Assembly (NCBI RefSeq): GCF_000565215.1 | Contig: NZ_CP006934.1 | Span: forward strand, 868,001 to 932,000 | DNA from: Spiroplasma sabaudiense Ar-1343 | GTDB lineage: Bacteria; Bacillota_I; Bacilli_A; Mycoplasmatales; Mycoplasmataceae | DNA: 64,000 bases | Direction of reading: 5' to 3' | Shown: piece by piece, positions 1 to 64,000 of the stretch | How positions within the stretch are numbered: the stretch's first letter is position 1 | Layout of the letters: every line of letters starts with the position of its first letter | Program-made: the position numbers and the translations under genes | The notes under the pieces: model-generated | Database searches by the model: none | Seen by the model: only the letters and a program-made list of their open reading frames with translations | Told to the model about the DNA's origin: nothing

Positions 1-1013
1 TTACTATTCTTTAAAATTTTATGAATTGTATAAAATGTACTTAGTGGTTTTAGTCTCCTTGAGTTTTCTGCATTACTTCAAACTGGATTATTTTCTTGAT
101 TAATGTTTCAATTTATTTCATATTGAAAATTATTTTCATCTTCATCTTGATAAACAACTTTGTCTAAATCCAAAAATAAATAATCATTAAAAACAGCATT
201 GTATAAAATATTTGAATCCTTTTCTTCGATTTTACAAAATTCTCCTTTGCAATTGCTTTCTTTGAAAGCAAAATCCCAAAAAGTAAAACTTTTTATTAAA
301 TCGTTCATAAAATTATTATGTTTTGAAATTTGATAAACTTCAACAGCTTTATCGATTGAAATAGTTTGTCGATTCAATAATTTTCCATTAACGGCTTCTG
401 AATAAATATCGTCTTTTTTGATTATCTGAAAATGAATATTTCCTGAAAAATCACTAACTAATAAACTACTAATAAATAGAGTCGCTAAAACTAGAGAAAT
501 TATGTTATGTAAACTAATTTGTAACAAAATAATCATTCCGATTAAAATTAAATTTACTAAAAATAATGAAATATGTAAACTTGCAAAGAATTTTATTCCA
601 AAAAATGGATCGCTTATTATAAATCATGAGCATAAGGTAGTTATTATAAAGGACATTGATAAAATAAATAATATCAAAGATTGATTTATTAAAAACCTGA
701 TAAAAAATATTTTTCTTGGGGGAACAGCCATGGAGTATTCGGTACTAAGAATTCCTATTTTATTATTTTCCTTAAAAAATTTTGCACAGTATCAAAAATG
801 AAAAGAAATTAAAAAAAGCATTAATACTGATGAGTTTGATATTAATGTTATTTGCATTCATTTGTAATCTGTTGATTTTGAAAATAAATTAAAAACTAAA
901 GAGTTAAATAATACTTGAAAAATTAAAACTAAGCACACCAAAACTATAAACCCTCAAGACTTGAGGGTTTCTTTTAAAACGAAATTTTTTATTATACTGG
1001 TTTTGCTCTTCAT
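1..1013 (-). CDS. ABC-2 type transporter permease-like membrane protein (3' end outside window)
   Basis: Read with TGA as Trp, this frame is open from the ATG at 1013 to the left edge. The start has a good ribosome binding site (AGGAG 8 nt upstream) and overlaps the end of the preceding lipoprotein gene by a few bases of spacing region, so the two are probably co-transcribed. The protein has a hydrophobic helix after about 15 residues, a second near residue 70, then a short loop with the motif ILSTEYSMAVPPRKIFFIRF. This loop is typical of ABC-2 family permeases, between two membrane segments. Further helices follow, then a long soluble loop from about residue 180. A partner ATPase would be expected beyond the left edge. 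Family assignment is inference from topology and the loop motif; the substrate is unknown. Confidence 0.65.
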
Positions 1014-1021
1014 AATTTCTC

Positions 1022-2551
1022 CTAATTCAAGTTAAACGTTATATCACCCAAAACTTTTGTTGTTAAACCGTAAAGTCTTATTTTTGAAAAATCTCTAATC
1101 GACGATGTAAGCTCGTAATTTTCATTATCGGTCATAAAAATAATGTCTTTATTTGATTTGGGTTTACCAAATTCAACGTTAAAATTTCGCTGATGAAAAA
1201 TCAATTCATTTAAATTTTTTTGAACATCTTCGATAGTTTGATTATACGCAACTCCATTATCCAATATTGTCTGGATTTCCTCTTGATATAATTCTAGCAA
1301 GAAATTGTACTTCAAATCACCGTTTAATATTAAGTCTATTGCACCCTCAAATTTGTATGAACAGGTTAAGAATTGAACATCGCCTTTTAGGAAGGAAATG
1401 TCGATATCTTCTTTTGCTTGAATCATAAAATTGTGATCAGGGCTAATTTTATTATTAAAATTTTTATCAAATTCTGGAAATTCTTTAATTTCATACTTAT
1501 TTTTTAATTTACCATTTTCATTGAGTAATGATTCTATTTTTGAGTTTAGTTCCTTGCTTCTGTCGCTAGGTTGAAGCTTTATTTCTTCAAAATTTGTTCC
1601 AAAAAAAGTGCTTTTAGGTATTTTTAATTCATCAATGTTAAACTCATTCAAATTAAATTGCATTCTTTTAAAGTGGTCTTTTTTAAATTTTTCATTTATA
1701 TCTTCATTAAATCGAATTATAAAATCTACTTTTTTATTAACTTGATCATAAATAAAATATTTTTCCTCTTCGTAAAATTCTCATTTATCTTCTAGTTCGG
1801 TGTCTGAATTTATTTTACTAAATATTGTTTCCTTTATTTCGTTATAACCCCAATCACTTCTTATTCCAAGACCCTCTAAATTAACTCCATTAATTTGGCT
1901 TTTTCCAACTGCATTATCATAGTCAGATCAATTCAAAATAAAATCAAAATATTTTTCTTCACCTTTTTTATAAGCTAAATCTATATCTTCTTCTATCTCA
2001 ACAATACAAGAACCTTTATTTTCAAATTTTTCGTAACTTATATCGGTAACCGACACACTGTTGTTCAGTAATGAATTATGATTCAATGACTGATCTAATA
2101 AATCTTGAAGCTCTGAGTCTTCGATTCCAAAATGAGTTAAAATATCGGTTGTAAAGTCAAAATCTGCTATTGTAGAATTGGACTCCGCATCAATTATTTT
2201 AGTTGAAAAATAAATTTTAAAATCTTCGTTAGTTTTACCAAAATTTTTGACATCAGAATTTAGTGTAAAAACGAAATAACCCTGCTCCATTTTTTTATCG
2301 TATTTTATTGCATCAATATCGTATTTTTCATTTAGGATTGTTTCATTAAGTTGTTTTTCAAAAAACAATTTTAAATCTTTACTTGTTGAAGACTCAAGAA
2401 CTAAAATATTATCTCTTCTAATATTTAGGCTTTCAATTGCTTCGTTATTTTCTTTAGGGATTTCATTTTCTGGTATCACACACGAGACCAAAACTGTTGA
2501 AGGGGTCACTATTAAAAAAAACGTCTGTAATAAAGCTAAAATTTTCTTCAT
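1022..2551 (-). CDS. large surface lipoprotein
   Basis: 509-residue protein with a classic mollicute lipoprotein signal: MKKILALL, a hydrophobic stretch, and lipobox VLVSC at about residues 20-24, so it should be lipidated at Cys24 and exposed on the outer face of the membrane. Two TGA Trp codons (for example at 1928-1930) lie inside. The mature part is hydrophilic and acidic with no domain I recognise. The gene is preceded by GGGGTGAAATT, a good ribosome binding site, and is followed at once by the ABC-2 type permease gene, so it may be an accessory or substrate-handling protein of that transporter. Function unknown. Confidence 0.85.
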
Positions 2552-2746
2552 AATTTCACCCCTTTTACTTAATAAGGTGATTTTATCATAATATCTGCAA
2601 TCTTATATTTTATAATGGTAACTAAAACTTTATTATTTATAAAAAACATCAAATAAATGCCTTAGATTTTGTTTTTAAAACATGAAAGAATGATTGTTTT
2701 TTAAAAAACTATGTTATTTGTCCATTTTTATCGCAATTGGAAGCTA

Positions 2747-3430
2747 TTAAATATTTTTAGTCTTTTTTTTAATCAATACTGTATTGTGATTTACTTTTTT
2801 TCCTGTATTTTTTTGAAAAATTGAAAAAAATACAAATAAATTGAAAAAAATTAAAAATACACTTAATGCTGAAACTATTATTGAAATATTTTGGGTATTA
2901 TTCAATACTTGCATTTGTTTTAAACTTAAGTTTGGTAAAAATCAAACTAATTTTTGGACATTATTATACTGTTGCTTGTTTTTTAAAAAGTCACTCAAAA
3001 TTGACTCTAATTTAAAAATTTCTTTGTCTTCTAAGCTATTAATTGCAAAGAAACTGTAAGATAGTAAAATTACAGAAAGAGATATTAATAATAAAATTCA
3101 AAAACTAATTTTTTTAAGTAGTTTACCATTATTTTTTAAAGTATAAAAACTAAAAATCATTGAAATATTAAGTACAGCAATCACAGATATTCACAATCAA
3201 GGGCTATTCAAATAATTTATTAATATTTCTATTGGCAACTTATTGTACAAAATAGTTCCCATATTAAAGTTTCTTTGTAGGCCATTAAATTTATTTAAAT
3301 TATTTGAAATATTAAAAATTTGAATAAATTCTTTATCCAGTTGGACACTAATTATGCAGACAAAAATAACAAATAATATTGAAAGCAATAGTGCCAAAAA
3401 TAATAAACTTTTTTGTTTTTTTGTAAGCAT
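2747..3430 (-). CDS. unknown four-helix membrane protein
   Basis: 227 residues with TGA as Trp (first internal TGA at 3197). GGAGG lies 8 nt before the ATG. Hydrophobic segments are seen at about residues 10-30, 78-98, 108-128 and 188-206, with a soluble extracytoplasmic loop between the first two. I recognise no family. The topology (one helix, a loop, then a bundle of helices) resembles small permease subunits, and its position upstream of the lipoprotein and ABC-2 permease genes would fit a transport operon, but the 195-base gap to the lipoprotein gene leaves that open. Confidence 0.7.
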
Positions 3431-3504
3431 TTTATGTCCTCCAAATATCTTATTTAATTATATCAATTTTATATTGCATAATAGAAAAAATATTTTTAAA
3501 TATT

Positions 3505-3978
3505 CTAGTGAAACAATAATTCATATCCCAATGTATTAGTTTTATCGCAATCATTTAAAAAGTCTTCTATTAAGTTTTTTTTCGTACCAGATATAGATGG
3601 CAGAAAAAATATATCAGCGAGATAGTTGTATGAAATATACCTTTTTGGATTCAAAAAAATAATTTGAAAATCTTCTTTGAATATTTCTAGATATGTCTTT
3701 CATTTTTGCGAAATGTTGAATTTCATTAGTAACTTATCAATTATTCCGTTAATTATCTCATTAAAGCATCCATTTAACGACGATCTTGACAAATTTATAA
3801 AAGAAATTTCATCATACTTATTCATGAACATCATATTTTTTTTACTTTCTAAAATAAAATTTAGATTTTTGTTACTTTTTTTTATTACATAGTTCAAGAG
3901 ACGTCTATCTTTTAATTCAACATAATATTCCTCATTTATTAAAATTATAAAAGTTATTAAGGTCATAATTTTTAACAT
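3505..3978 (-). CDS. hypothetical protein with N-terminal hydrophobic segment
   Basis: 157 residues; AAGGAG sits 7 nt before the ATG. The first 15 residues (MLKIMTLITFIILIN) form a short hydrophobic segment that could be a signal or anchor; there is no lipobox Cys. The rest is basic and Asn/Lys-rich with no motif I recognise. It lies 75 bases upstream of the four-helix membrane protein gene on the same strand and could be transcribed with it. Base and codon use look as AT-rich as the neighbourhood. Confidence 0.6.
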
Positions 3979-4031
3979 TATTTTCTCCTTCTGATTTAAT
4001 TATCCAAATAATCTTCGTACCAAAAAACCTC

Positions 4032-4076
4032 AAATAGCAAAAAAAAGTTAAATAAATTAACTTTTTTTTGCTATTT
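4032..4076 (-). terminator. terminator, 20-bp perfect stem
   Basis: Perfect inverted repeat with two 20-base arms and a 5-base loop. The arms contain runs of A and T, so the hairpin provides a U-tract in either direction. It lies just after the stop of the 107-aa CYIC-family gene on the minus strand. Confidence 0.85.
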
Positions 4077-4090
4077 AGAATAATTAAATT

Positions 4091-4414
4091 CTATAAAAAA
4101 TAGGCTGCTTTTTCTTGATCGTTTCACGATATTCTGTCTTCATAATTTTTTTTATTTATATAGAGTCAGAAACCGTTAATATTTACCTTGTTTTTATTAC
4201 ACTCAGCGTGAGTTGCGACTATATTTGAATTGTTATTATTATTTATGTTTCCGTCTACTCAGTCTATGTTTCAGCTATTAGCCTTCGGCTTTTCGCTTGA
4301 ATCTAATTTATTGAATTTTATTTGATCATCACAAATATAACACATTCGACTCTTTGCGCCGTCAACATTATTGAATTTGATCGCATTTTCTCAAGCGATA
4401 TTGAATTTTTCCAT
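4091..4414 (-). CDS. small CYIC/HxxC protein, copy 1 (possible zinc-binding)
   Basis: 107 residues; GAGGT lies 7 nt upstream of the ATG. Four TGA Trp codons. The N-terminal half contains WENAI, then CYIC at about residues 25-28, and later ATHAEC, giving a C-x2-C ... H-x2-C arrangement suited to one metal ion, as in treble-clef or HNH-like folds. The same ordered set of motifs (WENAI, an NV pair, CYIC, an AN pair, DWxVD, an A-x-H-x2-C) occurs in a separate 118-residue protein at 27681-28037, so this is a real, conserved gene family and not a chance frame. No nuclease residues can be assigned. Function unknown. Confidence 0.75.
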
Positions 4415-4503
4415 AATGATACCTCACTTTTTATTATACCATAATTTGCAGAATTTCTGAGCCCCGTTTTTGCAGTAAAATAGAGATAGTAAATTAGCAA
4501 TAA

Positions 4504-4530
4504 AAAAACTTAATATTTTATTAAGTTTTT
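4504..4530 (-). terminator. terminator after HTH gene
   Basis: Inverted repeat with 11-base arms (AAAAACTTAAT / ATTAAGTTTTT) followed on the minus strand by T residues. It is about 90 bases downstream of the HTH gene stop. Confidence 0.7.
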
Positions 4531-4619
4531 AATTTTAATTTTATTTTAAATAGACAATTGTTTACGGTATTTAAAATAATTTGAAGATTGCATTTTTTTA
4601 AATATAATGCTAGATAGCA

Positions 4620-4865
4620 TTATTCTTGACCTGAAGAGAACGGTTTTTGCGAATTTCAGCCGAATGTTCTTCCAGTGTTATTGCGAAGTGCATCCGGTCC
4701 TTTTTTTTGATAATTCAAACAAGCATTTCTTGCTGCTGAGTAAGAAATATTGTATTTAACTACCAAGTCTTTTAATGGGACATTGCTTTCAAAATGTTCC
4801 TTTACCATTTCTAATTTTTTTTCAAAACTTAAAATATTTGATTTATTTCCACGATGATTTGCCAA
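4620..4865 (-). CDS. IS3 OrfA-like helix-turn-helix protein, probable remnant
   Basis: 81 residues ending in TAA at 4620; GGAG upstream of the ATG. Residues 12-60 form a helix-turn-helix of the transposase OrfA type: KKLEMVKEHFES, then VVKYNISYSAARN, then YQKKGPDALR. The KxGPDAL segment and the following NNTGR are characteristic of IS3/IS150-group OrfA proteins. No OrfB integrase frame follows and I see no terminal inverted repeats, so this is either a decayed insertion sequence or a domesticated DNA-binding protein. The tail SQKPFSSGQE is unlike an intact OrfA. Confidence 0.6.
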
Positions 4866-5021
4866 ATTAATGCTCCTTTCTTTTTTTTACAATCTACTTA
4901 TATAATAAACGATTTTTTTCAAATTAAACACTAAGAGTGTGAAAAATATAAAATTAAACTAATAATTTATAATTTTTAGTAATTCAAACGGTTTTACAAA
5001 ATAGAAATTATTGTTTTTGTA

Positions 5022-5049
5022 TTGAATAATAATTAAATAAGAATAGAAT
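5022..5049 (+). promoter_or_regulatory. probable promoter of the azoreductase gene
   Basis: TTGAAT at 5022-5027 and TAGAAT at 5044-5049, spaced by 16 bases, 22 bases before the start codon. Hexamer matches are moderate and the whole area is AT-rich. Confidence 0.45.
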
Positions 5050-5071
5050 ATTAAGCAAAGGAGAAATTTAA

Positions 5072-5674
5072 ATGAAAAATAAAGTATTAGTAATAAACGG
5101 GTCAGTAAGTAGTCCTGATAAGTCTTTTTCTGTAGCATTATCAAATCTTTTTATTGAGGAGTACTTAAAAAAAGACCCGGAAGCAGAAATCATAAATCTT
5201 GATTTAAATAACGAACCAATGGCTCAAATTAGTTTGAATAGTAATAACATTGGAACATTTTTTAACAAGGAAGATTCAATTCATTATATTGAACAATTGA
5301 AAAATGTCTCAAAAGTTATAATAAACTGTCCAATGAATAATTTTGCAGTGACAGGAATTGTTAAAAACTACCTTGACCACATTTTAATGGCAAACGAAAC
5401 ATTTTCTTATAAATATTCGAAAAAAGGAGATGCAGTTGGTCTACTACCTCACCTAAACGTTCAGATATTAACCACTCAAGGGGCCCCTCTTGGTTGATAC
5501 CCATTTGGAAATCACACAGAATACTTAAGAGGTACCTGAGAATTTGTTGGTGCGAAAGTGAATCCCCCAATTCTTCTTGCTGGAACAAAATTAGCTCCGA
5601 CATTCAATACAGATCCTAAGACTGTAGCTTTATCAATGATTGAAGAAATTAAAAAGGCAGTGGCAACTTTTTAA
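5072..5674 (+). CDS. azoR: FMN-dependent NADH-azoreductase
   Basis: 200 residues once the TGA codons at about 5496 and 5539 are read as Trp, which is the normal family length. Flavodoxin-like fold: the N-terminal VLVINGS strand-loop binds the FMN phosphate, NCPMNNFAVTGIVKNYLDH is the conserved NM(Y)NF..P..LK.YLD region, and TTQGAPLGWYPFGNH with YLRGTWEFVG matches the later FMN/quinone-site segments. Family members reduce quinones and azo compounds with NADH and protect against electrophiles. AAAGGAG precedes the ATG. Stand-alone gene on the plus strand. Confidence 0.92.
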
Positions 5675-5692
5675 AAAATAACTATAAATTTT

Positions 5693-5727
5693 AATAGTCT
5701 TTAGCATTTAAAATGTTAAAGACTATT
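5693..5727 (+). terminator. bidirectional terminator between convergent genes
   Basis: 14-base arms starting AATAGTCTTTA and ending TAAAGACTATT, followed by a T-run. The right arm overlaps the stop codon of the convergent methyltransferase gene, so one hairpin serves both strands. Confidence 0.85.
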
Positions 5728-6475
5728 ATTTTTTTGCAATTGCAGTTAGGGTTTTAAGGTTAAGTACACGATTTATTCCATAATTTTTAATAAATTCAAT
5801 GTTTCTAAATCCAGCACTTAAAAGCATGTCCTTAAATTCTTCCATCCCATACCAATTAAGGTCAAAATTTTGAACTTCTGTCTCTTTTAACTCGTTGTCA
5901 ATATATTTTTCATAAATTAAATGAGAGCTTGTTTTTTGATTTATTCAATCTATTTCCTTTGAAATATTTTTAAGTTTGATAAAAGAATTTTTGTCAATCT
6001 TATAATCGAATTCGTGTTCTGAGTTTGGTTTAAAATAATTGGGGTAAATAAGATCAATAATTATTTGACCATCATCCTCTAATATATCAAAATATTTTTC
6101 TAATATATTTTTCACAGACGTTCTATCTTGAATTAAACAAATGCTTCCAGTAGGCATTATTATTGCTGAATATTTTTTTGTAAAATTGAAGTTTTCTATT
6201 TGTCCATGAATAAGTTCTGTTTCCTGATTATATCTTAAAACATTTGCTTGACACTCCTGGAGCATTTCAGATGAACTATCAATGCCTTCAATTTGAAGAC
6301 CCTTTCTAAGAAAGGGTATTAGCATGCGACCAGTTCCAACACCAGCTTCCAAGATTATCCCTTTAGCTGTTTTAATTTTTTCAAAATAAAACTCTAGATC
6401 ACCATCAATAGAATAACCAACTGGTTTAGTTAAATTATAAATTATACTACTCAATTTTCCATAATAATTTTTCAT
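5726..6475 (-). CDS. class I SAM-dependent methyltransferase
   Basis: 249 residues. Motif I is clear at about residues 40-53 (ILEAGVGTGRMLIPF), followed by the acidic post-I residue in IEGIDSSSEML and a motif-IV-like region YSAIIMPTGSI. Overall this is the Methyltransf_25/11 type of small-molecule methyltransferase; the substrate cannot be told. GGAGG lies 10 nt before the ATG, within the end of the upstream membrane-protein gene (stop at 6479), so the two form an operon. Its stop codon is inside the shared terminator. Confidence 0.85.
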
Positions 6476-6478
6476 AGA

Positions 6479-7039
6479 TTATACCTCCAAAACGGCACTT
6501 CTACCAGCAATATATTTTGAATTTTTTAATAAATTCTTGATAAAGTAAATTGTCAAAATAATGTCAATCGTAAATATAACAGCAAAAGCAATAATAAAAA
6601 TAAAAGTTCAATAAATTTGTACTGAATTTAAAATATTGAATAAAATTAGCAAAAATGCCAAAATTACTTTTATAACCAAGCTTGATATTAAGTAAGAAAT
6701 TTTTATACGATTCTCACTTATTTTTTCTTTGCCTGTTTGTTCTAGGCAAGAATTCTCTGCATCAATAATTTTACGCTTTTGAATTTTTTTAAAAACTGGT
6801 AGCAGTAAAAATATTGGCGGAAACAAGGCTAGGGAATTTGATTGCAACATAATTGGATATTCAACCGCGATTTCAATAATAAAAATTAAAATCATTAACA
6901 TCAAAGTAATTATAACGACCTCAAGTCAATCGGGATTATTGTAAATAAATTTTTCAATAAACAAAAAACTAACTGTTAAAATAGTTAGTCCAATTTTTAA
7001 AAAAATTTGTGATAAATTTAAGAATTTAATAAAACGCAT
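6479..7039 (-). CDS. unknown multi-spanning membrane protein
   Basis: 186 residues, about five hydrophobic segments; an internal TGA Trp near 6928. GAGG lies upstream of the ATG. The middle loop (KKIQKRKIIDAENSCLEQTGKEK) is charged and probably cytoplasmic. It ends 4 bases before the methyltransferase start, an operon arrangement. Not recognised. Confidence 0.75.
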
Positions 7040-7102
7040 TTTTTTCTGCCTCAATAATCATTTAATAAATTATAACATATTAAAAAGATTAGAAGTTAAA
7101 AT

Positions 7103-7768
7103 TTATTTTTTTAAATCTTTTTCTAGCATTTTTACCAATTGTTTTAGCTTTGCTTTAAAATCGGCTATCTTAGATTTAAGGTTTTTTAAATCAATTTTCT
7201 CACCTGATTTTGGAATTAAATTTTGGTCATCTAACATCAATGCCAATTTTAGCGCAAAAATATCACTTACAAAATTATCTTTAAAAATAATTAGAATCTC
7301 ATTCAAACCAGAGACATAGGCATTTACCAGTATTGGCTTAATTTCAATTTGATCTTGTAGTTCCTGGGTTTTTTCGTTAAATAAGTTTTCCAAATCAAGT
7401 ACGCTTTTTTCAATAGTTTCATAAGTGTTATTTCATAATTCTGCAATTTTTTTGTTTAGTGTTTCTAATTTCTCTTCGTCAAGTTCCAAATTTAATTTTT
7501 TTAAGAAATTTGGACTAAATTGTAGTCCGGTTTTTACACTATTACCAAAATAATCTAAGTTTGTTTCAATTTTTACATTTTTTAAAAAATCCTTACTTAT
7601 TTTTTTAAAATCATCTAGATTTGTATCATAATGATTTAATAAGCTTTGTGATTTTAAGTTTTTCTTTTCAGTTTTTTTCGAATTTTTTATTACCAGTGCA
7701 ATTCCTGCAATCCCAAAGGCAATTGCTAAAAGTGCCAAACCAATAAGTATTCAATAAATATCTTTCAT
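7103..7768 (-). CDS. membrane-anchored coiled-coil protein
   Basis: 221 residues; start at 7768 with AAGGAGAATAG upstream. One N-terminal membrane helix (IYWILIGLALLAIAFGIAGI), then a highly charged, Lys/Leu-rich helical region with heptad-like spacing through to the C-terminus (LKQLVKMLEKDLKK). TGA Trp at 7433. This anchor-plus-coil layout is common in mollicute proteins of unknown function and resembles EzrA-like or septum-associated anchors only in layout. It sits just downstream of ftsK's terminator on the same strand. Confidence 0.75.
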
Positions 7769-7895
7769 TCTATTCTCCTTCTTATATTTTTAAAGCAATG
7801 ATTAAATTATATACTATCTAATGATTGAATAGATTTATTTTATAATTTTTTTAAATTTTTTTCTAGAAAATTATGAAGATTTGGACGTCAAAATT

Positions 7896-7925
7896 AAAAA
7901 ACCTGAATGAAAGGTCAGGTTTTTT
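7896..7925 (-). terminator. terminator of ftsK
   Basis: AAAAAACCTGA / TCAGGTTTTTT hairpin with an 8-base loop; the T-run follows on the minus strand. It overlaps the stop codon of ftsK. Confidence 0.85.
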
Positions 7926-10900
7926 AATTATAATAATCCTCGTTCATAATAAAGACCTCTCGTGGTTTTGAACCATTTTGCGGCCCTATAATCCCGTTGA
8001 TTTCTAAATCATCAATAATTTTAGCCGCCCTATTATAACCGATACTAAAGCGACGTTGAATCAATGATGTTGATGCCTTTTGAATTTGAATCACAAAATC
8101 CTTAATTTCGTCATAGAGTTCATCATTTGATCCACCAATTGCAAATGTATCTTGATTATCATCGTTGCTGATAAAATCTTCATCAAAAACTTGTTCTTGT
8201 TGATTTGAGGCAAACTCAACAACTCTTTCAATTTCTAAATCACTTAGAAAAGCCCCTTGGGCACGAATTAAGTTTGAGCTTCCAGGTGGCATATAAAGAA
8301 GATCACCACGACCAATTAATTTTTCTGCCCCTGTAGAGTCCAGAATTGTTCGTGAATCAATTCCAGACGAAACTGCAAAAGCAATTCTTGTTGGAATATT
8401 TGACTTAATTACTCCTGTTAAAACATCCGTTGATGGCCTCTGTGTTGCAACGATTAAATGGATTCCAGCAGCGCGAGCCATTTGTGTTAGTCTCATAATG
8501 CTATCTTCAACATCTTTTTTGTTTGCTGTCATCATTAAATCCGCTAGCTCGTCAATAACAATTACATAAAATGGAAGTCGACTTTTTTCTTCAGTAACTT
8601 TTGCATTATAACCTTCTATATTTTTAGCACCAATTTCTGTAAACAGACTGTATCTTCTTTCCATTTCATTTATTACTTTTTTCAGTGCATTATTTGCTTC
8701 GCGCATATCATTGATTACTGGAGCTAACAAATGAGGAAGGTTAGAATAAATTTGTAATTCTACTTTTTTGGGATCAATCATTAAAAATTTAACCTCATGC
8801 GGCTTGCTTCGCAACAATATCGAAGTGATAATTGTGTTTATCATTACCGATTTACCACTACCTGTTGAACCTGCAACTAGTAAGTGCGGCATTTTGTCTA
8901 ATTCCGCAAACAATAACTCTCCTGTAACATTTTTTCCAATTGCAAACATTAACTTTGAATTCATTTTCTGAATTGGGGTTTTTTCAATTACACTTCGTAA
9001 ACGAACTAAACTGGCTACCTCGTTGGCTAATTCAATCCCTACAAGAGCTTTTCCCTGGATTGGCGCTTCTAGGCGCACGTTTTGACTTGCTAGGGCTAGT
9101 TTTAAGTCATTTTCCAAAGATATGATGCTATTTACTTTTGTTCCTGGGGCTGGTTGAAGCTCAAATTTAGTAACTGTTGGACCAATATTCATATTAACAA
9201 CTTTTGCACTTACATTAAACTGCGCAAGAGCATTATTTATTGCCTCTGCTTTAGCGTGCGCCATCGCCTCATTTCGACGCAAATCCTCTAAGCTTGTATT
9301 GTGCTCATCTAATAATGAAATTGGCGGGATTTTATATCCTTTGTTTACATAAATTTCTTTTTTGACTTTTTTATTTTTATCAACTTCTATTTTATTTGGG
9401 TGCATTAATGAATTATTTAAAAAATTGCTACCTATTACTCTTGTATTATTTCGTTGCGCCGCAATTTCGGCCATTGGCCCACGAACTTGATTTTGTTTTG
9501 CAAGAGCCTCTTGGTAATTTTGGCGTTCAATTTTTTCAGATGAAATAAATTCATCTAATGTTGATTGACGAGGTTTATTAAAATTAACTTCCTCCATGCG
9601 ATTTTCTTGACTTGGTGAAAGCCTTGGCTCTTTATCATCATTATTTTTATTGCCAAAAAACTCAACAGTTTTACCATTTGCTCCAAAAGGTGTAACCTGA
9701 GTTTCTTTTTCAAAAATAGCTCTTGCTTGATTTGTTGAAATATTACCATAAATACCTGACTGTGGAATTTCATAAAGATTATCCTTTTGGCGGCGGGTTT
9801 CATAATAATTATCGCGCAATGGTGGATTCTCATCAGGAATTTTATATTTGGGCTTATCTAAATCTGATTGAAGATTTCTATTTGGGACCAAGCGGTTTTG
9901 AAAATTTTGATAACTTTGATCATAATAATTGGGCTCTTGTTCTTGAATTTGTCGATATCCTCTTGCTCCTTTTTGCAAAAATTTATCATCGTCTAATTGA
10001 TGATGAGGTGAAATTTCATCAGTTTGAGAAAAGTCAAGTTGTGTATTATAAAAATCTTGACGATGATTTTGGTATAAATCTTCTTGACGATGGCGACGAA
10101 AACTTGGTAATTCTATCGTAACGTCACTTTCTTTAATTGATTCTAGCACCATTCGGTCATTAAAGTCATTGTTGGGATTAAAATCTAGCGTATTGACATA
10201 TCGCCCTCTTGATTTTGGCTTTACAGCTGCTGTTCCCTGCAATTTTAAAATTCGCAAGCTTCTTCCTCTGCGTTTTGCTTTAGGTTTAAATAAAAATAAA
10301 GGATCTCCGGTAAATATTCAAACCATTGTTATAAAAAACGCGAAAATTGCTATTATTAAACCACCAAATATTGTTGTAAATCCTGCTAATGCTGCTAAAA
10401 GGTTTCCAAAGATTCCCCCTCCAGCTCACATTGTAAAGTAACTTTCGGGTGGAGAAATTAATCAAGGATTGGAGTTTGTAGCTGTGTCTGAAAAAATTGA
10501 ATTTTCTTTTCAATTTCTAAAATAACTTCCCATTACATCACTTACCATATTTTTAGACCAATAACTATCGATAACAAATAGTTTTGAATCTGAACCTCAG
10601 GCAACTATTAATAAAATGGCTGAGATCAATCAACATGATACGATTATTGTTGCACCAATCATTAATAAAAATCGAGTTTTAAATTTATATTTAATTCCAA
10701 AATAAATTGAGATATCAACAATAAAGAAGACCAAATAAATTACATATTTAAACCAACCAAATGGTAAAGTAAATAAAACATCATCAAAAAATTGACCAAC
10801 AATTGTTAAACGAGCAATTGAAACAATATTGAAAAAGAAAAGTAGCAATGCCCCGATGATTCAACCAACCGAATCACCACGACGCTGCTTTTTATAAACA

Positions 10901-10965
10901 TTAAATGCTCTTGTTCGGTCATCATTTTGATGATCAAACGCTTGCTCGCGCTCCAAGTCTTTCAT
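7924..10965 (-). CDS. ftsK: DNA translocase FtsK/SpoIIIE
   Basis: 1013 residues. Four membrane segments lie within the first ~230 residues, then a long Gln/Asn/Tyr-rich low-complexity linker (about 250-500), then the motor: Walker A GSTGSGKS near residue 700, Walker B FYVIVIDELAD near 798, the ATQRPSTDV and FAVSSGIDSRTILD segments typical of the family, and a C-terminal winged-helix gamma domain (about 945-1010) that reads orienting DNA motifs. It pumps chromosome DNA through the closing septum. The ATG at 10965 has a weak site (AGGGTAGGGC) upstream. Chosen start gives the whole N-terminal membrane domain. Confidence 0.96.
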
Positions 10966-11075
10966 AATCTGCCCTACCCTTATAAATATTTATTATGTTT
11001 ATTTTAATATAATTTTATGCTTATTAAAAGCGGTTTTTAATAATATATAAATTTTTAAAAAATACCAAAAAACAA

Positions 11076-11121
11076 AAAATAAATTCCTAAAAATCATACA
11101 AAACCTTAGGATATTTATTTT
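11076..11121 (-). terminator. terminator of the opp operon
   Basis: 15/16-base arms (AAAATAAATTCCTAA and TTAGGATATTTATTTT) with one bulged base, directly after the stop of the last lipoprotein gene. Confidence 0.65.
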
Positions 11122-11125
11122 GTTT

Positions 11126-11761
11126 CTATATATAAGTGAATTCAATTACATCTGCTTCATCAAATTTATAGTGTCTTCCGTCTTCAATACCATTAACCTT
11201 GATTATTTTATTTTCTGTATCAACTTGACCAATAACTCGCAAATTTGAAGTTAAAATATGATTGTTAAATCTTTTGATTTGCTTTAATATTGTAATTTCA
11301 TCAACTGGATCAAACTCCCTTAAAAAAGTTTGCTTGACAACTTTGCTTAGTGGCTGTAGTTCGTCACTAACTAAAGTTGTTTTGATAATTTCGGTTTGTG
11401 ACTCGAAGTTTTCACTAGTTTGTGTTGCAATAACTTGAAAATTAACAGTATCTAAAATATTTTTATCAACATAATCAATTTCTTTGTGTTCATCATCAAA
11501 ATATTTAAAAATAAAATCTTTACTAATATCTAGTTCAGAATTATCACTTTCAAAAGCTCTTCCTACCATGTCTTCAAATACTTCTTGTGTTATTTTTTCT
11601 GGGGGATTCAAAATACCAATTTTAGAGAACTCTGAAGCCGTAAAAATCTGTAAATTTGTTTTCTCAAAATCGCGATTATGAGTATTAGAACCACAGCTAA
11701 CTGTTGTTGCTGTTGTGGTAACTAAGCTAAAACTAGCAAGTGCTATTAAAATTTTTTTCAT
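11126..11761 (-). CDS. lipoprotein coupled to oppA
   Basis: 211 residues ending in TAG. Signal peptide MKKILIALASFSLV followed by lipobox TTVSC (Cys at about 23). The ATG overlaps the oppA stop codon (TAATG), so translation is probably coupled to the peptide-binding protein. The mature part is acidic with no known domain. It may assist peptide capture or processing at the surface; this is inferred only from the coupling. Confidence 0.85.
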   Translation of the reverse strand: MKKILIALASFSLVTTTATTVSCGSNTHNRDFEKTNLQIFTASEFSKIGILNPPEKITQEVFEDMVGRAFESDNSELDISKDFIFKYFDDEHKEIDYVDKNILDTVNFQVIATQTSENFESQTEIIKTTLVSDELQPLSKVVKQTFLREFDPVDEITILKQIKRFNNHILTSNLRVIGQVDTENKIIKVNGIEDGRHYKFDEADVIEFTYI

Positions 11762-13980
11762 TATTTAAAAGCCTTTCTGTTTAAATTTTCATTAATTAAT
11801 CTTTTTTGTTCTTCAAAACGAATTGCTAAAATATCGCGCTCACGTTTTGTTAATAAGAACGGGGTCAACTCAACGTAATTAAAGCGGTACTTTGAACCTC
11901 CATATGGTGTTAAAGGTTGAGTAAATGGTTTTACATAAGTTAACTTAACTTGGTAACTACCATTTGGAACATACAACGGAATTAGTAGATAATCACGATA
12001 AATTAAATCAAATTCAGCTTCTGAAAAGGCTTTATAACGATTTTTTAAATTATCAGTTATTTTATCTGCGGCACTAACCTTGTTTGTATAACTTATATAA
12101 TTTTTGACTGTTTCAATTGCTTCTTGGCTATTTGATAAATAGCTAAACTCCTTGTTAAACTCAAAGTCTTCACTTATTTTGTCACCCTCATAATTAAATT
12201 TAGCTAGTCTTTGGGTTCCTGTATAACCTTGTAAATCTCCACCAATTGCATAAGTATTTAAATAAGTTGAAGGGTCAGAATAATCTGGTGATCAACCTGA
12301 AACTGCTAAATTTCAACTACCTTTTTTTAATTGGGTTTGGTATTCTGTAACATCAACAGTAATATTTTTAACTATTTCAATTGGGTTATCTTTTAATGAG
12401 TTAAAAGTATCTATCATATTTTCTAAATAAATATTTGCTGTGGTTGATAAATTTCCATTCATTAATACTGGAATCTTAACTCTTTCATTTAAACCAACTT
12501 TTGATAAATCTTTTTTAACTTTTGGAAAAAGTGTTTCTAAAGTCACATTTTCTTGTGGGTCTGAATAATTAAAACTTGCTCTTAAGTTTTGGTCATTTTT
12601 TTGTAAAGCATCACTTCCATCAGCCAGTAAGTCAGCGGCTGATTTTGAAGTGCTACCACTATTCACTTTGTTTTCAATAACGTTTTCTTGATAAGTTTTT
12701 TCAACATAACTAGCGTAATCTGTTCCGTCATCTTCTAGAACAAATCTTCTCGCTGTATAAACATTTCTTAAAAATGATGAAGTTTCATCAGAATCAAGAG
12801 CATCTGAGTAAAATTTAGCATAAAGGCTTCGGTTTAGAAAGTTAGAAAGTAAGGCTCTCACAGATTTTGTAGTAATTGCTAGATTTGCTTTTTTAGCCAT
12901 ATCACTTTGATCAACATTTGCCAAATTCATTGTAAAGTTAAATGTTGTTGGATCTGGAGATACTTGACTAGTTGCTCCTTCGAAAATTGGATTTGCAGCG
13001 TCTTTTCCTACGTATTTATTTCATCCAGCTGAATCATTTGGAGCAATGATAGCCTCGCTGGAATCTCCTGATTCAAATAAAATTCGATTTCGACTAACAT
13101 CAGCATTTTTTAAGTAAGTGTATTCTAATCGATTAATATGAACGTCTGAAGAATTTACGTAATTTTGATTCTTTTCTAAAGCAATTTGTGAAGTAGGCTC
13201 GTAGTTTTTAACTAGGTAGGCCCCTGAGTATCACGGCACTCTTCAATTTTTTCCGTAATTATAATATGATTCACGAGGATTATTTTCATCAATCGCTTTA
13301 TCGGGAAGTGGACTAAATGCAGTATAAGTAATAACTGTTTTAAAATAAGGTACTCCCTTTGCTAAATTAAATGTAAATTTTCTTGGATTGTCATCATATA
13401 ATTTAATTCCTTCAAAAGACTTCATAAGGACTTCGCGCTCTTCTGGAGTTGCTGGTTGGACAATGAAGTTTCCATCTGGTCCCTTTATCCCGTTCAATTT
13501 TTCCTTAAGTTCAGTTGCTCCCTTAACAAAAGTTTCTCAAAGCCCAGAAGTTTCTGAAATACTACGATTATTTAAAACGTAAAAGGCAGTATTTAACATG
13601 TCTTGACCAACTATCTGGCGTTGTTTATTTCCAAAAGCATCAAATCAATAAGCACCTTCTTTAAATTCAAAATCCCAACTTGTGCTATCTGAATTTGATT
13701 CAATTTTTGAATCATCGATTAAGTCTCCTACTATCCTTCCAAACTGGTCGTTTGTCATTAGAGTCCCTTGTAAATTATTTAAGTATCTTCCGTCTTCTGC
13801 TTGCATAGTTATACCAGTTGATCAGCTTGTTAAAGGGTATAAGTATGTAAATTTAAAAGTATTAACATCATTTAATCGGGTCATTAATCGCTGAGCGGTT
13901 ATACCACAACTAACAACACTACTACTTGCAAGTGAAACAGCGGATATTGCTGCTAGAAATTTTAGTCTAGTTTTTAACAT
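11761..13980 (-). CDS. oppA: oligopeptide ABC transporter substrate-binding lipoprotein
   Basis: 739 residues; signal peptide with lipobox SVVSC (Cys at about 25). The mature protein has the extended periplasmic-binding-protein family 5 layout: an early segment predicting TYLYPLTSW, an AYWFDAFGN region, IRLYDDNPRKFTFNL-type core, and near the C-terminus SGWSPDYSDPSTYLNTY, which matches the OppA family signature around the peptide-binding cleft (W..DY.DP). In mollicutes it is anchored to the outer membrane face and hands peptides to OppB/C. It lies downstream of oppF after a terminator hairpin, so it is probably the distal, attenuated cistron or has its own promoter. AAAGGGGG precedes the ATG. 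Confidence 0.92.
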
Positions 13981-14071
13981 ATTTTTGCCCCCTTTTTTTG
14001 TAAATTGCTATATTAAATCATTATAAGTGTTTTTTTTGAATAAGTCCATAAAATCACGATGTTAATTAATA

Positions 14072-14102
14072 AAATAACCAAACTATTAAAGTTTGGTTAT
14101 TT
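14072..14102 (-). terminator. terminator between oppF and oppA
   Basis: AAATAACCAAAC / GTTTGGTTATTT perfect 12-bp stem that includes the oppF stop codon. In an opp cluster this placement would let oppA be expressed at a level different from the permease genes. Confidence 0.8.
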
Positions 14103-16118
14103 ATTAATTAATTGATTAAATTCACGAGAATTAGCTAGAACAAAATGACCTGGGGTAATTTCAACAAATTCTGGAACATCAAAGATGTAATCTGCATGAA
14201 CTTCTTCTGGATTATAATCAATATGAATTTTTTTCTTTTCTTGTTTTGGATCCGGTAATGGAATTGCCGTCAATAGTGATTTAGTATATGGATGCATTGG
14301 GTTGTTAAACAATTCGTTTGCCTCTGCTAGTTCAACAATTTCTCCATGATAAATTACTGCAATTCTATCAGCAATAAAACGAACAACAGATAAATCATGA
14401 GCTACAAAAATATAGGTTAAATTAAATTTATCTTGAAATTGTTTTAGTAAGTTCAAGACTTGGGCTCTAATTGAAACGTCAAGTGCTGAAATTGGCTCAT
14501 CGGCGACAACAAATTCGGGATGCATAACAAGTGCTCGAGCGATTCCGATTCTTTGTCTTTGACCTCCCGAGAATTCATGAGGATATCGCGATAGATGTTC
14601 TGAAAGCAATCCTACCTCTTTTAATAAAGAAATAATTAGAAATTGTTTTACATCATTATCTTTAACTTTATCAATTGTCAAAGCTTCTTGCCCTTCTTTT
14701 AAATTGCTATTATAAAATTCAACATAAGCATTTCGACTTTCATCATTTTTATAAAGTTCTGGGAAATTTTCAAGGCCTTCTCCAATAATTTGACCAACTG
14801 CCATACGATCATTTAATGATGCTGCGGGATCTTGAAAAATCATTTGCATTCTTTTTTTAAGTTCTCGGCGAGATTTTGCAGTTTGTAAAACGAAAAACTT
14901 TGATTGTTTAATGACATCATCAATTGCTGGTAACTTTAGAAACTCTAGTAATTCGTGGATTGCTTCTAACTGAATTGTTGGTACTTCGTCATTATTTAAT
15001 AATCGACGATATATTTCAACCAATCTTATTTCATTAATAGTATCAGTTTCTAAGTTGGTGATTTCATTAAGTGTTTTTTGGTAAATCTCATTAATGGCTT
15101 TACTATCTTTTGACATTTCAACTTCACCATCAAGCTTTGTCAGTCTTTTTTCTAATTCTGTAACAAATTCAGTTTTATTGACCGATGTTAAAGATTCATA
15201 ATATTGGATTTGCTTTTGACGATTTTTTTTGCAACTTGAAAGCGCAACATTCATTTTATGATTATCTGAAATTGTCAAAAATATTTTAGAAGACTTGCGA
15301 CAACCCAATGTAACATCTTTTAAAATTCTAAAAATATCATTAAAGAAATCAACTAATGACTTATATTCTTTTCGACGGAACTTTTTGCGAATAACTTCAA
15401 TTTTTAAGATATTTTCATAAATTTGATTATTTAACTTCTTAGTTTGTAAAACCAAATCCATTGTTTCGTTTTGTTTTTTCAAAATTGATTTTTCGATTTT
15501 AGGGTCGATTTCTGGAATGTAAGAACTTAAATTATCAACAAAACGAATTAGACGTTTTTGTAAATTAATAACGCTTATTAACGATTTTAAATTTGAGTGA
15601 ATTAGCGATTTTACTAATTCGAATTGCTTTGCAGATCAATCGTTGGTACTAATTTTTTTATAAAAATTAGTATTATCATTTAGAGTGAAATCATTTTTGG
15701 TAAACTCAACTAATTCATTAGTTTTTGGGTTATAATTTTTATTTTCTACATATTTATAATATGTTATTTTAGCAGATTTTATATAATTATTTAAAGCTAC
15801 AATGGAAGCATTTATATTTAAAGTCATGTCACTAATTTTATCAAGAATTTTTTTATTCATAAAATTAAGGTTTGGCAACTTACCACCAATCACATTATTT
15901 TCTAAATAAACTGTTCCGTCGTGAATTGGTTGAATTCCCATTAGCGCTCGACCAATTGTAGTTTTTCCACTTCCAGATTCTCCAACAAGACCGAGAGTTT
16001 CCCCTTTTAGAACATCAAAGTTGACTCCTTTAATAGCTTTAAAAACTTTTCCTTTAGCTCTAAATTGAACTTCAAGGTCACGAACCATAATAAAAGGTTC
16101 TTTTTCGTTTATTTTCAT
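14097..16118 (-). CDS. oppF: oligopeptide ABC transporter ATPase OppF with large insertion
   Basis: 673 residues, about twice the usual OppF. Walker A GESGSGKT is near residue 47, but the Q-loop ([12 protein letters not shown]) only comes near residue 424; the ~370 residues between them are charged and helical, coiled-coil-like. After that the domain is normal: signature [15 protein letters not shown], Walker [13 protein letters not shown]-loop VAHDLSV, and the OppF C-terminal region [12 protein letters not shown]. It energises peptide import with OppD. Start 4 bases after the oppD stop codon. A TGA Trp at 15636 lies in the insertion. Confidence 0.92.
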
Positions 16119-16121
16119 ATT

Positions 16122-17819
16122 CTAATCACCAACCTTTGCATCGCTAACAGCTTGTGATAATATATCTAACTGCTTTGGTCGTTTTACTTTAGGAGACCTT
16201 GGGTCTAATAATCAGGTTTTTGCATAATGAGTTTCACTAACCTTAAACATTGGTGGTTCATATAGATAGTCAACTTTCATTGCATATTGGTTTCTTGGCG
16301 CAAATGCATCTCCTTTAATATTTGAGAAAAGTGATGGTGGTGTTCCAGGAATTGAAAACAATTCTTCACCTTTTACTCCCAATTGTGGCAGCGATGACAG
16401 TAGCGATCAAGTATATGGATGCTGTGGGTTAAAGAAAATATCATCAACACTTCCGTGCTCAATAATTTGCCCAGCATACATAACAGCAACTCGGTCAGCA
16501 ATATTAGCGACGACACCTAAATCATGGGTAATAAAAATTGTTGTAAAGCCATATTCTTTTTGTAAATCTTTAATTAAATTTAAAATTTGCGACTGAATTG
16601 TTACATCCAGTGCTGTTGTTGGCTCATCACAAATTAAAATTTTTGGACGACAAGCTAACGCAATTGCGATTACAACTCTTTGTCTCATTCCCCCAGAATA
16701 TCTTCCCGGAATATCTTTATACCTTTTTTCTGGATTAGGAATACCAACTTTGCCCAAGAGAGCAATCGCTTCTTCTTTAGCTTCATGGCGAGACATGTTA
16801 TGATGCTTTTTTAAAACTTCTGTGATTTGAAAACCAACCGGTAGTAGCGGGTTTAAACTTGTCATTGGATCTTGAAAGATGGTAGCTATTGTTGCTCCAC
16901 GAAGTTTGGTTATTTCTTTATTCGCTTTTTTTTGAGTTAAAAAACTTGGTTGGTAAATACATTTCCAATCAATTAGCAAGTTATTTAAAGTCTTTTGGTT
17001 TATAGGTAATTTTTCAACCATTTGATTATTAATTACTTGAAGTTGGGCTTCAAATTCACTCAAATGAGATTTATTGGTAAAGTACTTGTTAATAGTTTCA
17101 AAGTCTTTTGCTTCAACCAATTCAGGATTTTGCGAATATTTTTTGATAATCTTAATATTTTTTGAGAGTTTTAAGCGTTGTATTAAACTTGGAACACGAA
17201 ATTTTTCAATCTCAATTTGGGCTGTTTCTATTTGAGAAGACAGGTTTTCCAATTTTGAAGTTTTGTATTTTGCATCAACGGCTGTTTTTAAAATATCTTC
17301 ATAAAGCTCTATTGCCTCAATTATTGGAATTGCTTTGCTAATTCCACGATTTGACTTGGCAAACTCATATTTAGTCTTATTATTTTGCAAACTTTCATTT
17401 AAAACTCGCAGTTTTTCCTCAACAACCTTAGGATCCAAAGCATTAATTTTTTCTATCAGTGTTGATTTTTCCTTAATTGTCTTTTTGTTTTGTCTTATAA
17501 TCCCTTTACGAGTGCTTTTTTCCAAAAGTTTTTTATGGAAGTCTAGTAAATCTGTCTCTTCAGTAAAATAGGCATTTCCGGATTCCACTGAACGTGCACT
17601 TGGGAAATATGTAATTGAGCCATTACTTACTCAACCGTTTTCCTCTAGCATATTTGTTAGAGTTTTTGTCATTACCGATTTACCGCTACCCGATTCCCCA
17701 ACAATAGCTACTGTTTCTCCATCATAAATGTCAAAAGAAACATTACGAATTGCCGTTAAAGTTCGTGAACGAACACGGAATTTAACTATTAAATCTTTAA
17801 TTGAAATAATTTTTTCCAT
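16122..17819 (-). CDS. oppD: oligopeptide ABC transporter ATPase OppD with large insertion
   Basis: 565 residues against about 340-360 in most bacteria. Walker A GESGSGKS near residue 40, Q-loop [16 protein letters not shown] near 313, signature [15 protein letters not shown], Walker [14 protein letters not shown]-loop ITHDLGVV. The roughly 250-residue insertion between Walker A and Q-loop is Lys/Leu/Glu-rich and looks helical. Forms the nucleotide-binding pair with OppF beneath OppB/OppC. Internal TGA Trp codons near 17631 and 16407. Confidence 0.92.
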
Positions 17820-17840
17820 TGTAATATTTCCTTTCTTATA

Positions 17841-18809
17841 TTAGCGGTGATTTTTAGGGTCTAGTGAGTCTGCAAATACTCTCCCAACTAAAAATATAAT
17901 TATTGATATTCCAGCAATCATTCCTACTGGAATGATTATTAAGTGCGGGAAGTCTTGTCAGGCACTATTTGCCAAAACCTCATTTAGAATTTTACCTAGT
18001 GAAGTATTTTCTCGACCTTGGATAAATCCAAAGTTAAAATAATTTAAAGTAGAATCAATTGCAATGGCCCCTGGGATTGAAAATGAAGCTGTTTGAATTA
18101 TAATTGGCAAAATTTTTGGCATTATATTTCTTCCAATAATTTTATATCCAGGTGTTGCCAATGTTCTTGAGGCAATATTATATTCTGTATTTTTAACCAA
18201 AATAATTTGAACCCTAATAATTTCTGCCATTGATATTCAACTAACAATAGAAACTGCAAAAACGATGACAGCCCATGATTGACCAAAGGAGAAAATAATT
18301 ATTAATCATAATATCAAAGTTGGCACCAAACTTAAAAATCGAGTAATCTCAATAAATAAGATGTCAAGGCGACGGTAGTATCCCCAGATTGAACCAATTA
18401 GTACTCCTAAAATAATTTGAATTAGCGAAATCGTTACAGCAAAAATTAAAGTTGTTCGAGTTCCAATTCAAATCTTATCTCAAAAATCCTCTCCCTGAAT
18501 TCCTAGACCAAACAAGTGATCTCATGAAGGATTTTTTTGGGTAACATCCCAAGTGATATCACCTGGTTTGGGAACGGCAATTTTACCGATTGGTACAATT
18601 GCAGCTAGAATTATTATTAAAAATAAAAGTGCTGTACAAATAATAAAAGTTCAATTTTTACACAAAATCGAGCCGACTGTTTTTCAATAACTGTATGGCT
18701 TTGTAGAAATTCGCTCGTTTTCTTCGCTTTGAGGTCCAACAATTTCAAATAAATTTTGATCTATTGCTGAAATATCAAATATATCGTTATCTAATTGCGA
18801 GTCTTTCAT
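17841..18809 (-). CDS. oppC: oligopeptide ABC transporter permease OppC
   Basis: 322 residues. One membrane helix near residue 50 (the extra N-terminal helix of OppC), a periplasmic segment with DHLFGLGIQGED, which matches the OppC hallmark (HPLGTDxxGRD), then five further helices with the permease EAA-type loop around RTLATPGYKIIGRNIMP. AAGGAGG precedes the ATG. Ends 21 bases before the oppD start. Confidence 0.93.
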
Positions 18810-18829
18810 TTTCGTACCTCCTTTTTTAA

Positions 18830-20047
18830 CTATTTAGTTAATTTTACTCTTGGATCTAATGTTGCCATTAAAATATCCGCTATTAGGGTTGTTACAATTC
18901 CTACTGCCGCTGAAAAAACGATGTATCCCATAACCACAAAGGAATCTTTGGAAGCAACCCCAGAAACAATAAATTTACTCATCCCTGGAATTGATCAGTT
19001 TTGTTCTGTAAAGATACTTGAACCAAATATTGTTCCTACAAAAGCTGCTGGCATTGTTCTGAAAATTCTTATTCCAGCATTTCTAAAGATATGAATGTTG
19101 AAGACATAAGTTTTTGTCATCCCTTTTGAGAGTGCAAATTTTGTATAATCTGCTGTCATCTCATCAATTACATAACGTCTTGTTGAAATGATGATTGGTG
19201 GCATAATCATTAAGACAATTGCAAATGTTGGCCAAAATTTTGTGTCAAAAGTTCCTGAGCTAAACAAACCATGAGCCCCAAAAACATTAATTGATATTAA
19301 ATAAATTCCAACGACAAAAACCACGGGTGGAATTGCTGTGAAAACAATACTTGTAGTATTAACAGATTTATCAATGGCTCTCTCTTTATTTTTGGCTGAC
19401 ATTATTCCTAAAGGCACACCCAATCCATAAGAGATTGTCATTGCAACCACTCCAAAGGCAAATGAATACGGAATTGCTTCGGCAAAAACACTTGTTACAG
19501 TTTTTCCTGGTTCAGAAACCCCGGTTGAAAACACTTCACCTAAATAAAATCACTTAATAACTTTATCTCCAAGTAAAACAATTTCTCCTGTTGATGTAAC
19601 ATCAGCATAACCATTAATAATAATTGTTTTTGGAATAAAAGGGATAATATTTATGATGTAGTGAAATAATTGTCTTAAAATCGGTCCATCAACCTTAAAC
19701 ATTGCTTTTCGCATCGCTAACAAACGGTAGTATTCCGGGTCTCCATATGAAATCCCTAACTTGTTATAATCAATATTTCCCAAGTAAACTTCATCTGGGG
19801 TTTGTAATCGTAATAGTATAAAAACTGCTGAAACCGCTAAAAGTAGCGTAATAATTGCAAAAAATATTCTACGTAAAGAGTACCCAATTAAAGGAAATTT
19901 AGCTCAAAATTCATTTGTATTATGATTCGCAGCAGCGATTGTAAATTTAAACTTTGTTCAACGTGAAGATCGGGTATCTTGCACTTGGTCATCAAGTGAA
20001 AAATCCTCCGACTGAAGGTCAAACTCAATTTTCTTTTTTTCTTCCAT
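18830..20047 (-). CDS. oppB: oligopeptide ABC transporter permease OppB
   Basis: 405 residues. N-terminal cytoplasmic extension of ~60 residues, a first helix, a long external domain, and then the conserved permease core with the EAA loop FALSKGMTKTYVFNIHIFRNA. First gene of the opp operon (oppB-C-D-F-A plus lipoprotein). The ATG follows GGGAACGGGG, a mediocre ribosome site; no better start lies upstream. Confidence 0.92.
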
Positions 20048-20205
20048 TGCTTTACCCCGTTCCCGATATTATTTTTACTTATAAATTACATATATTAGAT
20101 TTTAGGGAATAAATTCCACATATATTTACATATATTTATTAATATAACATATAATAAATTATATGTGAAACAATTTTCAATAAAAAATGAAATTAGGTGA
20201 TAGAA
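20048..20205. promoter_or_regulatory. divergent control region with palindromes (oppB / membrane protein)
   Basis: 158 bases between divergent genes. It holds the 12-base palindrome GGAATAAATTCC and, closer to the plus-strand gene, ACATATAAT-AA-ATTATATGT (9-base arms), plus several repeats of ACATATATTT. These are candidate operators; no clear -35/-10 pair can be picked in such AT-rich DNA. Confidence 0.4.
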
Positions 20206-20670
20206 ATGAAGAAAAAACCATCAACTCTCAAACAGCTTAGAAAAGACCAAAAGGAAATCCACAAAAAGGAAGTCACCGCTGTAATTGATGAGACATATAA
20301 TAGCTCCGACAGTCATGATCGAAAAAGCAATTATAAATTAGCAAAGTCTTTGAATTGAATCGAAATCCTTGGAACAATTGTTTGCTCCTTAGTGTTTGTT
20401 GCAATTGCATTTTTAGTCGATGTTTTTGCATTACCTGGAAAATACTTCGCCTCAACAATGACAACGATTTTAATAGTTCTAGGACTAATTATTTGATTAG
20501 TCTTGGGGTGAGTCAAAAATCGACAAGCGGCAAATTACTATAATGATGCTCGAAGAAGATACTTGCCAACAATGACAGATGATGAAGCGTTAATTGTAAA
20601 AATTCGCAAATTAATTTTAATATTTGTCATTATTCAAGTAGTCGCTGGAGGCTTTGCATTTCTTTTATAA
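20206..20670 (+). CDS. unknown three-helix membrane protein
   Basis: 154 residues; AGGTGA lies 7 nt before the ATG. A charged, basic N-terminus of about 45 residues (KKKPSTLKQLRKDQKE) is followed by two adjacent helices, a short cytoplasmic loop and a C-terminal helix ending in FAFLL. Divergent from oppB. Not recognised. Confidence 0.75.
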
Positions 20671-20701
20671 AAAAAGTTAGTTTTTTACAACTAACTTTTT
20701 T
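20670..20701 (+). terminator. bidirectional terminator
   Basis: 13-bp perfect stem AAAAAAGTTAGTT / AACTAACTTTTTT between two convergent genes; its right arm touches the stop codon of the RNase J-like gene. Confidence 0.85.
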
Positions 20702-22421
20702 AATTATTCTCGACTTTAGGACGACTATATTTTCTTGGTTCAAATATTGATCCATCAATTTCATTAATAATTACTAAAACGATTGGCTGTTTGCCGGTGT
20801 CTTGCTTAACAAGGCTCTTTGTTTTTGAAATAATTTCTCGTTTAATGTTGTTTAAATCAAATGCATTAGGATTAGTTTTAAATTCACTTTGAGCTTTTTC
20901 AAGAATATCTACAACATTTTTTTGCATTGATTTAAAAATTGGGTTATCTTCATTTATATAAATAACTCCACGCATTTGTATATCAATCAAACTGGTTAAT
21001 TCTTTATCCTTTTCAATTAAATTAGCACCAATAATAATAACTCCGTCTGTTGCTAATTGTTTTCGTTCATTTAAAACCACAGCACCAATATCACCAATTC
21101 CAGTGCCATCAACGTAGATGTCGCCAACTTTAATTGTCTCTTTTGAAACAATTAATTTCTTGGATGGGGTGATTGTCAATATTTGACCATTATCAATTAA
21201 ACCAACATTCTCTGGTTTTACTCCTGCTTCAATAGCGGCTTTCTCAGCCTCTAAAAAATCTTTATACAGAGCTTTTACGGGAATGAAGTATTGGGGTTTC
21301 ATAATCCTTGTCATAAGTTTAATGTCCTCATAACTGGCGTGCATTGCTCATATATTTTTTTCACTTAGAACAATCAATCTCGCATTCGTGCGGGCTAATT
21401 CGTCTAAAATTTGAGCATGACGCATTTCAACTCCTGGAGCTGGGGGAGTCGCTAAAATGATAATATCTTTTTCGGTAAATTCAATGGTTGTGTCATTCCC
21501 AGTAGCAATTTTTGCCAAGCGTGAATATAGCAAGTCTCCCGTTCCTGTTACTAATAAGATTCCATTTTCCGATTCCATAAATTCATTGATTGAAAAAATA
21601 TTGTCCTCGGAAATATTCATTTTATCTTTTATTAATTGAGATTCTAAAATTGTTGCAAGTGAGCGTCCATAAATCGCCATTTTACGATTATTTTTAATTG
21701 CTTCGCGGGCAATTTCTGAGAATTTAAAAATATCTTCTTCAAAAATACCAATAATTAATCGAGCTTTTTCTTTCATAGGCCCAGCGATTTTTGCTTCAAT
21801 TTTGTGATTTGGAACCGTGTAAGAGTGTCGTGAAGCACATTCTGCATCACTTATTAAGGCTAGAACTCCTTTTTCTGAAATGCTATTTAGGTGCTGTAAA
21901 TCTGTTGAGAAATAAGATTGTTCTTTTCCGTCCATTATATAATCACCTATATAAACAATCGATCCTAAATCAGTTTGAATTGCAAACCCAAAAGACTCTG
22001 GGAAACTTGAAGTGGTACGAAATACCTCAACTTGAAGTGAGCCAATTTTTAAAATTTCCTTATCTTTAACAATTTTAAAATTATTTTCACGATTTTTTAA
22101 TCTTAGTTTTTGAGTTTTATATTTCAATACCAAGGTTGTTAGCTCATTACAATAAACTGGAGCATCAACCTCTCGCAAAATATAATTTATTGAACCAGCA
22201 TTGTATGCTGCGGGATTAGAAATAAATACCCCTTTTACTCGGTGTTTGTTATTTTTTAAAAATTCCAAATTCGGAATTACAATGTCAATTCCCAAGATAC
22301 CCTTTTCTGGAAACTTTATTCCTGAATCGAAAATAAATAATTCTTCGTTAACCTCAACAATAAAAAGGTTTTTTCCTCTCTCATCTTGACCGCCGAGTGC
22401 CATGAAATTTATTTGTGTCAT
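20700..22421 (-). CDS. RNase J-family paralogue lacking catalytic metal motifs
   Basis: 573 residues, full RNase J length with the metallo-beta-lactamase, beta-CASP and C-terminal domains. The start at 22421 (MTQINFMALGG) has AGAGGAG upstream. The N-terminal GG..E.GKN segment is kept, but where active RNase J has the metal site THGHEDHIGG this protein has SNPAAYNAGS (about residues 67-78). The later PVHGEYR is PVKALYK, and the SGHA motif is reduced to WAMHA. Metal-dependent nuclease activity is therefore unlikely; by family knowledge it would be the RNase J2-type partner that forms a heteromer with active RNase J1 in mRNA decay. An active paralogue should lie elsewhere in the genome. Confidence 0.9.
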
Positions 22422-22623
22422 TTTATTCTCCTCTATTATAAAACTTGTAGTCAAACAATTAAAATTTTTAAAACGATTATATTTTTTTAATTATTTTTCA
22501 TTAACTATCAATTTAGACCCTAGTTTTCTATATTATATCTCATTTTAGTGTAATTCATAAAAATTGTTTAATTCTTACTTAAAAATTTTTATTGCGATAA
22601 AATATTAAAGAAAGTGGGTATTT

Positions 22624-22923
22624 ATGAAATCAATTTCACTACAAGATTATTTACAAATAAAAAATAAAGTTAGAACAATAGATGTTAGAACGACAATGGA
22701 GGTTAAAACACTTCTAAAATTTGATTGGGCGGAGAACATTTATGTTAGCGATTTAATTGATAACTTTGATTACTATTTTAAAGATAAAAACGAAGTCATC
22801 ATAACTGTTTGCAATGCTGGGAACCGCAGCGGTCAAGCGGCGGATTTTTTAGAAAATCAGGGGTATCTAAATGCTTACGTTCTTGATGGGGGCATTTACA
22901 ACTACTATAGAAAAGTAAAATAG
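22624..22923 (+). CDS. single-domain rhodanese-like sulfurtransferase
   Basis: 99 residues, the size of a PspE/GlpE-type rhodanese domain. The active-site loop is CNAGNRSGQ, preceded by the hydrophobic VIITV strand, and the N-terminal TIDVRTTMEV matches the IDVR..E segment. The C-x4-(R/S) loop with Cys would carry a persulfide. Weak ribosome site (AAAGTGGG). Stand-alone plus-strand gene. Confidence 0.88.
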   Translation: MKSISLQDYLQIKNKVRTIDVRTTMEVKTLLKFDWAENIYVSDLIDNFDYYFKDKNEVIITVCNAGNRSGQAADFLENQGYLNAYVLDGGIYNYYRKVK

Positions 22924-22951
22924 CTACGTATTTGAAATACATAGCTATTTT
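22917..22951 (+). terminator. bidirectional terminator
   Basis: 17-base arms with one C/A mismatch around a single-base loop, AAAATAGCTA ... TAGCTATTTT. It spans the stop codons of the convergent rhodanese and lipoprotein genes. Confidence 0.8.
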
Positions 22952-23691
22952 TTGAATAATTGAATTGGGTCGATATGATTTACAATTGTTTCTTTAATAT
23001 ATTTTTTAGTATTATTAGCTCAAATTTGTAATTCAGATTCGTAATTGTGGATCTGTTGTAGAATATCTTTAAACTCATTTATAAATTCTAGATTTTCATT
23101 AATACCATCAAGGTTAACTATATACTGGTGATTGAAGTAAAGCGCCTTGTAAACTAATAAATCAAACTCTAACTTTATATGTTTTTGCATTACTTTGCTA
23201 CTTCGATACAAGTAATGGTACTTATTCATGCTTGTAGAATCTTTAGCTTCTTTTTTTGTAATTATCTCTGGGTTGTAGCCCGATTTCTCATAAATTGCAT
23301 CAAGCGTTCTTTGAATCAATTTTTGGTACTCATCAGATTGCAAATATTCTTCTCATCCATCAACAAATTCTTTCAATGCCTTAATCGTATCTTTGCTTGG
23401 TTCAATAAATTCTGGATCTTTTGTTGGATCTTTAAAACTCGCGAAAGCTTCACCATCTGGTGTTATTGTTAAATCTTCATCATCGTAAGGTAATTGTGGC
23501 TCTTGAAAATTTGGAATCGAAGGAATTTCTGGTTTTGGAAACGAAATTCCTGGTTCATCCGGGTTGGGGTTGGGGTTTGGATTAGGGTTTGGATTGCCTG
23601 TATTTGGAATTCCAAATCCACAAGCAGCTACCGGTCCTGAGACACTTGTAATTAAAGCTGTTGTTCCTATGAAAGATAGTAGTTTTTTCAT
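22945..23691 (-). CDS. lipoprotein with (Asn-Pro)n spacer
   Basis: 248 residues. Signal peptide ending in lipobox PVAAC (Cys at about 24). Directly after it is a dipeptide-repeat spacer NPNPNPNPNP and further Pro-rich segments to about residue 75, a typical stalk holding the folded part away from the membrane. The rest is charged and helical. AGAGGTGAT is a strong ribosome site. Function unknown. The DNA under the NP run is a short GGGTTT-type tandem repeat (23563-23595) which could change length. Confidence 0.85.
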
Positions 23692-23739
23692 ATAATCACC
23701 TCTTTAAATATATTATATACTTTTTATTTAAATAATTCT

Positions 23740-24120
23740 TTAACTTGAAATGCTTTTTATAGCTCTTTGAGTTTTTAAGACAAAGGTTTTAAAATTAAAA
23801 CCTTTGACTTCTAATCGTACATTGCTATCATTAATAGAAAGTTTCAATCCTAGATTTTGGGCTCATTTCTCATCAATGAGTCCAACAGATAATAATTCCA
23901 ATACACAAACCGGACCATCGGAATTTATATCTCGAATATTTTCAAGGCCTCCAATTGATGCAATAATATTTTTATATGTAAAGGCATTACGGCTATCCAA
24001 TACAGTACCGCCTTTTTTTAAATATTTTGTATGATATGAGCGCTTAATTACAAAATAAAGCAGTGTCCAAATCCCTATTACTACCCCAACAATTAAAATT
24101 ATCAATCAAACTATTAACAT
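23740..24120 (-). CDS. membrane-anchored small protein with PTS IIB-like motif
   Basis: 126 residues. One N-terminal membrane helix (residues 3-24), a basic linker, then IIASIGGLENIRDI at about 50-63. This GGxENI segment is the hallmark of the PTS glucose-family IIB domain (compare LGGKANI and LGGDENI in the PTS genes at 28-30 kb). The phosphorylated Cys that should follow in an NCxTRL loop is replaced by NSDGPVC. A regulatory or structural use of a dead IIB fold is possible; the similarity is short. ATG starts 1 base after the NAD kinase stop, so the two are co-translated. Confidence 0.7.
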
Positions 24121-24121
24121 T

Positions 24122-24910
24122 TTATTTCTGGTCCTTTACAAAGATATCTCTAATTAAGGCAACTTTTGAGGGGTTAATTGAAGAGCAAGTGACAACTTGA
24201 ATTTTTTTTGAAGAAACTTGAATTTCAACTTGAGGATTTATCAACGGATATTCTAATGTATCAATCACTAAAACTTGCTGGTTGATTTCACCCTTTAGCG
24301 TGACAATATCATTTGGTCCCAAAATTAATGGTGCATTGACACTGCGATAAATATTAGAATTTACCGGAAAGATTTCTTGAAACTCCATTAAATTTAAGTC
24401 AGCCATAATCACACTACCTCCAGTAGATTTTAGATAACCAGTTGTTCCATTAGCTGTTGCTAAAGCAATTCCTGTTCCATGAAAAGTTTCTAAAAAGTCA
24501 GTTCCAATATAAACGTCTGTAAAAATAGCTTTTTTCTCATTAATAATCTTAACCTCGTTAGCGGCGTAATAAATTTTTTTATCAAATCTTACATCTAATA
24601 AGTCAAAGTGGTGAACAGAATATTTATTATCAACAATTGCTTGAATAATTTTTTTTTCATCCCCAATGCGATTATGATTTGTGTAAAAGCCGATTCCCCC
24701 ATTTTTAAAAGGAACAAAAGAGACCTGTCCGATTATTTGATTATATCTTTGAACCGCTTGCAAAAAAGTGCCATCACCACCAATTATAAAAACAAAATCA
24801 GGATTATTTTCGTCTTCAACCCAGCCATTTACTAAATATTGCTTTCTTAATTTATCTTCAAGAGCAATGCTATTTTGGTAATCATTTTTTATAATTGCAT
24901 ATTTCATCAT
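24122..24910 (-). CDS. nadK: NAD kinase
   Basis: 262 residues. FIIGGDGTFLQA is the diagnostic GGDGT nucleotide-binding motif; NEVKI, HGTGIALATANGTTGYLKSTGG (NAD-contacting region) and the C-terminal beta-domain follow. Makes NADP from NAD and ATP. Chosen start is the first of two adjacent ATGs at 24910, which has GAGGGA 8 nt upstream; an ATG 15 bases further up would place this site inside the gene. Confidence 0.93.
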   Translation of the reverse strand: MMKYAIIKNDYQNSIALEDKLRKQYLVNGWVEDENNPDFVFIIGGDGTFLQAVQRYNQIIGQVSFVPFKNGGIGFYTNHNRIGDEKKIIQAIVDNKYSVHHFDLLDVRFDKKIYYAANEVKIINEKKAIFTDVYIGTDFLETFHGTGIALATANGTTGYLKSTGGSVIMADLNLMEFQEIFPVNSNIYRSVNAPLILGPNDIVTLKGEINQQVLVIDTLEYPLINPQVEIQVSSKKIQVVTCSSINPSKVALIRDIFVKDQK

Positions 24911-25028
24911 ACGAGAATCCCTCATTTTTTATATTTTAACAAAAATTTCCTAAATAAATGATTGAATTTTAGAATATTAAACAAAAATAATTTATAATTT
25001 TATTATTAGGAGCAGGAGTAGAGTGATT

Positions 25029-26039
25029 ATGAGTCAAAAACGTTTAATATCAGGAATAACTAGCACGGGTAAATTAACACTTGGTAATTACTTGGGTGCA
25101 ATGCAACAATTTGTGGAGTTGCAAGATGATTATGAGATGATGGTGTTTATTGCAAATTTACATGCCATCGTCTTGCCAATTGAAGCCAAAACACTTAAAG
25201 AAAATATCAAAAGTATGGTTGCCTTATATTTTGCTTGCGGCCTAGACCCCAACAAGGCAACCGTTTTTTTACAAAGTGATATTTTAGAAGTTACAAATTT
25301 AGCTTGAATTCTATCTTGCCACACAACCATTGGAGAGTTAGAGCGTATGACCCAATTTAAAGACAAATCCACTAAAGTACGTTCTGATAATGGTACAAAC
25401 TTTATTCCAACTGGTCTACTAATGTACCCAACTTTAATGGCAGCAGATATTCTTTTATATGATGCTCAAGCGGTTCCTGTCGGAAAAGATCAAAAGCAAC
25501 ATATTGAATTAGCTAGAAATATTGCCGAGAGAATGAACAATAAGTTTGGTGAACTTTTTGTTGTTCCTGAACCAATAATTAAAGAAACTGGGGCAAAAAT
25601 TATGGACCTGCAAGATCCTTCAAAAAAAATGTCAAAATCAGCCACTAACCCTAAATCATATATTGGGTTATTAGATGATTTAAATCAGGTTAGAAATAAA
25701 ATAAAGGCAGCCATTACTGATAGTGAGAATCTGGTTCGTTTTGACATGGAAAATAAACCCGGGGTAAGCAACTTAATGACAATTTATAGTTGCATCACAA
25801 AAACAACAATTGCTGAAATTGAAGTTATGTTTGCCAATAAAAATTACGGTGAATTTAAAAATGCGGTTGGTGATGTTGTTGTTAATCTTTTAGAAGGGAT
25901 CCAAAAAAAATATAATCAGCTTTTGAATTCTCAAGAAGTTGAAATGTGATTGCAACAAGGAGCTAAAAAAGCTCAAATAATTGCTCAAAAAAAATTAAAA
26001 AAAGTTCTTTGAAGTACAGGCTTGAATTATAAAAAATAA
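25029..26039 (+). CDS. trpS: tryptophanyl-tRNA synthetase
   Basis: 336 residues, the normal length. Class I signature: SGITSTGKLTLGNYLG (HIGH equivalent) at residues 8-22 and PSKKMSKS near residue 197. In UGA-Trp mollicutes the enzyme must charge both tRNA-Trp species. Start ATG at 25029 lies 10 nt after AGGAG; the upstream in-frame GTG would be too near that site. Single gene, plus strand. Confidence 0.96.
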
Positions 26040-26050
26040 TTTTAAATTTT

Positions 26051-26080
26051 AAATGGGTCAGCATTTCGCTGACCCATTTT
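26051..26080 (+). terminator. bidirectional terminator
   Basis: 12-bp perfect stem AAATGGGTCAGC / GCTGACCCATTT, 5-base loop, T-run on the plus strand, A-run before it for the minus strand. Serves trpS and the convergent lipoprotein gene. Confidence 0.9.
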
Positions 26081-27679
26081 TTATTTAAAATAAAACTGGC
26101 TAATTTGATTTTTTTGAGGTAAGTTGTCTCTGATTAATTGTAGCGAGGTAGTGCTATCATAATTGGTTGACATAAATATTTTTAAACCTCAGTCAAGCTC
26201 GTTTGCTATTTTTCCTCCTTGGAGAGCATAGATATAACCTTCGTTATTTACATAAAAATCTTTATTTTGGCCCAAAGTCAATTGGTGAAGATTAAATGAT
26301 GGTCGCAAACCAAATTCATCTAGAAAGTAAATTTTATTACCATTTTCTTCTTCAAAGGCAGCCTCATTTAGAATTGGTTCAAAAATTTCCTCATATTTAT
26401 AATTACCATCGAATTGTATTTTATCGGGTTTATTTAAAGCCATGAAACTGCCATCTTGGCCTTGATCCTTATTCAAGTTGTTCATAAATTTAGCAACTGC
26501 ACTCAATAACTTTTGAAAGTAAGTATCACTGTTTGTTTCTTTAGTTTCTTGTTGATAAAGACTGCGCATTTGGGGAACAACGATTTCAGAATTTTGCAAT
26601 TGAATTTTTGCATTTTTAATGGCGAAACGTCCAAAACCAATTGTTGAATTGTTATTTAAACTAATTGACGTATTAATATCATTGAATTGATTGAAATTAT
26701 TGTTAACCTTGGCTTCAAATTTTTCAAAATCCATAATTTTGTTTCCACCTTGGCTTGCAATTTCATGATAGAATTCCATGATTTCTTCACCTGTCAAATT
26801 TTTTTTAGATAAGGTTTTGTTTAATTGTTCACGCTGTTTATAATTTAAAAAAACTCTTTGAAAAATATTTAAGTAATCAAAATTATCTATACTAACTTCA
26901 AAATCGTCATTTGTAATTTGCAACCTATTGATTAATGATTTTTTAAAACTTGAATTGTCTTCATTTAGAAGTCAATAATTGCTATTTGGGTCGGTGCTAT
27001 TGCTTGCAAACTGATTTTTGTTATAGTCTAATAGTTCATTTCTAATTTCTAAAATTTTGCTATTAATTGAGTTTGCAACATCTAAGTTATTTGTAACAAC
27101 AAGGCTTTGTTTATACTCAATTGATGAGCCAATTGAGTTTCTTGAAGAACCTTCATCGTATTCAAAATTTAAAAATAAATCATATTCAAGAGCTATAGTA
27201 CTTGAAGTATTACTGGTGACTTGTAGATTAGTTGCCAAAAAAGTTAATTTTGTTTTTTCTGGTTCAGAAATTAGCTGGCGGTACTGAATTAAAACATTTA
27301 TGTTGTCCCTTACATAACTATTAATGCTTTCCATAGGAATCATCGAACTTAAATCTTTATTAAACAAATCCATTTCATCTTTTGTAAACTTATGGTTTTG
27401 GTTTTCTTGTAAAATTGAATCCAAAACATCAAATTTTAAAAATTGAAATTGTTGATCTTGTTCATCTGAAAAAATGGCAAAGTTACTCAATAAAGAATTT
27501 ATTCCTTTTTCATAAAACAAATTATCAATATCATTTTGATATTGGCGAACCATATTTTCGTGGTCTAAATTTGGGTTATTTTCTAGTGAATCCCCTGTTG
27601 TAATTGTTTGACAAGAGATCGTGGTAGTGGTTGTTGTTAGCAACGAGATAGCTGCCAAGGTTGCCAGTAATTTCTTCAT
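26081..27679 (-). CDS. large surface lipoprotein
   Basis: 532 residues; MKKLLATLAAISLL with lipobox TTISC (Cys at about 24), AAGGAG 10 nt before the ATG. The mature region is Asn/Gln/Asp-rich with alternating helical and strand-like stretches; no recognised domain. The gene follows the CYIC-family gene by 1 base and its ribosome binding site lies within the end of that gene, so the pair is translated together. Several TGA Trp codons. Confidence 0.85.
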
Positions 27680-27680
27680 T

Positions 27681-28037
27681 TTATTTTTCTCCTTGACTCT
27701 TATAAAATTCAAAGTCATATTCTCAATGACCCTTTTTAATTCGGTTAATTATTTTTTTAGCATCTAGCTTTGAACGCAAAGTTAGACAACCATAATGTAC
27801 GGCAATTAAGTTTTCTGGACTAAAATCCAATTTTTTCATATTTATTAAATCTACAGTTCAATCTAATAGGTCTGGATTTGCTTTTGCCACCCGACTTGAT
27901 TTCACTATATGAAATTTACAAATATAACACATTTTCATTTCTTCGGGGCTTACATTTGCAAGTACAATAGCATTTTCTCATCCCGCATCAAAATCTATTT
28001 TGTCAAAAACTACCTGTCCGTCTGTTAATTTTGCCAT
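27681..28037 (-). CDS. small CYIC/HxxC protein, copy 2 (possible zinc-binding)
   Basis: 118 residues; AGAGGT 9 nt before the ATG. Contains GWENAIVLANV, MCYIC at about 36-40, then ANPDLLDWTVDLIN and IAVHYGC, the same order of motifs as in the 107-residue protein at 4091-4414. The four conserved Cys/His residues could hold a metal. Members differ most at the C-terminus. Encoded just ahead of a lipoprotein gene. No known function. Confidence 0.78.
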
Positions 28038-28135
28038 AATAATATACCTCTACTTAAATTTTATAGTTTTTATTGTCAAATTCAATGTTTGATTGAAGAA
28101 ATTTCTAGTTGACTCGCGAGCCTTGTTCAATGAAT

Positions 28136-28184
28136 AAAAAACCGATTTTTTCAGAACAAGATTGTTTTAAAAAATTCGGCTTTT
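28136..28184 (-). terminator. terminator of the glucose PTS operon
   Basis: Imperfect hairpin with AAAAACCGATTTTTT and AAAAAATTCGGCTTTT arms (one bulged base), 25 bases downstream of the IIB gene stop on the minus strand. Confidence 0.7.
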
Positions 28185-28209
28185 ATAAATATTTTAAAGT
28201 TAATACTTT

Positions 28210-28578
28210 TTAATTATGATTTACTCACAATTTTTCAATTGCAGGTTTTAGTGATGAAATATATGGTCCATAAATCACTTGAACTCCGGTTCCTGCCACC
28301 TTAACTCCAAGTGCTTTAGTAGTTTTTAGTAGGGCTTCATTCACTAGACTGGAATCTTTAACCGTCACTCGTAAACGAGTGGCACAGTTATCTAATAACG
28401 CAATATTTTCATCGCCCCCTAAACCATCTAAAATGTTTCTTAATAAAGAAATATCATATCCATCAATTTGATCTGCTTTTGAAGCGGTTTTTTTAGAGCT
28501 AGATTTTTCGTTTAATAGTTCATTCAACTGATCGTGAATTTTCTTTGGGTCATCGTATTTTATGTAAATTTTTGGCAT
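28210..28578 (-). CDS. stand-alone PTS glucose-family EIIB
   Basis: 122 residues. After a ~40-residue lead, residues 48-115 form an intact IIB domain: ILDGLGGDENIALLDNCATRLRVTVKD carries the phosphorylated Cys in NCATRLR, and GVQVIYGPYIS closes the fold. It would pass phosphate from EIIA to the incoming sugar. GGAGGGG in the end of the upstream EIIC gene serves as its ribosome site (start 1 base after that stop). It probably replaces the inactive IIB domain fused to the upstream EIIC. Confidence 0.92.
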
Positions 28579-28579
28579 G

Positions 28580-30502
28580 TTACCCCTCCACTTTCATTGC
28601 TTTTGAACCGGTTGTCTTTACAACTCCCTCAGAAACTTTGCTAGCATCTTTAACTTCAATAATAAGTTCTGTTTTGTTATGATCTATATCTATAATATTC
28701 GCTTTTCCACCAAGTGCTTTCAAAAGTTTTTCAGCTGTTTGGCTTTCAGCTTTGGTTCCTTTTGCAAGTGATGCTTTTAAAGCTTGAGTTGCAACACTCT
28801 CTTCACCAACTTCTTCACGACCTGGTGTTTTATAATCTTTAGCTTTTATAATTGCTCAGAATCCGAAGAAGTAGGCTGGGGACATAATGGCTAAACCATA
28901 AATTGGGATTCATAATGCTCCAGTTCTTCCAGCTCAGGCACCAAAGATTGTGTATCCTGGAGCTCCTTGAGTTGCAACCCCAGATGAGAATCCAGGAATA
29001 ACTCCGAAGAAGATTCAATCAATAAATCCTGCGGCAAACCCTTGACCAACAGTAACGTTTAATAAGTATGCCATCATGAAACTAATTCCTGCCATAAATG
29101 CATCAAATAAATAAAGCATTGGAGCAACAAATAGGAATGAGAATAGAATTGGTTCTGTAATTCCAGTTAAGAAACTTGTTGCGGCTGCAGAAATTAAAAT
29201 TCCTGAACTTTGTTTACGATTTTCTGGTTTTGAAAGCATTATCATTGCTGCGGCCCCAAATGGATATCCATATTGCATAAATGCAAACCTTCCAGACATA
29301 AACATTGTTCCAACCTCATTTGTAGTGCGGTTAAAGGCAATTTTTCAAGTATCACCCACTTGGATTAATTGATCTGAAAAGTTTTTAAATCAAACATCGT
29401 TGGCTTCTAGAATTCGATATGCTTCATCAGTCATTTCTCATCCGTTTCCACCCATTCATTTCATTTGTTCAAAGAAGATTGGGTAAGCCCCTGATGTCAT
29501 TGTTCATCCAGTAATAACATTATTTGCATCAATAACTGGGGTTAATCATTCTCCTCCAGCTGAAGTATATCAGAATGGAGTATATTGTACGTGGTGTAAT
29601 CCCATTGGAATTAATAGACGTTCAGTAATTCCAAAAAACATTGCAACTAATGCTCCAGCTGTTCTTGAATATTCTTCTTGTCCCCCAACTCCCATAAGAG
29701 AACCCAATCCAGTTCCAATTAAATAAAGTAATTGTAAGAATCCTGGTCAGATAAAAAACAACGCAATTCCTGATATAACTCCTAAAAAGAATCCAGCAAT
29801 TGGAACAAATTTTTCTCCTCCAAAGAATCCTAAAACTCTTGGTACTTTGATATTATAAGTTTTATTATGAACGATTGACATTAATCAACCGACCACAATT
29901 CCTCCCAATACTGATAAGTCTAGTGTTGGAGAAATTCCAAGAACACTTTTTAGCATTCCTTTGTTTGTTCCCACACTAATTAATCCATTATCACCTGCCA
30001 GTTTTCATGGATCAAATTGTACAACCGCATCACCTGCAGTGTTGGTTGTTGGTAAAAATAATGCCATCATTGTTGCTGACATAACAACATATGCAATGAA
30101 GGCTGATACAGCGGCTACACCTTTAGATTGTTTTGCAAATCCAAAAGCAACCGATGTACAAAATAATACTCCAAGACAAGCAAATACTACATCCCCGATT
30201 GATTTCATTATATTAAAGAAGTTAACTCAGCCATCGCCTCAGTTTCCTGAAACGGCTGCAGCTGAGAATCCCCCCCCAATTCCTAGAAATAGTCCAGCAA
30301 TTGGTAAAACCGCAATCGGGAAGACAATTACTCGCGCTAAATTTTGTAATTTGGAAAAACTGGCACCTTTAAATTGGTTTCAATTTTTTCCAAATTTTGT
30401 ATTAGCGAAAGCGGCTTTTTTTTCAGCTCTTTTGGCTTGACGTTGTTGTTTCAAAAGTTCTTTGTCAACTACTTGCGTGCTAACATTTTTGTCGTTTGCC
30501 AT
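28580..30502 (-). CDS. ptsG: PTS glucose-family EIIC with degenerate IIB domain
   Basis: 640 residues. Ten or so membrane helices; family motifs include GIPGGGF-like GIGGGFSAA near residue 77, the ITE..LF segment GITEPILFSFLFVAP and the GITERLLIPMGLHH segment. These define the Glc/GlcNAc/maltose EIIC family; sugar not proven. C-terminal residues ~588-640 look like IIB (LKALGGKANIIDID) but the active Cys position reads DHNKTE, and the domain stops early. An in-frame run of eight C (plus strand, 30270-30277) lies in the GGG codons. TAGGAG precedes the ATG. Confidence 0.92.
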
Positions 30503-30548
30503 ATGGTCTCTCCTAATTTTATTTTTTGGTTACTTTATAATTGTTAAT

Positions 30549-31040
30549 TTAATTTGACCCTTGGTCAACTTCGGTATTTGGTATAATTTTGACCATAAAT
30601 GAGCCGTTTCCTCTTCACAATTTACTTCCTTTAACTGCTTCAAAAGAAACCCTAACTCACTTAGTTGTAAAAGTTGTTTCTGTTGCTGGAGTGTCTGAAT
30701 TATAAATTAATTTAGCATCATCTCACTTTGATTCATCATCGCTTCCAACAATTTCCATTGTAAAATCATTTTTTTCAGTAGAACCTTTTACTGTATCTTT
30801 TGTAACAGCCAAAACTGCATTAATAAAAGTTTCAACTGGCATATCATCTCTAAAACCATTTTCTGGTGAATCGTAAAATTGACTGATGTCCTGATCTTGG
30901 CGATTTCAACCTGGTAATCTTGATCTAATTGAAGAAGCATACATATCAAATGAAGCAATTTTAGCGTCACATGCAACTACAGCAGAAGCCGCGGTTGCAG
31001 TGATTGACATTCCCGAAAATATTAATAATAACTTTTTCAA
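30549..31040 (-). CDS. small lipoprotein upstream of ptsG, TTG start
   Basis: 163 residues. The signal peptide KKLLLIFSGMSITATAASAVVAC is complete only if translation starts at the TTG at 31040, which has AAAGGAG 8 nt upstream; the first ATG would leave a signal too short. Lipobox SAVVAC. Two TGA Trp codons in the C-terminal third. It lies 46 bases ahead of ptsG and may be part of the same operon, but no sugar-binding fold is recognised. Confidence 0.78.
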
Positions 31041-31083
31041 ATTTATTCTCCTTTCCACCGTACCCAAATTTTTGTACATAATT

Positions 31084-31089
31084 ATTATA
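31084..31089 (-). promoter_or_regulatory. -10 box of the lipoprotein-ptsG operon
   Basis: TATAAT on the minus strand, 44 bases before the TTG start. A convincing -35 is not seen. GTAC-N10-GTAC lies between it and the ribosome site and could be part of an operator. Confidence 0.4.
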
Positions 31090-31175
31090 GATTATTTATT
31101 TGTTTTTTTCCATTTTTTTTATTTTAAAGAAAAAAATTCTGTTTTATTTTTTATAATTTATAATTTAAATGACCA

Positions 31176-31222
31176 AAAAAAATTAAAGTAGGTTATGAAA
31201 ATAAACATACTTTAATTTTTTT
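31176..31222 (-). terminator. terminator of infC-rpmI-rplT
   Basis: 15-bp stem AAAAAAATTAAAGTA / TACTTTAATTTTTTT, 15 bases after the rplT stop. Confidence 0.8.
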
Positions 31223-31237
31223 ATAATTATAAACTTA

Positions 31238-31597
31238 TTATTTTGCCAATGTTTTTTTAGCTGTTGCTACAATTGTTTCAAACTGTTTTGGTTCATTAAT
31301 CGCTAATTCAGATAACATTTTACGGTTAACTTCAATTCCTGCAAGTTTAAGACCGTTCATAAATTTTGAATAACTTAGTCCGTGTGGACGAACTGCTGCG
31401 TTAATCCTTACAATTCATAGACTTCTAAAGTCACGTTTACGATTTTTACGTCCAACAAAGGCGTAAGCCATCGAGCGAACTACTTGTTCATGGGCTTTTT
31501 TGTAACTAGATTTTTTAGTTCCGTAGTAACCTTTTGCACGTTTAATTCAACGTTTTCTTCTTGCTCTGGTTACTTTTCCAAATTTAACTCTTGCCAT
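31238..31597 (-). CDS. rplT: ribosomal protein L20
   Basis: 119 residues, standard length. [36 protein letters not shown], and [26 protein letters not shown]-type core are diagnostic. Binds 23S rRNA early in 50S assembly and, in low-GC Gram-positives, represses its own operon through a leader RNA. Two stop codons in tandem. Confidence 0.97.
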
Positions 31598-31612
31598 ACC
31601 GTCTTAACCCCT

Positions 31613-31807
31613 CTATCCTTGTAATAAACCTTTTAGGCGTTTCATATCTGTTGAGTGAACAAAAATCACTTTTTTAAGATGTCTTTTTTGTTTTGTTGTT
31701 TTTAAATGCGCTAAGTGTGAACAGTAGGCTTGACCACGTTTTCATTTACCTGCCGCATTTTTTCTAACGCGTTTCGCTAGAGAACTTTTTGTTTTCATTT
31801 TTGGCAT
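31613..31807 (-). CDS. rpmI: ribosomal protein L35
   Basis: 64 residues, basic; [24 protein letters not shown] start and a C-terminal KRLKGLLQG match the L35 family. Between infC and rplT as in most Firmicutes. Confidence 0.96.
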
Positions 31808-31830
31808 AAAATAACTCCTCCTCTTTTAAA

Positions 31831-32364
31831 TTAGCCCTTTTTTGGCACTACATAAACATCCAAAAATCTTGATGTCAACTTAGGTTCTTTTTCAACCTTG
31901 CAAACGTCTTCAATAATTTTTAAAAATGCTTCCAAAGTTTTTTGCCCAAACTCCTGGTGAACAATTTCTCTTCCCTTAAATTTTAAAGAAACTTTAACAC
32001 GATCTCCATTTGATAGAAATTCCCGTGCTTTTTTGGCTTTGGTTTCTAAATCGTGTTGGCCAATTCCTACCGTCAAACGAATTTCCTTATTTTCGGTTTT
32101 TGTTTGATTTTTTTTGTTTTCTTTTACCTTACGTTTTTGTTCGTATTTGAACTTTCCATAATCTAAAATTTTTGCAATTGCTGTATTATTGTCTTGTTGA
32201 CCAACCTGTAATAAATCCAGATCTCTGTCCTCAGCCATTTTCAATGCATCCATTTTTGAAATTGGGCCGATTTTGTTCCCATCATTATCGATTACTAAAA
32301 TCATTTTTGCCCTGATTTCTCGATTCACAAACTCTGATTTAGTCTCTCTTTTGATTTCTGCCAT
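31831..32364 (-). CDS. infC: translation initiation factor IF-3
   Basis: 177 residues from the ATG at 32364, which has GGAGG 8 nt upstream; an ATG 33 bases earlier lacks a ribosome site. N-domain NREIRAKMILVIDNDGNKIG, linker KILDYGKFKYEQKRK, C-domain ending RFLDVYVVPKKG. Prevents premature 50S joining and checks initiator tRNA. ATG is used here rather than the AUU of enterobacteria. First gene of the infC-rpmI-rplT operon. Confidence 0.96.
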   Translation of the reverse strand: MAEIKRETKSEFVNREIRAKMILVIDNDGNKIGPISKMDALKMAEDRDLDLLQVGQQDNNTAIAKILDYGKFKYEQKRKVKENKKNQTKTENKEIRLTVGIGQHDLETKAKKAREFLSNGDRVKVSLKFKGREIVHQEFGQKTLEAFLKIIEDVCKVEKEPKLTSRFLDVYVVPKKG

Positions 32365-32399
32365 TAAATTCCTCCATAAAATTAAAAAATGTGCCATTT

Positions 32400-32515
32400 A
32401 AAGACTAATAGCACACTAAAATATTATTAACTAATTCAGTTATAATAATCAGATTTTACCGTTTCACTTAGTTTTACGGTGAGCTTGTGCTACTTCTTTA
32501 AACCTTTTTAATTAT
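32400..32515 (-). promoter_or_regulatory. probable L20-responsive leader of infC-rpmI-rplT
   Basis: The untranslated leader on the minus strand can fold: GTAGCAC near its 5' end pairs with GTGCTAT close to infC, enclosing a small hairpin CCGTAAAACTAAGTGAAACGG and an AT-rich arm. Firmicute infC leaders (Rfam L20_leader class) have this nested layout and are bound by L20. The match is by layout; I could not score it. Confidence 0.55.
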
Positions 32516-32556
32516 GACATATTTTAGAACAAAGTCAATCAATTTTCAAATAAATT

Positions 32557-33243
32557 CTAACTAAAACGCGAAATATCATCTACAAGCGGATCTTCACGAC
32601 CAAAATTACGTTTTAATTGGTTCTGACTTAAAAAATCAAGATATCTCTCAGTTAGTTTTTTTAAATTATCTTTGTGCAAAGATTGCTTTTTCAAATCTAT
32701 TTCTCTTTCAATTTGATAATTTAAATCTCTTAAATCTTGTTCAAATTTATACTGCTCTAATCGTAATGAAAATCGCTTTTCTTTATGATCTAAACTGAAC
32801 TTATTTTCAGGAATTTTTGTTACACCTTCAAAATAATCTAAATCGATATGTTTGCATCCCACATGGTGATATCCAGCCGCAATTGCTTCACGCATTGTTG
32901 GGGCTTGAGAATGCTCATCAGCAATAATAATTACGGTATTTTCTCAAGGTCGACACAATTCGCAACTATCTTCTTCTTCTTTAACATATACAACCTTTGA
33001 TAATCGAAGTGATTGTTTTTTCCCAAATCAATTATACATCCCCATATAAGGAGTATTATTCTCATTTTTAATCTTTTCGTCTAGTACTTTTTCAACGGCA
33101 ACTTGCTTAGTCTGAGATTTTTTCGATATTTTATTTCAAGGAATGAAAGCCAATAAAAGCAAAACGAAAATAATTATGACTAAAATTACCCACCAAGGTA
33201 AATTGGTGATTTCATTGGAAGAATAACTAATTATTGTGTTCAT
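32557..33243 (-). CDS. membrane-anchored protein with phage minor-capsid-like CxxC/HxxxCxH domain
   Basis: 228 residues. One membrane helix at about 15-37, then at ~93-130 the pattern CELCRPWENT ... PTMREAIAAGYHH-VGCKH. In phage head proteins (minor capsid protein 2 and Mu F-like C-terminal domains) the same order is seen: CxxCxPWxG, then P-x-x-x-x-A-x-x-A-G-x-x-H-x-N-C-x-H. The four Cys/His probably bind zinc. The C-terminal ~90 residues are a charged coiled coil. No other phage genes lie nearby, so this is best seen as a host protein that has the domain. It overlaps the preceding zinc-ribbon gene by 17 bases. GAGGT ribosome site. Confidence 0.75.
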
Positions 33244-33436
33244 TTAATACCTCATAATAATTTTGAATTTTTTCAAGATCAACATTTTGTTCTAAGTTGC
33301 ATTTTAAGCATAAAAATGTTGTCTTTTGACTTAAGGTTTGCTCTTGATTTTTAGAAAGCTGAAACTTTTGATAATTTCAACAATTTTTACAAAACAAGAA
33401 TAAAAAGTCGTCTGTTTTTGTTTGATTTGATGCCAT
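33227..33436 (-). CDS. small zinc-ribbon-like protein (CxxC...CxxC)
   Basis: 69 residues. CKNC at about 16-19 and CLKC at about 43-46 form two Cys pairs as in zinc ribbons. The gene's 3' end overlaps the next gene (phage-capsid-like domain protein), and a 10-base-scale gap separates it from the membrane protein upstream, so the three form one operon. GAGGAAGA precedes the ATG. Too short to assign a function. Confidence 0.7.
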
Positions 33437-33455
33437 TGTCTCTTCCTCTAAGTTC

Positions 33456-33704
33456 TTAAAAATAATAACCGATTCCCATAAAGAACATAAAAATTCCCAG
33501 GAAAAAGCCTAAAAAAATCATAAATCAGAAAAAATAATTTTGTCAAAAACTGAAGATTTTATATCTTCCATTTTCAGTTCGAAAATCCTCTTTTTCTTTA
33601 TTGCGCTTTTCAAGTCATTTTCTATAAACGAAAATAAAAGCGATTCCAACGATAAGAGCGACAAAACTAAAGCCTATTAATAAGCTGCTTGTTAATTGAC
33701 TCAT
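33456..33704 (-). CDS. small two-helix membrane protein
   Basis: 82 residues: helix at 6-27, a basic cytoplasmic loop with KWLEKRNKEKEDF, and a second very aromatic helix at 53-80. AGAGGTG 7 nt before the ATG. First gene of the small operon with the zinc-ribbon and capsid-motif proteins. Not recognised. Confidence 0.7.
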
Positions 33705-33766
33705 AAAAACACCTCTTTATCAAATAATTCTTTTCTTCAATATTATAACCGAAAGTCAATCTTTTT

Positions 33767-34867
33767 CTATTTTAATTCTTTGAACTGATAGCGATTGTTT
33801 GGGCCAATAAAGTTAATCAAAAACTTTTCATCATCTTTAATTGTGCCAATAAAGTTATATTTTTTATCCTCATCAACGAAATCATCTTTTAAAATAATAT
33901 GGCATTCCCCTTTGTAGTGACTGTCATTATTGTTTATTATGACAATATCACCAAACTGGTACTTGGGTTTTTGTCTCCCCACAGGAATACTTTCTTCTTT
34001 GTAATAAACCCTTGTCATAGTGTAACGAATAAAGCAATCGGTAATATCCATACGACGGAAATGCAAGTGATTAAATAAGATCTTTTTTTCAACATCAGAA
34101 ATTTTTTGAATTATTTTTAAGTCAAAGGTGATTTCATCGCGATTTATTTCTGAAACTTGAGTTAACTCTTCTTTTGAAGCATAAGCATTTCCAAAAAAGA
34201 TAACATCAATTTCATCACAATAAAATAAAATTTTGGCTTGGCTAGTAACATCAAAAAAGCGCATAAATTCCAAGGTTGGAAATTCTTTATTACCCAAAGC
34301 TGGTCCCTGAGTTCCTGTGTGACTACCAATAAAAGCTGCCGTGCTTAGGCGGTGGCTTAAATATTTTTGATTAGCTGCTTTAAAAAAGTCAAACGGAATG
34401 GCGGTGTTTTTTTGCGGATAAAAGTTATGACAACCACTTAAATGACTTTTTATCGGTTTGAAGTCCATAACGTTAGTAATTAAATGGTCGTTATTTGACA
34501 TATTTAATTGGACATCGATTCCATAGCGATTGTGAGTTAGTTCAGCAATTTCACTTGGTAAACTTGGAGAATCCAGGCGAATGCAATCAATTCCCATTTC
34601 TAAACATTTTTTTGGATCATTTAAATCAATACCCAAACGCTGTAGCGAAACATTTTCAAAATCTGCAATCGTGTAAAAACCAATACTTTTAGCATATTTT
34701 AAGGACTTGTTAATTTTTTCAACTAACTCAATTGGTTGGTTATTAACATGGAAGTAGCTTGTAAATACTTGAGTATAGCCAAGTGATTTAGCCAAATCTA
34801 AATACGCTTTATCTTTTTCAAAAGTTGATTGTTCTGGATAAATTGATATTCCTAATTGTTTTTTCAT
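33767..34867 (-). CDS. DUF871/MupG-family 6-phospho-glycosidase
   Basis: 366 residues, full family length. N-terminal TIM-barrel part begins LGISIYPEQSTFEKDKAYL, with QLNMSNND and CHNFYPQKNTA typical of the family (the SN..L and HNFYP motifs); C-terminal domain of the cyclophilin-like type from about residue 245 (RRMDITDCFIR, VGRQKPKYQFGDIVIINNND). The characterised member MupG of S. aureus cleaves MurNAc-6-phosphate-GlcNAc. A wall-less mollicute has no such sugar of its own, so here it more likely hydrolyses a disaccharide phosphate delivered by the adjacent lactose/cellobiose-type PTS or wall fragments from elsewhere. Confidence 0.9.
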   Translation of the reverse strand: MKKQLGISIYPEQSTFEKDKAYLDLAKSLGYTQVFTSYFHVNNQPIELVEKINKSLKYAKSIGFYTIADFENVSLQRLGIDLNDPKKCLEMGIDCIRLDSPSLPSEIAELTHNRYGIDVQLNMSNNDHLITNVMDFKPIKSHLSGCHNFYPQKNTAIPFDFFKAANQKYLSHRLSTAAFIGSHTGTQGPALGNKEFPTLEFMRFFDVTSQAKILFYCDEIDVIFFGNAYASKEELTQVSEINRDEITFDLKIIQKISDVEKKILFNHLHFRRMDITDCFIRYTMTRVYYKEESIPVGRQKPKYQFGDIVIINNNDSHYKGECHIILKDDFVDEDKKYNFIGTIKDDEKFLINFIGPNNRYQFKELK

Positions 34868-34883
34868 ATTTTGGACCTTTCTT

Positions 34884-34916
34884 AAAAAAACAGATTCATG
34901 GTGAATCTGTTTTTTT
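34884..34916 (-). terminator. terminator after PTS EIIC
   Basis: 15-bp perfect stem AAAAAAACAGATTCA / TGAATCTGTTTTTTT, 3-base loop, between the EIIC gene and the mupG-like gene; it may be leaky. Confidence 0.85.
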
Positions 34917-34939
34917 ACAATAGTTAAAATAACTTTGTT

Positions 34940-37133
34940 TTAAGCACTGGTGCTAGCAACTTTTGTTGCAGCTTTTTGGGCTTTTTTTTCCATAATTTTA
35001 TCTCATTTTGGTTTTAAAATTGGTACTTTAGCATCGCGTTGTTCACGAACAGCCTTAGCTTTTGTTAAATATTTTTCTTCTTTAATTTTAGCTTTTTGCA
35101 TAATTGCTTCTTGACGAGTTTTTAATTTCTCTTTATCAACCATGCGTTTTTCTCAAAATTCGTTAACAGTTTCAGCATCGTTAATTGCATTTTCGGCCTT
35201 CATTTCAAGAGCCGAAACTTTGCGACCAGTAATAACTTCAAAACGGTATTCTGGATCATCATAATAACGCATTTCTAAGTTATATTTATCAATATCTGAA
35301 GCTTTTAGTTTTTTGAAGTAATTTGCATTATCAATTAAGACGAATGGGAAGTACATCACAAGACTAATTCCTAGACAAATAGTTGCTGGAATTAGCGCCA
35401 TTGGGTCAAGAGAAGTAATTACCGCTCCAATAAACCATGGTGCTGTTCAAGGGGTTGCAACATATGAATATTTTACAACTCCTAAAACGTCTGGTGAGAA
35501 GACCCATCCAATAATTAAATTGAAAATTGGGGCAAAAATAAATGGTACAACATAAATTGGATTTAAAATTAATGGGTAACCAAAAATTGTTGGTTCATTA
35601 ATTTGGAAGACTCCCGCAGGGGTTGCATATTTTGCAACCTCACGAAGTTCTTGACGTTTTGAAACAGCAAAGGTCATAATTAATAATCCTAAAGTTGCTC
35701 CACTTCCTCCAACATACATATAAGAATCAAAGAAAGGTTTGGTAAATACTCCCATTTGTCCTGAGGCAGCTGCTAATTCATAACCCATTGAAGTTACAAG
35801 AGTAGCATTAATACCTAAAATCATTCATCAAATTGGTTCAAAGATTCCAGCCATTAGGTTTGAACCATGAACTCCAAAGAATCAGAAGAATCCAGTAAAG
35901 AATACAAAAGCAATTCCTAAACCAATTCCCCCACTTCCTGTTGCAAAACCAATAAATCAACTTGTAAAGATTTTATAAATAAAGGCTCCAGCTCCAAATT
36001 GAGTGGCTCCAAGTGTTATTACTTGGAATGAGGCTGATAAAATATAGCCCCCGCTTTCTGAGTCAAGGTAGAACGACATTTTAGCAGCTTGATCTAATCA
36101 AGCAAAGTTCGATTTTCCTTGCAAAGCTGCAATCGCAGTAGTTCATACTGCCTGATCTGCAACACCTAAGGCATTATAAGCGTCAATAAAGGCTTTTTGA
36201 TTTTCAATCGAGTTTTCTAATGCTAAAATTTGTAGCATTGGTGTTAATAAATCTTTATATTCAACAAAGGCAGCTAGCGCTCCCTTTTCAGCGAATAATA
36301 AATCAATGTTATCAGCATCAATTGAGCCAAACATTTTTCCAAATTCAGCAGAGGTTAATGTAAAGTAGCTACCACTATTTACAAATCAACCCCCCCCCAA
36401 CAATTGCCATTGATAAAAAGATAACGTTAACAGCTCCAACAGCTCCCAATGTAATGACAACAGGTAGGAAAACCGCAAATGATTTTCCAACAGCTGGTGG
36501 AACACCATCTGGTAATTTAATATTTAGAGCGCGAACCCCTGAAAGATATATAAAAAATTCAGTTGCTAACAATCCAAAAATAATTGCTTGAATTAATCCA
36601 ACCGCTCCCATGAAGAAAGTTATTTCCCCCATACAAGCTAGTAGGAATGCTGACAATGATACAAAACCTGCAATAATTGGTGCTTTAAATTGACGACTTA
36701 AAGCAATAAAGTATCCAAATAGAAAGGCAAAATAAACAGCCATCATTCCAACTGTAACTGTATTAATGTGGCCGAATGCCAATCCCCCAATTTTTGAGGC
36801 TTGCCCTCAACCGTTTCCTGTGTCTGCTAATAGGGCAGTTACCCCATCTCATGAAACATCAGGATTAGCAGCTTTACAAATTAGTCCTAGTATTGAAACA
36901 TATCCACTACCAGCACCACCAAAAATAATTGCGTTAATTAAAATCCCGATTGAACCAGCAATAATTAACGGAATCATCGTTCCAAAAGAGTCACGAATCG
37001 CTGCTAAATGGCGTTGATTACCAACTTTTGCCATTCCTGGAACCAGAGACTCATTAATTCATTGTTTAAAAGTCCGTTTTTCTTTTGCTTTTTCACGCGA
37101 CTTTTTGACATCAAATTTTTCAACTTCTGCCAT
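34940..37133 (-). pseudogene. PTS lactose/cellobiose-family EIIC, frameshifted at a C9 tract
   Basis: Two halves of one EIIC gene lie in different frames. The first half (37133 to about 36390) starts with GAGGAG-preceded ATG and runs through several helices to IVGGG; a run of nine C on the plus strand (36390-36398) then shifts it into LICK and a stop at 36375. The other frame picks up at once as WFVNSGSYFTLTSAEFG and continues to 34940 through the conserved GVHGSNLM, FQINEPTIFGYPLILNP (the EIIC NEP motif). Eight C would restore a ~730-residue protein with a long basic C-terminal tail. No other lesion is seen, so this is either phase-off, a recent mutation or a sequencing error. Confidence 0.88.
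36390..36398. repeat. mononucleotide C9 tract in EIIC gene
   Basis: Nine C on the plus strand (nine G in the coding strand) within GGG codons of a membrane loop. It is the exact point of the frameshift. A related G-rich run of eight in ptsG (30270-30277) is in frame. Confidence 0.9.
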
Positions 37134-37181
37134 GATTTTTACTCCTCTCCAAAATTTTAAAAATAATTTACTAGTAAATTA

Positions 37182-37502
37182 TTATTTACTAATTTTTTTA
37201 TAAACATCAATAAACTCTTTCGCTAACAAAATGATTGTTTGCGTTGTCAGTAATTGATCTTCTGCGTGAATAAATAGAATTGGAAAAGTTATTTTTTCTC
37301 CTCCAGCTTCAGCACTTACAATATCCATGTGAGTTTTTTCTGCTGTTAAAATCGATTTTTCAGCTTCTTCAATTAAATTCTCAGCTTCTTCAAAACGACC
37401 ATTTTTGGCAGCACCAATTGCTCCCATCGCATGACCCTTTGCTTCTCCAGCAAAAGCGATTATTGTAAAGGAAATTTCCTCAAAATTTCAGGTTTTACTC
37501 AT
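37182..37502 (-). CDS. PTS lactose/cellobiose-family EIIA
   Basis: 106 residues, all-helical. ISFTIIAFAGEAKGHAMGAI matches the N-terminal helix; the phosphorylated His lies in ILFIHAEDQLLTTQTI near residue 80. Passes phosphate from HPr to the separate EIIB. Lies 5 bases after the EIIB stop and 48 bases before the EIIC gene. Confidence 0.93.
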
Positions 37503-37507
37503 TTTAT

Positions 37508-37804
37508 CTAACCTAACATTCTTTGGGCCATTTCGCAGGCCTCTTTTGCTTTTGCTAAAGCATAAATATTTGCCGGAATTACTTCAACCGGCTTACTTGT
37601 AAGTTTTGTTAAATCTCCTAAAGCATAGCTAACTTGTGGGCCAACCATAACAATATCCCACTCGTTAACAACTGATTTTGCTTCTTGAAGTGACATCGCC
37701 TCAATAGTTCAATCAAGACCTGTTTTACGAGCATGGTCTGTCATCTTTTTAACAAGAGTACTGGTGCTCATTCCTGCTGAACAGCATAGTAAAATTTTTT
37801 TCAT
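37508..37804 (-). CDS. PTS lactose/cellobiose-family EIIB
   Basis: 98 residues. KKILLCCSAGMSTSTLVKKM carries the phosphocysteine loop (C-x-x-G-x-S/T) at residues 7-13. VMVGPQVSYAL follows as in CelA/ChbB proteins. First gene of the PTS operon; AGGAG lies ~10 nt upstream. Confidence 0.94.
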
Positions 37805-38258
37805 TTTCTTCAATCTCCTATAAAAAATTCTATAAAACTATTATAACAATTATAGAATTTTTTTCCACTATTTTTTAAAAAAAACAAATTTTTATCAATA
37901 TTATTAAAACTTTAAGAAAGGAAAACAAGGTTTTTAGAGAATCAAAAAAAACATCAACCTATAAATGTCTATCTTAGATAAATTATCAACCGCAATTAAA
38001 TAATAGTGTTAAATAATAAGGGGGTTTTAACGCTATTATATTAGATAAAGTTATCTACCAAAATTGTGTAGACTAGCTTGTATAATCACCACAGCTGCCT
38101 TTTTTATTTAATTCAAAAAACCGCTTCAATTAACTAAAACATTATCATATTTATCCAAATTTCTTTGCGATACAAAAGCCAGTGAGAAATCAACACTTTT
38201 TCAAACAGCCAGTAGAAAATTTTAAGATAAATATGTTAAAATTTTTAAAGAGGTTTTT
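37805..38258. other. 454-base gene-free control region with palindromes
   Basis: Lies between the divergent PTS operon and a small plus-strand membrane gene. It holds the PTS promoter with a 14-bp inverted repeat, two short operator-like palindromes (GATAAATTATC at 37977-37987 and TAGATAA-AG-TTATCTA at 38042-38057), and between them a 13-bp hairpin (38001-38038) with a loop of GGGGG type. No open frame, tRNA or repeat family is seen in the rest (38060-38250). Confidence 0.5.
37822..37863 (-). promoter_or_regulatory. PTS operon promoter inside a 14-bp inverted repeat
   Basis: Perfect arms AAAAAATTCTATAA (37822-37835) and TTATAGAATTTTTT (37850-37863) flank a minus-strand -10 box TATAAT at 37840-37845. 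A dimeric regulator bound to the arms would cover the polymerase site, so this is a likely operator. No -35 of note. Confidence 0.55.
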
Positions 38259-38447
38259 ATGGTTGGAAATTTAATTTATTATTCATTTATTCCGATTGGG
38301 TTATGGATATTGTTTTATGTTATTGTCACAGTATTGGAGAGTAAATTTCAGATTTTTATGCCAAAAAAGGTTTTTTGACTTTTATTAACTTTAGTAATTG
38401 TTGCATTTATTGTGATTGGGCTTGTAATAGGCTCGCTTAATTTATAG
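38259..38447 (+). CDS. small two-helix membrane protein
   Basis: 62 residues, AAAGAGG 6 nt before the ATG. Two membrane helices (about 5-27 and 39-61) joined by a short loop with KFQIFMPKK. Stand-alone and ends in a strong terminator. Not recognised. Confidence 0.65.
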
Positions 38448-38452
38448 TATTT

Positions 38453-38487
38453 AAAAAACCCCAGGTAAATTAATCCCTGGGGTTTTT
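38453..38487 (+). terminator. strong terminator
   Basis: 12-13 bp stem AAAAACCCCAGG / CCTGGGGTTTTT with 10-base loop, 6 bases after the membrane protein stop. It is GC-rich for this genome and also faces the convergent minus-strand gene. Confidence 0.9.
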
Positions 38488-38542
38488 AAATTAACACTAG
38501 CTAATGGTTAAAATAGATAATAATTTTAATTTAGCACAAGGA

Positions 38543-39214
38543 CTAGTACTTTCACGACATAAGCGACTTTAAATTTCATAAAACCTTACGCTCGGGAGTT
38601 TCAACATTTTGAACACAAATATCTAACCTTGGATTTATAATAATTTTTTGAAAGACCTTGTCATTTAATGATTCATTTATTAGGATTTCGTATAAATATT
38701 GCTGTGCTTGAATTCTTTCTTCAAAATTTGTTCTGCCAGTCCGAATATCAACCAGCAGTATTCCTTTATTTGTTTTAAATAAAAATGGCACTTGTCCTAT
38801 TAAAAAGATTTCATTTGAAATTCACAAAACTTCATTGCAATTAATTTTTGTAACATTATACTTGTAAATTAATTGATTCATTTCCGTTATAATTCTTTTT
38901 GCCAATTGTTGATGAAATTTATCCTCACAACTTTCAATAATAAGAGGAATGAGCTTGGTTTTTTTTAAAATTGAATCAGAAATTATCTTACGAACACAAA
39001 GATCTCGTTCAATTGAATTTTCGATAATTTCGGTCTTGATTTTTAAATCTAAATAAGGATAGGCTTCATTAATAATGTCGCATACTTTTGGAAGTGTAAT
39101 ATTGTCATTTGCATCTATATAATCTTTTAACATTTGGAAGGCATTACTTTTTTTATCTTGTATTTTAAATTCTTTGCTTTGAACATCAAAAAATACGTTT
39201 TTTAATTGATTCAT
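38543..39214 (-). CDS. unknown protein with PD-(D/E)XK-like segment
   Basis: 223 residues; AAGGAG 6 nt before the ATG. The N-terminal 120 residues are helical and charged. Residues ~135-175 read IFLIGQVPFLF ... ILLVDIRTGR ... QAQQYLYEIL, which is the order of the RecB/Cas4-type nuclease core (GxxD, hhhD-x-KTG, QLxxY) but with Pro for Asp and Arg for Lys. It may be an inactive nuclease fold or chance likeness. Lies after the terminator of the giant-protein operon, so a separate unit. Internal TGA codons at 38822, 38576 and 38552. Confidence 0.7.
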
Positions 39215-39260
39215 AAAAACTCCTTCTATTTAAAGTTTCAGTTTTAAGGATAATTTAGAA

Positions 39261-39289
39261 AAATCTGCGTCATTAATAAACGCAGATTT
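39261..39289 (-). terminator. terminator of the giant repeat-protein operon
   Basis: AAATCTGCGT / ACGCAGATTT with 9-base loop, 29 bases after the stop of the 2305-aa gene; A/T-rich tail follows. Confidence 0.8.
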
Positions 39290-39317
39290 AAAAATAATAA
39301 TTTTAAAAAGTTAAATT

Positions 39318-42300
39318 CTAATAATCAACGTATTTACCACATTTCTCACATTGGCTGTTTGCTTTTTGAGTATGTGAACACTTGTGATGGTGATTAAAAT
39401 TAGCAATTTGAAAGTTATTAGCCTTTTGATTATAACGTCCTTTTGAATTGTAAATATGACCTTGACTTGCATGAGAGCATCGGTTATGTTGACATTGACA
39501 TTCATTTACTTCTCTTGAGAACACTGTGCGTTCTTTTTTAACCATTGTGTTTACACTTGGGAAGCTGTTATTAATATCATTTAAATCATTGTAGATGCGG
39601 TCAATATCTTCTTGAAGAAGCGCTATTTTTCTAGCATCAATTGTTTTGTCTTTACCTGTTAAGATTTTCAACATATTTTCGATTGAATTCATTCTTGTTT
39701 CAATTTTGTCATAGAACTCAGCGGGTTTTGGTTCGAATCTTCTTGAAACTGAGCCATTATATAATTCATTATTATCATTAATAAATTTAGAGTCAGCTAC
39801 ATATTTTAAGTCCAAATTATAATCATCTTCATAATCATTTTGTAAGTTTTTTAATGAAGAAACTTCTTGATTTTCGTTTTTATACTTTTCATTAGCATTT
39901 TGCAAACTATTTAATTGCTCTTTTAAATTTTCAATTTGTTTATTTGCATTTTCCATTGAATCAGCTGGTCTTGATATAGTTGGTTCAGTAAATTGATTTT
40001 TGTCTTCAAAATTTTCTTTTTCTTTTAAAGAAACTTTCTTGATAGCTATTGTAGTTTTAATAATTTTACCAAAATCGTTTACTACTTTATTTTCGTCTTT
40101 ATCAAATAGTTTTTTATTTAAATATTTTTCTAAGTAAAGCTCTCCATCAATATCATAAATATTTGTGTAGTCTATTAAATCATCATAACTATTTAGAATA
40201 ACTTGATTGCCATCTGAATAAAATACTGGTTGATTATTTTCGCCATATAACTTGGTTCCCAATTTTGAAATTGGCATTTCAATAAAATCGTAATTTTCAC
40301 TAATTGAAGCTTGATCTTTAAAAGTTGCTTCATTTATATTTTCTTTAATCAATTCGATATTCCCAAATTCATCAACAACTTGTCTTCCAAATTGATCAAA
40401 CAATTTTTTATCAAAGTTATCTTGGTTCAATTTTGAAATTTTGTTTCCAAATTCATCAAATCTGTTTCCAATTTTTGGTTGATAATCAAAAGTTATTTGC
40501 ATTTGTTTACCTGTTTCATCGAAAACAGGATTTTGATTTTCATCAAATAGTTTAGTTCCCACAGCAACAACTGGTTTAAATGAAACAATAATATCTTTAT
40601 TATTAGCTAAATTTGAGTCAGAGTTATTATTTGGGTTTTCAAAAGTAATGTTTTGATCATCCATGTTTTTCATCTGAGGTTTTTCATCTGGAACAAATAA
40701 TAATGGTTTTTCACTTTGTTCAATTGGTGTTGCAACTTTGAAAGAATCATTTGCAACTAAAAGTTCTGGTGATACTTTTTCAGTTAAATCGCGGTCTAAA
40801 ATTGGAGTACTAATTTTTTCTTCAATTTCTTTTGGCAATTGGTCAATTGAATCATTTATGTGATCATCTTCAGGTAATTTTTCAATGAAATTTTCAAAAT
40901 CATCTTCTATAATTTTGATTACCGGGTTTTTTAATGTAATCTGCTTTCCTTTTTCATCAAATGCAGCCACACCATCTTTTGTAACAAGAGACTTGTCCTT
41001 TTCAAAAGTAACGATTTCTCCCGATTCATTATAAACTTCCCCTGTAAATGATACTAAATCTTTTGAAGTTATTATTCTTTCGCCTTTTTCGTTGAAAGCG
41101 GGGGTTCCTAGTTTCGTAAACAATGGTTCACCAACACCAACAACTTGGGTTTTTACGTATTTAACTTCTTCTCCATTTGGTTTTGTTGCAACCTTAATTT
41201 CATCTCTGAAAACTTCAATCGTTTTTTCTTCGATTACAGGTTTTCCTGACGCCTTAAAAATTAAAGTTCCTTTACTATCAAATAGTGATTTATCAACATT
41301 TGATTCTTCGGGTTTAAATAGCAGCTCGCTATTTTCATCAAAAACAGGTTCATTTATTTTTAGCGAGCTTGTTGATAGTAGCGGCTCTCCGTTTGATTTG
41401 AAAACCGGTCTTCCATCTTTTGTAAATATTTTTTCGCCAATTTTAGCAACAGGATTTTTAACAATAACTTTAACAAGATCTAAATCTTCTGTTAATGAAT
41501 TAATTTCTTGGTTTTTTTGTTCTTTAGTTTCTTCTGGGTAAACTTCTTTTATTGATTGATTTTCTAATTTTTCTTCAAAATCAGTTTGACTAATTAAGAG
41601 TTTCTTTTGAGTAACTGGAGTTCCAGTAAAATCAATAACTAGTTTTCCCATTTTTGAATATAAAGCTTTGCCATTATTAAAGTTCTGAGGATCTTTTAAC
41701 AAGTTATCCCCTTTACTATTAAAAATATTTCCACGAATTGGCTCTATTGTCCCGCTCATTAATAAGGGGTTGTTTTTTTCATCAAAAACTTGTTCTCCAT
41801 TTTTAGTAAATAAAGGTTGGCCTTTTTCTAGAATTGGCTCTAATATGTATTCAATTTTATTTCCGTTTTCGTCTAATTCTGAATTAATTAAATCAGAATT
41901 TATAACCAATTTTTCTAATTTTTTTATTATTTTTCCAGTTGAATCATAAATTAGTTCACCATCTTTAGAAAAGAGTGATAAGTTAGTATCTTTGTTATTA
42001 GCATCTAAAAGAACTTCACCATTTTCATTGTAAATTGTTTTTGTGATGATTAAAGTTTCCTTTGTAACTTTTAGTTTGAAACCTTTAGAATCAAAAGCTT
42101 GTTTACCCTGTCTTGTAAAAATTTCAGTACCCATCGGTACAATTGGTGATTCAACAAAAATCTCTTTAGGGGACGCAATGTTTGTCAACTCGACTTCGGA
42201 TTCTTCATCAACTTCACTTTCCAAATCGTTTTCAAATTCCCCGTCTTTTTCTTCAGACAATTCAACAGATTCAGGAATAGTTTCATGGAAATCAAACTCA

Positions 42301-45300
42301 TCGCTATTTGTTTTTTCAGAATCTGTATTTTTAATTTCGTCCTTTTCAATTTCGGGATTTAATTCCGTTTTTATTTCATTTACAAAGTTAATTATTGGTT
42401 GTTTAAAAACTTTTTGTTGACCTTTGTCATCAAAAGCAACTGATCCATCCTCGGTTACAAGAGTTTTGTCATCTCCTAAAATTAATACTCTACCTTTTTT
42501 ATCATAAATAGTTTCTGGAACTACGTCTAAAGTTTTTGAAGATAGTAATTGTTTTCTGTTTGAATCAAAAACTGGTTTACCACTTTTAGTAAATAATAAC
42601 TGCCCATCTTCGATAACAGGAGTTGTTATAAACTGAACTTCTTCACCATTTGGTTTTGTAGCGGTTTTTATTTGATCAACTCTCAATTTTAAAGTTTCCT
42701 CTTTAGTAACTGGTTTTCCATTAGCTTTAAATAATTGAATTCCGTTTTTATCAAATAATGATTTATCTGAATCAATGTCATCCATATCAAATAGAATTCT
42801 ATTTTTACTGTCAAAGACAACATCACTTATTTTTAAATTACTTGTTGTGACTAGTTGATTCTTGTTTTCATCAAAGACTGGTTTACCATCTTTTGTGAAA
42901 ATTGGGGTTCCTATTTTAGCAATTGGGGTTTTAATTACAACTTCTTTATATTCTGGATTAGTAAGGACATCCAAATTAGGGGTTTCTTTTAATTTTTGGA
43001 TTTTGACTTCATCATAATTTAGTTTTTGTCCATTTAAATCTGTAACTTGAACTTTTGACTTTGTAAAAGTTACTCTTGCTAAATTTAAATGATTTTTTGA
43101 TAAATAAGGTTGTTTTCCTTTTTTGTCAACAACTTCACTTCAATCTATTTCTTCCAAATTATCTGAAACTAAAAGTGGCTGTTTTTTTCCTTTGAATAAC
43201 TGAATTCCTTCAACGTTAAGCAACTGGCTGTTCTCATCAATTATTTTTCTAAACTCTAAAACAGGATCACCATTTTTATCAAAAACTTTTTCTTGAGCAA
43301 AATTATATAATGACTTATCTAAGACTTTTTTTGACTCATCAAAAACCAGCCTAAAGCTAGAATCAAATACATCTCCTGATGTAATAGATTTTAGTTTTTG
43401 AGAAACTTGTAGGACTTGTCCGTCAACATCAAAAACTAATTTACCCTTCTTGGTAAATAAAATGGTTCCCATCGGCGCCATTACTGGCTCTTCTGTTCTT
43501 GTAAATTCCAAATTTTCTTCAAAAGAGTTTTCTTCCAAGCTTACTTCGCTTAGATCAATATTTTCTGGTTCTGGTTCTTTAAATTCTTTTTCAACAAAGT
43601 TTTCGATTTCCACAGGTACAAATTTTGGATCTCCTACCTCTAAAATATCGGTTTTAATTATGGCTCCAAAGTAGTCATAAACTTGTTCTCCAGACTTGTT
43701 AAACAAAGCAAGTCCCAAGTTTTTTTCTTGACGATTTTCAAAAAATGGTTTGCCCTTTTTATCAAAAACAAGACTTTCATCTAATTTTTCTAGATCACTT
43801 GAAACTACTAGTTGGTCACGATTTTCATCAAATACTGGTTTTCCGTATTCATTAAACAATAAGGTACCATCTTCAAAAGCGTTGTTTTTTTCAAATTTAA
43901 TTAATCTTTTATCGTTTACTGCAACTTCAACTATTTTAGTTAGTGGTTTTCCTGAGCTATCAATTACTAAGTTATTATTGATATCAAATAATTGCACAGC
44001 TTTATTTTTTTTATGAATTCTTTTGCCTTTTTTATCAAAAATATTTATATAATCAAGTTTTAATAAATCCCCATTAGTTTGTAACGGTTGCTTATTAATA
44101 TCAAAAACAGGTTCACCTTTTTTGTCAAACAGCAATATTCCGGCATCAAACATTGGTCGCTCTAGTGAAACTAATTTTTTGTTAGCTTCTTGAATTTCCA
44201 TTTCGGTTGAACTTCCTGGCAGTTTCTTATCGACTGCTTGGTAATATTGGACTGCTGGGGTTCCTTTCAGGTCTTTTATGTTTTTATCTGATTTTAAGAT
44301 GTCTCAAACTTTGAATCCTTCATAATTAAATAATGCAAATGAGTGCGGGAATTTTTCTTCACGACTATTTAGAATGTGACCATTGATATCAAAAATTTCT
44401 GTTTCCAAAATTTCTGTTATTTGACCATCATTTTCTAATTGTTTACCATTGATATCAAATACTGGATTTCCATGTCAATCATATAACTTGATTGATTTTT
44501 TTTCCATTAAAGTTTCTGTTGGTTCAATAATTTGATTTTCAACTTCTGTTAATTTCTCTAATTGAACTGGTAGTTTATTTCCTTGCTCGTCATAAACTTG
44601 ATCTCCAAGTCAGTTAAACAAAGAATAGCCGCAAGGTAAATCTTTATCATCTGCAAATAGCAACTCAAAGTTTTGGTCATAAACATTATTTATGTCTAAT
44701 TTATCTAATGCATTTTTTGAAGTTAGTTGTAATTTTTGGCTGTCAAAAACCGGGTTCCCATTTCAATCAAACAAGGCTTGTTCTTTAATCACTTCATCGA
44801 CGGCATCCGCTGATTTAGCTTCTTTCATTTTACTTTTAACATTTTTTCAGTTGAAGTTAAATTCATCATTTGTGATTGTGTCTTCAATGGTGTCAATTGG
44901 AAACGCTAAATCATTTGGCGCTGTAGTTTTAAGTTCTGTTGACGGAATTGTAACTTCCAAATCATCACGGTCTTCTATTGTATATTCTTCAAAACCAACA
45001 AAATCATCTAGTACATTTTGAGTGTCTTGAATATTTCTGATAACCTTCTTATGGATAATTTCGTAAGCTTCCATTTTGTTAGCAAAATTTCCATCAGACA
45101 AGTCAAATTCTTCTGAATCGGTTTTATCAATAAAAGGAACTCCTGCTTCATTTGAGAATTTAATTTGAGCTGAATCTTCAGAATCTTCTTGATAATATTT
45201 TTTCCCATATACATTTGAGAAATAATCAATTTTTGCCACCAAATAACGATCGGCTAGTCGTAATTCTTCACAAACATCATTGACATCTTTTACAAGATAG

Positions 45301-46235
45301 TTGTATTCATTTTGAATTTTGCGAATTTTTTGCTCAGAAACTAATCCGTCAGTTATTAAGTCAATGTTACGGTTATGCAAAATTTTTAAATTATTAATCT
45401 CTTCTAATCAATAAGAGTACATGCGTTGGTATTTGTGGTTATTCACTCGTGAAGGATCATAAATTGGTCCAACAATGCTGTCAAAGTCAATTTCATTACT
45501 TTTGTCTACAACTGTTGTGTCAATTTGAGCTTTATTATTAATATAATCTTCATTTAAATAATCAACCTTGGCAACAATAAAATTACTTGCTAATTGTAAA
45601 AATTCAGCAATTTCATTTACCTTAATTACCTTTTGATTATAAAGGTTTGATTCGCGACGAATCTTTAAAACTTCTCATTCTCCCGAACGAATCATTGTTA
45701 TATTGTGGTTATTAATTTTTTTTAAGTCATTAATTAATTCTAATCATTCGATAAATACTTTTTGATATTTACGACACAAAATTTTTGAAGGTTCTGTGAT
45801 GGGACCCTTTATATCTTGAAACTTAATTCGACGGTTTTTGTAATTTGCTGTGGTATCAAAAAGTTCCCCAGCTGAGGTAAATGAGCTATTCAAATAGTCA
45901 ACATAAGCTACTAAAAAAGAATTTGACAACTTCAGTAATTTAGCCATTTTATTTATAGAAAAAGCCATATCATTGTGACTGTTTTGTAATTTAGTTAATT
46001 GACTTGGTTTCAAATTTTGAATTTTTATTTTTGAAATATTTTTGTTATTCAAAATGTGTAAAAATTCAACTTTTTCCATTCAGTTTAAATAAAGCTTGTG
46101 ATAGCGACTATTATTAATCTTTCATGGTTCTTCGACTGGTCACTTAATTTCTCTTAAACTTACTTTTGGAGTATCTAAGCTATCATTTTCTTTTAATTTA
46201 ACTTTTGTGTATGATTTAACAAACGAACTTTTCAT
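39318..46235 (-). CDS. giant 2305-residue repeat protein (scaffold-like, unknown)
   Basis: One open frame of 6918 bases with TGA as Trp; AAGGGG 9 nt before the ATG. No signal peptide or membrane helix, so cytoplasmic. Residues ~36-350: three helical repeats of about 113 residues, each with a P-x6-(Y)xKxYxxWLE start and ending in F(L)VAKVDYLN. Residues ~485-2050: about 14 super-repeats of ~112 residues, each made of a short unit LFTKxGKPVFDxxGxxL and a longer unit VFDxxG ... KSLFDKxG ... GKPV. Acidic linkers (Glu/Asp/Ser) break the array. Then a coiled coil (~2090-2130) and a Cys/His-rich tail from ~2248 (ECQCQHNRCSH, HHHKCSH, CEKCGKY) likely to bind metal. Third gene of an operon with a membrane protein. 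I know no characterised homologue; role as structural scaffold is a hypothesis. Confidence 0.9.
39320..39520 (-). other. Cys/His-rich C-terminal tail of the giant protein
   Basis: In the last ~65 residues there are seven Cys and about nine His, grouped as CQC, CSH, HHHKCSH and CEKC. Such density outside a repeat array usually means zinc binding. A metal-linked dimer or docking module is possible. Confidence 0.6.
40050..44790 (-). repeat. array of about 14 LFDxxGxPVFD super-repeats (coding)
   Basis: Protein-level tandem array of roughly 112-residue super-repeats. DNA identity between units is moderate, but units near 42560-42960 and 41080-41460 are alike enough to recombine. First two units have DWNGNPVFD and DWHGNPVFD with Trp from TGA codons. 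Confidence 0.85.
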
Positions 46236-46264
46236 TTTTAAAACCCCTTTTCTCTATAATGCTA

Positions 46265-46894
46265 TTACCATTTACCTTGATCTTTTTTATAAGATTTTTT
46301 GTATTTTGAATTTGGCTTTTCTAATTTTTCATCCCAGCTTCCAAAACGAATTTTTCAGCTTCGACGGCCCTCTTTGTTTACTTCTTTTTCAAATTTTTTC
46401 TCTTCACGATAAATTAAAATTAGATTACGCTCTTCTGAATAGTTATTTAATGCATCAACGTCATGTAAAATTATTTCTAACAAGATTAATGCAATAAATA
46501 AGCAGCCCGCTAGAGGTAAAACAACTAGTTGTCCAAAAATTAATGCAAAAATTATTATAAAAATCATATAAATTTTAACAAACGGTAAGGAAATTTTTTG
46601 ACGTCGCTTAATTCTAACAAATTCAACAATCGACAGGATTACTAGAATTCCGGCAAATGTTATATATGCAACTGGCAAAGCTACATAAAAGTATTTATAA
46701 GTGGTTGGAACCATCGAATCAATACCCAAAGCTTTTACACCCAATCATTGTTTTGTTAAAATATCACTTATTTTTGCTAATAAAGTTCCATTTGAAAGTG
46801 ATTCAGCATACATTATTATAATAGCTCCAGCTATTAGAGATAGTGCCCCAATGAAAACGATTATTCAAGCAGCAATTGCAAGTCTTTTAAACAT
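46265..46894 (-). CDS. four-helix membrane protein of the giant-protein operon
   Basis: 209 residues; GAAAGGAAA upstream of the ATG. Helices at about 6-28, 64-85, 96-113 and 114-132; then a long basic cytoplasmic tail (EEKKFEKEVNKEGRRS ... KKSYKKDQGKW). Lies 29 bases before the giant gene and 27 after the 499-aa gene. It could anchor the other two proteins to the membrane; not recognised otherwise. Confidence 0.78.
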
Positions 46895-46921
46895 AAAGAT
46901 ATTTCCTTTCTTCTAAAAAAT

Positions 46922-48421
46922 TTATTTTTTTCTTTCAAATGGGTTAAAAACTCCTGGTCGAGCATTTGAATTACTATTTGCATCCATGAGTATTTCTGGA
47001 TCAAAGATAGTTTCATCAACACCATCACTTCTTCTTAAAAACGAAGAGCGAACAACTTTAGGTTCTTCAACAACCTCTTCTTCAATAACAGGCTCTGGAG
47101 TGTAATGACCAAAAAGCGGCCCTAAATCTAATTCTGTATTTTCTCTAATGGTAGGGTCATCATAAATAACTCTTTCGCTTTCGAATTTCTTTTGTTCCCT
47201 TTCGGCTTTCTTTTCAGCCTTAGCTTTTTTAGTTATAAATTCATTGATTCTTTGAGTCGGTATTTCGATTGTCTGAGTTGAACCAAAATTCGGAATTTTA
47301 ACATTTAACAATTCTGTAATCGGCTTGTTTTTTTCTTTAATTGGTGTGATTGGTTGTGGGTCCATCTTAGGTTGGGGCTGTTGTACTTGTTGGGGTTTTA
47401 TATAACTATTTCTTACTGGTTCAAAATTATGTTTTTGTTGTGCATAGTTATTTTGGGGAAGCTCAACTGTTTCTTGCACAAGTTGATTTGCAATTTCGCG
47501 GGCTAACTCATCTTCTTTTACTCTTGGCTTTGGAGGACAAACAGCCAGTTTTGGGGCTTCATTAAAGAAGTTTTCCTCTTCAACATCATCTAAAATATAA
47601 CCAGTTTCATTAAAATTATCAAAATGTTCAAAAAACATTGTCTCATTTTGATCTAATTCAGAAGGATATAACAAGTTTCTGCAATCAACTAATCCATCAA
47701 AAAGTGTGTATCAATTTTTAATGTAGTCACCTATATAGTTTTGATAATGACTTGTGATTAAACTTGGGTTAATTTCAATTAAAACTTTAATGTTTGTCAC
47801 GCGTTCAAATACCGTTGTAACAAATGAAACCATTTTATTTACATCATCAAATTGTAAACCTCTAAAATCTTTAACTAAAATTACTAATGGTCGGCGATAA
47901 TTATATGCCTGAAAAACATCATTAAATTCAAGTCGAATCGCTTCTAATGGATCATCAAAATCTAGACTCTCTTCAAAATCAAAACAATAATCACTATCAC
48001 CTTTGCCATAATTTAGGGCTGAAAGCAATATAGAAATTCTTTCTCATAAAACTTTTTTGTCCTCAATTTTAACTAGAGGTAAATGGTTTATGATTTGTTT
48101 TAGTAGGAAAGAAAATGGTGCACTATATAGAAACACTTTTTTGGCTTCAATCGAAATGACATCCATTGGACCAGCACCTGATTTAATAGCAAAAATTTGA
48201 TTTCCAACTTCGTCTTGGTTTCCTAATAACCCAAAAAATTGCTTTCTTGAATGAGTGTTTACTAAAGCATCTATCACATCATCGATTGCCATTGTTTTTA
48301 AATTAATTTTTCTTCGGTTTTGAGAATTATTACTATTATAGTTTTCTCTTCTTAAGTTGTTGTCTGAGCTTTTTCTCTCTGAATTACTTAATGAAGTTGA
48401 CTGGTTTGTTTTATTATTCAT
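46922..48421 (-). CDS. 499-residue protein with globular head and disordered P/Q-rich linker
   Basis: ATG at 48421 with GGAGG 9 nt upstream. Residues 1-45 are Ser/Asn-rich; ~46-270 form a globular domain with alternating strands and helices, including GNQIFAIKSGAG and RRPLVILVKDFRG. The second resembles a Walker B strand and the first sits where a P-loop would be but lacks the Lys-Ser/Thr, so a degenerate NTPase fold is possible. From ~310 the chain is Pro/Gln/Glu-rich (VQQPQPKMDPQPITP) with a basic helical patch (KKAKAEKKAEREQKK) and a short C-terminal motif PGVFNPFERKK. First gene of the operon that encodes the giant repeat protein. Function unknown. Confidence 0.8.
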
Positions 48422-48519
48422 TTTAAAGCCCTCCATATTACATTTATAATTATAGCACAGATTTTGCATTTTTTTTACATTATTGTTGCATTAGGAGTTA
48501 TAGTTTGGTATTATATACA

Positions 48520-49035
48520 CTATCTTTTTTTAGTTAAATCACTAAAATTTATAATTCTAGAGGGTTGATTATTAAGTTTTTCGGTATAAAATACCGCAGT
48601 TGCATCTAAAATAATATTTGCAAATAGGTTCTTATCATCTAAATAGTTAGTTTGGCTAAAGTTGGCACTTGTTGAAAAAATTGGCCCGGTCTCATTTATA
48701 ATTGCTCTTAAATCAGGTTTTTTCACCATTCGCAAGGCAATTGTTGAGTTTTCTTGGTCAATTCTTTGGCAAATAACAGTTGTTGGCTCTTTGCTTTCAA
48801 ATAATTTTTTTAATTCAGGGGTTAGCTTAACAAAATTGCGGATTTGTAAATAGTCACAAAATAAAACAATTAAAGGTTTTTTTGCGTTGCTCCCTTTAAG
48901 GTTATTTATTTTAGTCTGATTTGAAATACTAAAGAGCGCTGAAATTCCATAAATAGTATCTGTGGGAATTACAACGATTTTGTCATTTTTTATTTGATTT
49001 ATTATTTCTGATATTTGAATTTTGTTTAGCAGCAT
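48520..49035 (-). CDS. tsaC: threonylcarbamoyl-AMP synthase (TsaC/YwlC family)
   Basis: 171 residues, shorter than usual but holding the core: IVVIPTDTIYGISALF (KxR/T-PTDTIYGL), NAKKPLIVLFC, STIALRMVKKPDLRAII, GPIFSTSANFS (STSAN). Makes the TC-AMP intermediate for t6A at position 37 of ANN-decoding tRNAs. Chosen ATG at 49035 has AAGGAACG upstream. Part of the prfA-prmC-tsaC neighbourhood found in many Firmicutes, here with a membrane protein gene between. Confidence 0.92.
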   Translation of the reverse strand: MLLNKIQISEIINQIKNDKIVVIPTDTIYGISALFSISNQTKINNLKGSNAKKPLIVLFCDYLQIRNFVKLTPELKKLFESKEPTTVICQRIDQENSTIALRMVKKPDLRAIINETGPIFSTSANFSQTNYLDDKNLFANIILDATAVFYTEKLNNQPSRIINFSDLTKKR

Positions 49036-49086
49036 TTTATTTCGTTCCTTCACTTTGTATAAATTAGTTAACCTCTTTAAAACAAT

Positions 49087-50553
49087 TTATGTCTTTTTTG
49101 GCCTCAAACTTTTCTTTTCATTTCTAATTAAATAAACTTTGTGGCCTGTTATTGCTGTTGTTGTTATGGCAAATGAAAGAGAAATAATTGTTTCGGCAAT
49201 AAACTCATTACGCTCTAGTCATAAACTTTTGATAGTTGAATTAGTATTTGAAAAGTCAATAAAATTTATTTTAAAAATAGAGTGAGGCCCAAGAGAAATG
49301 GCAAAGAAATTTTGATAAAATATTCCCGCATCACCTTGGCCATTTTCTGAATTCAAGAATTTTTGGCAAAGTTCAAGAAAACTTTGCCTAATGCCAAGAT
49401 CTTGATTCCAGATTTTAACTAAATTATTTAAAGTTATTTTTGAATAAGTTGCTGCAATGATAGTGAAAAACAATTCAGCAATAAATATTGCAAACTGAAT
49501 TAAATAAATATTGTTGCTAGTGTCTTCATTTCTGATGTATACTGAAATGAATATAATCATTGTTGCCATTGTTAATCCAACAGCAATGATTGGTAATTGA
49601 ATTAAAACGAAATAAGATGAAGGTATTTGGTTTGCATGATCTATAAAATTATTAAAGTTTTCATCATCTGTTACGATTTTAGGTACCAAATAATTTCAAT
49701 TAGCAAAATTTGAAATTCGACCCGAGGTAGTTGAAATACTTATTGCATAGATTACTTGTGGCAAAATTAAAATAGTAGAAAAAACAATCATTAAAATTGA
49801 AACGTTTTTTTCTGAGACAACAAATAATCGATTATAGATTTTTTTTAGAAAAGATTCGCCAAATTGACTTTTTTTCAAATTCGTTTCAATTATTTTTTGA
49901 ATATTATTATCATTATATTTTTTTCCAAATAATAAATCCTGTAAAGAAATGAAAGAAATAATGACCACAACCGATTGGGCGAATAGCATTCATCAAACAT
50001 CCTTGTTTGTCAATCAATTAAATATTATTTTATTTGAGTAATTAATCGTAAATTGAGTTTTGATTTCAATCATTGCTCTTCAGGCTTCTAAATTTTCAGT
50101 ATCTTCATAATTATTATAATGATTTGTTAAATTTTGATATTTAAAAAATAATTGAAACGTTGCGTATTCGTTTTGTGCAAAAGTAATTAAAATAATAAAT
50201 AGTATTAGAAAAAATAAAATAACGGAAATATATGCTGCCTTAACGTTAAAATTTATTCGAGAATTTCTTAAAATAAGCCCGAAAAAGATAACCATCATTA
50301 TTGCCAAAGCAAAAAAAGAAAAGGCGGTTCATTGAACAAAATAAATTAATTTAGGGTTGTTTAACTCGCTTGATAGAATTGGTTTTAAGGTATTATATTT
50401 TTCTAAATAAATCAATAAATTAGCATTTGTATGAGTAATAAAAATAAAAATAAAACTTGGAACTGCAATTACAATCATAAAAAAAGTTACTAAAAAAATA
50501 ACTTTAAAGCAGTGAGGGTTTTTTAAATTATTACCTAATGCATTATTTTCCAT
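49087..50553 (-). CDS. unknown polytopic membrane protein
   Basis: 488 residues with about nine hydrophobic segments and TGA Trp codons that otherwise split it. AAGGAG 6 nt before the ATG and overlapping the end of prmC's reading frame region by spacing of 8 bases. Large soluble loops near 65-90, 135-190 and 300-340. No permease or channel signature I recognise. Confidence 0.78.
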
Positions 50554-50561
50554 AAAGCTCC

Positions 50562-51410
50562 TTATTGAATTACTAAAAACCGTCAGTTATCTGAATAGTC
50601 TTTTTCAAAACTAAATTTGTAATTTCTTAAATGCAGCATCGCTAACTTTTCAATTGCATTTTTTTGATCAAAACCAAATTCTAGAATTACAAAAAAATCA
50701 TTTTCTAAATCAATTACTTTTTCTCAATTTTCAAAAAATTCATAATAAAAATATAGACCATTACTTTTTGCAAACAAAGCTTTGTGTGGCTCAAACTGAT
50801 ATGTTGATTCACCAATATTTTTATCTCCAAATTTTATGTAAGGTGGGTTTATTGCTAGGATGTTTAGTTTTAAATCCCTATTTATCAAAGGCTGCAAAAA
50901 ATTACCACCTAAAATTTGATAGCTAGTCTTAGGAAATTTATTATAATTAATCTTTGCTACTTTTAAGGCTTTACGGCAAATATCTGTGGCAAAAACCTCA
51001 CAATTATCTACTTCTGTCAAAAAACTAACACCAACTGCCCCGCTGCCTGAACAAATATCTCCAAATTTTAATGTTTTTTTTAAATCTTGGCTTTTTGCAA
51101 AGCCAATAGCTCTTTGAACCATCAATTCAGTTTCGTTTCTTGGGATTAAGACATTCTTATTTACTTTTATCTCGCAATTATTAAAAAATGTTGATCCTCT
51201 AATATAGGCCAGGGGCTTATTTAATAAATATTGTTTTCAAAATTTATTAATTTTTTTTACTTCTCGCCTTGTTAAATTATAGTCTCAATTAGACTTTAAT
51301 TGTTTTTCGGTTTTTTTTAAACAATACGACGCTATTGCGTTAAAATCTTTGCATGTAATTTGGTCGTTAAAGTTTATCTTTAGTTTCTTAGCTAAATTAT
51401 TTATAGTCAT
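50562..51410 (-). CDS. prmC: release-factor glutamine methyltransferase
   Basis: 282 residues. Motif I FGDICSGSGAVGVSFL and the catalytic NPPYIKF (binds the Gln side chain of the GGQ loop), plus NVLIPRNETELMV matching the IPRPETE segment. Methylates the GGQ glutamine of RF1. The start is 1 base after the prfA stop, the usual prfA-prmC pair. Confidence 0.94.
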
Positions 51411-51411
51411 T

Positions 51412-52497
51412 TTATTCTTGTAAGTGTAAGGCAACTTTTTCTTTTTGTTCATTATTAATTAATTCTGAGATAAACTCTTCGATTGCGCCTTCCATCACTT
51501 GGTCCAACTTTTGCAAAGTCAGGTTAATCCTGTGATCTGTTACACGATTTTGAGCATAGTTATAAGTTCGGATTTTCTCACTTCTGGCCCCAGTACCGAC
51601 GGCATTTTTTCTCATACCGGCTGTTTCGCTGTTTTGTTTTTCTAATTCCGCCTCATAAATTCTTGCTCTTAGCATTGTCATTGCAATATCTTTATTATCA
51701 TGTTGGCTACGTCCATCTTGAGAAGAAGCCACAACTCCAGTTGGAATATGGGTGATTCGAACAGCAGAGTCAGTTGTATTAACATGTTGACCACCAGCTC
51801 CCCCAGAACGATAAGTATCGATTCTTAAATCTGATGGTTTAATATCAATTTCAATATCACTAACCTCTGGAAGGACAACAACTGTTGCTGTTGATGTTTG
51901 AATACGACCTTTCGATTCTGTTTTGGGAACTCTTTGAACTCGGTGACTTCCAGATTCAAATTTTAATTTTGAGAAAACTTTTTCACCTTTTACCATAAAA
52001 GATATTTGGGAAAATCCACCGGCCTCAGAAGGAGAGGAGTCCATTAAATCGATTTTTCAATTATTTTTTTCGCAATATTTTGTATACATTTTGAATAGGT
52101 CACCAGCAAAAATATTTGCCTCATCTCCTCCAGCGGCTCCACGAATTTCAACAATCACATTTTTATCATCGTTTGGATCTTTTGGCATTAATATTAAATC
52201 TATATCGCTTTCAATTGCAGAGGTTTTAGCTTCCTCTTCTTCTAAAACGGCTTTCGCCATTTCTCGCAGTTCAGCGTCTTTTTCATTTTCTAAAATTTCG
52301 CGAGCTTCTTTAATGTTGTTTACATTTGTTTCAAATTTAACTAAAAGTTGAACAGGTTCTTCAAGATTTGAACGTTCTTTATTAAGTTCGGTAATTTTTT
52401 TAATATCTCTCAAAATTTCTTCATTTTGTAGATCAGCGTCAATCTGGTTTATTCGCTTACGCATCACTTCAAGAGCTTCAAGTGTTTTACTATTCAT
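51412..52497 (-). CDS. prfA: peptide chain release factor 1
   Basis: 361 residues. GGAGGQHVN holds the catalytic GGQ near residue 234; the anticodon-mimic region [10 protein letters not shown]... and R-I-T-T-S-T-like [10 protein letters not shown] are present. Mollicutes that decode UGA as Trp need only RF1 (UAA/UAG) and lack RF2, in line with this gene. GAGGAGG upstream. Confidence 0.96.
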
Positions 52498-52508
52498 AAT
52501 TACCTCCT

Positions 52509-53111
52509 CTATTTTGGCTTTATATAACAATGGCGGCAGCGAGCTTCATATCTTTCTTTGCCAGATACTAAAATTACTGGCTCGCTTGCTGATGCTGGTT
52601 TACCATTTACAATTCTTTGGGTACGACTGGCATTTGCTCCACAATTATGACAAATTGCTGATAATTTGTCAACATATTCGGCTTGAACTAAAAGTCGATC
52701 AACATTTTGAAACGGTTCACATTTAAAATCTTTATCTAGTCCGTTTACAATCACTATTTTTCCTTCATCTGCTAATTTTTGAGTTAAATCAACAATATCT
52801 AAATCCAAAAATTGTAATTCATCAATTCCAATTACATCAATAAACTCTCCGTCTTTTTCAATTTCAATGATTTTTGCTAAGATGTCCGCACTACTTTTAA
52901 CTGGATAGGATTGCAATTGCGATCCGTTATGGGAAAAAATTTTTGATTCTGAATAACGATCATCAATACTTGGTTTGAAAGCAACCACCCTGCGCTTTGC
53001 ATAACTGTGACGTCGCAAACGGCGAATAAATTCCTCGGTTTTTCCCGCAAACATACATCCTGTGATGAGTTCAATTCATCCAGTTTTGCCTAAAATATAT
53101 TTATTTAACAT
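52509..53111 (-). CDS. tdk: thymidine kinase
   Basis: 200 residues. P-loop [15 protein letters not shown] at 18-32 (start at 53111 gives the full N-terminus), [11 protein letters not shown] (Walker B-like), and the zinc-binding lasso region with [13 protein letters not shown] and CRHC. Salvages thymidine to dTMP. 11 bases ahead of prfA. Confidence 0.95.
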
Positions 53112-53112
53112 T

Positions 53113-54048
53113 TTATAAATTCGTCCTTGCTATTAATTCTTTAACTTCCAAAAGTAAAGTTTCGAATTCTTTTCAATTTGAAAGCTTACATGCCGCAGCT
53201 AGATGATGACCACCACCACCATGATTTTTTGCAATTTCATTAATCGGGATTTTTTTACTTCTAAGAGACACTTTAACAACACCATCAATCTCAGTTGCTA
53301 AAATGGAAACTTTAATTTCTTCTATTCCACAAATACTTCCAAGTGGTGACTTAATTTCATCTAAAGTTAAATTTAAATTTTGGTAATCCTTCTCATAAAT
53401 TTTAATGTGGGCAATTTCACTATCAAAGACTGCTTTTTGAAAACAATTATTTATTCATTTTTGAATTTTTAATTTGCGAATGTATAATGAATCATAAATT
53501 TCATTTAAATCAATACCACAATTCATAAGCTCCGCTGCAACCAAAAAAGTCTGAGCACTAGTGTTTTTGTACATAAAGCGATTTGAGTCAGTCACAATTC
53601 CTTTATATAAATGAGTTGCAGCACCTTTTGAAATTTTTAAATTAAGTGTCATCGCTCAATGAGCAATTACTTGACAGCAAGCAATTGCATTGACATCAAC
53701 CAATTTGTAATTACCAAAATTTTCTCCATCAACGTGGTGGTCAATCTTGAAAACTTCTTTGACTTTGTCAAAGTTATCAAAATCAACACGCTCCAAATTT
53801 GCAGTATCACAAGTTATTAACAATGCCTTTGAAAAAACTTCATCTGTTAGATCGGGATTTAATATTTTCGAATCATCAATATTACTTCCGACTACGTAGA
53901 CTTTTTTATTTTTAAAATTTTCATCAATTAATATTTTTAATCCATATGCACTCCCAATAGCGTCAAAGTCAGGGTTTACATGCTTTGCAATTACGATTGC
54001 TTCATATTCTTTGATTTTATCAAATAAAATTTTATATTTTGGGTTCAT
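53113..54048 (-). CDS. nrnA: DHH-family phosphoesterase (NrnA-type oligoribonuclease/pAp phosphatase)
   Basis: 311 residues. DHH domain: HVNPDFDAIGSA (DxD metal motif), CDTAN, DHHVDGENF; DHHA1 domain ends GGGGHHLAAAC. Degrades very short RNA and/or dephosphorylates pAp. Starts 17 bases inside the end of the preceding degenerate ATPase gene and its stop lies 2 bases from the tdk start. Confidence 0.93.
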
Positions 54049-55909
54049 GATTTTCTCCTTTTGGAAATAAAATTGCTGTTTCGCTTATTTCAATTCTTAC
54101 TTTTTGACCTTCCTTAAGTTTTTCTTTGTAATAAAAATTAATTTTTTTAGATTCGCTTGTTTGGAAAGTGTAGAAACTTGGATCTATAAATTCTGAGTTT
54201 GAAATTATTTTCCCATCCAAGCTAAAACTATTTTTTGTTATTTTTTCATTACCTAAATTGATTTTAAACGGTGATAAGAATAATTTACCTTGAAAATTAT
54301 CAAAAGTTGTTTTTGATATTTTAATTTTTTGATCAAAAATTGTTATCAAATTTTTTTCTATTAGAGCGTCTATAAAATTCTCCTCAAAGTACATTTTCAT
54401 AAAATCATAGTTTTCATCATTTGAAATTATATTATCAATTGAATTTGTTTTCAATGTCGTATTCTCAAAAGTATAAAAATTACTTTGTAGATCGATTAAT
54501 TCTTTAAAATCGCTTTCAATTATAATAATTGAAATTTTGGGAAAGAAAACATTAATTCTACGTATTGTATTAATTAAAAGGTGGGCATCATTTTTTGTTA
54601 GCAATTTAAATTTATTATCCAATATAATGTTTTTTTTATTGGAATAAATTGCCTTAACAATTTGTAAGTAAATTTGGGCAAGGGAACTAATTTTAAAAGA
54701 ACTTATGAATCAATCGAATTTAATTTCTAATTTGTTCAAAATGTCTTGAGTTCAGGTATGTGACAGTGAATATAAGGTTGGAATTTGTGATTTTTTTGTT
54801 TTACAAACCGCTTTAAAATTCTTAGAGTTACCTTGTTCGGTTTGAGAATTTAAAACTTGGATGTGAAATTCGTGAATTTTTTCAACAATTCTTCCTTTTA
54901 TAATATTTGACTCATCCAACAGAATTTTAAAAAATAAGTTTTCTTGCTTTTTACGAAATTCAAATCTTTGATCATCAGCTAGTTTTGTTCAGGTTTTAAT
55001 GCTAGAAACCATTTGTAAACCAACTTGGCTATCAAATTTTTTATAACCATTTAAAATTGCATTAATTTTTTTAGCCAAATTTTTTATTTCGATTTTATTA
55101 TGCTGGATGAACTTTTTCAGTTCAGTCACTTTTAAATCAATTAACTTTAGTTGTTCACGCACAATTCACTCGTGTTGATTAAAGCGCATTTCCTTTGCAT
55201 ATTTTTTTTGTTTCTTATCAAGATTTTGTTCACAATTACACGAATATCTCAAATCCAATAGAGAGTAAACCTTATCTCAAAGAGATTGTATAAAAGTTAG
55301 TAGTAGCTCTTTATTGGCATTTATTTCTTTTAGCAAATTAAAACGCTTTAGAAGAATTGCTAAATTACCACTAATTGGGGAAATGATTTTATCTGCTTGA
55401 TCATTATTAAATTCAGTAATTTTTTTTAAAAATATTTCTAGTAACTCATCTTCAACTTTTATCGAGTTAGTAATAAAAATATTTATAATAGATCTGATTT
55501 GCTGACGCATAATTAAATCAGTTTGATTATTATTTGCTGTTTTGTAAGATAAGTAGTCGCTCTTGGTTTTGATAATTTTAGTTTTAGCATCATTAATAAA
55601 ATGGCGATTTATTAGTAATGATAAAAATAAATTTGTACTTGGAGGTATTATTCTTTCAATATAGCTATCTTTAATTATTTCAGTAATTGTATTGTTATTG
55701 AGTTTTACATTAATCATATCATTATCGTTTACCAGGGTTCTCCCTGCGCTTGGTTGTCCGTGTCCTCTTAAAAATCGCTTAAACTCAATTTTAGTGCTTT
55801 TTTCTGGAATCAAAAAACTTGTAATTTTTCCTGGTGCAACATAAAAATCCAAAAACCACTGCTTTTGTTTTTTTCCACCAATTATAACATTTTCAAATTT
55901 TATGCTCAT
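54032..55909 (-). CDS. degenerate ABC-ATPase-like protein
   Basis: 625 residues. The N-terminus follows an ABC import ATPase in layout: FYVAPGKITSFLIPEKSTK (where G-x4-GKST is expected) then FLRGHGQPSAGRTLVNDNDM. The P-loop glycines and the catalytic Lys are gone. Midway a large helical coil-rich insertion (~200-390) replaces the helical domain. IILDNKFKLLTKNDAHLLIN (~425-445) sits as a Walker B/D-loop would, without the Glu, and IIIIESD as an H-loop without His. The C-terminal ~120 residues look like a TOBE-type domain (TAILFPKGENHE). Likely non-hydrolysing; role unknown. Co-transcribed with nrnA. Confidence 0.75.
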
Positions 55910-55965
55910 TTATTTACACCCTTACTATATTATAACGACTTTACAAAGATTTTTATAAATAAAAG

Positions 55966-55988
55966 AAAGGACCTGCAATAGGTCCTTT
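55966..55988 (-). terminator. terminator of rpmE
   Basis: AAAGGACCT / AGGTCCTTT stem with 5-base loop, followed by TTTCTTTTATTT on the minus strand, 5 bases after the rpmE stop. Confidence 0.8.
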
Positions 55989-55992
55989 AAAA

Positions 55993-56289
55993 TTAAGCTT
56001 CTGGTTTAGTTGCTTTTTTAGTTTTTGCATTTGCTGCTTTTTGAGCTTCTGAATCCAGTGCAGCTTTTTTAGCTGTTTCCTCTTTTTTGACAAACTTAGT
56101 GTTAAATCTCTCAATACGACCTGCGGCATTACTGTATTGTTGGTTTCCAGTGTAGAAAGGGTGACAATTAGAACAAGTATCTAATCTGATTTCTTCTCCT
56201 TTTGTTGAACCACCAACAAATTCGTTACTACAAGTTGTACAAATAAATTTAGTATCAAAATATTTTGGATGAATTTCTTTTCTTGGCAT
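55993..56289 (-). CDS. rpmE: ribosomal protein L31 (zinc type)
   Basis: 98 residues: the L31 core PRKEIHPKYFDTKFICTTC then DTCSNCHPFYTGNQQ, with four zinc-binding Cys, plus a ~30-residue Ala/Lys-rich tail. Zinc is held by the two CxxC pairs. Confidence 0.96.
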   Translation of the reverse strand: MPRKEIHPKYFDTKFICTTCSNEFVGGSTKGEEIRLDTCSNCHPFYTGNQQYSNAAGRIERFNTKFVKKEETAKKAALDSEAQKAANAKTKKATKPEA

Positions 56290-56407
56290 AGTTTACACTC
56301 CTTAACTATGTTTATAACATTGTACCAAAAATAATATTATCACTTTTTTACATAAAAAACACATTTTTTTGTGTAAAAATGTTTTTTTTAAAATGGTGAT
56401 ATTGATA
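56290..56407 (-). other. intergenic fba-rpmE, weak hairpin
   Basis: 118 bases with runs of A/T; TATCAC ... GTGATA can pair at the ends, but the middle does not form a good stem. It may be the fba terminator, yet this is not convincing. Confidence 0.3.
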
Positions 56408-57298
56408 TTAAGCTTTTCCTTGACTTCCAAATCATCCAGTTAATTCTTTGAAAGTATCAACTAGAGCTTTGTATCCTGGGGCCAATAATTTACGTGGATC
56501 AAATCCTTTTCCAGCGTCATCTAAGTCTTTTTTTTCTTCAATGTATTTACGAGTTGCATCTCTAAATGCTAATTGTAATTCTGTATTTACATTAATTTTT
56601 GAAATTCCCAATGAGATGGCTTTTTTAACTTGATCTTGAGGAATCCCACTACCACCGTGAAGTACCATTGGCATTTTTGCGGCCGCTTGCAATTCTTCTA
56701 AGGTTTCAAAAGATAAAGTTGTTCATCACTCTGGATATTTACCATGAATGTTACCGATACCAGCAGCAAGCATTGAAATACCTGTTTTAGCCATTTCTCC
56801 TGCTTGTTTTGGATCTCCCAATTCACCTTTTCCGATAACTCCGTCTTCTTCTCCACCAATTGAACCAATTTCAGCCTCAACTGAAACTTCGTATTTTTTA
56901 GCAAAATCAATTACTTCTTTGGTTTTTGCTAAATTTTCTTCGTATGGGAAGTGACTTCCATCAAACATAACTGATGAGTAACCAGCTAAAATACATTTTT
57001 TAGCCATTTCAACTGATTGTCCGTGATCTAAATGTAGCGCTACTGGAACAGTAATATTTAATTCCTCTAATAGACCATTAACAAGACCAACAACAGTTCC
57101 TGGTCCTCCCATATATTTCATTGCCCCCTCTGAAGTTGCAATAATAGTTGGTGTTTTGGTTTCTTGAGCTGCACTTAAAATAGCTTTTGTTCATTCCAAG
57201 TTATTAATATTGAAATGCCCAATTGCATATTTATTTTTATGAGCTTCTTTAACCATTGAATCAGCGTTAACTAATCGTTTGTGATAAATTTTTGACAT
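56408..57298 (-). CDS. fba: class II fructose-bisphosphate aldolase
   Basis: 296 residues. Zn/active-site segments: VALHLDHGQS, SSVMFDGSHFPYEEN, EAEIGSIGGEEDGV, GIGNIHGKYPE and LHGGSGIPQDQVKKAISLGISKINVNTE. Central glycolytic enzyme. AAGAGGAAAATA precedes the ATG. Confidence 0.97.
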
Positions 57299-57356
57299 TA
57301 TTTTCCTCTTTTCTCATCATTTTTATTATAAACTTTTTTGCTACAAAATAAAATAA

Positions 57357-58946
57357 TTATTGCTGAATTATTGCTTTTATAAAACCATTAAATAAAGGGT
57401 TGGGTTTATTTGGTCTTGAGGTAAATTCCGGGTGATATTGAGCTGCTATAAAAAATTTGTGGCTTGGAATTTCAATAATTTCAATAAGATTTTTCTCTAA
57501 ATATTCTCCCGAGAAAATCATCCCCGCATTTTGAAATTGCTCGCGATAATTGTTATTGAACTCATATCTGTGGCGGTGGCGTTCATAAGCAAAGTCTGAG
57601 GCATATAGTTTATGAGCCAAAGTATTTGATTTTAACTTTGTCTGATATAGACCAAGTCTCAAAGTACCGCCAAGATTTTCTGTATCTTTTCCTTTAATTA
57701 TGTCAATTATTGGATTTGATGTGGTTGGATCAAACTCCGTTGAATTAGCATTCTTAATTTTTAAAACATTTTGAGCAAATTCAATTGCAGCAATTTGCAT
57801 TCCTAAACAAATACCCAAATAAGGAATGTTGTTTTCACGAGCAAATTTAGCAGCCAAAATTTTACCACGAATTCCTCGCTGACCAAAACCACCGGGAACT
57901 AAAATTCCTTTTGCATTTTTGAGTATTTGTTCATAATTGCTATCGTTTAAATTTCCCGCTTGAATTCATTCAATTTTTACTTTGTAACCATTTTCAAAAC
58001 CAGCAATTTGTAACGATTCCACAACAGATAAATAAGCATCTTTAAGCTCAACATATTTTCCCACAATATATAATTGTAATTCTTTTTGAGAACTTTCTAG
58101 TTTTTTTAAAAAGTCTTTTCAAGGCTCTATTTTAGTTGGCTTTAACTGTAGCCCTAATTGTTTAGCTACAATTCTGTGAAGGTTTTGATTATACAAAGTA
58201 ATTGGAACATGGTAAATAGAAGTTTCATCAGGGGCGACAATAACATTTTCTAAGGGAATGTTACAAAATAAAGAAATTTTATCTCGAACTTCTTTTGGAA
58301 TGTCTGATTCTGAACGAGGCACAATTATATCGGGTTGAATCCCCAAACTCAGCATTTCCTTGACAGAGTGTTGAACAGGTTTTGTTTTATATTCATTACT
58401 TACCTTTAAATATGGTAGTAAAGGAACGTGGATAAATAAAACATTTTCTCGACCAAGTTCCATTCTTATTTGACGGATGCTTTCAATAAAAGGTTGAGAT
58501 TCAATATCTCCAACAGTTCCACCAATTTCGGTAATAACAACGTCAGCCCCACTGTTTTTAGCAGCATAAACTTTCTTTTTAATTTCATCAGTAATATGGG
58601 GAATAACTTGGACAGTTTTACCATCTCAATCTCCTCGTCTTTCAGCCTCTAATACAGATAAGTAAATTCGTCCTGAAGTGACACTAGAATTGCGTGTCAA
58701 GTTTTCATCAATAAAACGCTCATAGTGACCAAGGTCTAAATCTGTTTCTGCACCATCTTCGGTAACATAAACTTCGCCGTGTTGATAAGGACTCATTGTT
58801 CCTGGATCAACATTTAAATAAGGGTCAAATTTTTGCATAAAAACTTTCAAACCACTATTTTTTAGTAATACTCCCAGTGAACTTCCTGTTATCCCCTTAC
58901 CAAGACCAGAAACAACACCACCGGTTACAAATATATATTTAGTCAT
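57357..58946 (-). CDS. pyrG: CTP synthase
   Basis: 529 residues. Synthase domain starts [17 protein letters not shown]; glutaminase domain has GICLGMQ with the catalytic Cys near residue 376 and the C-terminal HPEFTSRP. Converts UTP to CTP using glutamine. Internal TGA Trp at 58626, 58119. Preceded by GGAG and located next to rpoE as in many Firmicutes. Confidence 0.97.
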
Positions 58947-58968
58947 AGTTTCTCCTTTATAAAAAATA

Positions 58969-58996
58969 AAATAGTCGTAAAAAATTACGACTATTT
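58969..58996 (-). terminator. terminator of rpoE
   Basis: Perfect 12-bp stem AAATAGTCGTAA / TTACGACTATTT, 4-base loop, directly after rpoE and before pyrG, so pyrG probably has its own promoter or relies on read-through. Confidence 0.85.
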
Positions 58997-58999
58997 CAA

Positions 59000-59455
59000 T
59001 TAGTCATCAATGTCATCAAATATGTCTTCGTCAGTCGAATCGTCGTCTTCATCGTCGTCTTCGTCATCGTCGTCATCATCATCAATATCTAAATCATGAA
59101 TTGTATTTAAATTATGAACTTTCAAATCATCTGTTTCATAAATATCTGTTTCGAGATAAGAGTCAATATCTTCAAATTCCTCAGTTGTTTCAAACTTGTC
59201 AACATAGTCGTATTGTTTTTTAACATCATCGAATTTTAAATGATCTCTTAAGCCCCATTGACCATCCGAGGTTAGGGCAAAACGATTATCCAAAACTAAA
59301 TCAGTATATAGTTCAGCAATAATTTGGTTTTTTTTCTCATTTCCACCGTGAATTTCGTTGGCAATACTGTTTCAAATTTCTTCAAAAGTCGCACTTTCCT
59401 TGCTATTTTTAAGAAAGTCAAATGCCATCTCAATATTTGATAATTTTATAGCCAT
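59000..59455 (-). CDS. rpoE: RNA polymerase delta subunit
   Basis: 151 residues. Folded N-domain (HARE-HTH): [20 protein letters not shown] and [17 protein letters not shown]-like core (residues ~10-85), then an unstructured, very acidic C-tail with a run of about 20 Asp/Glu. Delta helps recycle polymerase and tunes promoter open complexes. The tail is encoded by an imperfect GAT/GAC trinucleotide repeat (about 59020-59085). Confidence 0.93.
59020..59085 (-). repeat. GAT/GAC/GAA trinucleotide repeat in rpoE
   Basis: Imperfect triplet repeat that encodes the poly-acidic tail of delta. Length change would stay in frame. Confidence 0.75.
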
Positions 59456-59481
59456 TTTTTACACCTCTAACAATCAATATT

Positions 59482-60684
59482 TTACATTATTTTTGGAAAA
59501 ATATAAAGAATTTGTGAATTTAATTTAACTTCTGAAAGCATTTTTGCAAATTCTGAAACCTGATTTAGTCCAATAATTTCATTATTACTACTTTTTATAT
59601 AAATAACTTCATCTTTTGAATCACTTGGAGTTTCCTTATACAAAGAAACTGGTTTTAATTCTTTTTCTTCAAAAAAGTAGGTCTTTCTAAGTTTGTCTTT
59701 TTCTATTTTTTTATGTACGCTAGAGTATTCCAAATCGTTAAATACCCCAAAGAAATTACGGTTAATAATTCGATTGCTTAATTCCTTTAATATATCATCT
59801 TTTTCATCTTGTGAGTCGTTAATCATTTCTAAAATGCAAGCATCATCAATTTTTAAGTATTCAGCAACACTGAAGTGGTTGCCCATTAATAAAGGCTTTA
59901 AACGTTCAGTGATTTTGGGATTTTTAAATTCAAACTTATTGTTGAAAAGGTCTTTAATTCGTAAAAACCATTTTTGTAAAATTACATCAAAACTTATTGA
60001 AACATGATGACGATACACTTGTTGATACATATGATAGCGACCAAGTAAATATGATTCAATTGCATAAACTGTTTTCTGTGGATAATAAATTTTGTCGTCC
60101 TTGATCGAGGCGTGACGAATTATTCAATCAATATCCAATTTTGAATAATTTACGCCACAGTGATAACTGTCTCTGATAAGATAGTCCAAACGGTCCGCAT
60201 CAAGTTGGCTACTGACCAAAGAATTTAAAATTTTATTTTTATGTTTTCCCAAAATTATTTCCCCTACTGCGATGGGATTTATTTTATATTTTCTCAAAAC
60301 TTCATTAATTTGGGTTTGACCATTTATAATTTCTGTTGAGTATTCTTCGTGACTTTTTTTTGAAACACCCTCAAACGAGTGGGAAAACGGACCATGACCT
60401 ATATCATGCAAAAGTCCGGCAATTAAAACTTCAATTTGTTCAGTCTTGTTAATTTTTTGAAAGTCTGAGTTTTCTAAAAACTTTCCTATTAAATGGTAAA
60501 CCCCCAAACCATGGCTAAACCTTGTGTGCGTAGCCGAGGGGAAGACAAACTGACCTCCGCCCAATTGGGTAATTCTTCTAAGGCGTTGGTACTCAGGAGT
60601 GTTAATTAAATCAAAGATTACTTTTTCTTTTATTTGAATATCACCGTGAACACTATCTCGAATAAATTTGCTTATACTATCCAT
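59482..60684 (-). CDS. HD-domain phosphohydrolase (YwfO-like)
   Basis: 400 residues. HD motif: FSHGLGVYH, LLHDIGHGPFSHSFE and QLDADRLDYLIRDSYHCG place it in the YwfO/dGTPase-like (SAMHD1-related) group. Likely a dNTPase; substrate unproven. ATG at 60684 lies 16 bases after the gltX stop. Confidence 0.9.
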
Positions 60685-60700
60685 AATTATTTAACCACCT

Positions 60701-62612
<1,912 letters not shown>

Positions 62613-62675
62613 ATTAACCTCTTCTTTTAATTAATTATAACGACTTAATTTCAAAAACAAAACCCGAAATAGTAA

Positions 62676-62695
62676 AAATCCACTAGTGTGGATTA
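62676..62695 (-). terminator. terminator of ychF
   Basis: AATCCAC-TAGT-GTGGATT hairpin that overlaps the ychF stop; TTTTTAC follows on the minus strand. Confidence 0.7.
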
Positions 62696-63790
62696 ATTAT
62701 TAAATTTAAAGAAACATACATCACCATCATTTAAGATATAAGTTTTTCCTTCTAAACGCATTTTACCAGCATTTTTAACATTTTGTTCAGATCCTAAATT
62801 TATTAAATCTTCACAATTATAAACGTCAGCTTTAATAAAACCCTTTTCAAAATCAGTGTGAATTATTCCAGCGGCTTGTGGAGCTGTGGCACCCTTTGGA
62901 AATTGCCACGCATGGGCTTCTTGGGGCCCAACAGTAAAGAAAGTTTGTAAATCAAGAGTTAAATAAGCAACTTTAATTAGGGTATCAAGTCCAGATTGCT
63001 CAACTCCCAAATCATTGAGAAATGCTAATTTTTCTTCACTTTCAAGTTCTGATAATTCTTCTTCTACTTGGGCACAAATTTTAACAACCTCTGCGTTATT
63101 AGCTTGTGCAAAATCTCTAACTTTTTTCACATAATCATTATCAGTTTTGATTTCACCTTCGCTTACATTGGCAACATAAACAAATTTTTTAGTTGTAAGA
63201 AGCTGAAATGATTTTAATATTTTTGAGTCATCATCATTTAGTTCCAAAGTGTTTAGCAGTTTTCCTTCACTTAAACATTCTTTTAGTCGAATTAAAACGT
63301 CAACTTCTGCTAGCATATCTTTATCTTTACTGCTTTTGGCTTTTCCTTCAATTCTTTCTAAACGTTTTTTGACAGTTGCCTCGTCAGCTAATATAAGTTC
63401 CAGGTTGATTATTTCGATATCTCGAATCGGATCTACGTTACCTTCAACATGAGTTATGTTTTTATCATCAAAACATCTTACAACTTCGCAAATTAAATCG
63501 GTTTCACGAATATTTGCCAAAAAAGCGTTACCTAAACCTTCGCCTTTGCTTGCTCCAGCAATTAAACCTGCAATGTCAACAAATTCAATTGTGGTTGGCA
63601 CAATTTTTTTACTATTCATTATTTGAGCCATTTTTTCTAAACGTTGATCTGGAACACCAACGATTCCAAAGTTAGGCTGAATTGTTGCGAATGGATAATT
63701 GGCAGCTTCAACTTTTGAATTAGTTATAGCATTAAAAAGGGTTGACTTCCCAACATTTGGTAAACCAACAATTCCAACTTTTAAACTCAT
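62693..63790 (-). CDS. ychF: Obg-family P-loop ATPase YchF
   Basis: 365 residues. G1 GLPNVGKSTLFNAIT, G3 DIAGLIAGASKGEGLGN, NVSE in place of the G4 NKxD (why YchF prefers ATP), coiled coil (165-200), C-terminal TGS domain (FFTVGPQEAHAW). Binds ribosomes; linked to stress response. Start is 1 base after the DUF951 stop. Confidence 0.97.
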   Translation of the reverse strand: MSLKVGIVGLPNVGKSTLFNAITNSKVEAANYPFATIQPNFGIVGVPDQRLEKMAQIMNSKKIVPTTIEFVDIAGLIAGASKGEGLGNAFLANIRETDLICEVVRCFDDKNITHVEGNVDPIRDIEIINLELILADEATVKKRLERIEGKAKSSKDKDMLAEVDVLIRLKECLSEGKLLNTLELNDDDSKILKSFQLLTTKKFVYVANVSEGEIKTDNDYVKKVRDFAQANNAEVVKICAQVEEELSELESEEKLAFLNDLGVEQSGLDTLIKVAYLTLDLQTFFTVGPQEAHAWQFPKGATAPQAAGIIHTDFEKGFIKADVYNCEDLINLGSEQNVKNAGKMRLEGKTYILNDGDVCFFKFNN

Positions 63791-63791
63791 C

Positions 63792-63977
63792 CTATTCCCT
63801 ACTCTCTATTGTTTTTATACTTTTCTCTAAAATTTTAGGTTTTAGTTCTATTATTAAATTTTCAACAGAAAGACTTTTTAATTTATAAATTACCCCAACA
63901 CGAATCACTTCTCATTTTTCAGTTTTGCTTGGATGCGGTTTTTTTAGTGTAACAATATCAGAAATATTAATTTTCAT
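63792..63977 (-). CDS. DUF951 (YyzM) family protein without the usual Cys
   Basis: 61 residues. DIVTLKKPHP is the family start; WEVIRVGVIYKLK matches W-x-I-x-R-x-G-x-D-x-x-I-K. In family members a Cys after PHP and a CxGC pair bind zinc; here they are Ser-Lys and SLSV. Ends EKSIKTI as usual. One TGA Trp. Linked to ychF as in most Firmicutes. Confidence 0.85.
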
Positions 63978-64000
63978 TGTTCAACCCCAAAATTTCTAAA
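63967..64000 (-). CDS. 3' end of an upstream gene (partial)
   Basis: A frame reading LEILGLNNEN and stop ends at 63967, overlapping the DUF951 start by 11 bases. It is likely the C-terminus of a gene beyond the right edge. Too short to identify. Confidence 0.35.
   Translation of the reverse strand, partial: LEILGLNNEN

Follow-up and report, generated by a model that had tools for sequence, protein, structure and literature searches.

A run of nine G in the lactose/cellobiose-type PTS EIIC gene of Spiroplasma sabaudiense: a probable recent slip rather than an evolved switch

The window analysed here, a stretch of 64,000 nucleotides from Spiroplasma sabaudiense Ar-1343 (NZ_CP006934.1, positions 868,001 to 932,000), contains a set of minus-strand genes for a phosphotransferase system (PTS) of the lactose/cellobiose type. 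These are EIIB (37508..37813; PTS_IIB PF02302, E 1.6e-15), EIIA (37182..37502; PTS_IIA PF02255, E 2.6e-31), an EIIC gene in two pieces and, downstream of EIIC, a MupG-family 6-phospho-glycosidase (33767..34867; MupG_N/MupG_C; PF19200 E 8.5e-81, PF05913 E 4.8e-34). Open reading frames were read with code 4, in which TGA encodes tryptophan, and EIIB, EIIA and the glycosidase are all open and carry Pfam matches, in agreement with an earlier sequence-only reading that had called all three intact. The occurrence of a MupG-type 6-phospho-N-acetylmuramidase in a PTS operon of a presumably wall-less bacterium suggests, on predicted function, the scavenging of peptidoglycan sugars. Upstream of EIIB, an inverted repeat (TTCTATAA...TTATAGAA, 37828..37857) overlaps a promoter-like TATAAT, and a similar repeat is present in both same-genus relatives when the three upstream regions are aligned, making it a possible candidate operator. 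Between EIIC and mupG lies a stem-loop flanked by runs of A and of T (34884-34916), and hairpins like it occupy the same place in both relatives (G048 and G049); it may represent a terminator or a processing site. Scans of the window with Rfam and for tRNAs gave no matches, and a plasmid search returned one weak match to Carnobacterium.

The two pieces of EIIC meet at a run of nine C on the plus strand, or nine G in the gene, read directly at 36390..36398 on the minus strand. It falls a third of the way along the gene, in codon 246 of some 730, and it breaks the frame. As assembled, the N-terminal part (36375..37133, minus strand) encodes 252 amino acids that end in IVGGGLICK, with the stop codon shortly past the run, just as had been claimed for a tract of nine. 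The C-terminal part (34940..36398, minus strand) lies in another frame, within an open reading frame that extends over 34940-36508, and stays open to the end of the gene. The companion claim, that eight C would restore an intact second half, was confirmed as well: internal stops were looked for in the read-through of the shorter run and none was found, and the resulting protein can be aligned over its full length to the intact genes of two same-genus genomes. The halves match complementary parts of the 319-position EIIC profile PF02378 (positions 1-176 and 154-319), and no single frame of the assembled sequence holds the whole EIIC domain by PF02378 or TIGR00410. With the latter model the halves score 93.1 and 156.1, each below the cut-off of 236, and a whole relative (L025) scores 236.1. 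A stretch of about 140 residues separates the parts matched by PF02378, and the C-terminal tail is long; both features, within 34940-36398, are common to the same-genus relatives. The gene is thus a lactose/cellobiose-type EIIC that is off as assembled, and its frame is set by the length of an internal homopolymer, as in phase-variable (contingency) genes.

Some match to the read-through protein was found in 43 of 60 genomes of the family. In the same-genus relatives G048 and G049 the gene is whole (84% and 83% identity, respectively), with internal TGA (Trp) codons only, and the order EIIB-EIIA-EIIC-MupG is identical. When the window was compared with 60 kb from each of these genomes, 40 G048 genes and 31 G049 genes had a counterpart in it; for four and six of these, respectively, no one window ORF reached 85% coverage. 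EIIC alone is divided between two window ORFs of high identity; the other incompletely covered genes have differing ends or are distant paralogs. At the position of the run, the relatives write Gly-Gly-Gly-Trp as GGG GGA GGT TGA (G048) and GGT GGA GGT TGA (G049), so that the run is kept in neither. Of the 22 loci collected for the EIIC alignment, L041, a partial frame of 391 aa, was excluded, and none of the 19 more distant homologs aligned has the Gly triplet itself. Because the relatives write the same residues with other codons, the run is new in the S. sabaudiense lineage and a synonymous accident, and the tract shows no conservation among relatives beyond the needs of codon use, such as a contingency gene would be expected to have.

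The age of the break can be gauged from the C-terminal part, where none of the 153 columns invariant in five relatives has changed in S. sabaudiense; in the N-terminal part, two of 121 invariant columns differ. For the invariant C-part sites, neutrality predicts approximately 198 amino-acid changes over the whole branch, and the absence of any would place a permanent break within roughly the last 1.5% of the branch, a rough figure given that the synonymous distances are large. Signs of a decayed pseudogene (extra stops or frameshifts, changes at conserved sites) were sought in the read-through and the C part and were not encountered, and decay of an old pseudogene was rejected on the strength of the unchanged columns. 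The C-part dN/dS is higher on the S. sabaudiense branch (0.188) than on those of the relatives (0.102 and 0.123), and residues unique to S. sabaudiense number 58, against 23 and 22 unique to the relatives. Of the 58, 31 fall in the unconserved tail, and much of the higher ratio comes from that tail. With no invariant C-part column changed, the frame break is either very young or not real.

A break that is not real would be an assembly or consensus error: a miscount by one base in a gene that is whole in the strain. The S. sabaudiense genome, one contig of 1,075,953 bases, has ten G/C runs of at least seven (five of seven, four of eight and one of nine), and the EIIC run, one base longer than any other, is the single longest, which speaks for such a miscount. 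So do the intact neighbouring operon genes and the lack of decay in the C part. On the other hand, in other genes four runs of eight are read in frame, and for another genome, that of Spiroplasma clarkii, the same group reports having sequenced with Illumina and checked by Sanger (PMC6007557). Error is rather unlikely but is the main rival, and ranks second after a recent slip, which is considered the most likely explanation.

The remaining nine, seven or eight long, all lie in frame within open reading frames. By Pfam, their products include ribosomal protein L2, ThiI, two EIIC-EIIB proteins and two PTS proteins that have EIIA-2 and IIB domains, with no Pfam match for two of the nine. Five of all ten runs are in PTS genes, a share that may reflect the Gly-rich membrane segments of these genes; within the window, about 0.085 of 0.375 expected runs of at least seven fall to ptsG and the C part of EIIC. 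Runs of seven C gave five overlapping matches in the window versus a mean of 0.50 in dinucleotide shuffles, and a synonymous redraw of 50 window ORFs gave a mean of 0.115 runs of at least eight versus two observed, a number reached in none of 200 redraws. Scaled by length to the genome, the redraw predicts about two such runs, versus five found. The excess of runs of eight or more is mild, and the run was itself the reason for choosing the window.

A third explanation is evolved phase variation, with the run as a contingency tract under selection that turns the sugar transporter on and off. In its favor, the run is nine long and the gene is out of frame, no MutS was found in the genome (a search for the MutS_V domain, which was found in 11 of 14 control genomes), and switching between eight and nine bases is described for other genes (PMC2831843). 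Moreover, a glucose-type PTS EIICB gene (ptsG, 28580-30502) has an in-frame run of eight (30270..30277, minus strand) that it shares with G048. This is the run that the earlier reading had set beside the EIIC tract; it is real, but it is only five long in G049 and is one of several ordinary Gly-codon runs. Further points weigh against an evolved switch: the EIIC run is kept in neither same-genus relative and lies away from the 5′ end, there is no other run of nine in the genome, and an in-frame run of eight also occurs in rplB, the gene for ribosomal protein L2, which cannot be switched off.

Evolved tracts in the family, moreover, look different. Runs of at least nine G/C occur in 15 of the 60 family genomes, S. 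sabaudiense included, and in neither same-genus relative; of those inspected, some fall in frame within long open frames and others at apparent frame breaks. In one family genome (G053), poly-G tracts of 13-21 bases stand between an upstream TTGAC and a downstream TATATT-like or TAATCTATAC-like element (L168, L169, L170, L171), forming promoter spacers that are mostly upstream of lipoprotein or signal-peptide genes. A 12-base element, TTGACGGGGGGG, occurs five times in this genome and in none of the other 59. These tracts look like a set of phase-variable promoters, and the literature matches listed contained nothing on such a poly-G promoter set in this genome. The tract in the window is unlike them. 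All told, nothing points to selection for a switch, and evolved phase variation of EIIC is improbable. The earlier reading had posed phase variation or error, which takes in both outcomes; its view of the gene as off and of a run of eight to nine G as slippage-prone stands, and the frameshift is recent. An evolved switch is not supported, given the run's absence in both same-genus relatives, its place at codon 246, its being alone of its length and the run of eight in rplB.

A related proposal, that G runs of seven to nine in several PTS permease genes form a joint, low-rate bet-hedging set for sugar uptake, with EIIC caught in the OFF state, is scarcely probable. Yet another is that the frameshift is fixed and that, within the G run, a slipping RNA polymerase or a shift of the ribosome yields some full-length EIIC. 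This would account for the fully conserved invariant columns of the C part, and transcript slippage at poly-A frameshifts is described for Buchnera (PMC2831843). A recent slip, however, accounts for the conservation equally well, and since the aligned homologs read in one frame, no relative would need such a rescue, which makes it very improbable. Programmed frameshifting as the main reading was rejected for the same reason, all aligned homologs being read in a single frame.

What remains, with somewhat better than even confidence, is that Gly codons by chance formed a G run and that this run, in a genome with no MutS match, slipped by one base: a change revertible in principle, with no evolved switch. 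Counting against it are the fit of a sequencing error to the same facts, the higher C-part dN/dS with its larger number of unique residues, the mild excess of runs of eight or more and the five PTS genes among the ten with runs of at least seven. According to this explanation, the lactose/cellobiose-type EIIC would have been whole until very recently; a synonymous change would have created the G run in its Gly-Gly-Gly codons, and replication slippage would then have added one base in the sequenced clone. In several bacteria, one-base slippage in runs of six to nine is reported at approximately 1e-3 to 1e-7 (PMC2831843), and a single event of this kind would be the simplest account. EIIB, EIIA and MupG would stay intact, and the EIIC product would be cut at 252 residues, lacking its substrate-binding half. 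In an alignment with the solved EIIC 3qnq, the C part covers residues 235-422 and with them H250 and E334, which bind substrate. The aligned residues lie past the break and are missing from the N part. A product that ends at residue 252 without them should not transport, and uptake of the cognate sugar should thus be lost. The same slippage could also revert the change, so a culture may be mixed.

Comparable cases are known (PMC2831843). In the swrA gene of Bacillus subtilis, as here, a revertible change of a homopolymer from eight to nine (A8/A9) turns the gene off; there, the tract is poly-A at the 5′ end and switching has been measured, whereas the EIIC tract is poly-G and lies a third of the way in. 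Short homopolymer frameshifts in wall-less bacteria, again as here, are exemplified by vaa (an adhesin gene) of Mycoplasma hominis and p78 (of an ABC-transporter operon) of Mycoplasma fermentans, both with 5′ poly-A tracts and observed switching; EIIC differs in encoding a sugar permease and in its run not being kept in relatives. Finally, in Helicobacter pylori, a single G added to a short poly-G run likewise inactivates pldA, but tracts of all four bases are over-represented in that species, whereas S. sabaudiense has one G/C run of nine.

Elsewhere in the genome, a fibril-like gene (L179, 1408-2994; G000:C1, near 366,300-367,800) is cut by one in-frame TAA, and its counterpart is open over 522 residues in both G048 and G049. 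We take this gene to be fibril from its PNP_UDP_1 match. In a review, the fibril gene of S. sabaudiense is described as probably disrupted by a stop codon (PMC7609405).

Should the slip be real, the culture that was sequenced would, as assembled, be unable to take up the cognate sugar, and the locus should be annotated as a recent frameshift and not as two genes or a long-dead gene. An error, by contrast, would mean a single wrong position in the record. Known biology would be changed by neither, and the comparison with relatives illustrates how, in this family, a chance homopolymer frameshift may be told from evolved tracts.

Follow-up and report, generated by a model that had tools for sequence, protein, structure and literature searches.

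A conserved module of a putative pseudo-AAA+ head, a membrane anchor and a long cytoplasmic rod in spiroplasmas: a candidate scaffold of the helical-cell apparatus

What do three adjoining minus-strand genes of Spiroplasma sabaudiense Ar-1343, one of them encoding a protein of 2305 residues, contribute to the cell? The stretch of DNA analysed here (the window, 64,000 nucleotides) covers bases 868001-932000 of a single-contig genome of 1,075,953 bases, and its ORFs were translated with code 4. The minus-strand order was prfA, prmC, a 488-aa membrane protein (49087..50553), tsaC/sua5 (48520..49053; Pfam Sua5_yciO_yrdC, E 1.2e-21), a 499-aa protein (the head), a 209-aa membrane protein (MP), the 2305-aa giant, and a 223-aa gene (38543..39214). 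The 488-aa gene and tsaC served as upstream locus markers. The gap between the head and MP genes measured 27 nt and that between MP and the giant 29 nt, both with ribosome-binding-like sequences. A terminator-like hairpin with an 11-bp stem, followed by U-rich sequence, lay 3' of the giant (39261..39289, minus strand). Its folding energy was -13.7 kcal/mol (z -5.5), and it was not listed by a simple terminator scan. The three genes, their gaps and their single terminator were as the original prediction had described them. They also behaved as one unit, being found together in relatives, both in the module neighbourhood as compared across 17 other genomes and in a profile of 60 genomes; scattering or absence of the genes in close relatives, named beforehand as counting against the unit, was not observed.

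The giant (39318..46235, minus strand) had homologous giants of 3111 aa (G001) and 3280 aa (G002) in the same genus, with 53% identity across the first ~870 residues. Given these homologues, the pattern of the giant is, judged by sequence comparison, far beyond chance. Its N-terminal part contained three helical repeats of ~112 residues (gN): gN-1 at residues ~29-120 (45876..46151), gN-2 at ~141-234 (45534..45815) and gN-3 at ~252-345 (45201..45482), all on the minus strand and supported by alignment and an HMM run on the sister giants. The predicted repeats of ~113 residues were thereby recovered, and an iterated profile found gN three times per giant and once in every relative's protein examined. 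Residues 484-2061 (40053..44786, minus strand) formed an array of 14 LFD units in seven pairs, each unit being ~80 aa long, in line with the expected "about 14" alternating repeats; the same iterated HMM counted 23 units in each of the two sister giants. Towards the C-terminus, a coiled coil (residues ~2174-2225; 39561..39716, minus strand) matched by HMM the fused proteins of other genera and was common to most of the counterpart proteins of relatives. The last residues (2246-2305; 39318..39500, minus strand) made up a Cys/His tail, possibly a metal-binding end, whose six Cys occupied corresponding positions in three giants. CxxC ends were also present in the g8 and g9 relatives. The coiled coil and Cys/His tail were thus where they had been placed, and hydropathy showed neither a TM segment nor a hydrophobic N-terminus in the giant, in agreement with the predicted lack of a signal peptide.

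In a search of 60 relatives, the LFD region matched only the two same-genus genomes. One LFD pair was modelled alone, MAFFT having mixed gN and LFD domains in combined alignments, and the model (25-row alignment) was nearly all beta, with a mean pLDDT of 94.8. Against the PDB, the best Foldseek match of the pair had E 0.057 and prob 0.09, and VIA gave Z ≤ 2.9; among viral models the best E was 0.17, with no convincing counterpart. From the model, the LFD units are predicted to be well-folded beta modules, forming a long rod between the membrane-proximal helical domain and the C-terminal coiled coil. In other relatives, the middle segment was low-complexity acidic sequence (g8) or, in some g12 proteins (e.g. 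L064), ~125-aa tandem repeats unrelated to LFD. Because this segment is low-complexity in one clade, made of unrelated tandem repeats in another and of LFD units here, it seems to be a spacer, of which the length or bulk, and not the sequence, matters. We also observed that the fused MP-rod protein of G033 (L064:4682-7978) contained about four near-identical ~125-aa tandem repeats.

The MP (46265..46894, minus strand) had three to four TM segments and a charged cytoplasmic tail, NYSEERNLILIYREEKKFEKEVNKEG, as judged by hydropathy and alignment, and the membrane protein with a basic cytoplasmic tail was in this respect correctly foreseen. Its conservation lay mainly in the inner loop and the cytoplasmic tail (YAEERNLI-IYREERKFEKEVNKEG). 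The outer loop was short and poorly conserved, the conserved residues being on the predicted cytoplasmic side. At the g7, g8 and g12 loci, MP and the counterpart of the giant were a single ORF of about 750-1100 aa, and in G010 (g9) they were separate, as in the window. Comparison of these loci shows, at the level of sequence, that MP and the giant correspond to the two halves of one polypeptide of most relatives. Since the gN protein continues from the cytoplasmic tail of MP in the fused forms, the comparison places the giant in the cytoplasm, tethered to the membrane and starting at its inner face, and predicts that it is not an adhesin. The suggestion that the unit looks internal and structural was supported. 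As a greatly enlarged form, the giant retains the ancestral helical domain in triplicate together with the C-terminal coiled coil. RodZ, found with MreB, is likewise membrane-anchored with a long cytoplasmic part, resembling the MP-rod; the topology and the domains differ, and an interaction between the module and MreB is putative.

The head (46922..48421, minus strand) was resolved into a globular domain and a disordered tail, as anticipated. The AF2 model, based on an 18-row alignment, was alpha-beta with core pLDDT > 90, and the AAA+-like domain spanned residues ~46-255 (47657..48286, minus strand). The top VIA match was RdrA of RADAR (Z 13.7 with an rmsd of 5.1 over 208 residues; a second chain gave Z 13.4 and 3.7 over 194), followed by ORC5 and Cdc6 with Z 10-12, and the top rows were all AAA+ or related P-loop proteins. 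The head shares its predicted fold with AAA+ P-loop ATPases (Z 10-13.7) but differs from them in the nucleotide-binding motifs. Walker A, G-x4-GK[ST], was found after strand 1 in none of the 18 rows; six g12 rows contained AxxxxGKT, but within a helical insert distant from strand 1, where it was not conserved. A Walker B acidic pair occurred only in G007 (DE) and G010 (DD), the other rows having KDF, NNI, TNT and others. With no row having a P-loop behind strand 1, and with Walker B acids that vary, the head is most likely a non-hydrolysing platform; the model suggests an AAA+ fold without a P-loop, probably serving for binding and not as a motor. The head sequence matched no Pfam family above the cut-off and had no sequence match in the PDB. 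Its P/Q/E-rich tail (residues 276-499; 10.3% P, 6.2% Q) ended in NPFERKK. The NPFER motif was N-terminal in the heads of most relatives and C-terminal in the genus of the window (NPFERKK or NPFKNKK; window 46922-46950, minus strand), and it is possibly a movable docking motif.

The distribution of the module was followed in 60 family genomes, 42 with fib and 18 without. Fib was found with a Fib query sequence (matches up to 98% identical), after which the real gene L107 was used as the query; in the output of a route through PF01048, the 512-aa Fib frames were not recognisable. Homologues of the head domain were present in 40 and of MP in 39 of the 60 genomes, in every case among the 42 with fib, and both were missing from the other 18 (g2, g3, g4, g5 and g10), which also had no Fib. 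Five or more MreB were found in nearly all 42 Fib genomes (one has four, one three), and zero to two weaker PF06723 matches in the other 18. The module was therefore present with fib and mreB and missing without them, with three partial exceptions among the 42 (G007, G012 and G019). The Fib-bearing G007 (g6) had the head and the gN protein, and MP was not found in it. No recognisable head or MP was present in the two g11 genomes, whose Fib is divergent and which have several MreB. After tsaC, their loci (L171:6921-7961 and L172:6793-8370) encoded a protein with three to four TM segments and a tail that is either P/Q-rich or coiled, for which a relation to MP is only suggested, by a match of 12.7 bits in one of the two genomes. 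The L172 protein contained tandem NARSHYQPYQPIPETKAVPFDELI repeats. Taken together, the module, made up of a probably inactive AAA+-type head, its membrane anchor and the long rod inside the cell, is undescribed and occurs in nearly all of the 42 fib-bearing genomes.

As controls against general gene loss, we used the 488-aa membrane protein, which was kept in 56 of the 60 genomes, including 17 of the 18 without the module, and the 223-aa gene, likewise present in 17 of those 18. All ten module-less loci examined read prfA-prmC-488MP-tsaC-223, with tsaC overlapping or abutting the 223-aa gene, so that exactly the head, MP and giant were missing and the flanking genes persisted. In a tree of prfA, prmC and tsaC (unrooted, shown with midpoint rooting), the module-less genomes made up one clade with a support of 98. 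We take this clade to be the non-helical Mesoplasma/Entomoplasma/mycoides relatives, from the tree, the genome sizes and the lack of Fib; the original prediction had proposed looking for the three genes in Mesoplasma as well, and from this presumed group they are absent. Since the module-less genomes form one nested clade, the absence is one joint loss (n = 1), precise and supportive, but not proof, and the clade has changed other genes too, which limits the argument from co-loss. Of the proposed "new structural system", the structural unit stood and its being peculiar to this genome did not: the module is spiroplasma-wide, usually as two genes, and what sets the genus apart is just the enormous LFD array.

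We propose the module as a physical partner of MreB/Fib. The linkage of the head with the MP-rod, next to which it is encoded throughout, the fusion and the distribution are shown by comparison of sequences, and from these we infer a function that we consider about evenly poised between right and wrong: the module would be a cytoplasm-side membrane scaffold of the helical-cell apparatus, anchoring or organising the MreB/Fib ribbon, perhaps at the tip. MP would plant the rod in the membrane, and the rod would include a spacer of adjustable length. The coiled coil and the Cys/His end may drive multimerisation or bind tightly to a filament or to a structure of the pole, and the head could bridge via its disordered tail. 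Acting together, the head, MP and rod would anchor the ribbon at the membrane or the cell tip, or set its distance from them.

The setting of such a scaffold is given by earlier work. The tapered pole is described as "made by unknown proteins" (PMC9710875), and for reconstituted cells it was suggested that firm attachment of the ribbon at the poles may be missing (PMC9663586). Cells reconstituted with Fib and MreB kink and travel poorly, and they have no tapered pole; the authors of these studies count a lack of pole or attachment proteins among the probable reasons (PMC9663586, PMC9710875). The module, absent from just those genomes that have neither fib nor the mreB set, provides named candidates for this gap. 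A bolder and rather unlikely version is that the head, MP and rod are the missing tapered-pole proteins themselves, building or holding the dumbbell or tip as a structure fixing the ribbon and initiating every switch of helicity, with the LFD array as a new beta-rod fold setting length in the genus. In syn3B, a pair of MreBs is enough for helicity and simple swimming (PMC9710875), so the module is not needed for basic motion.

The module has nearly the same phylogenetic distribution as the Fib/MreB ribbon, but it consists of separate gene families and has not been reported in ribbon preparations. As a point against the scaffold, the module proteins were not listed among the 16 proteins from 14 bands of a Triton-insoluble preparation of S. 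eriocheiris (PMC5289999), nor among the five bands of a ribbon preparation (PMC9582952), although the largest listed band, of 85.8 kDa, was smaller than expected of the fused protein (985 aa if G028 is S. eriocheiris). In G028, probably S. eriocheiris, the module lay near 70 kb, beside a 468-aa lipoprotein fitting SPE-0075. The ribbon protein SPE-1201 (85.8 kDa, 769 aa, two TM) was considered as a module homologue and set aside by its gene position, its number being near mreB2-5. Guessed locus tags of S. eriocheiris found nothing on the module in the literature.

A likeness to the mycoplasma terminal organelle (in Mycoplasma pneumoniae, HMW1/2, P65, P30 and others) had been described as one of plan only, and our results leave it so. 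Both combine P/Q-rich disorder, long coiled or repeat proteins and membrane anchors in a wall-less host with a polar tip, but no sequence relation was found. Neither an EAGR box nor HMW, P30 or P65 was matched above the cut-off in Pfam or NCBIfam, libraries that may not cover every such family. The tip proteins of M. pneumoniae reportedly have no homologues in S. eriocheiris (PMC5289999). None of the module families had a Pfam or NCBIfam match above the cut-off, and PADLOC and PHROGs gave no meaningful match to the three proteins.

It is also possible, though we hold it doubtful, that the module is a general cell-pole, nucleoid or division organiser of spiroplasmas, in which the tethered rod and the pseudo-AAA+ head would position division proteins or DNA, without any direct connection to the ribbon. 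The resemblance of the head fold to ORC/Cdc6 and RdrA would fit, disordered P/Q-rich tails together with coiled coils are in keeping with a pole organiser, and a PD-(D/E)XK-like gene adjoins the module. However, no DNA-binding domain was found in the module proteins, and the loss of the module coincides with that of fib and the mreB set while its neighbours stay. The adjoining 223-aa gene is, moreover, degenerate and a locus marker outside the module. Relatives read GTIDxIL...MDIKT, with a best PDDEXK_1 match of E 0.0014, whereas the window protein reads GQVPFLF...VDIRT and does not hold the D...(D/E)xK nuclease motif. Within this PD-(D/E)XK/Cas4-like family, the motifs were intact in g12 relatives and changed from D to P and from K to R in the genus of the window. 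In the module-less clade the gene stays beside tsaC, whereas g8 has an intact module and no such gene, so that it is not a partner; a place as fourth module member was ruled out by the same distribution.

An improbable alternative to the scaffold is a motility-control or sensory module, with MP sensing and the rod and head relaying to the ribbon. Its distribution would be right, being that of the fib- and mreB-bearing spiroplasmas, which show chemotaxis without two-component genes, by machinery that is unknown (PMC5289999). Nevertheless, no sensor domain was found in Pfam or NCBIfam searches, and the short, poorly conserved outer loop of MP, with its conserved residues on the predicted cytoplasmic side, argues against sensing.

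It is very improbable that the expanded giant stands in for a Fib ribbon that S. sabaudiense has lost. The species is stated to lack fib, yet it swims (PMC9582952, PMC9663586). We located a fib homologue in its genome (G000:C1:366301-367827) with 65% identity and one in-frame TAA about two thirds along, reflecting either a pseudogene or a sequencing error. The two same-genus species with longer giants, of 23 LFD units each, keep open, uninterrupted fib genes; the expansion of the giant therefore did not follow the loss of fib, and replacement was ruled out as the main explanation. The fib of G076 was likewise split, across two frames.

That the giant is an adhesin, secreted or on the surface, with the LFD units as its repeats, is scarcely credible: many large proteins built of repeated beta units are adhesins, and the weak sub-threshold Pfam matches of the LFD units, those to "beta flower" and ArlS_N among them, include surface families, but the giant has neither a TM segment nor a hydrophobic start, its counterpart in relatives follows the cytoplasmic tail of MP in one polypeptide, and the clear match to a secreted adhesin or enzyme family that would have counted against the original prediction did not appear above the cut-off. 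Elsewhere in the window, a PTS EIIC-like gene (34940-37133, minus strand) was split into two overlapping ORFs, one of 252 and one of 522 aa, whose frames differ as though by a frameshift.
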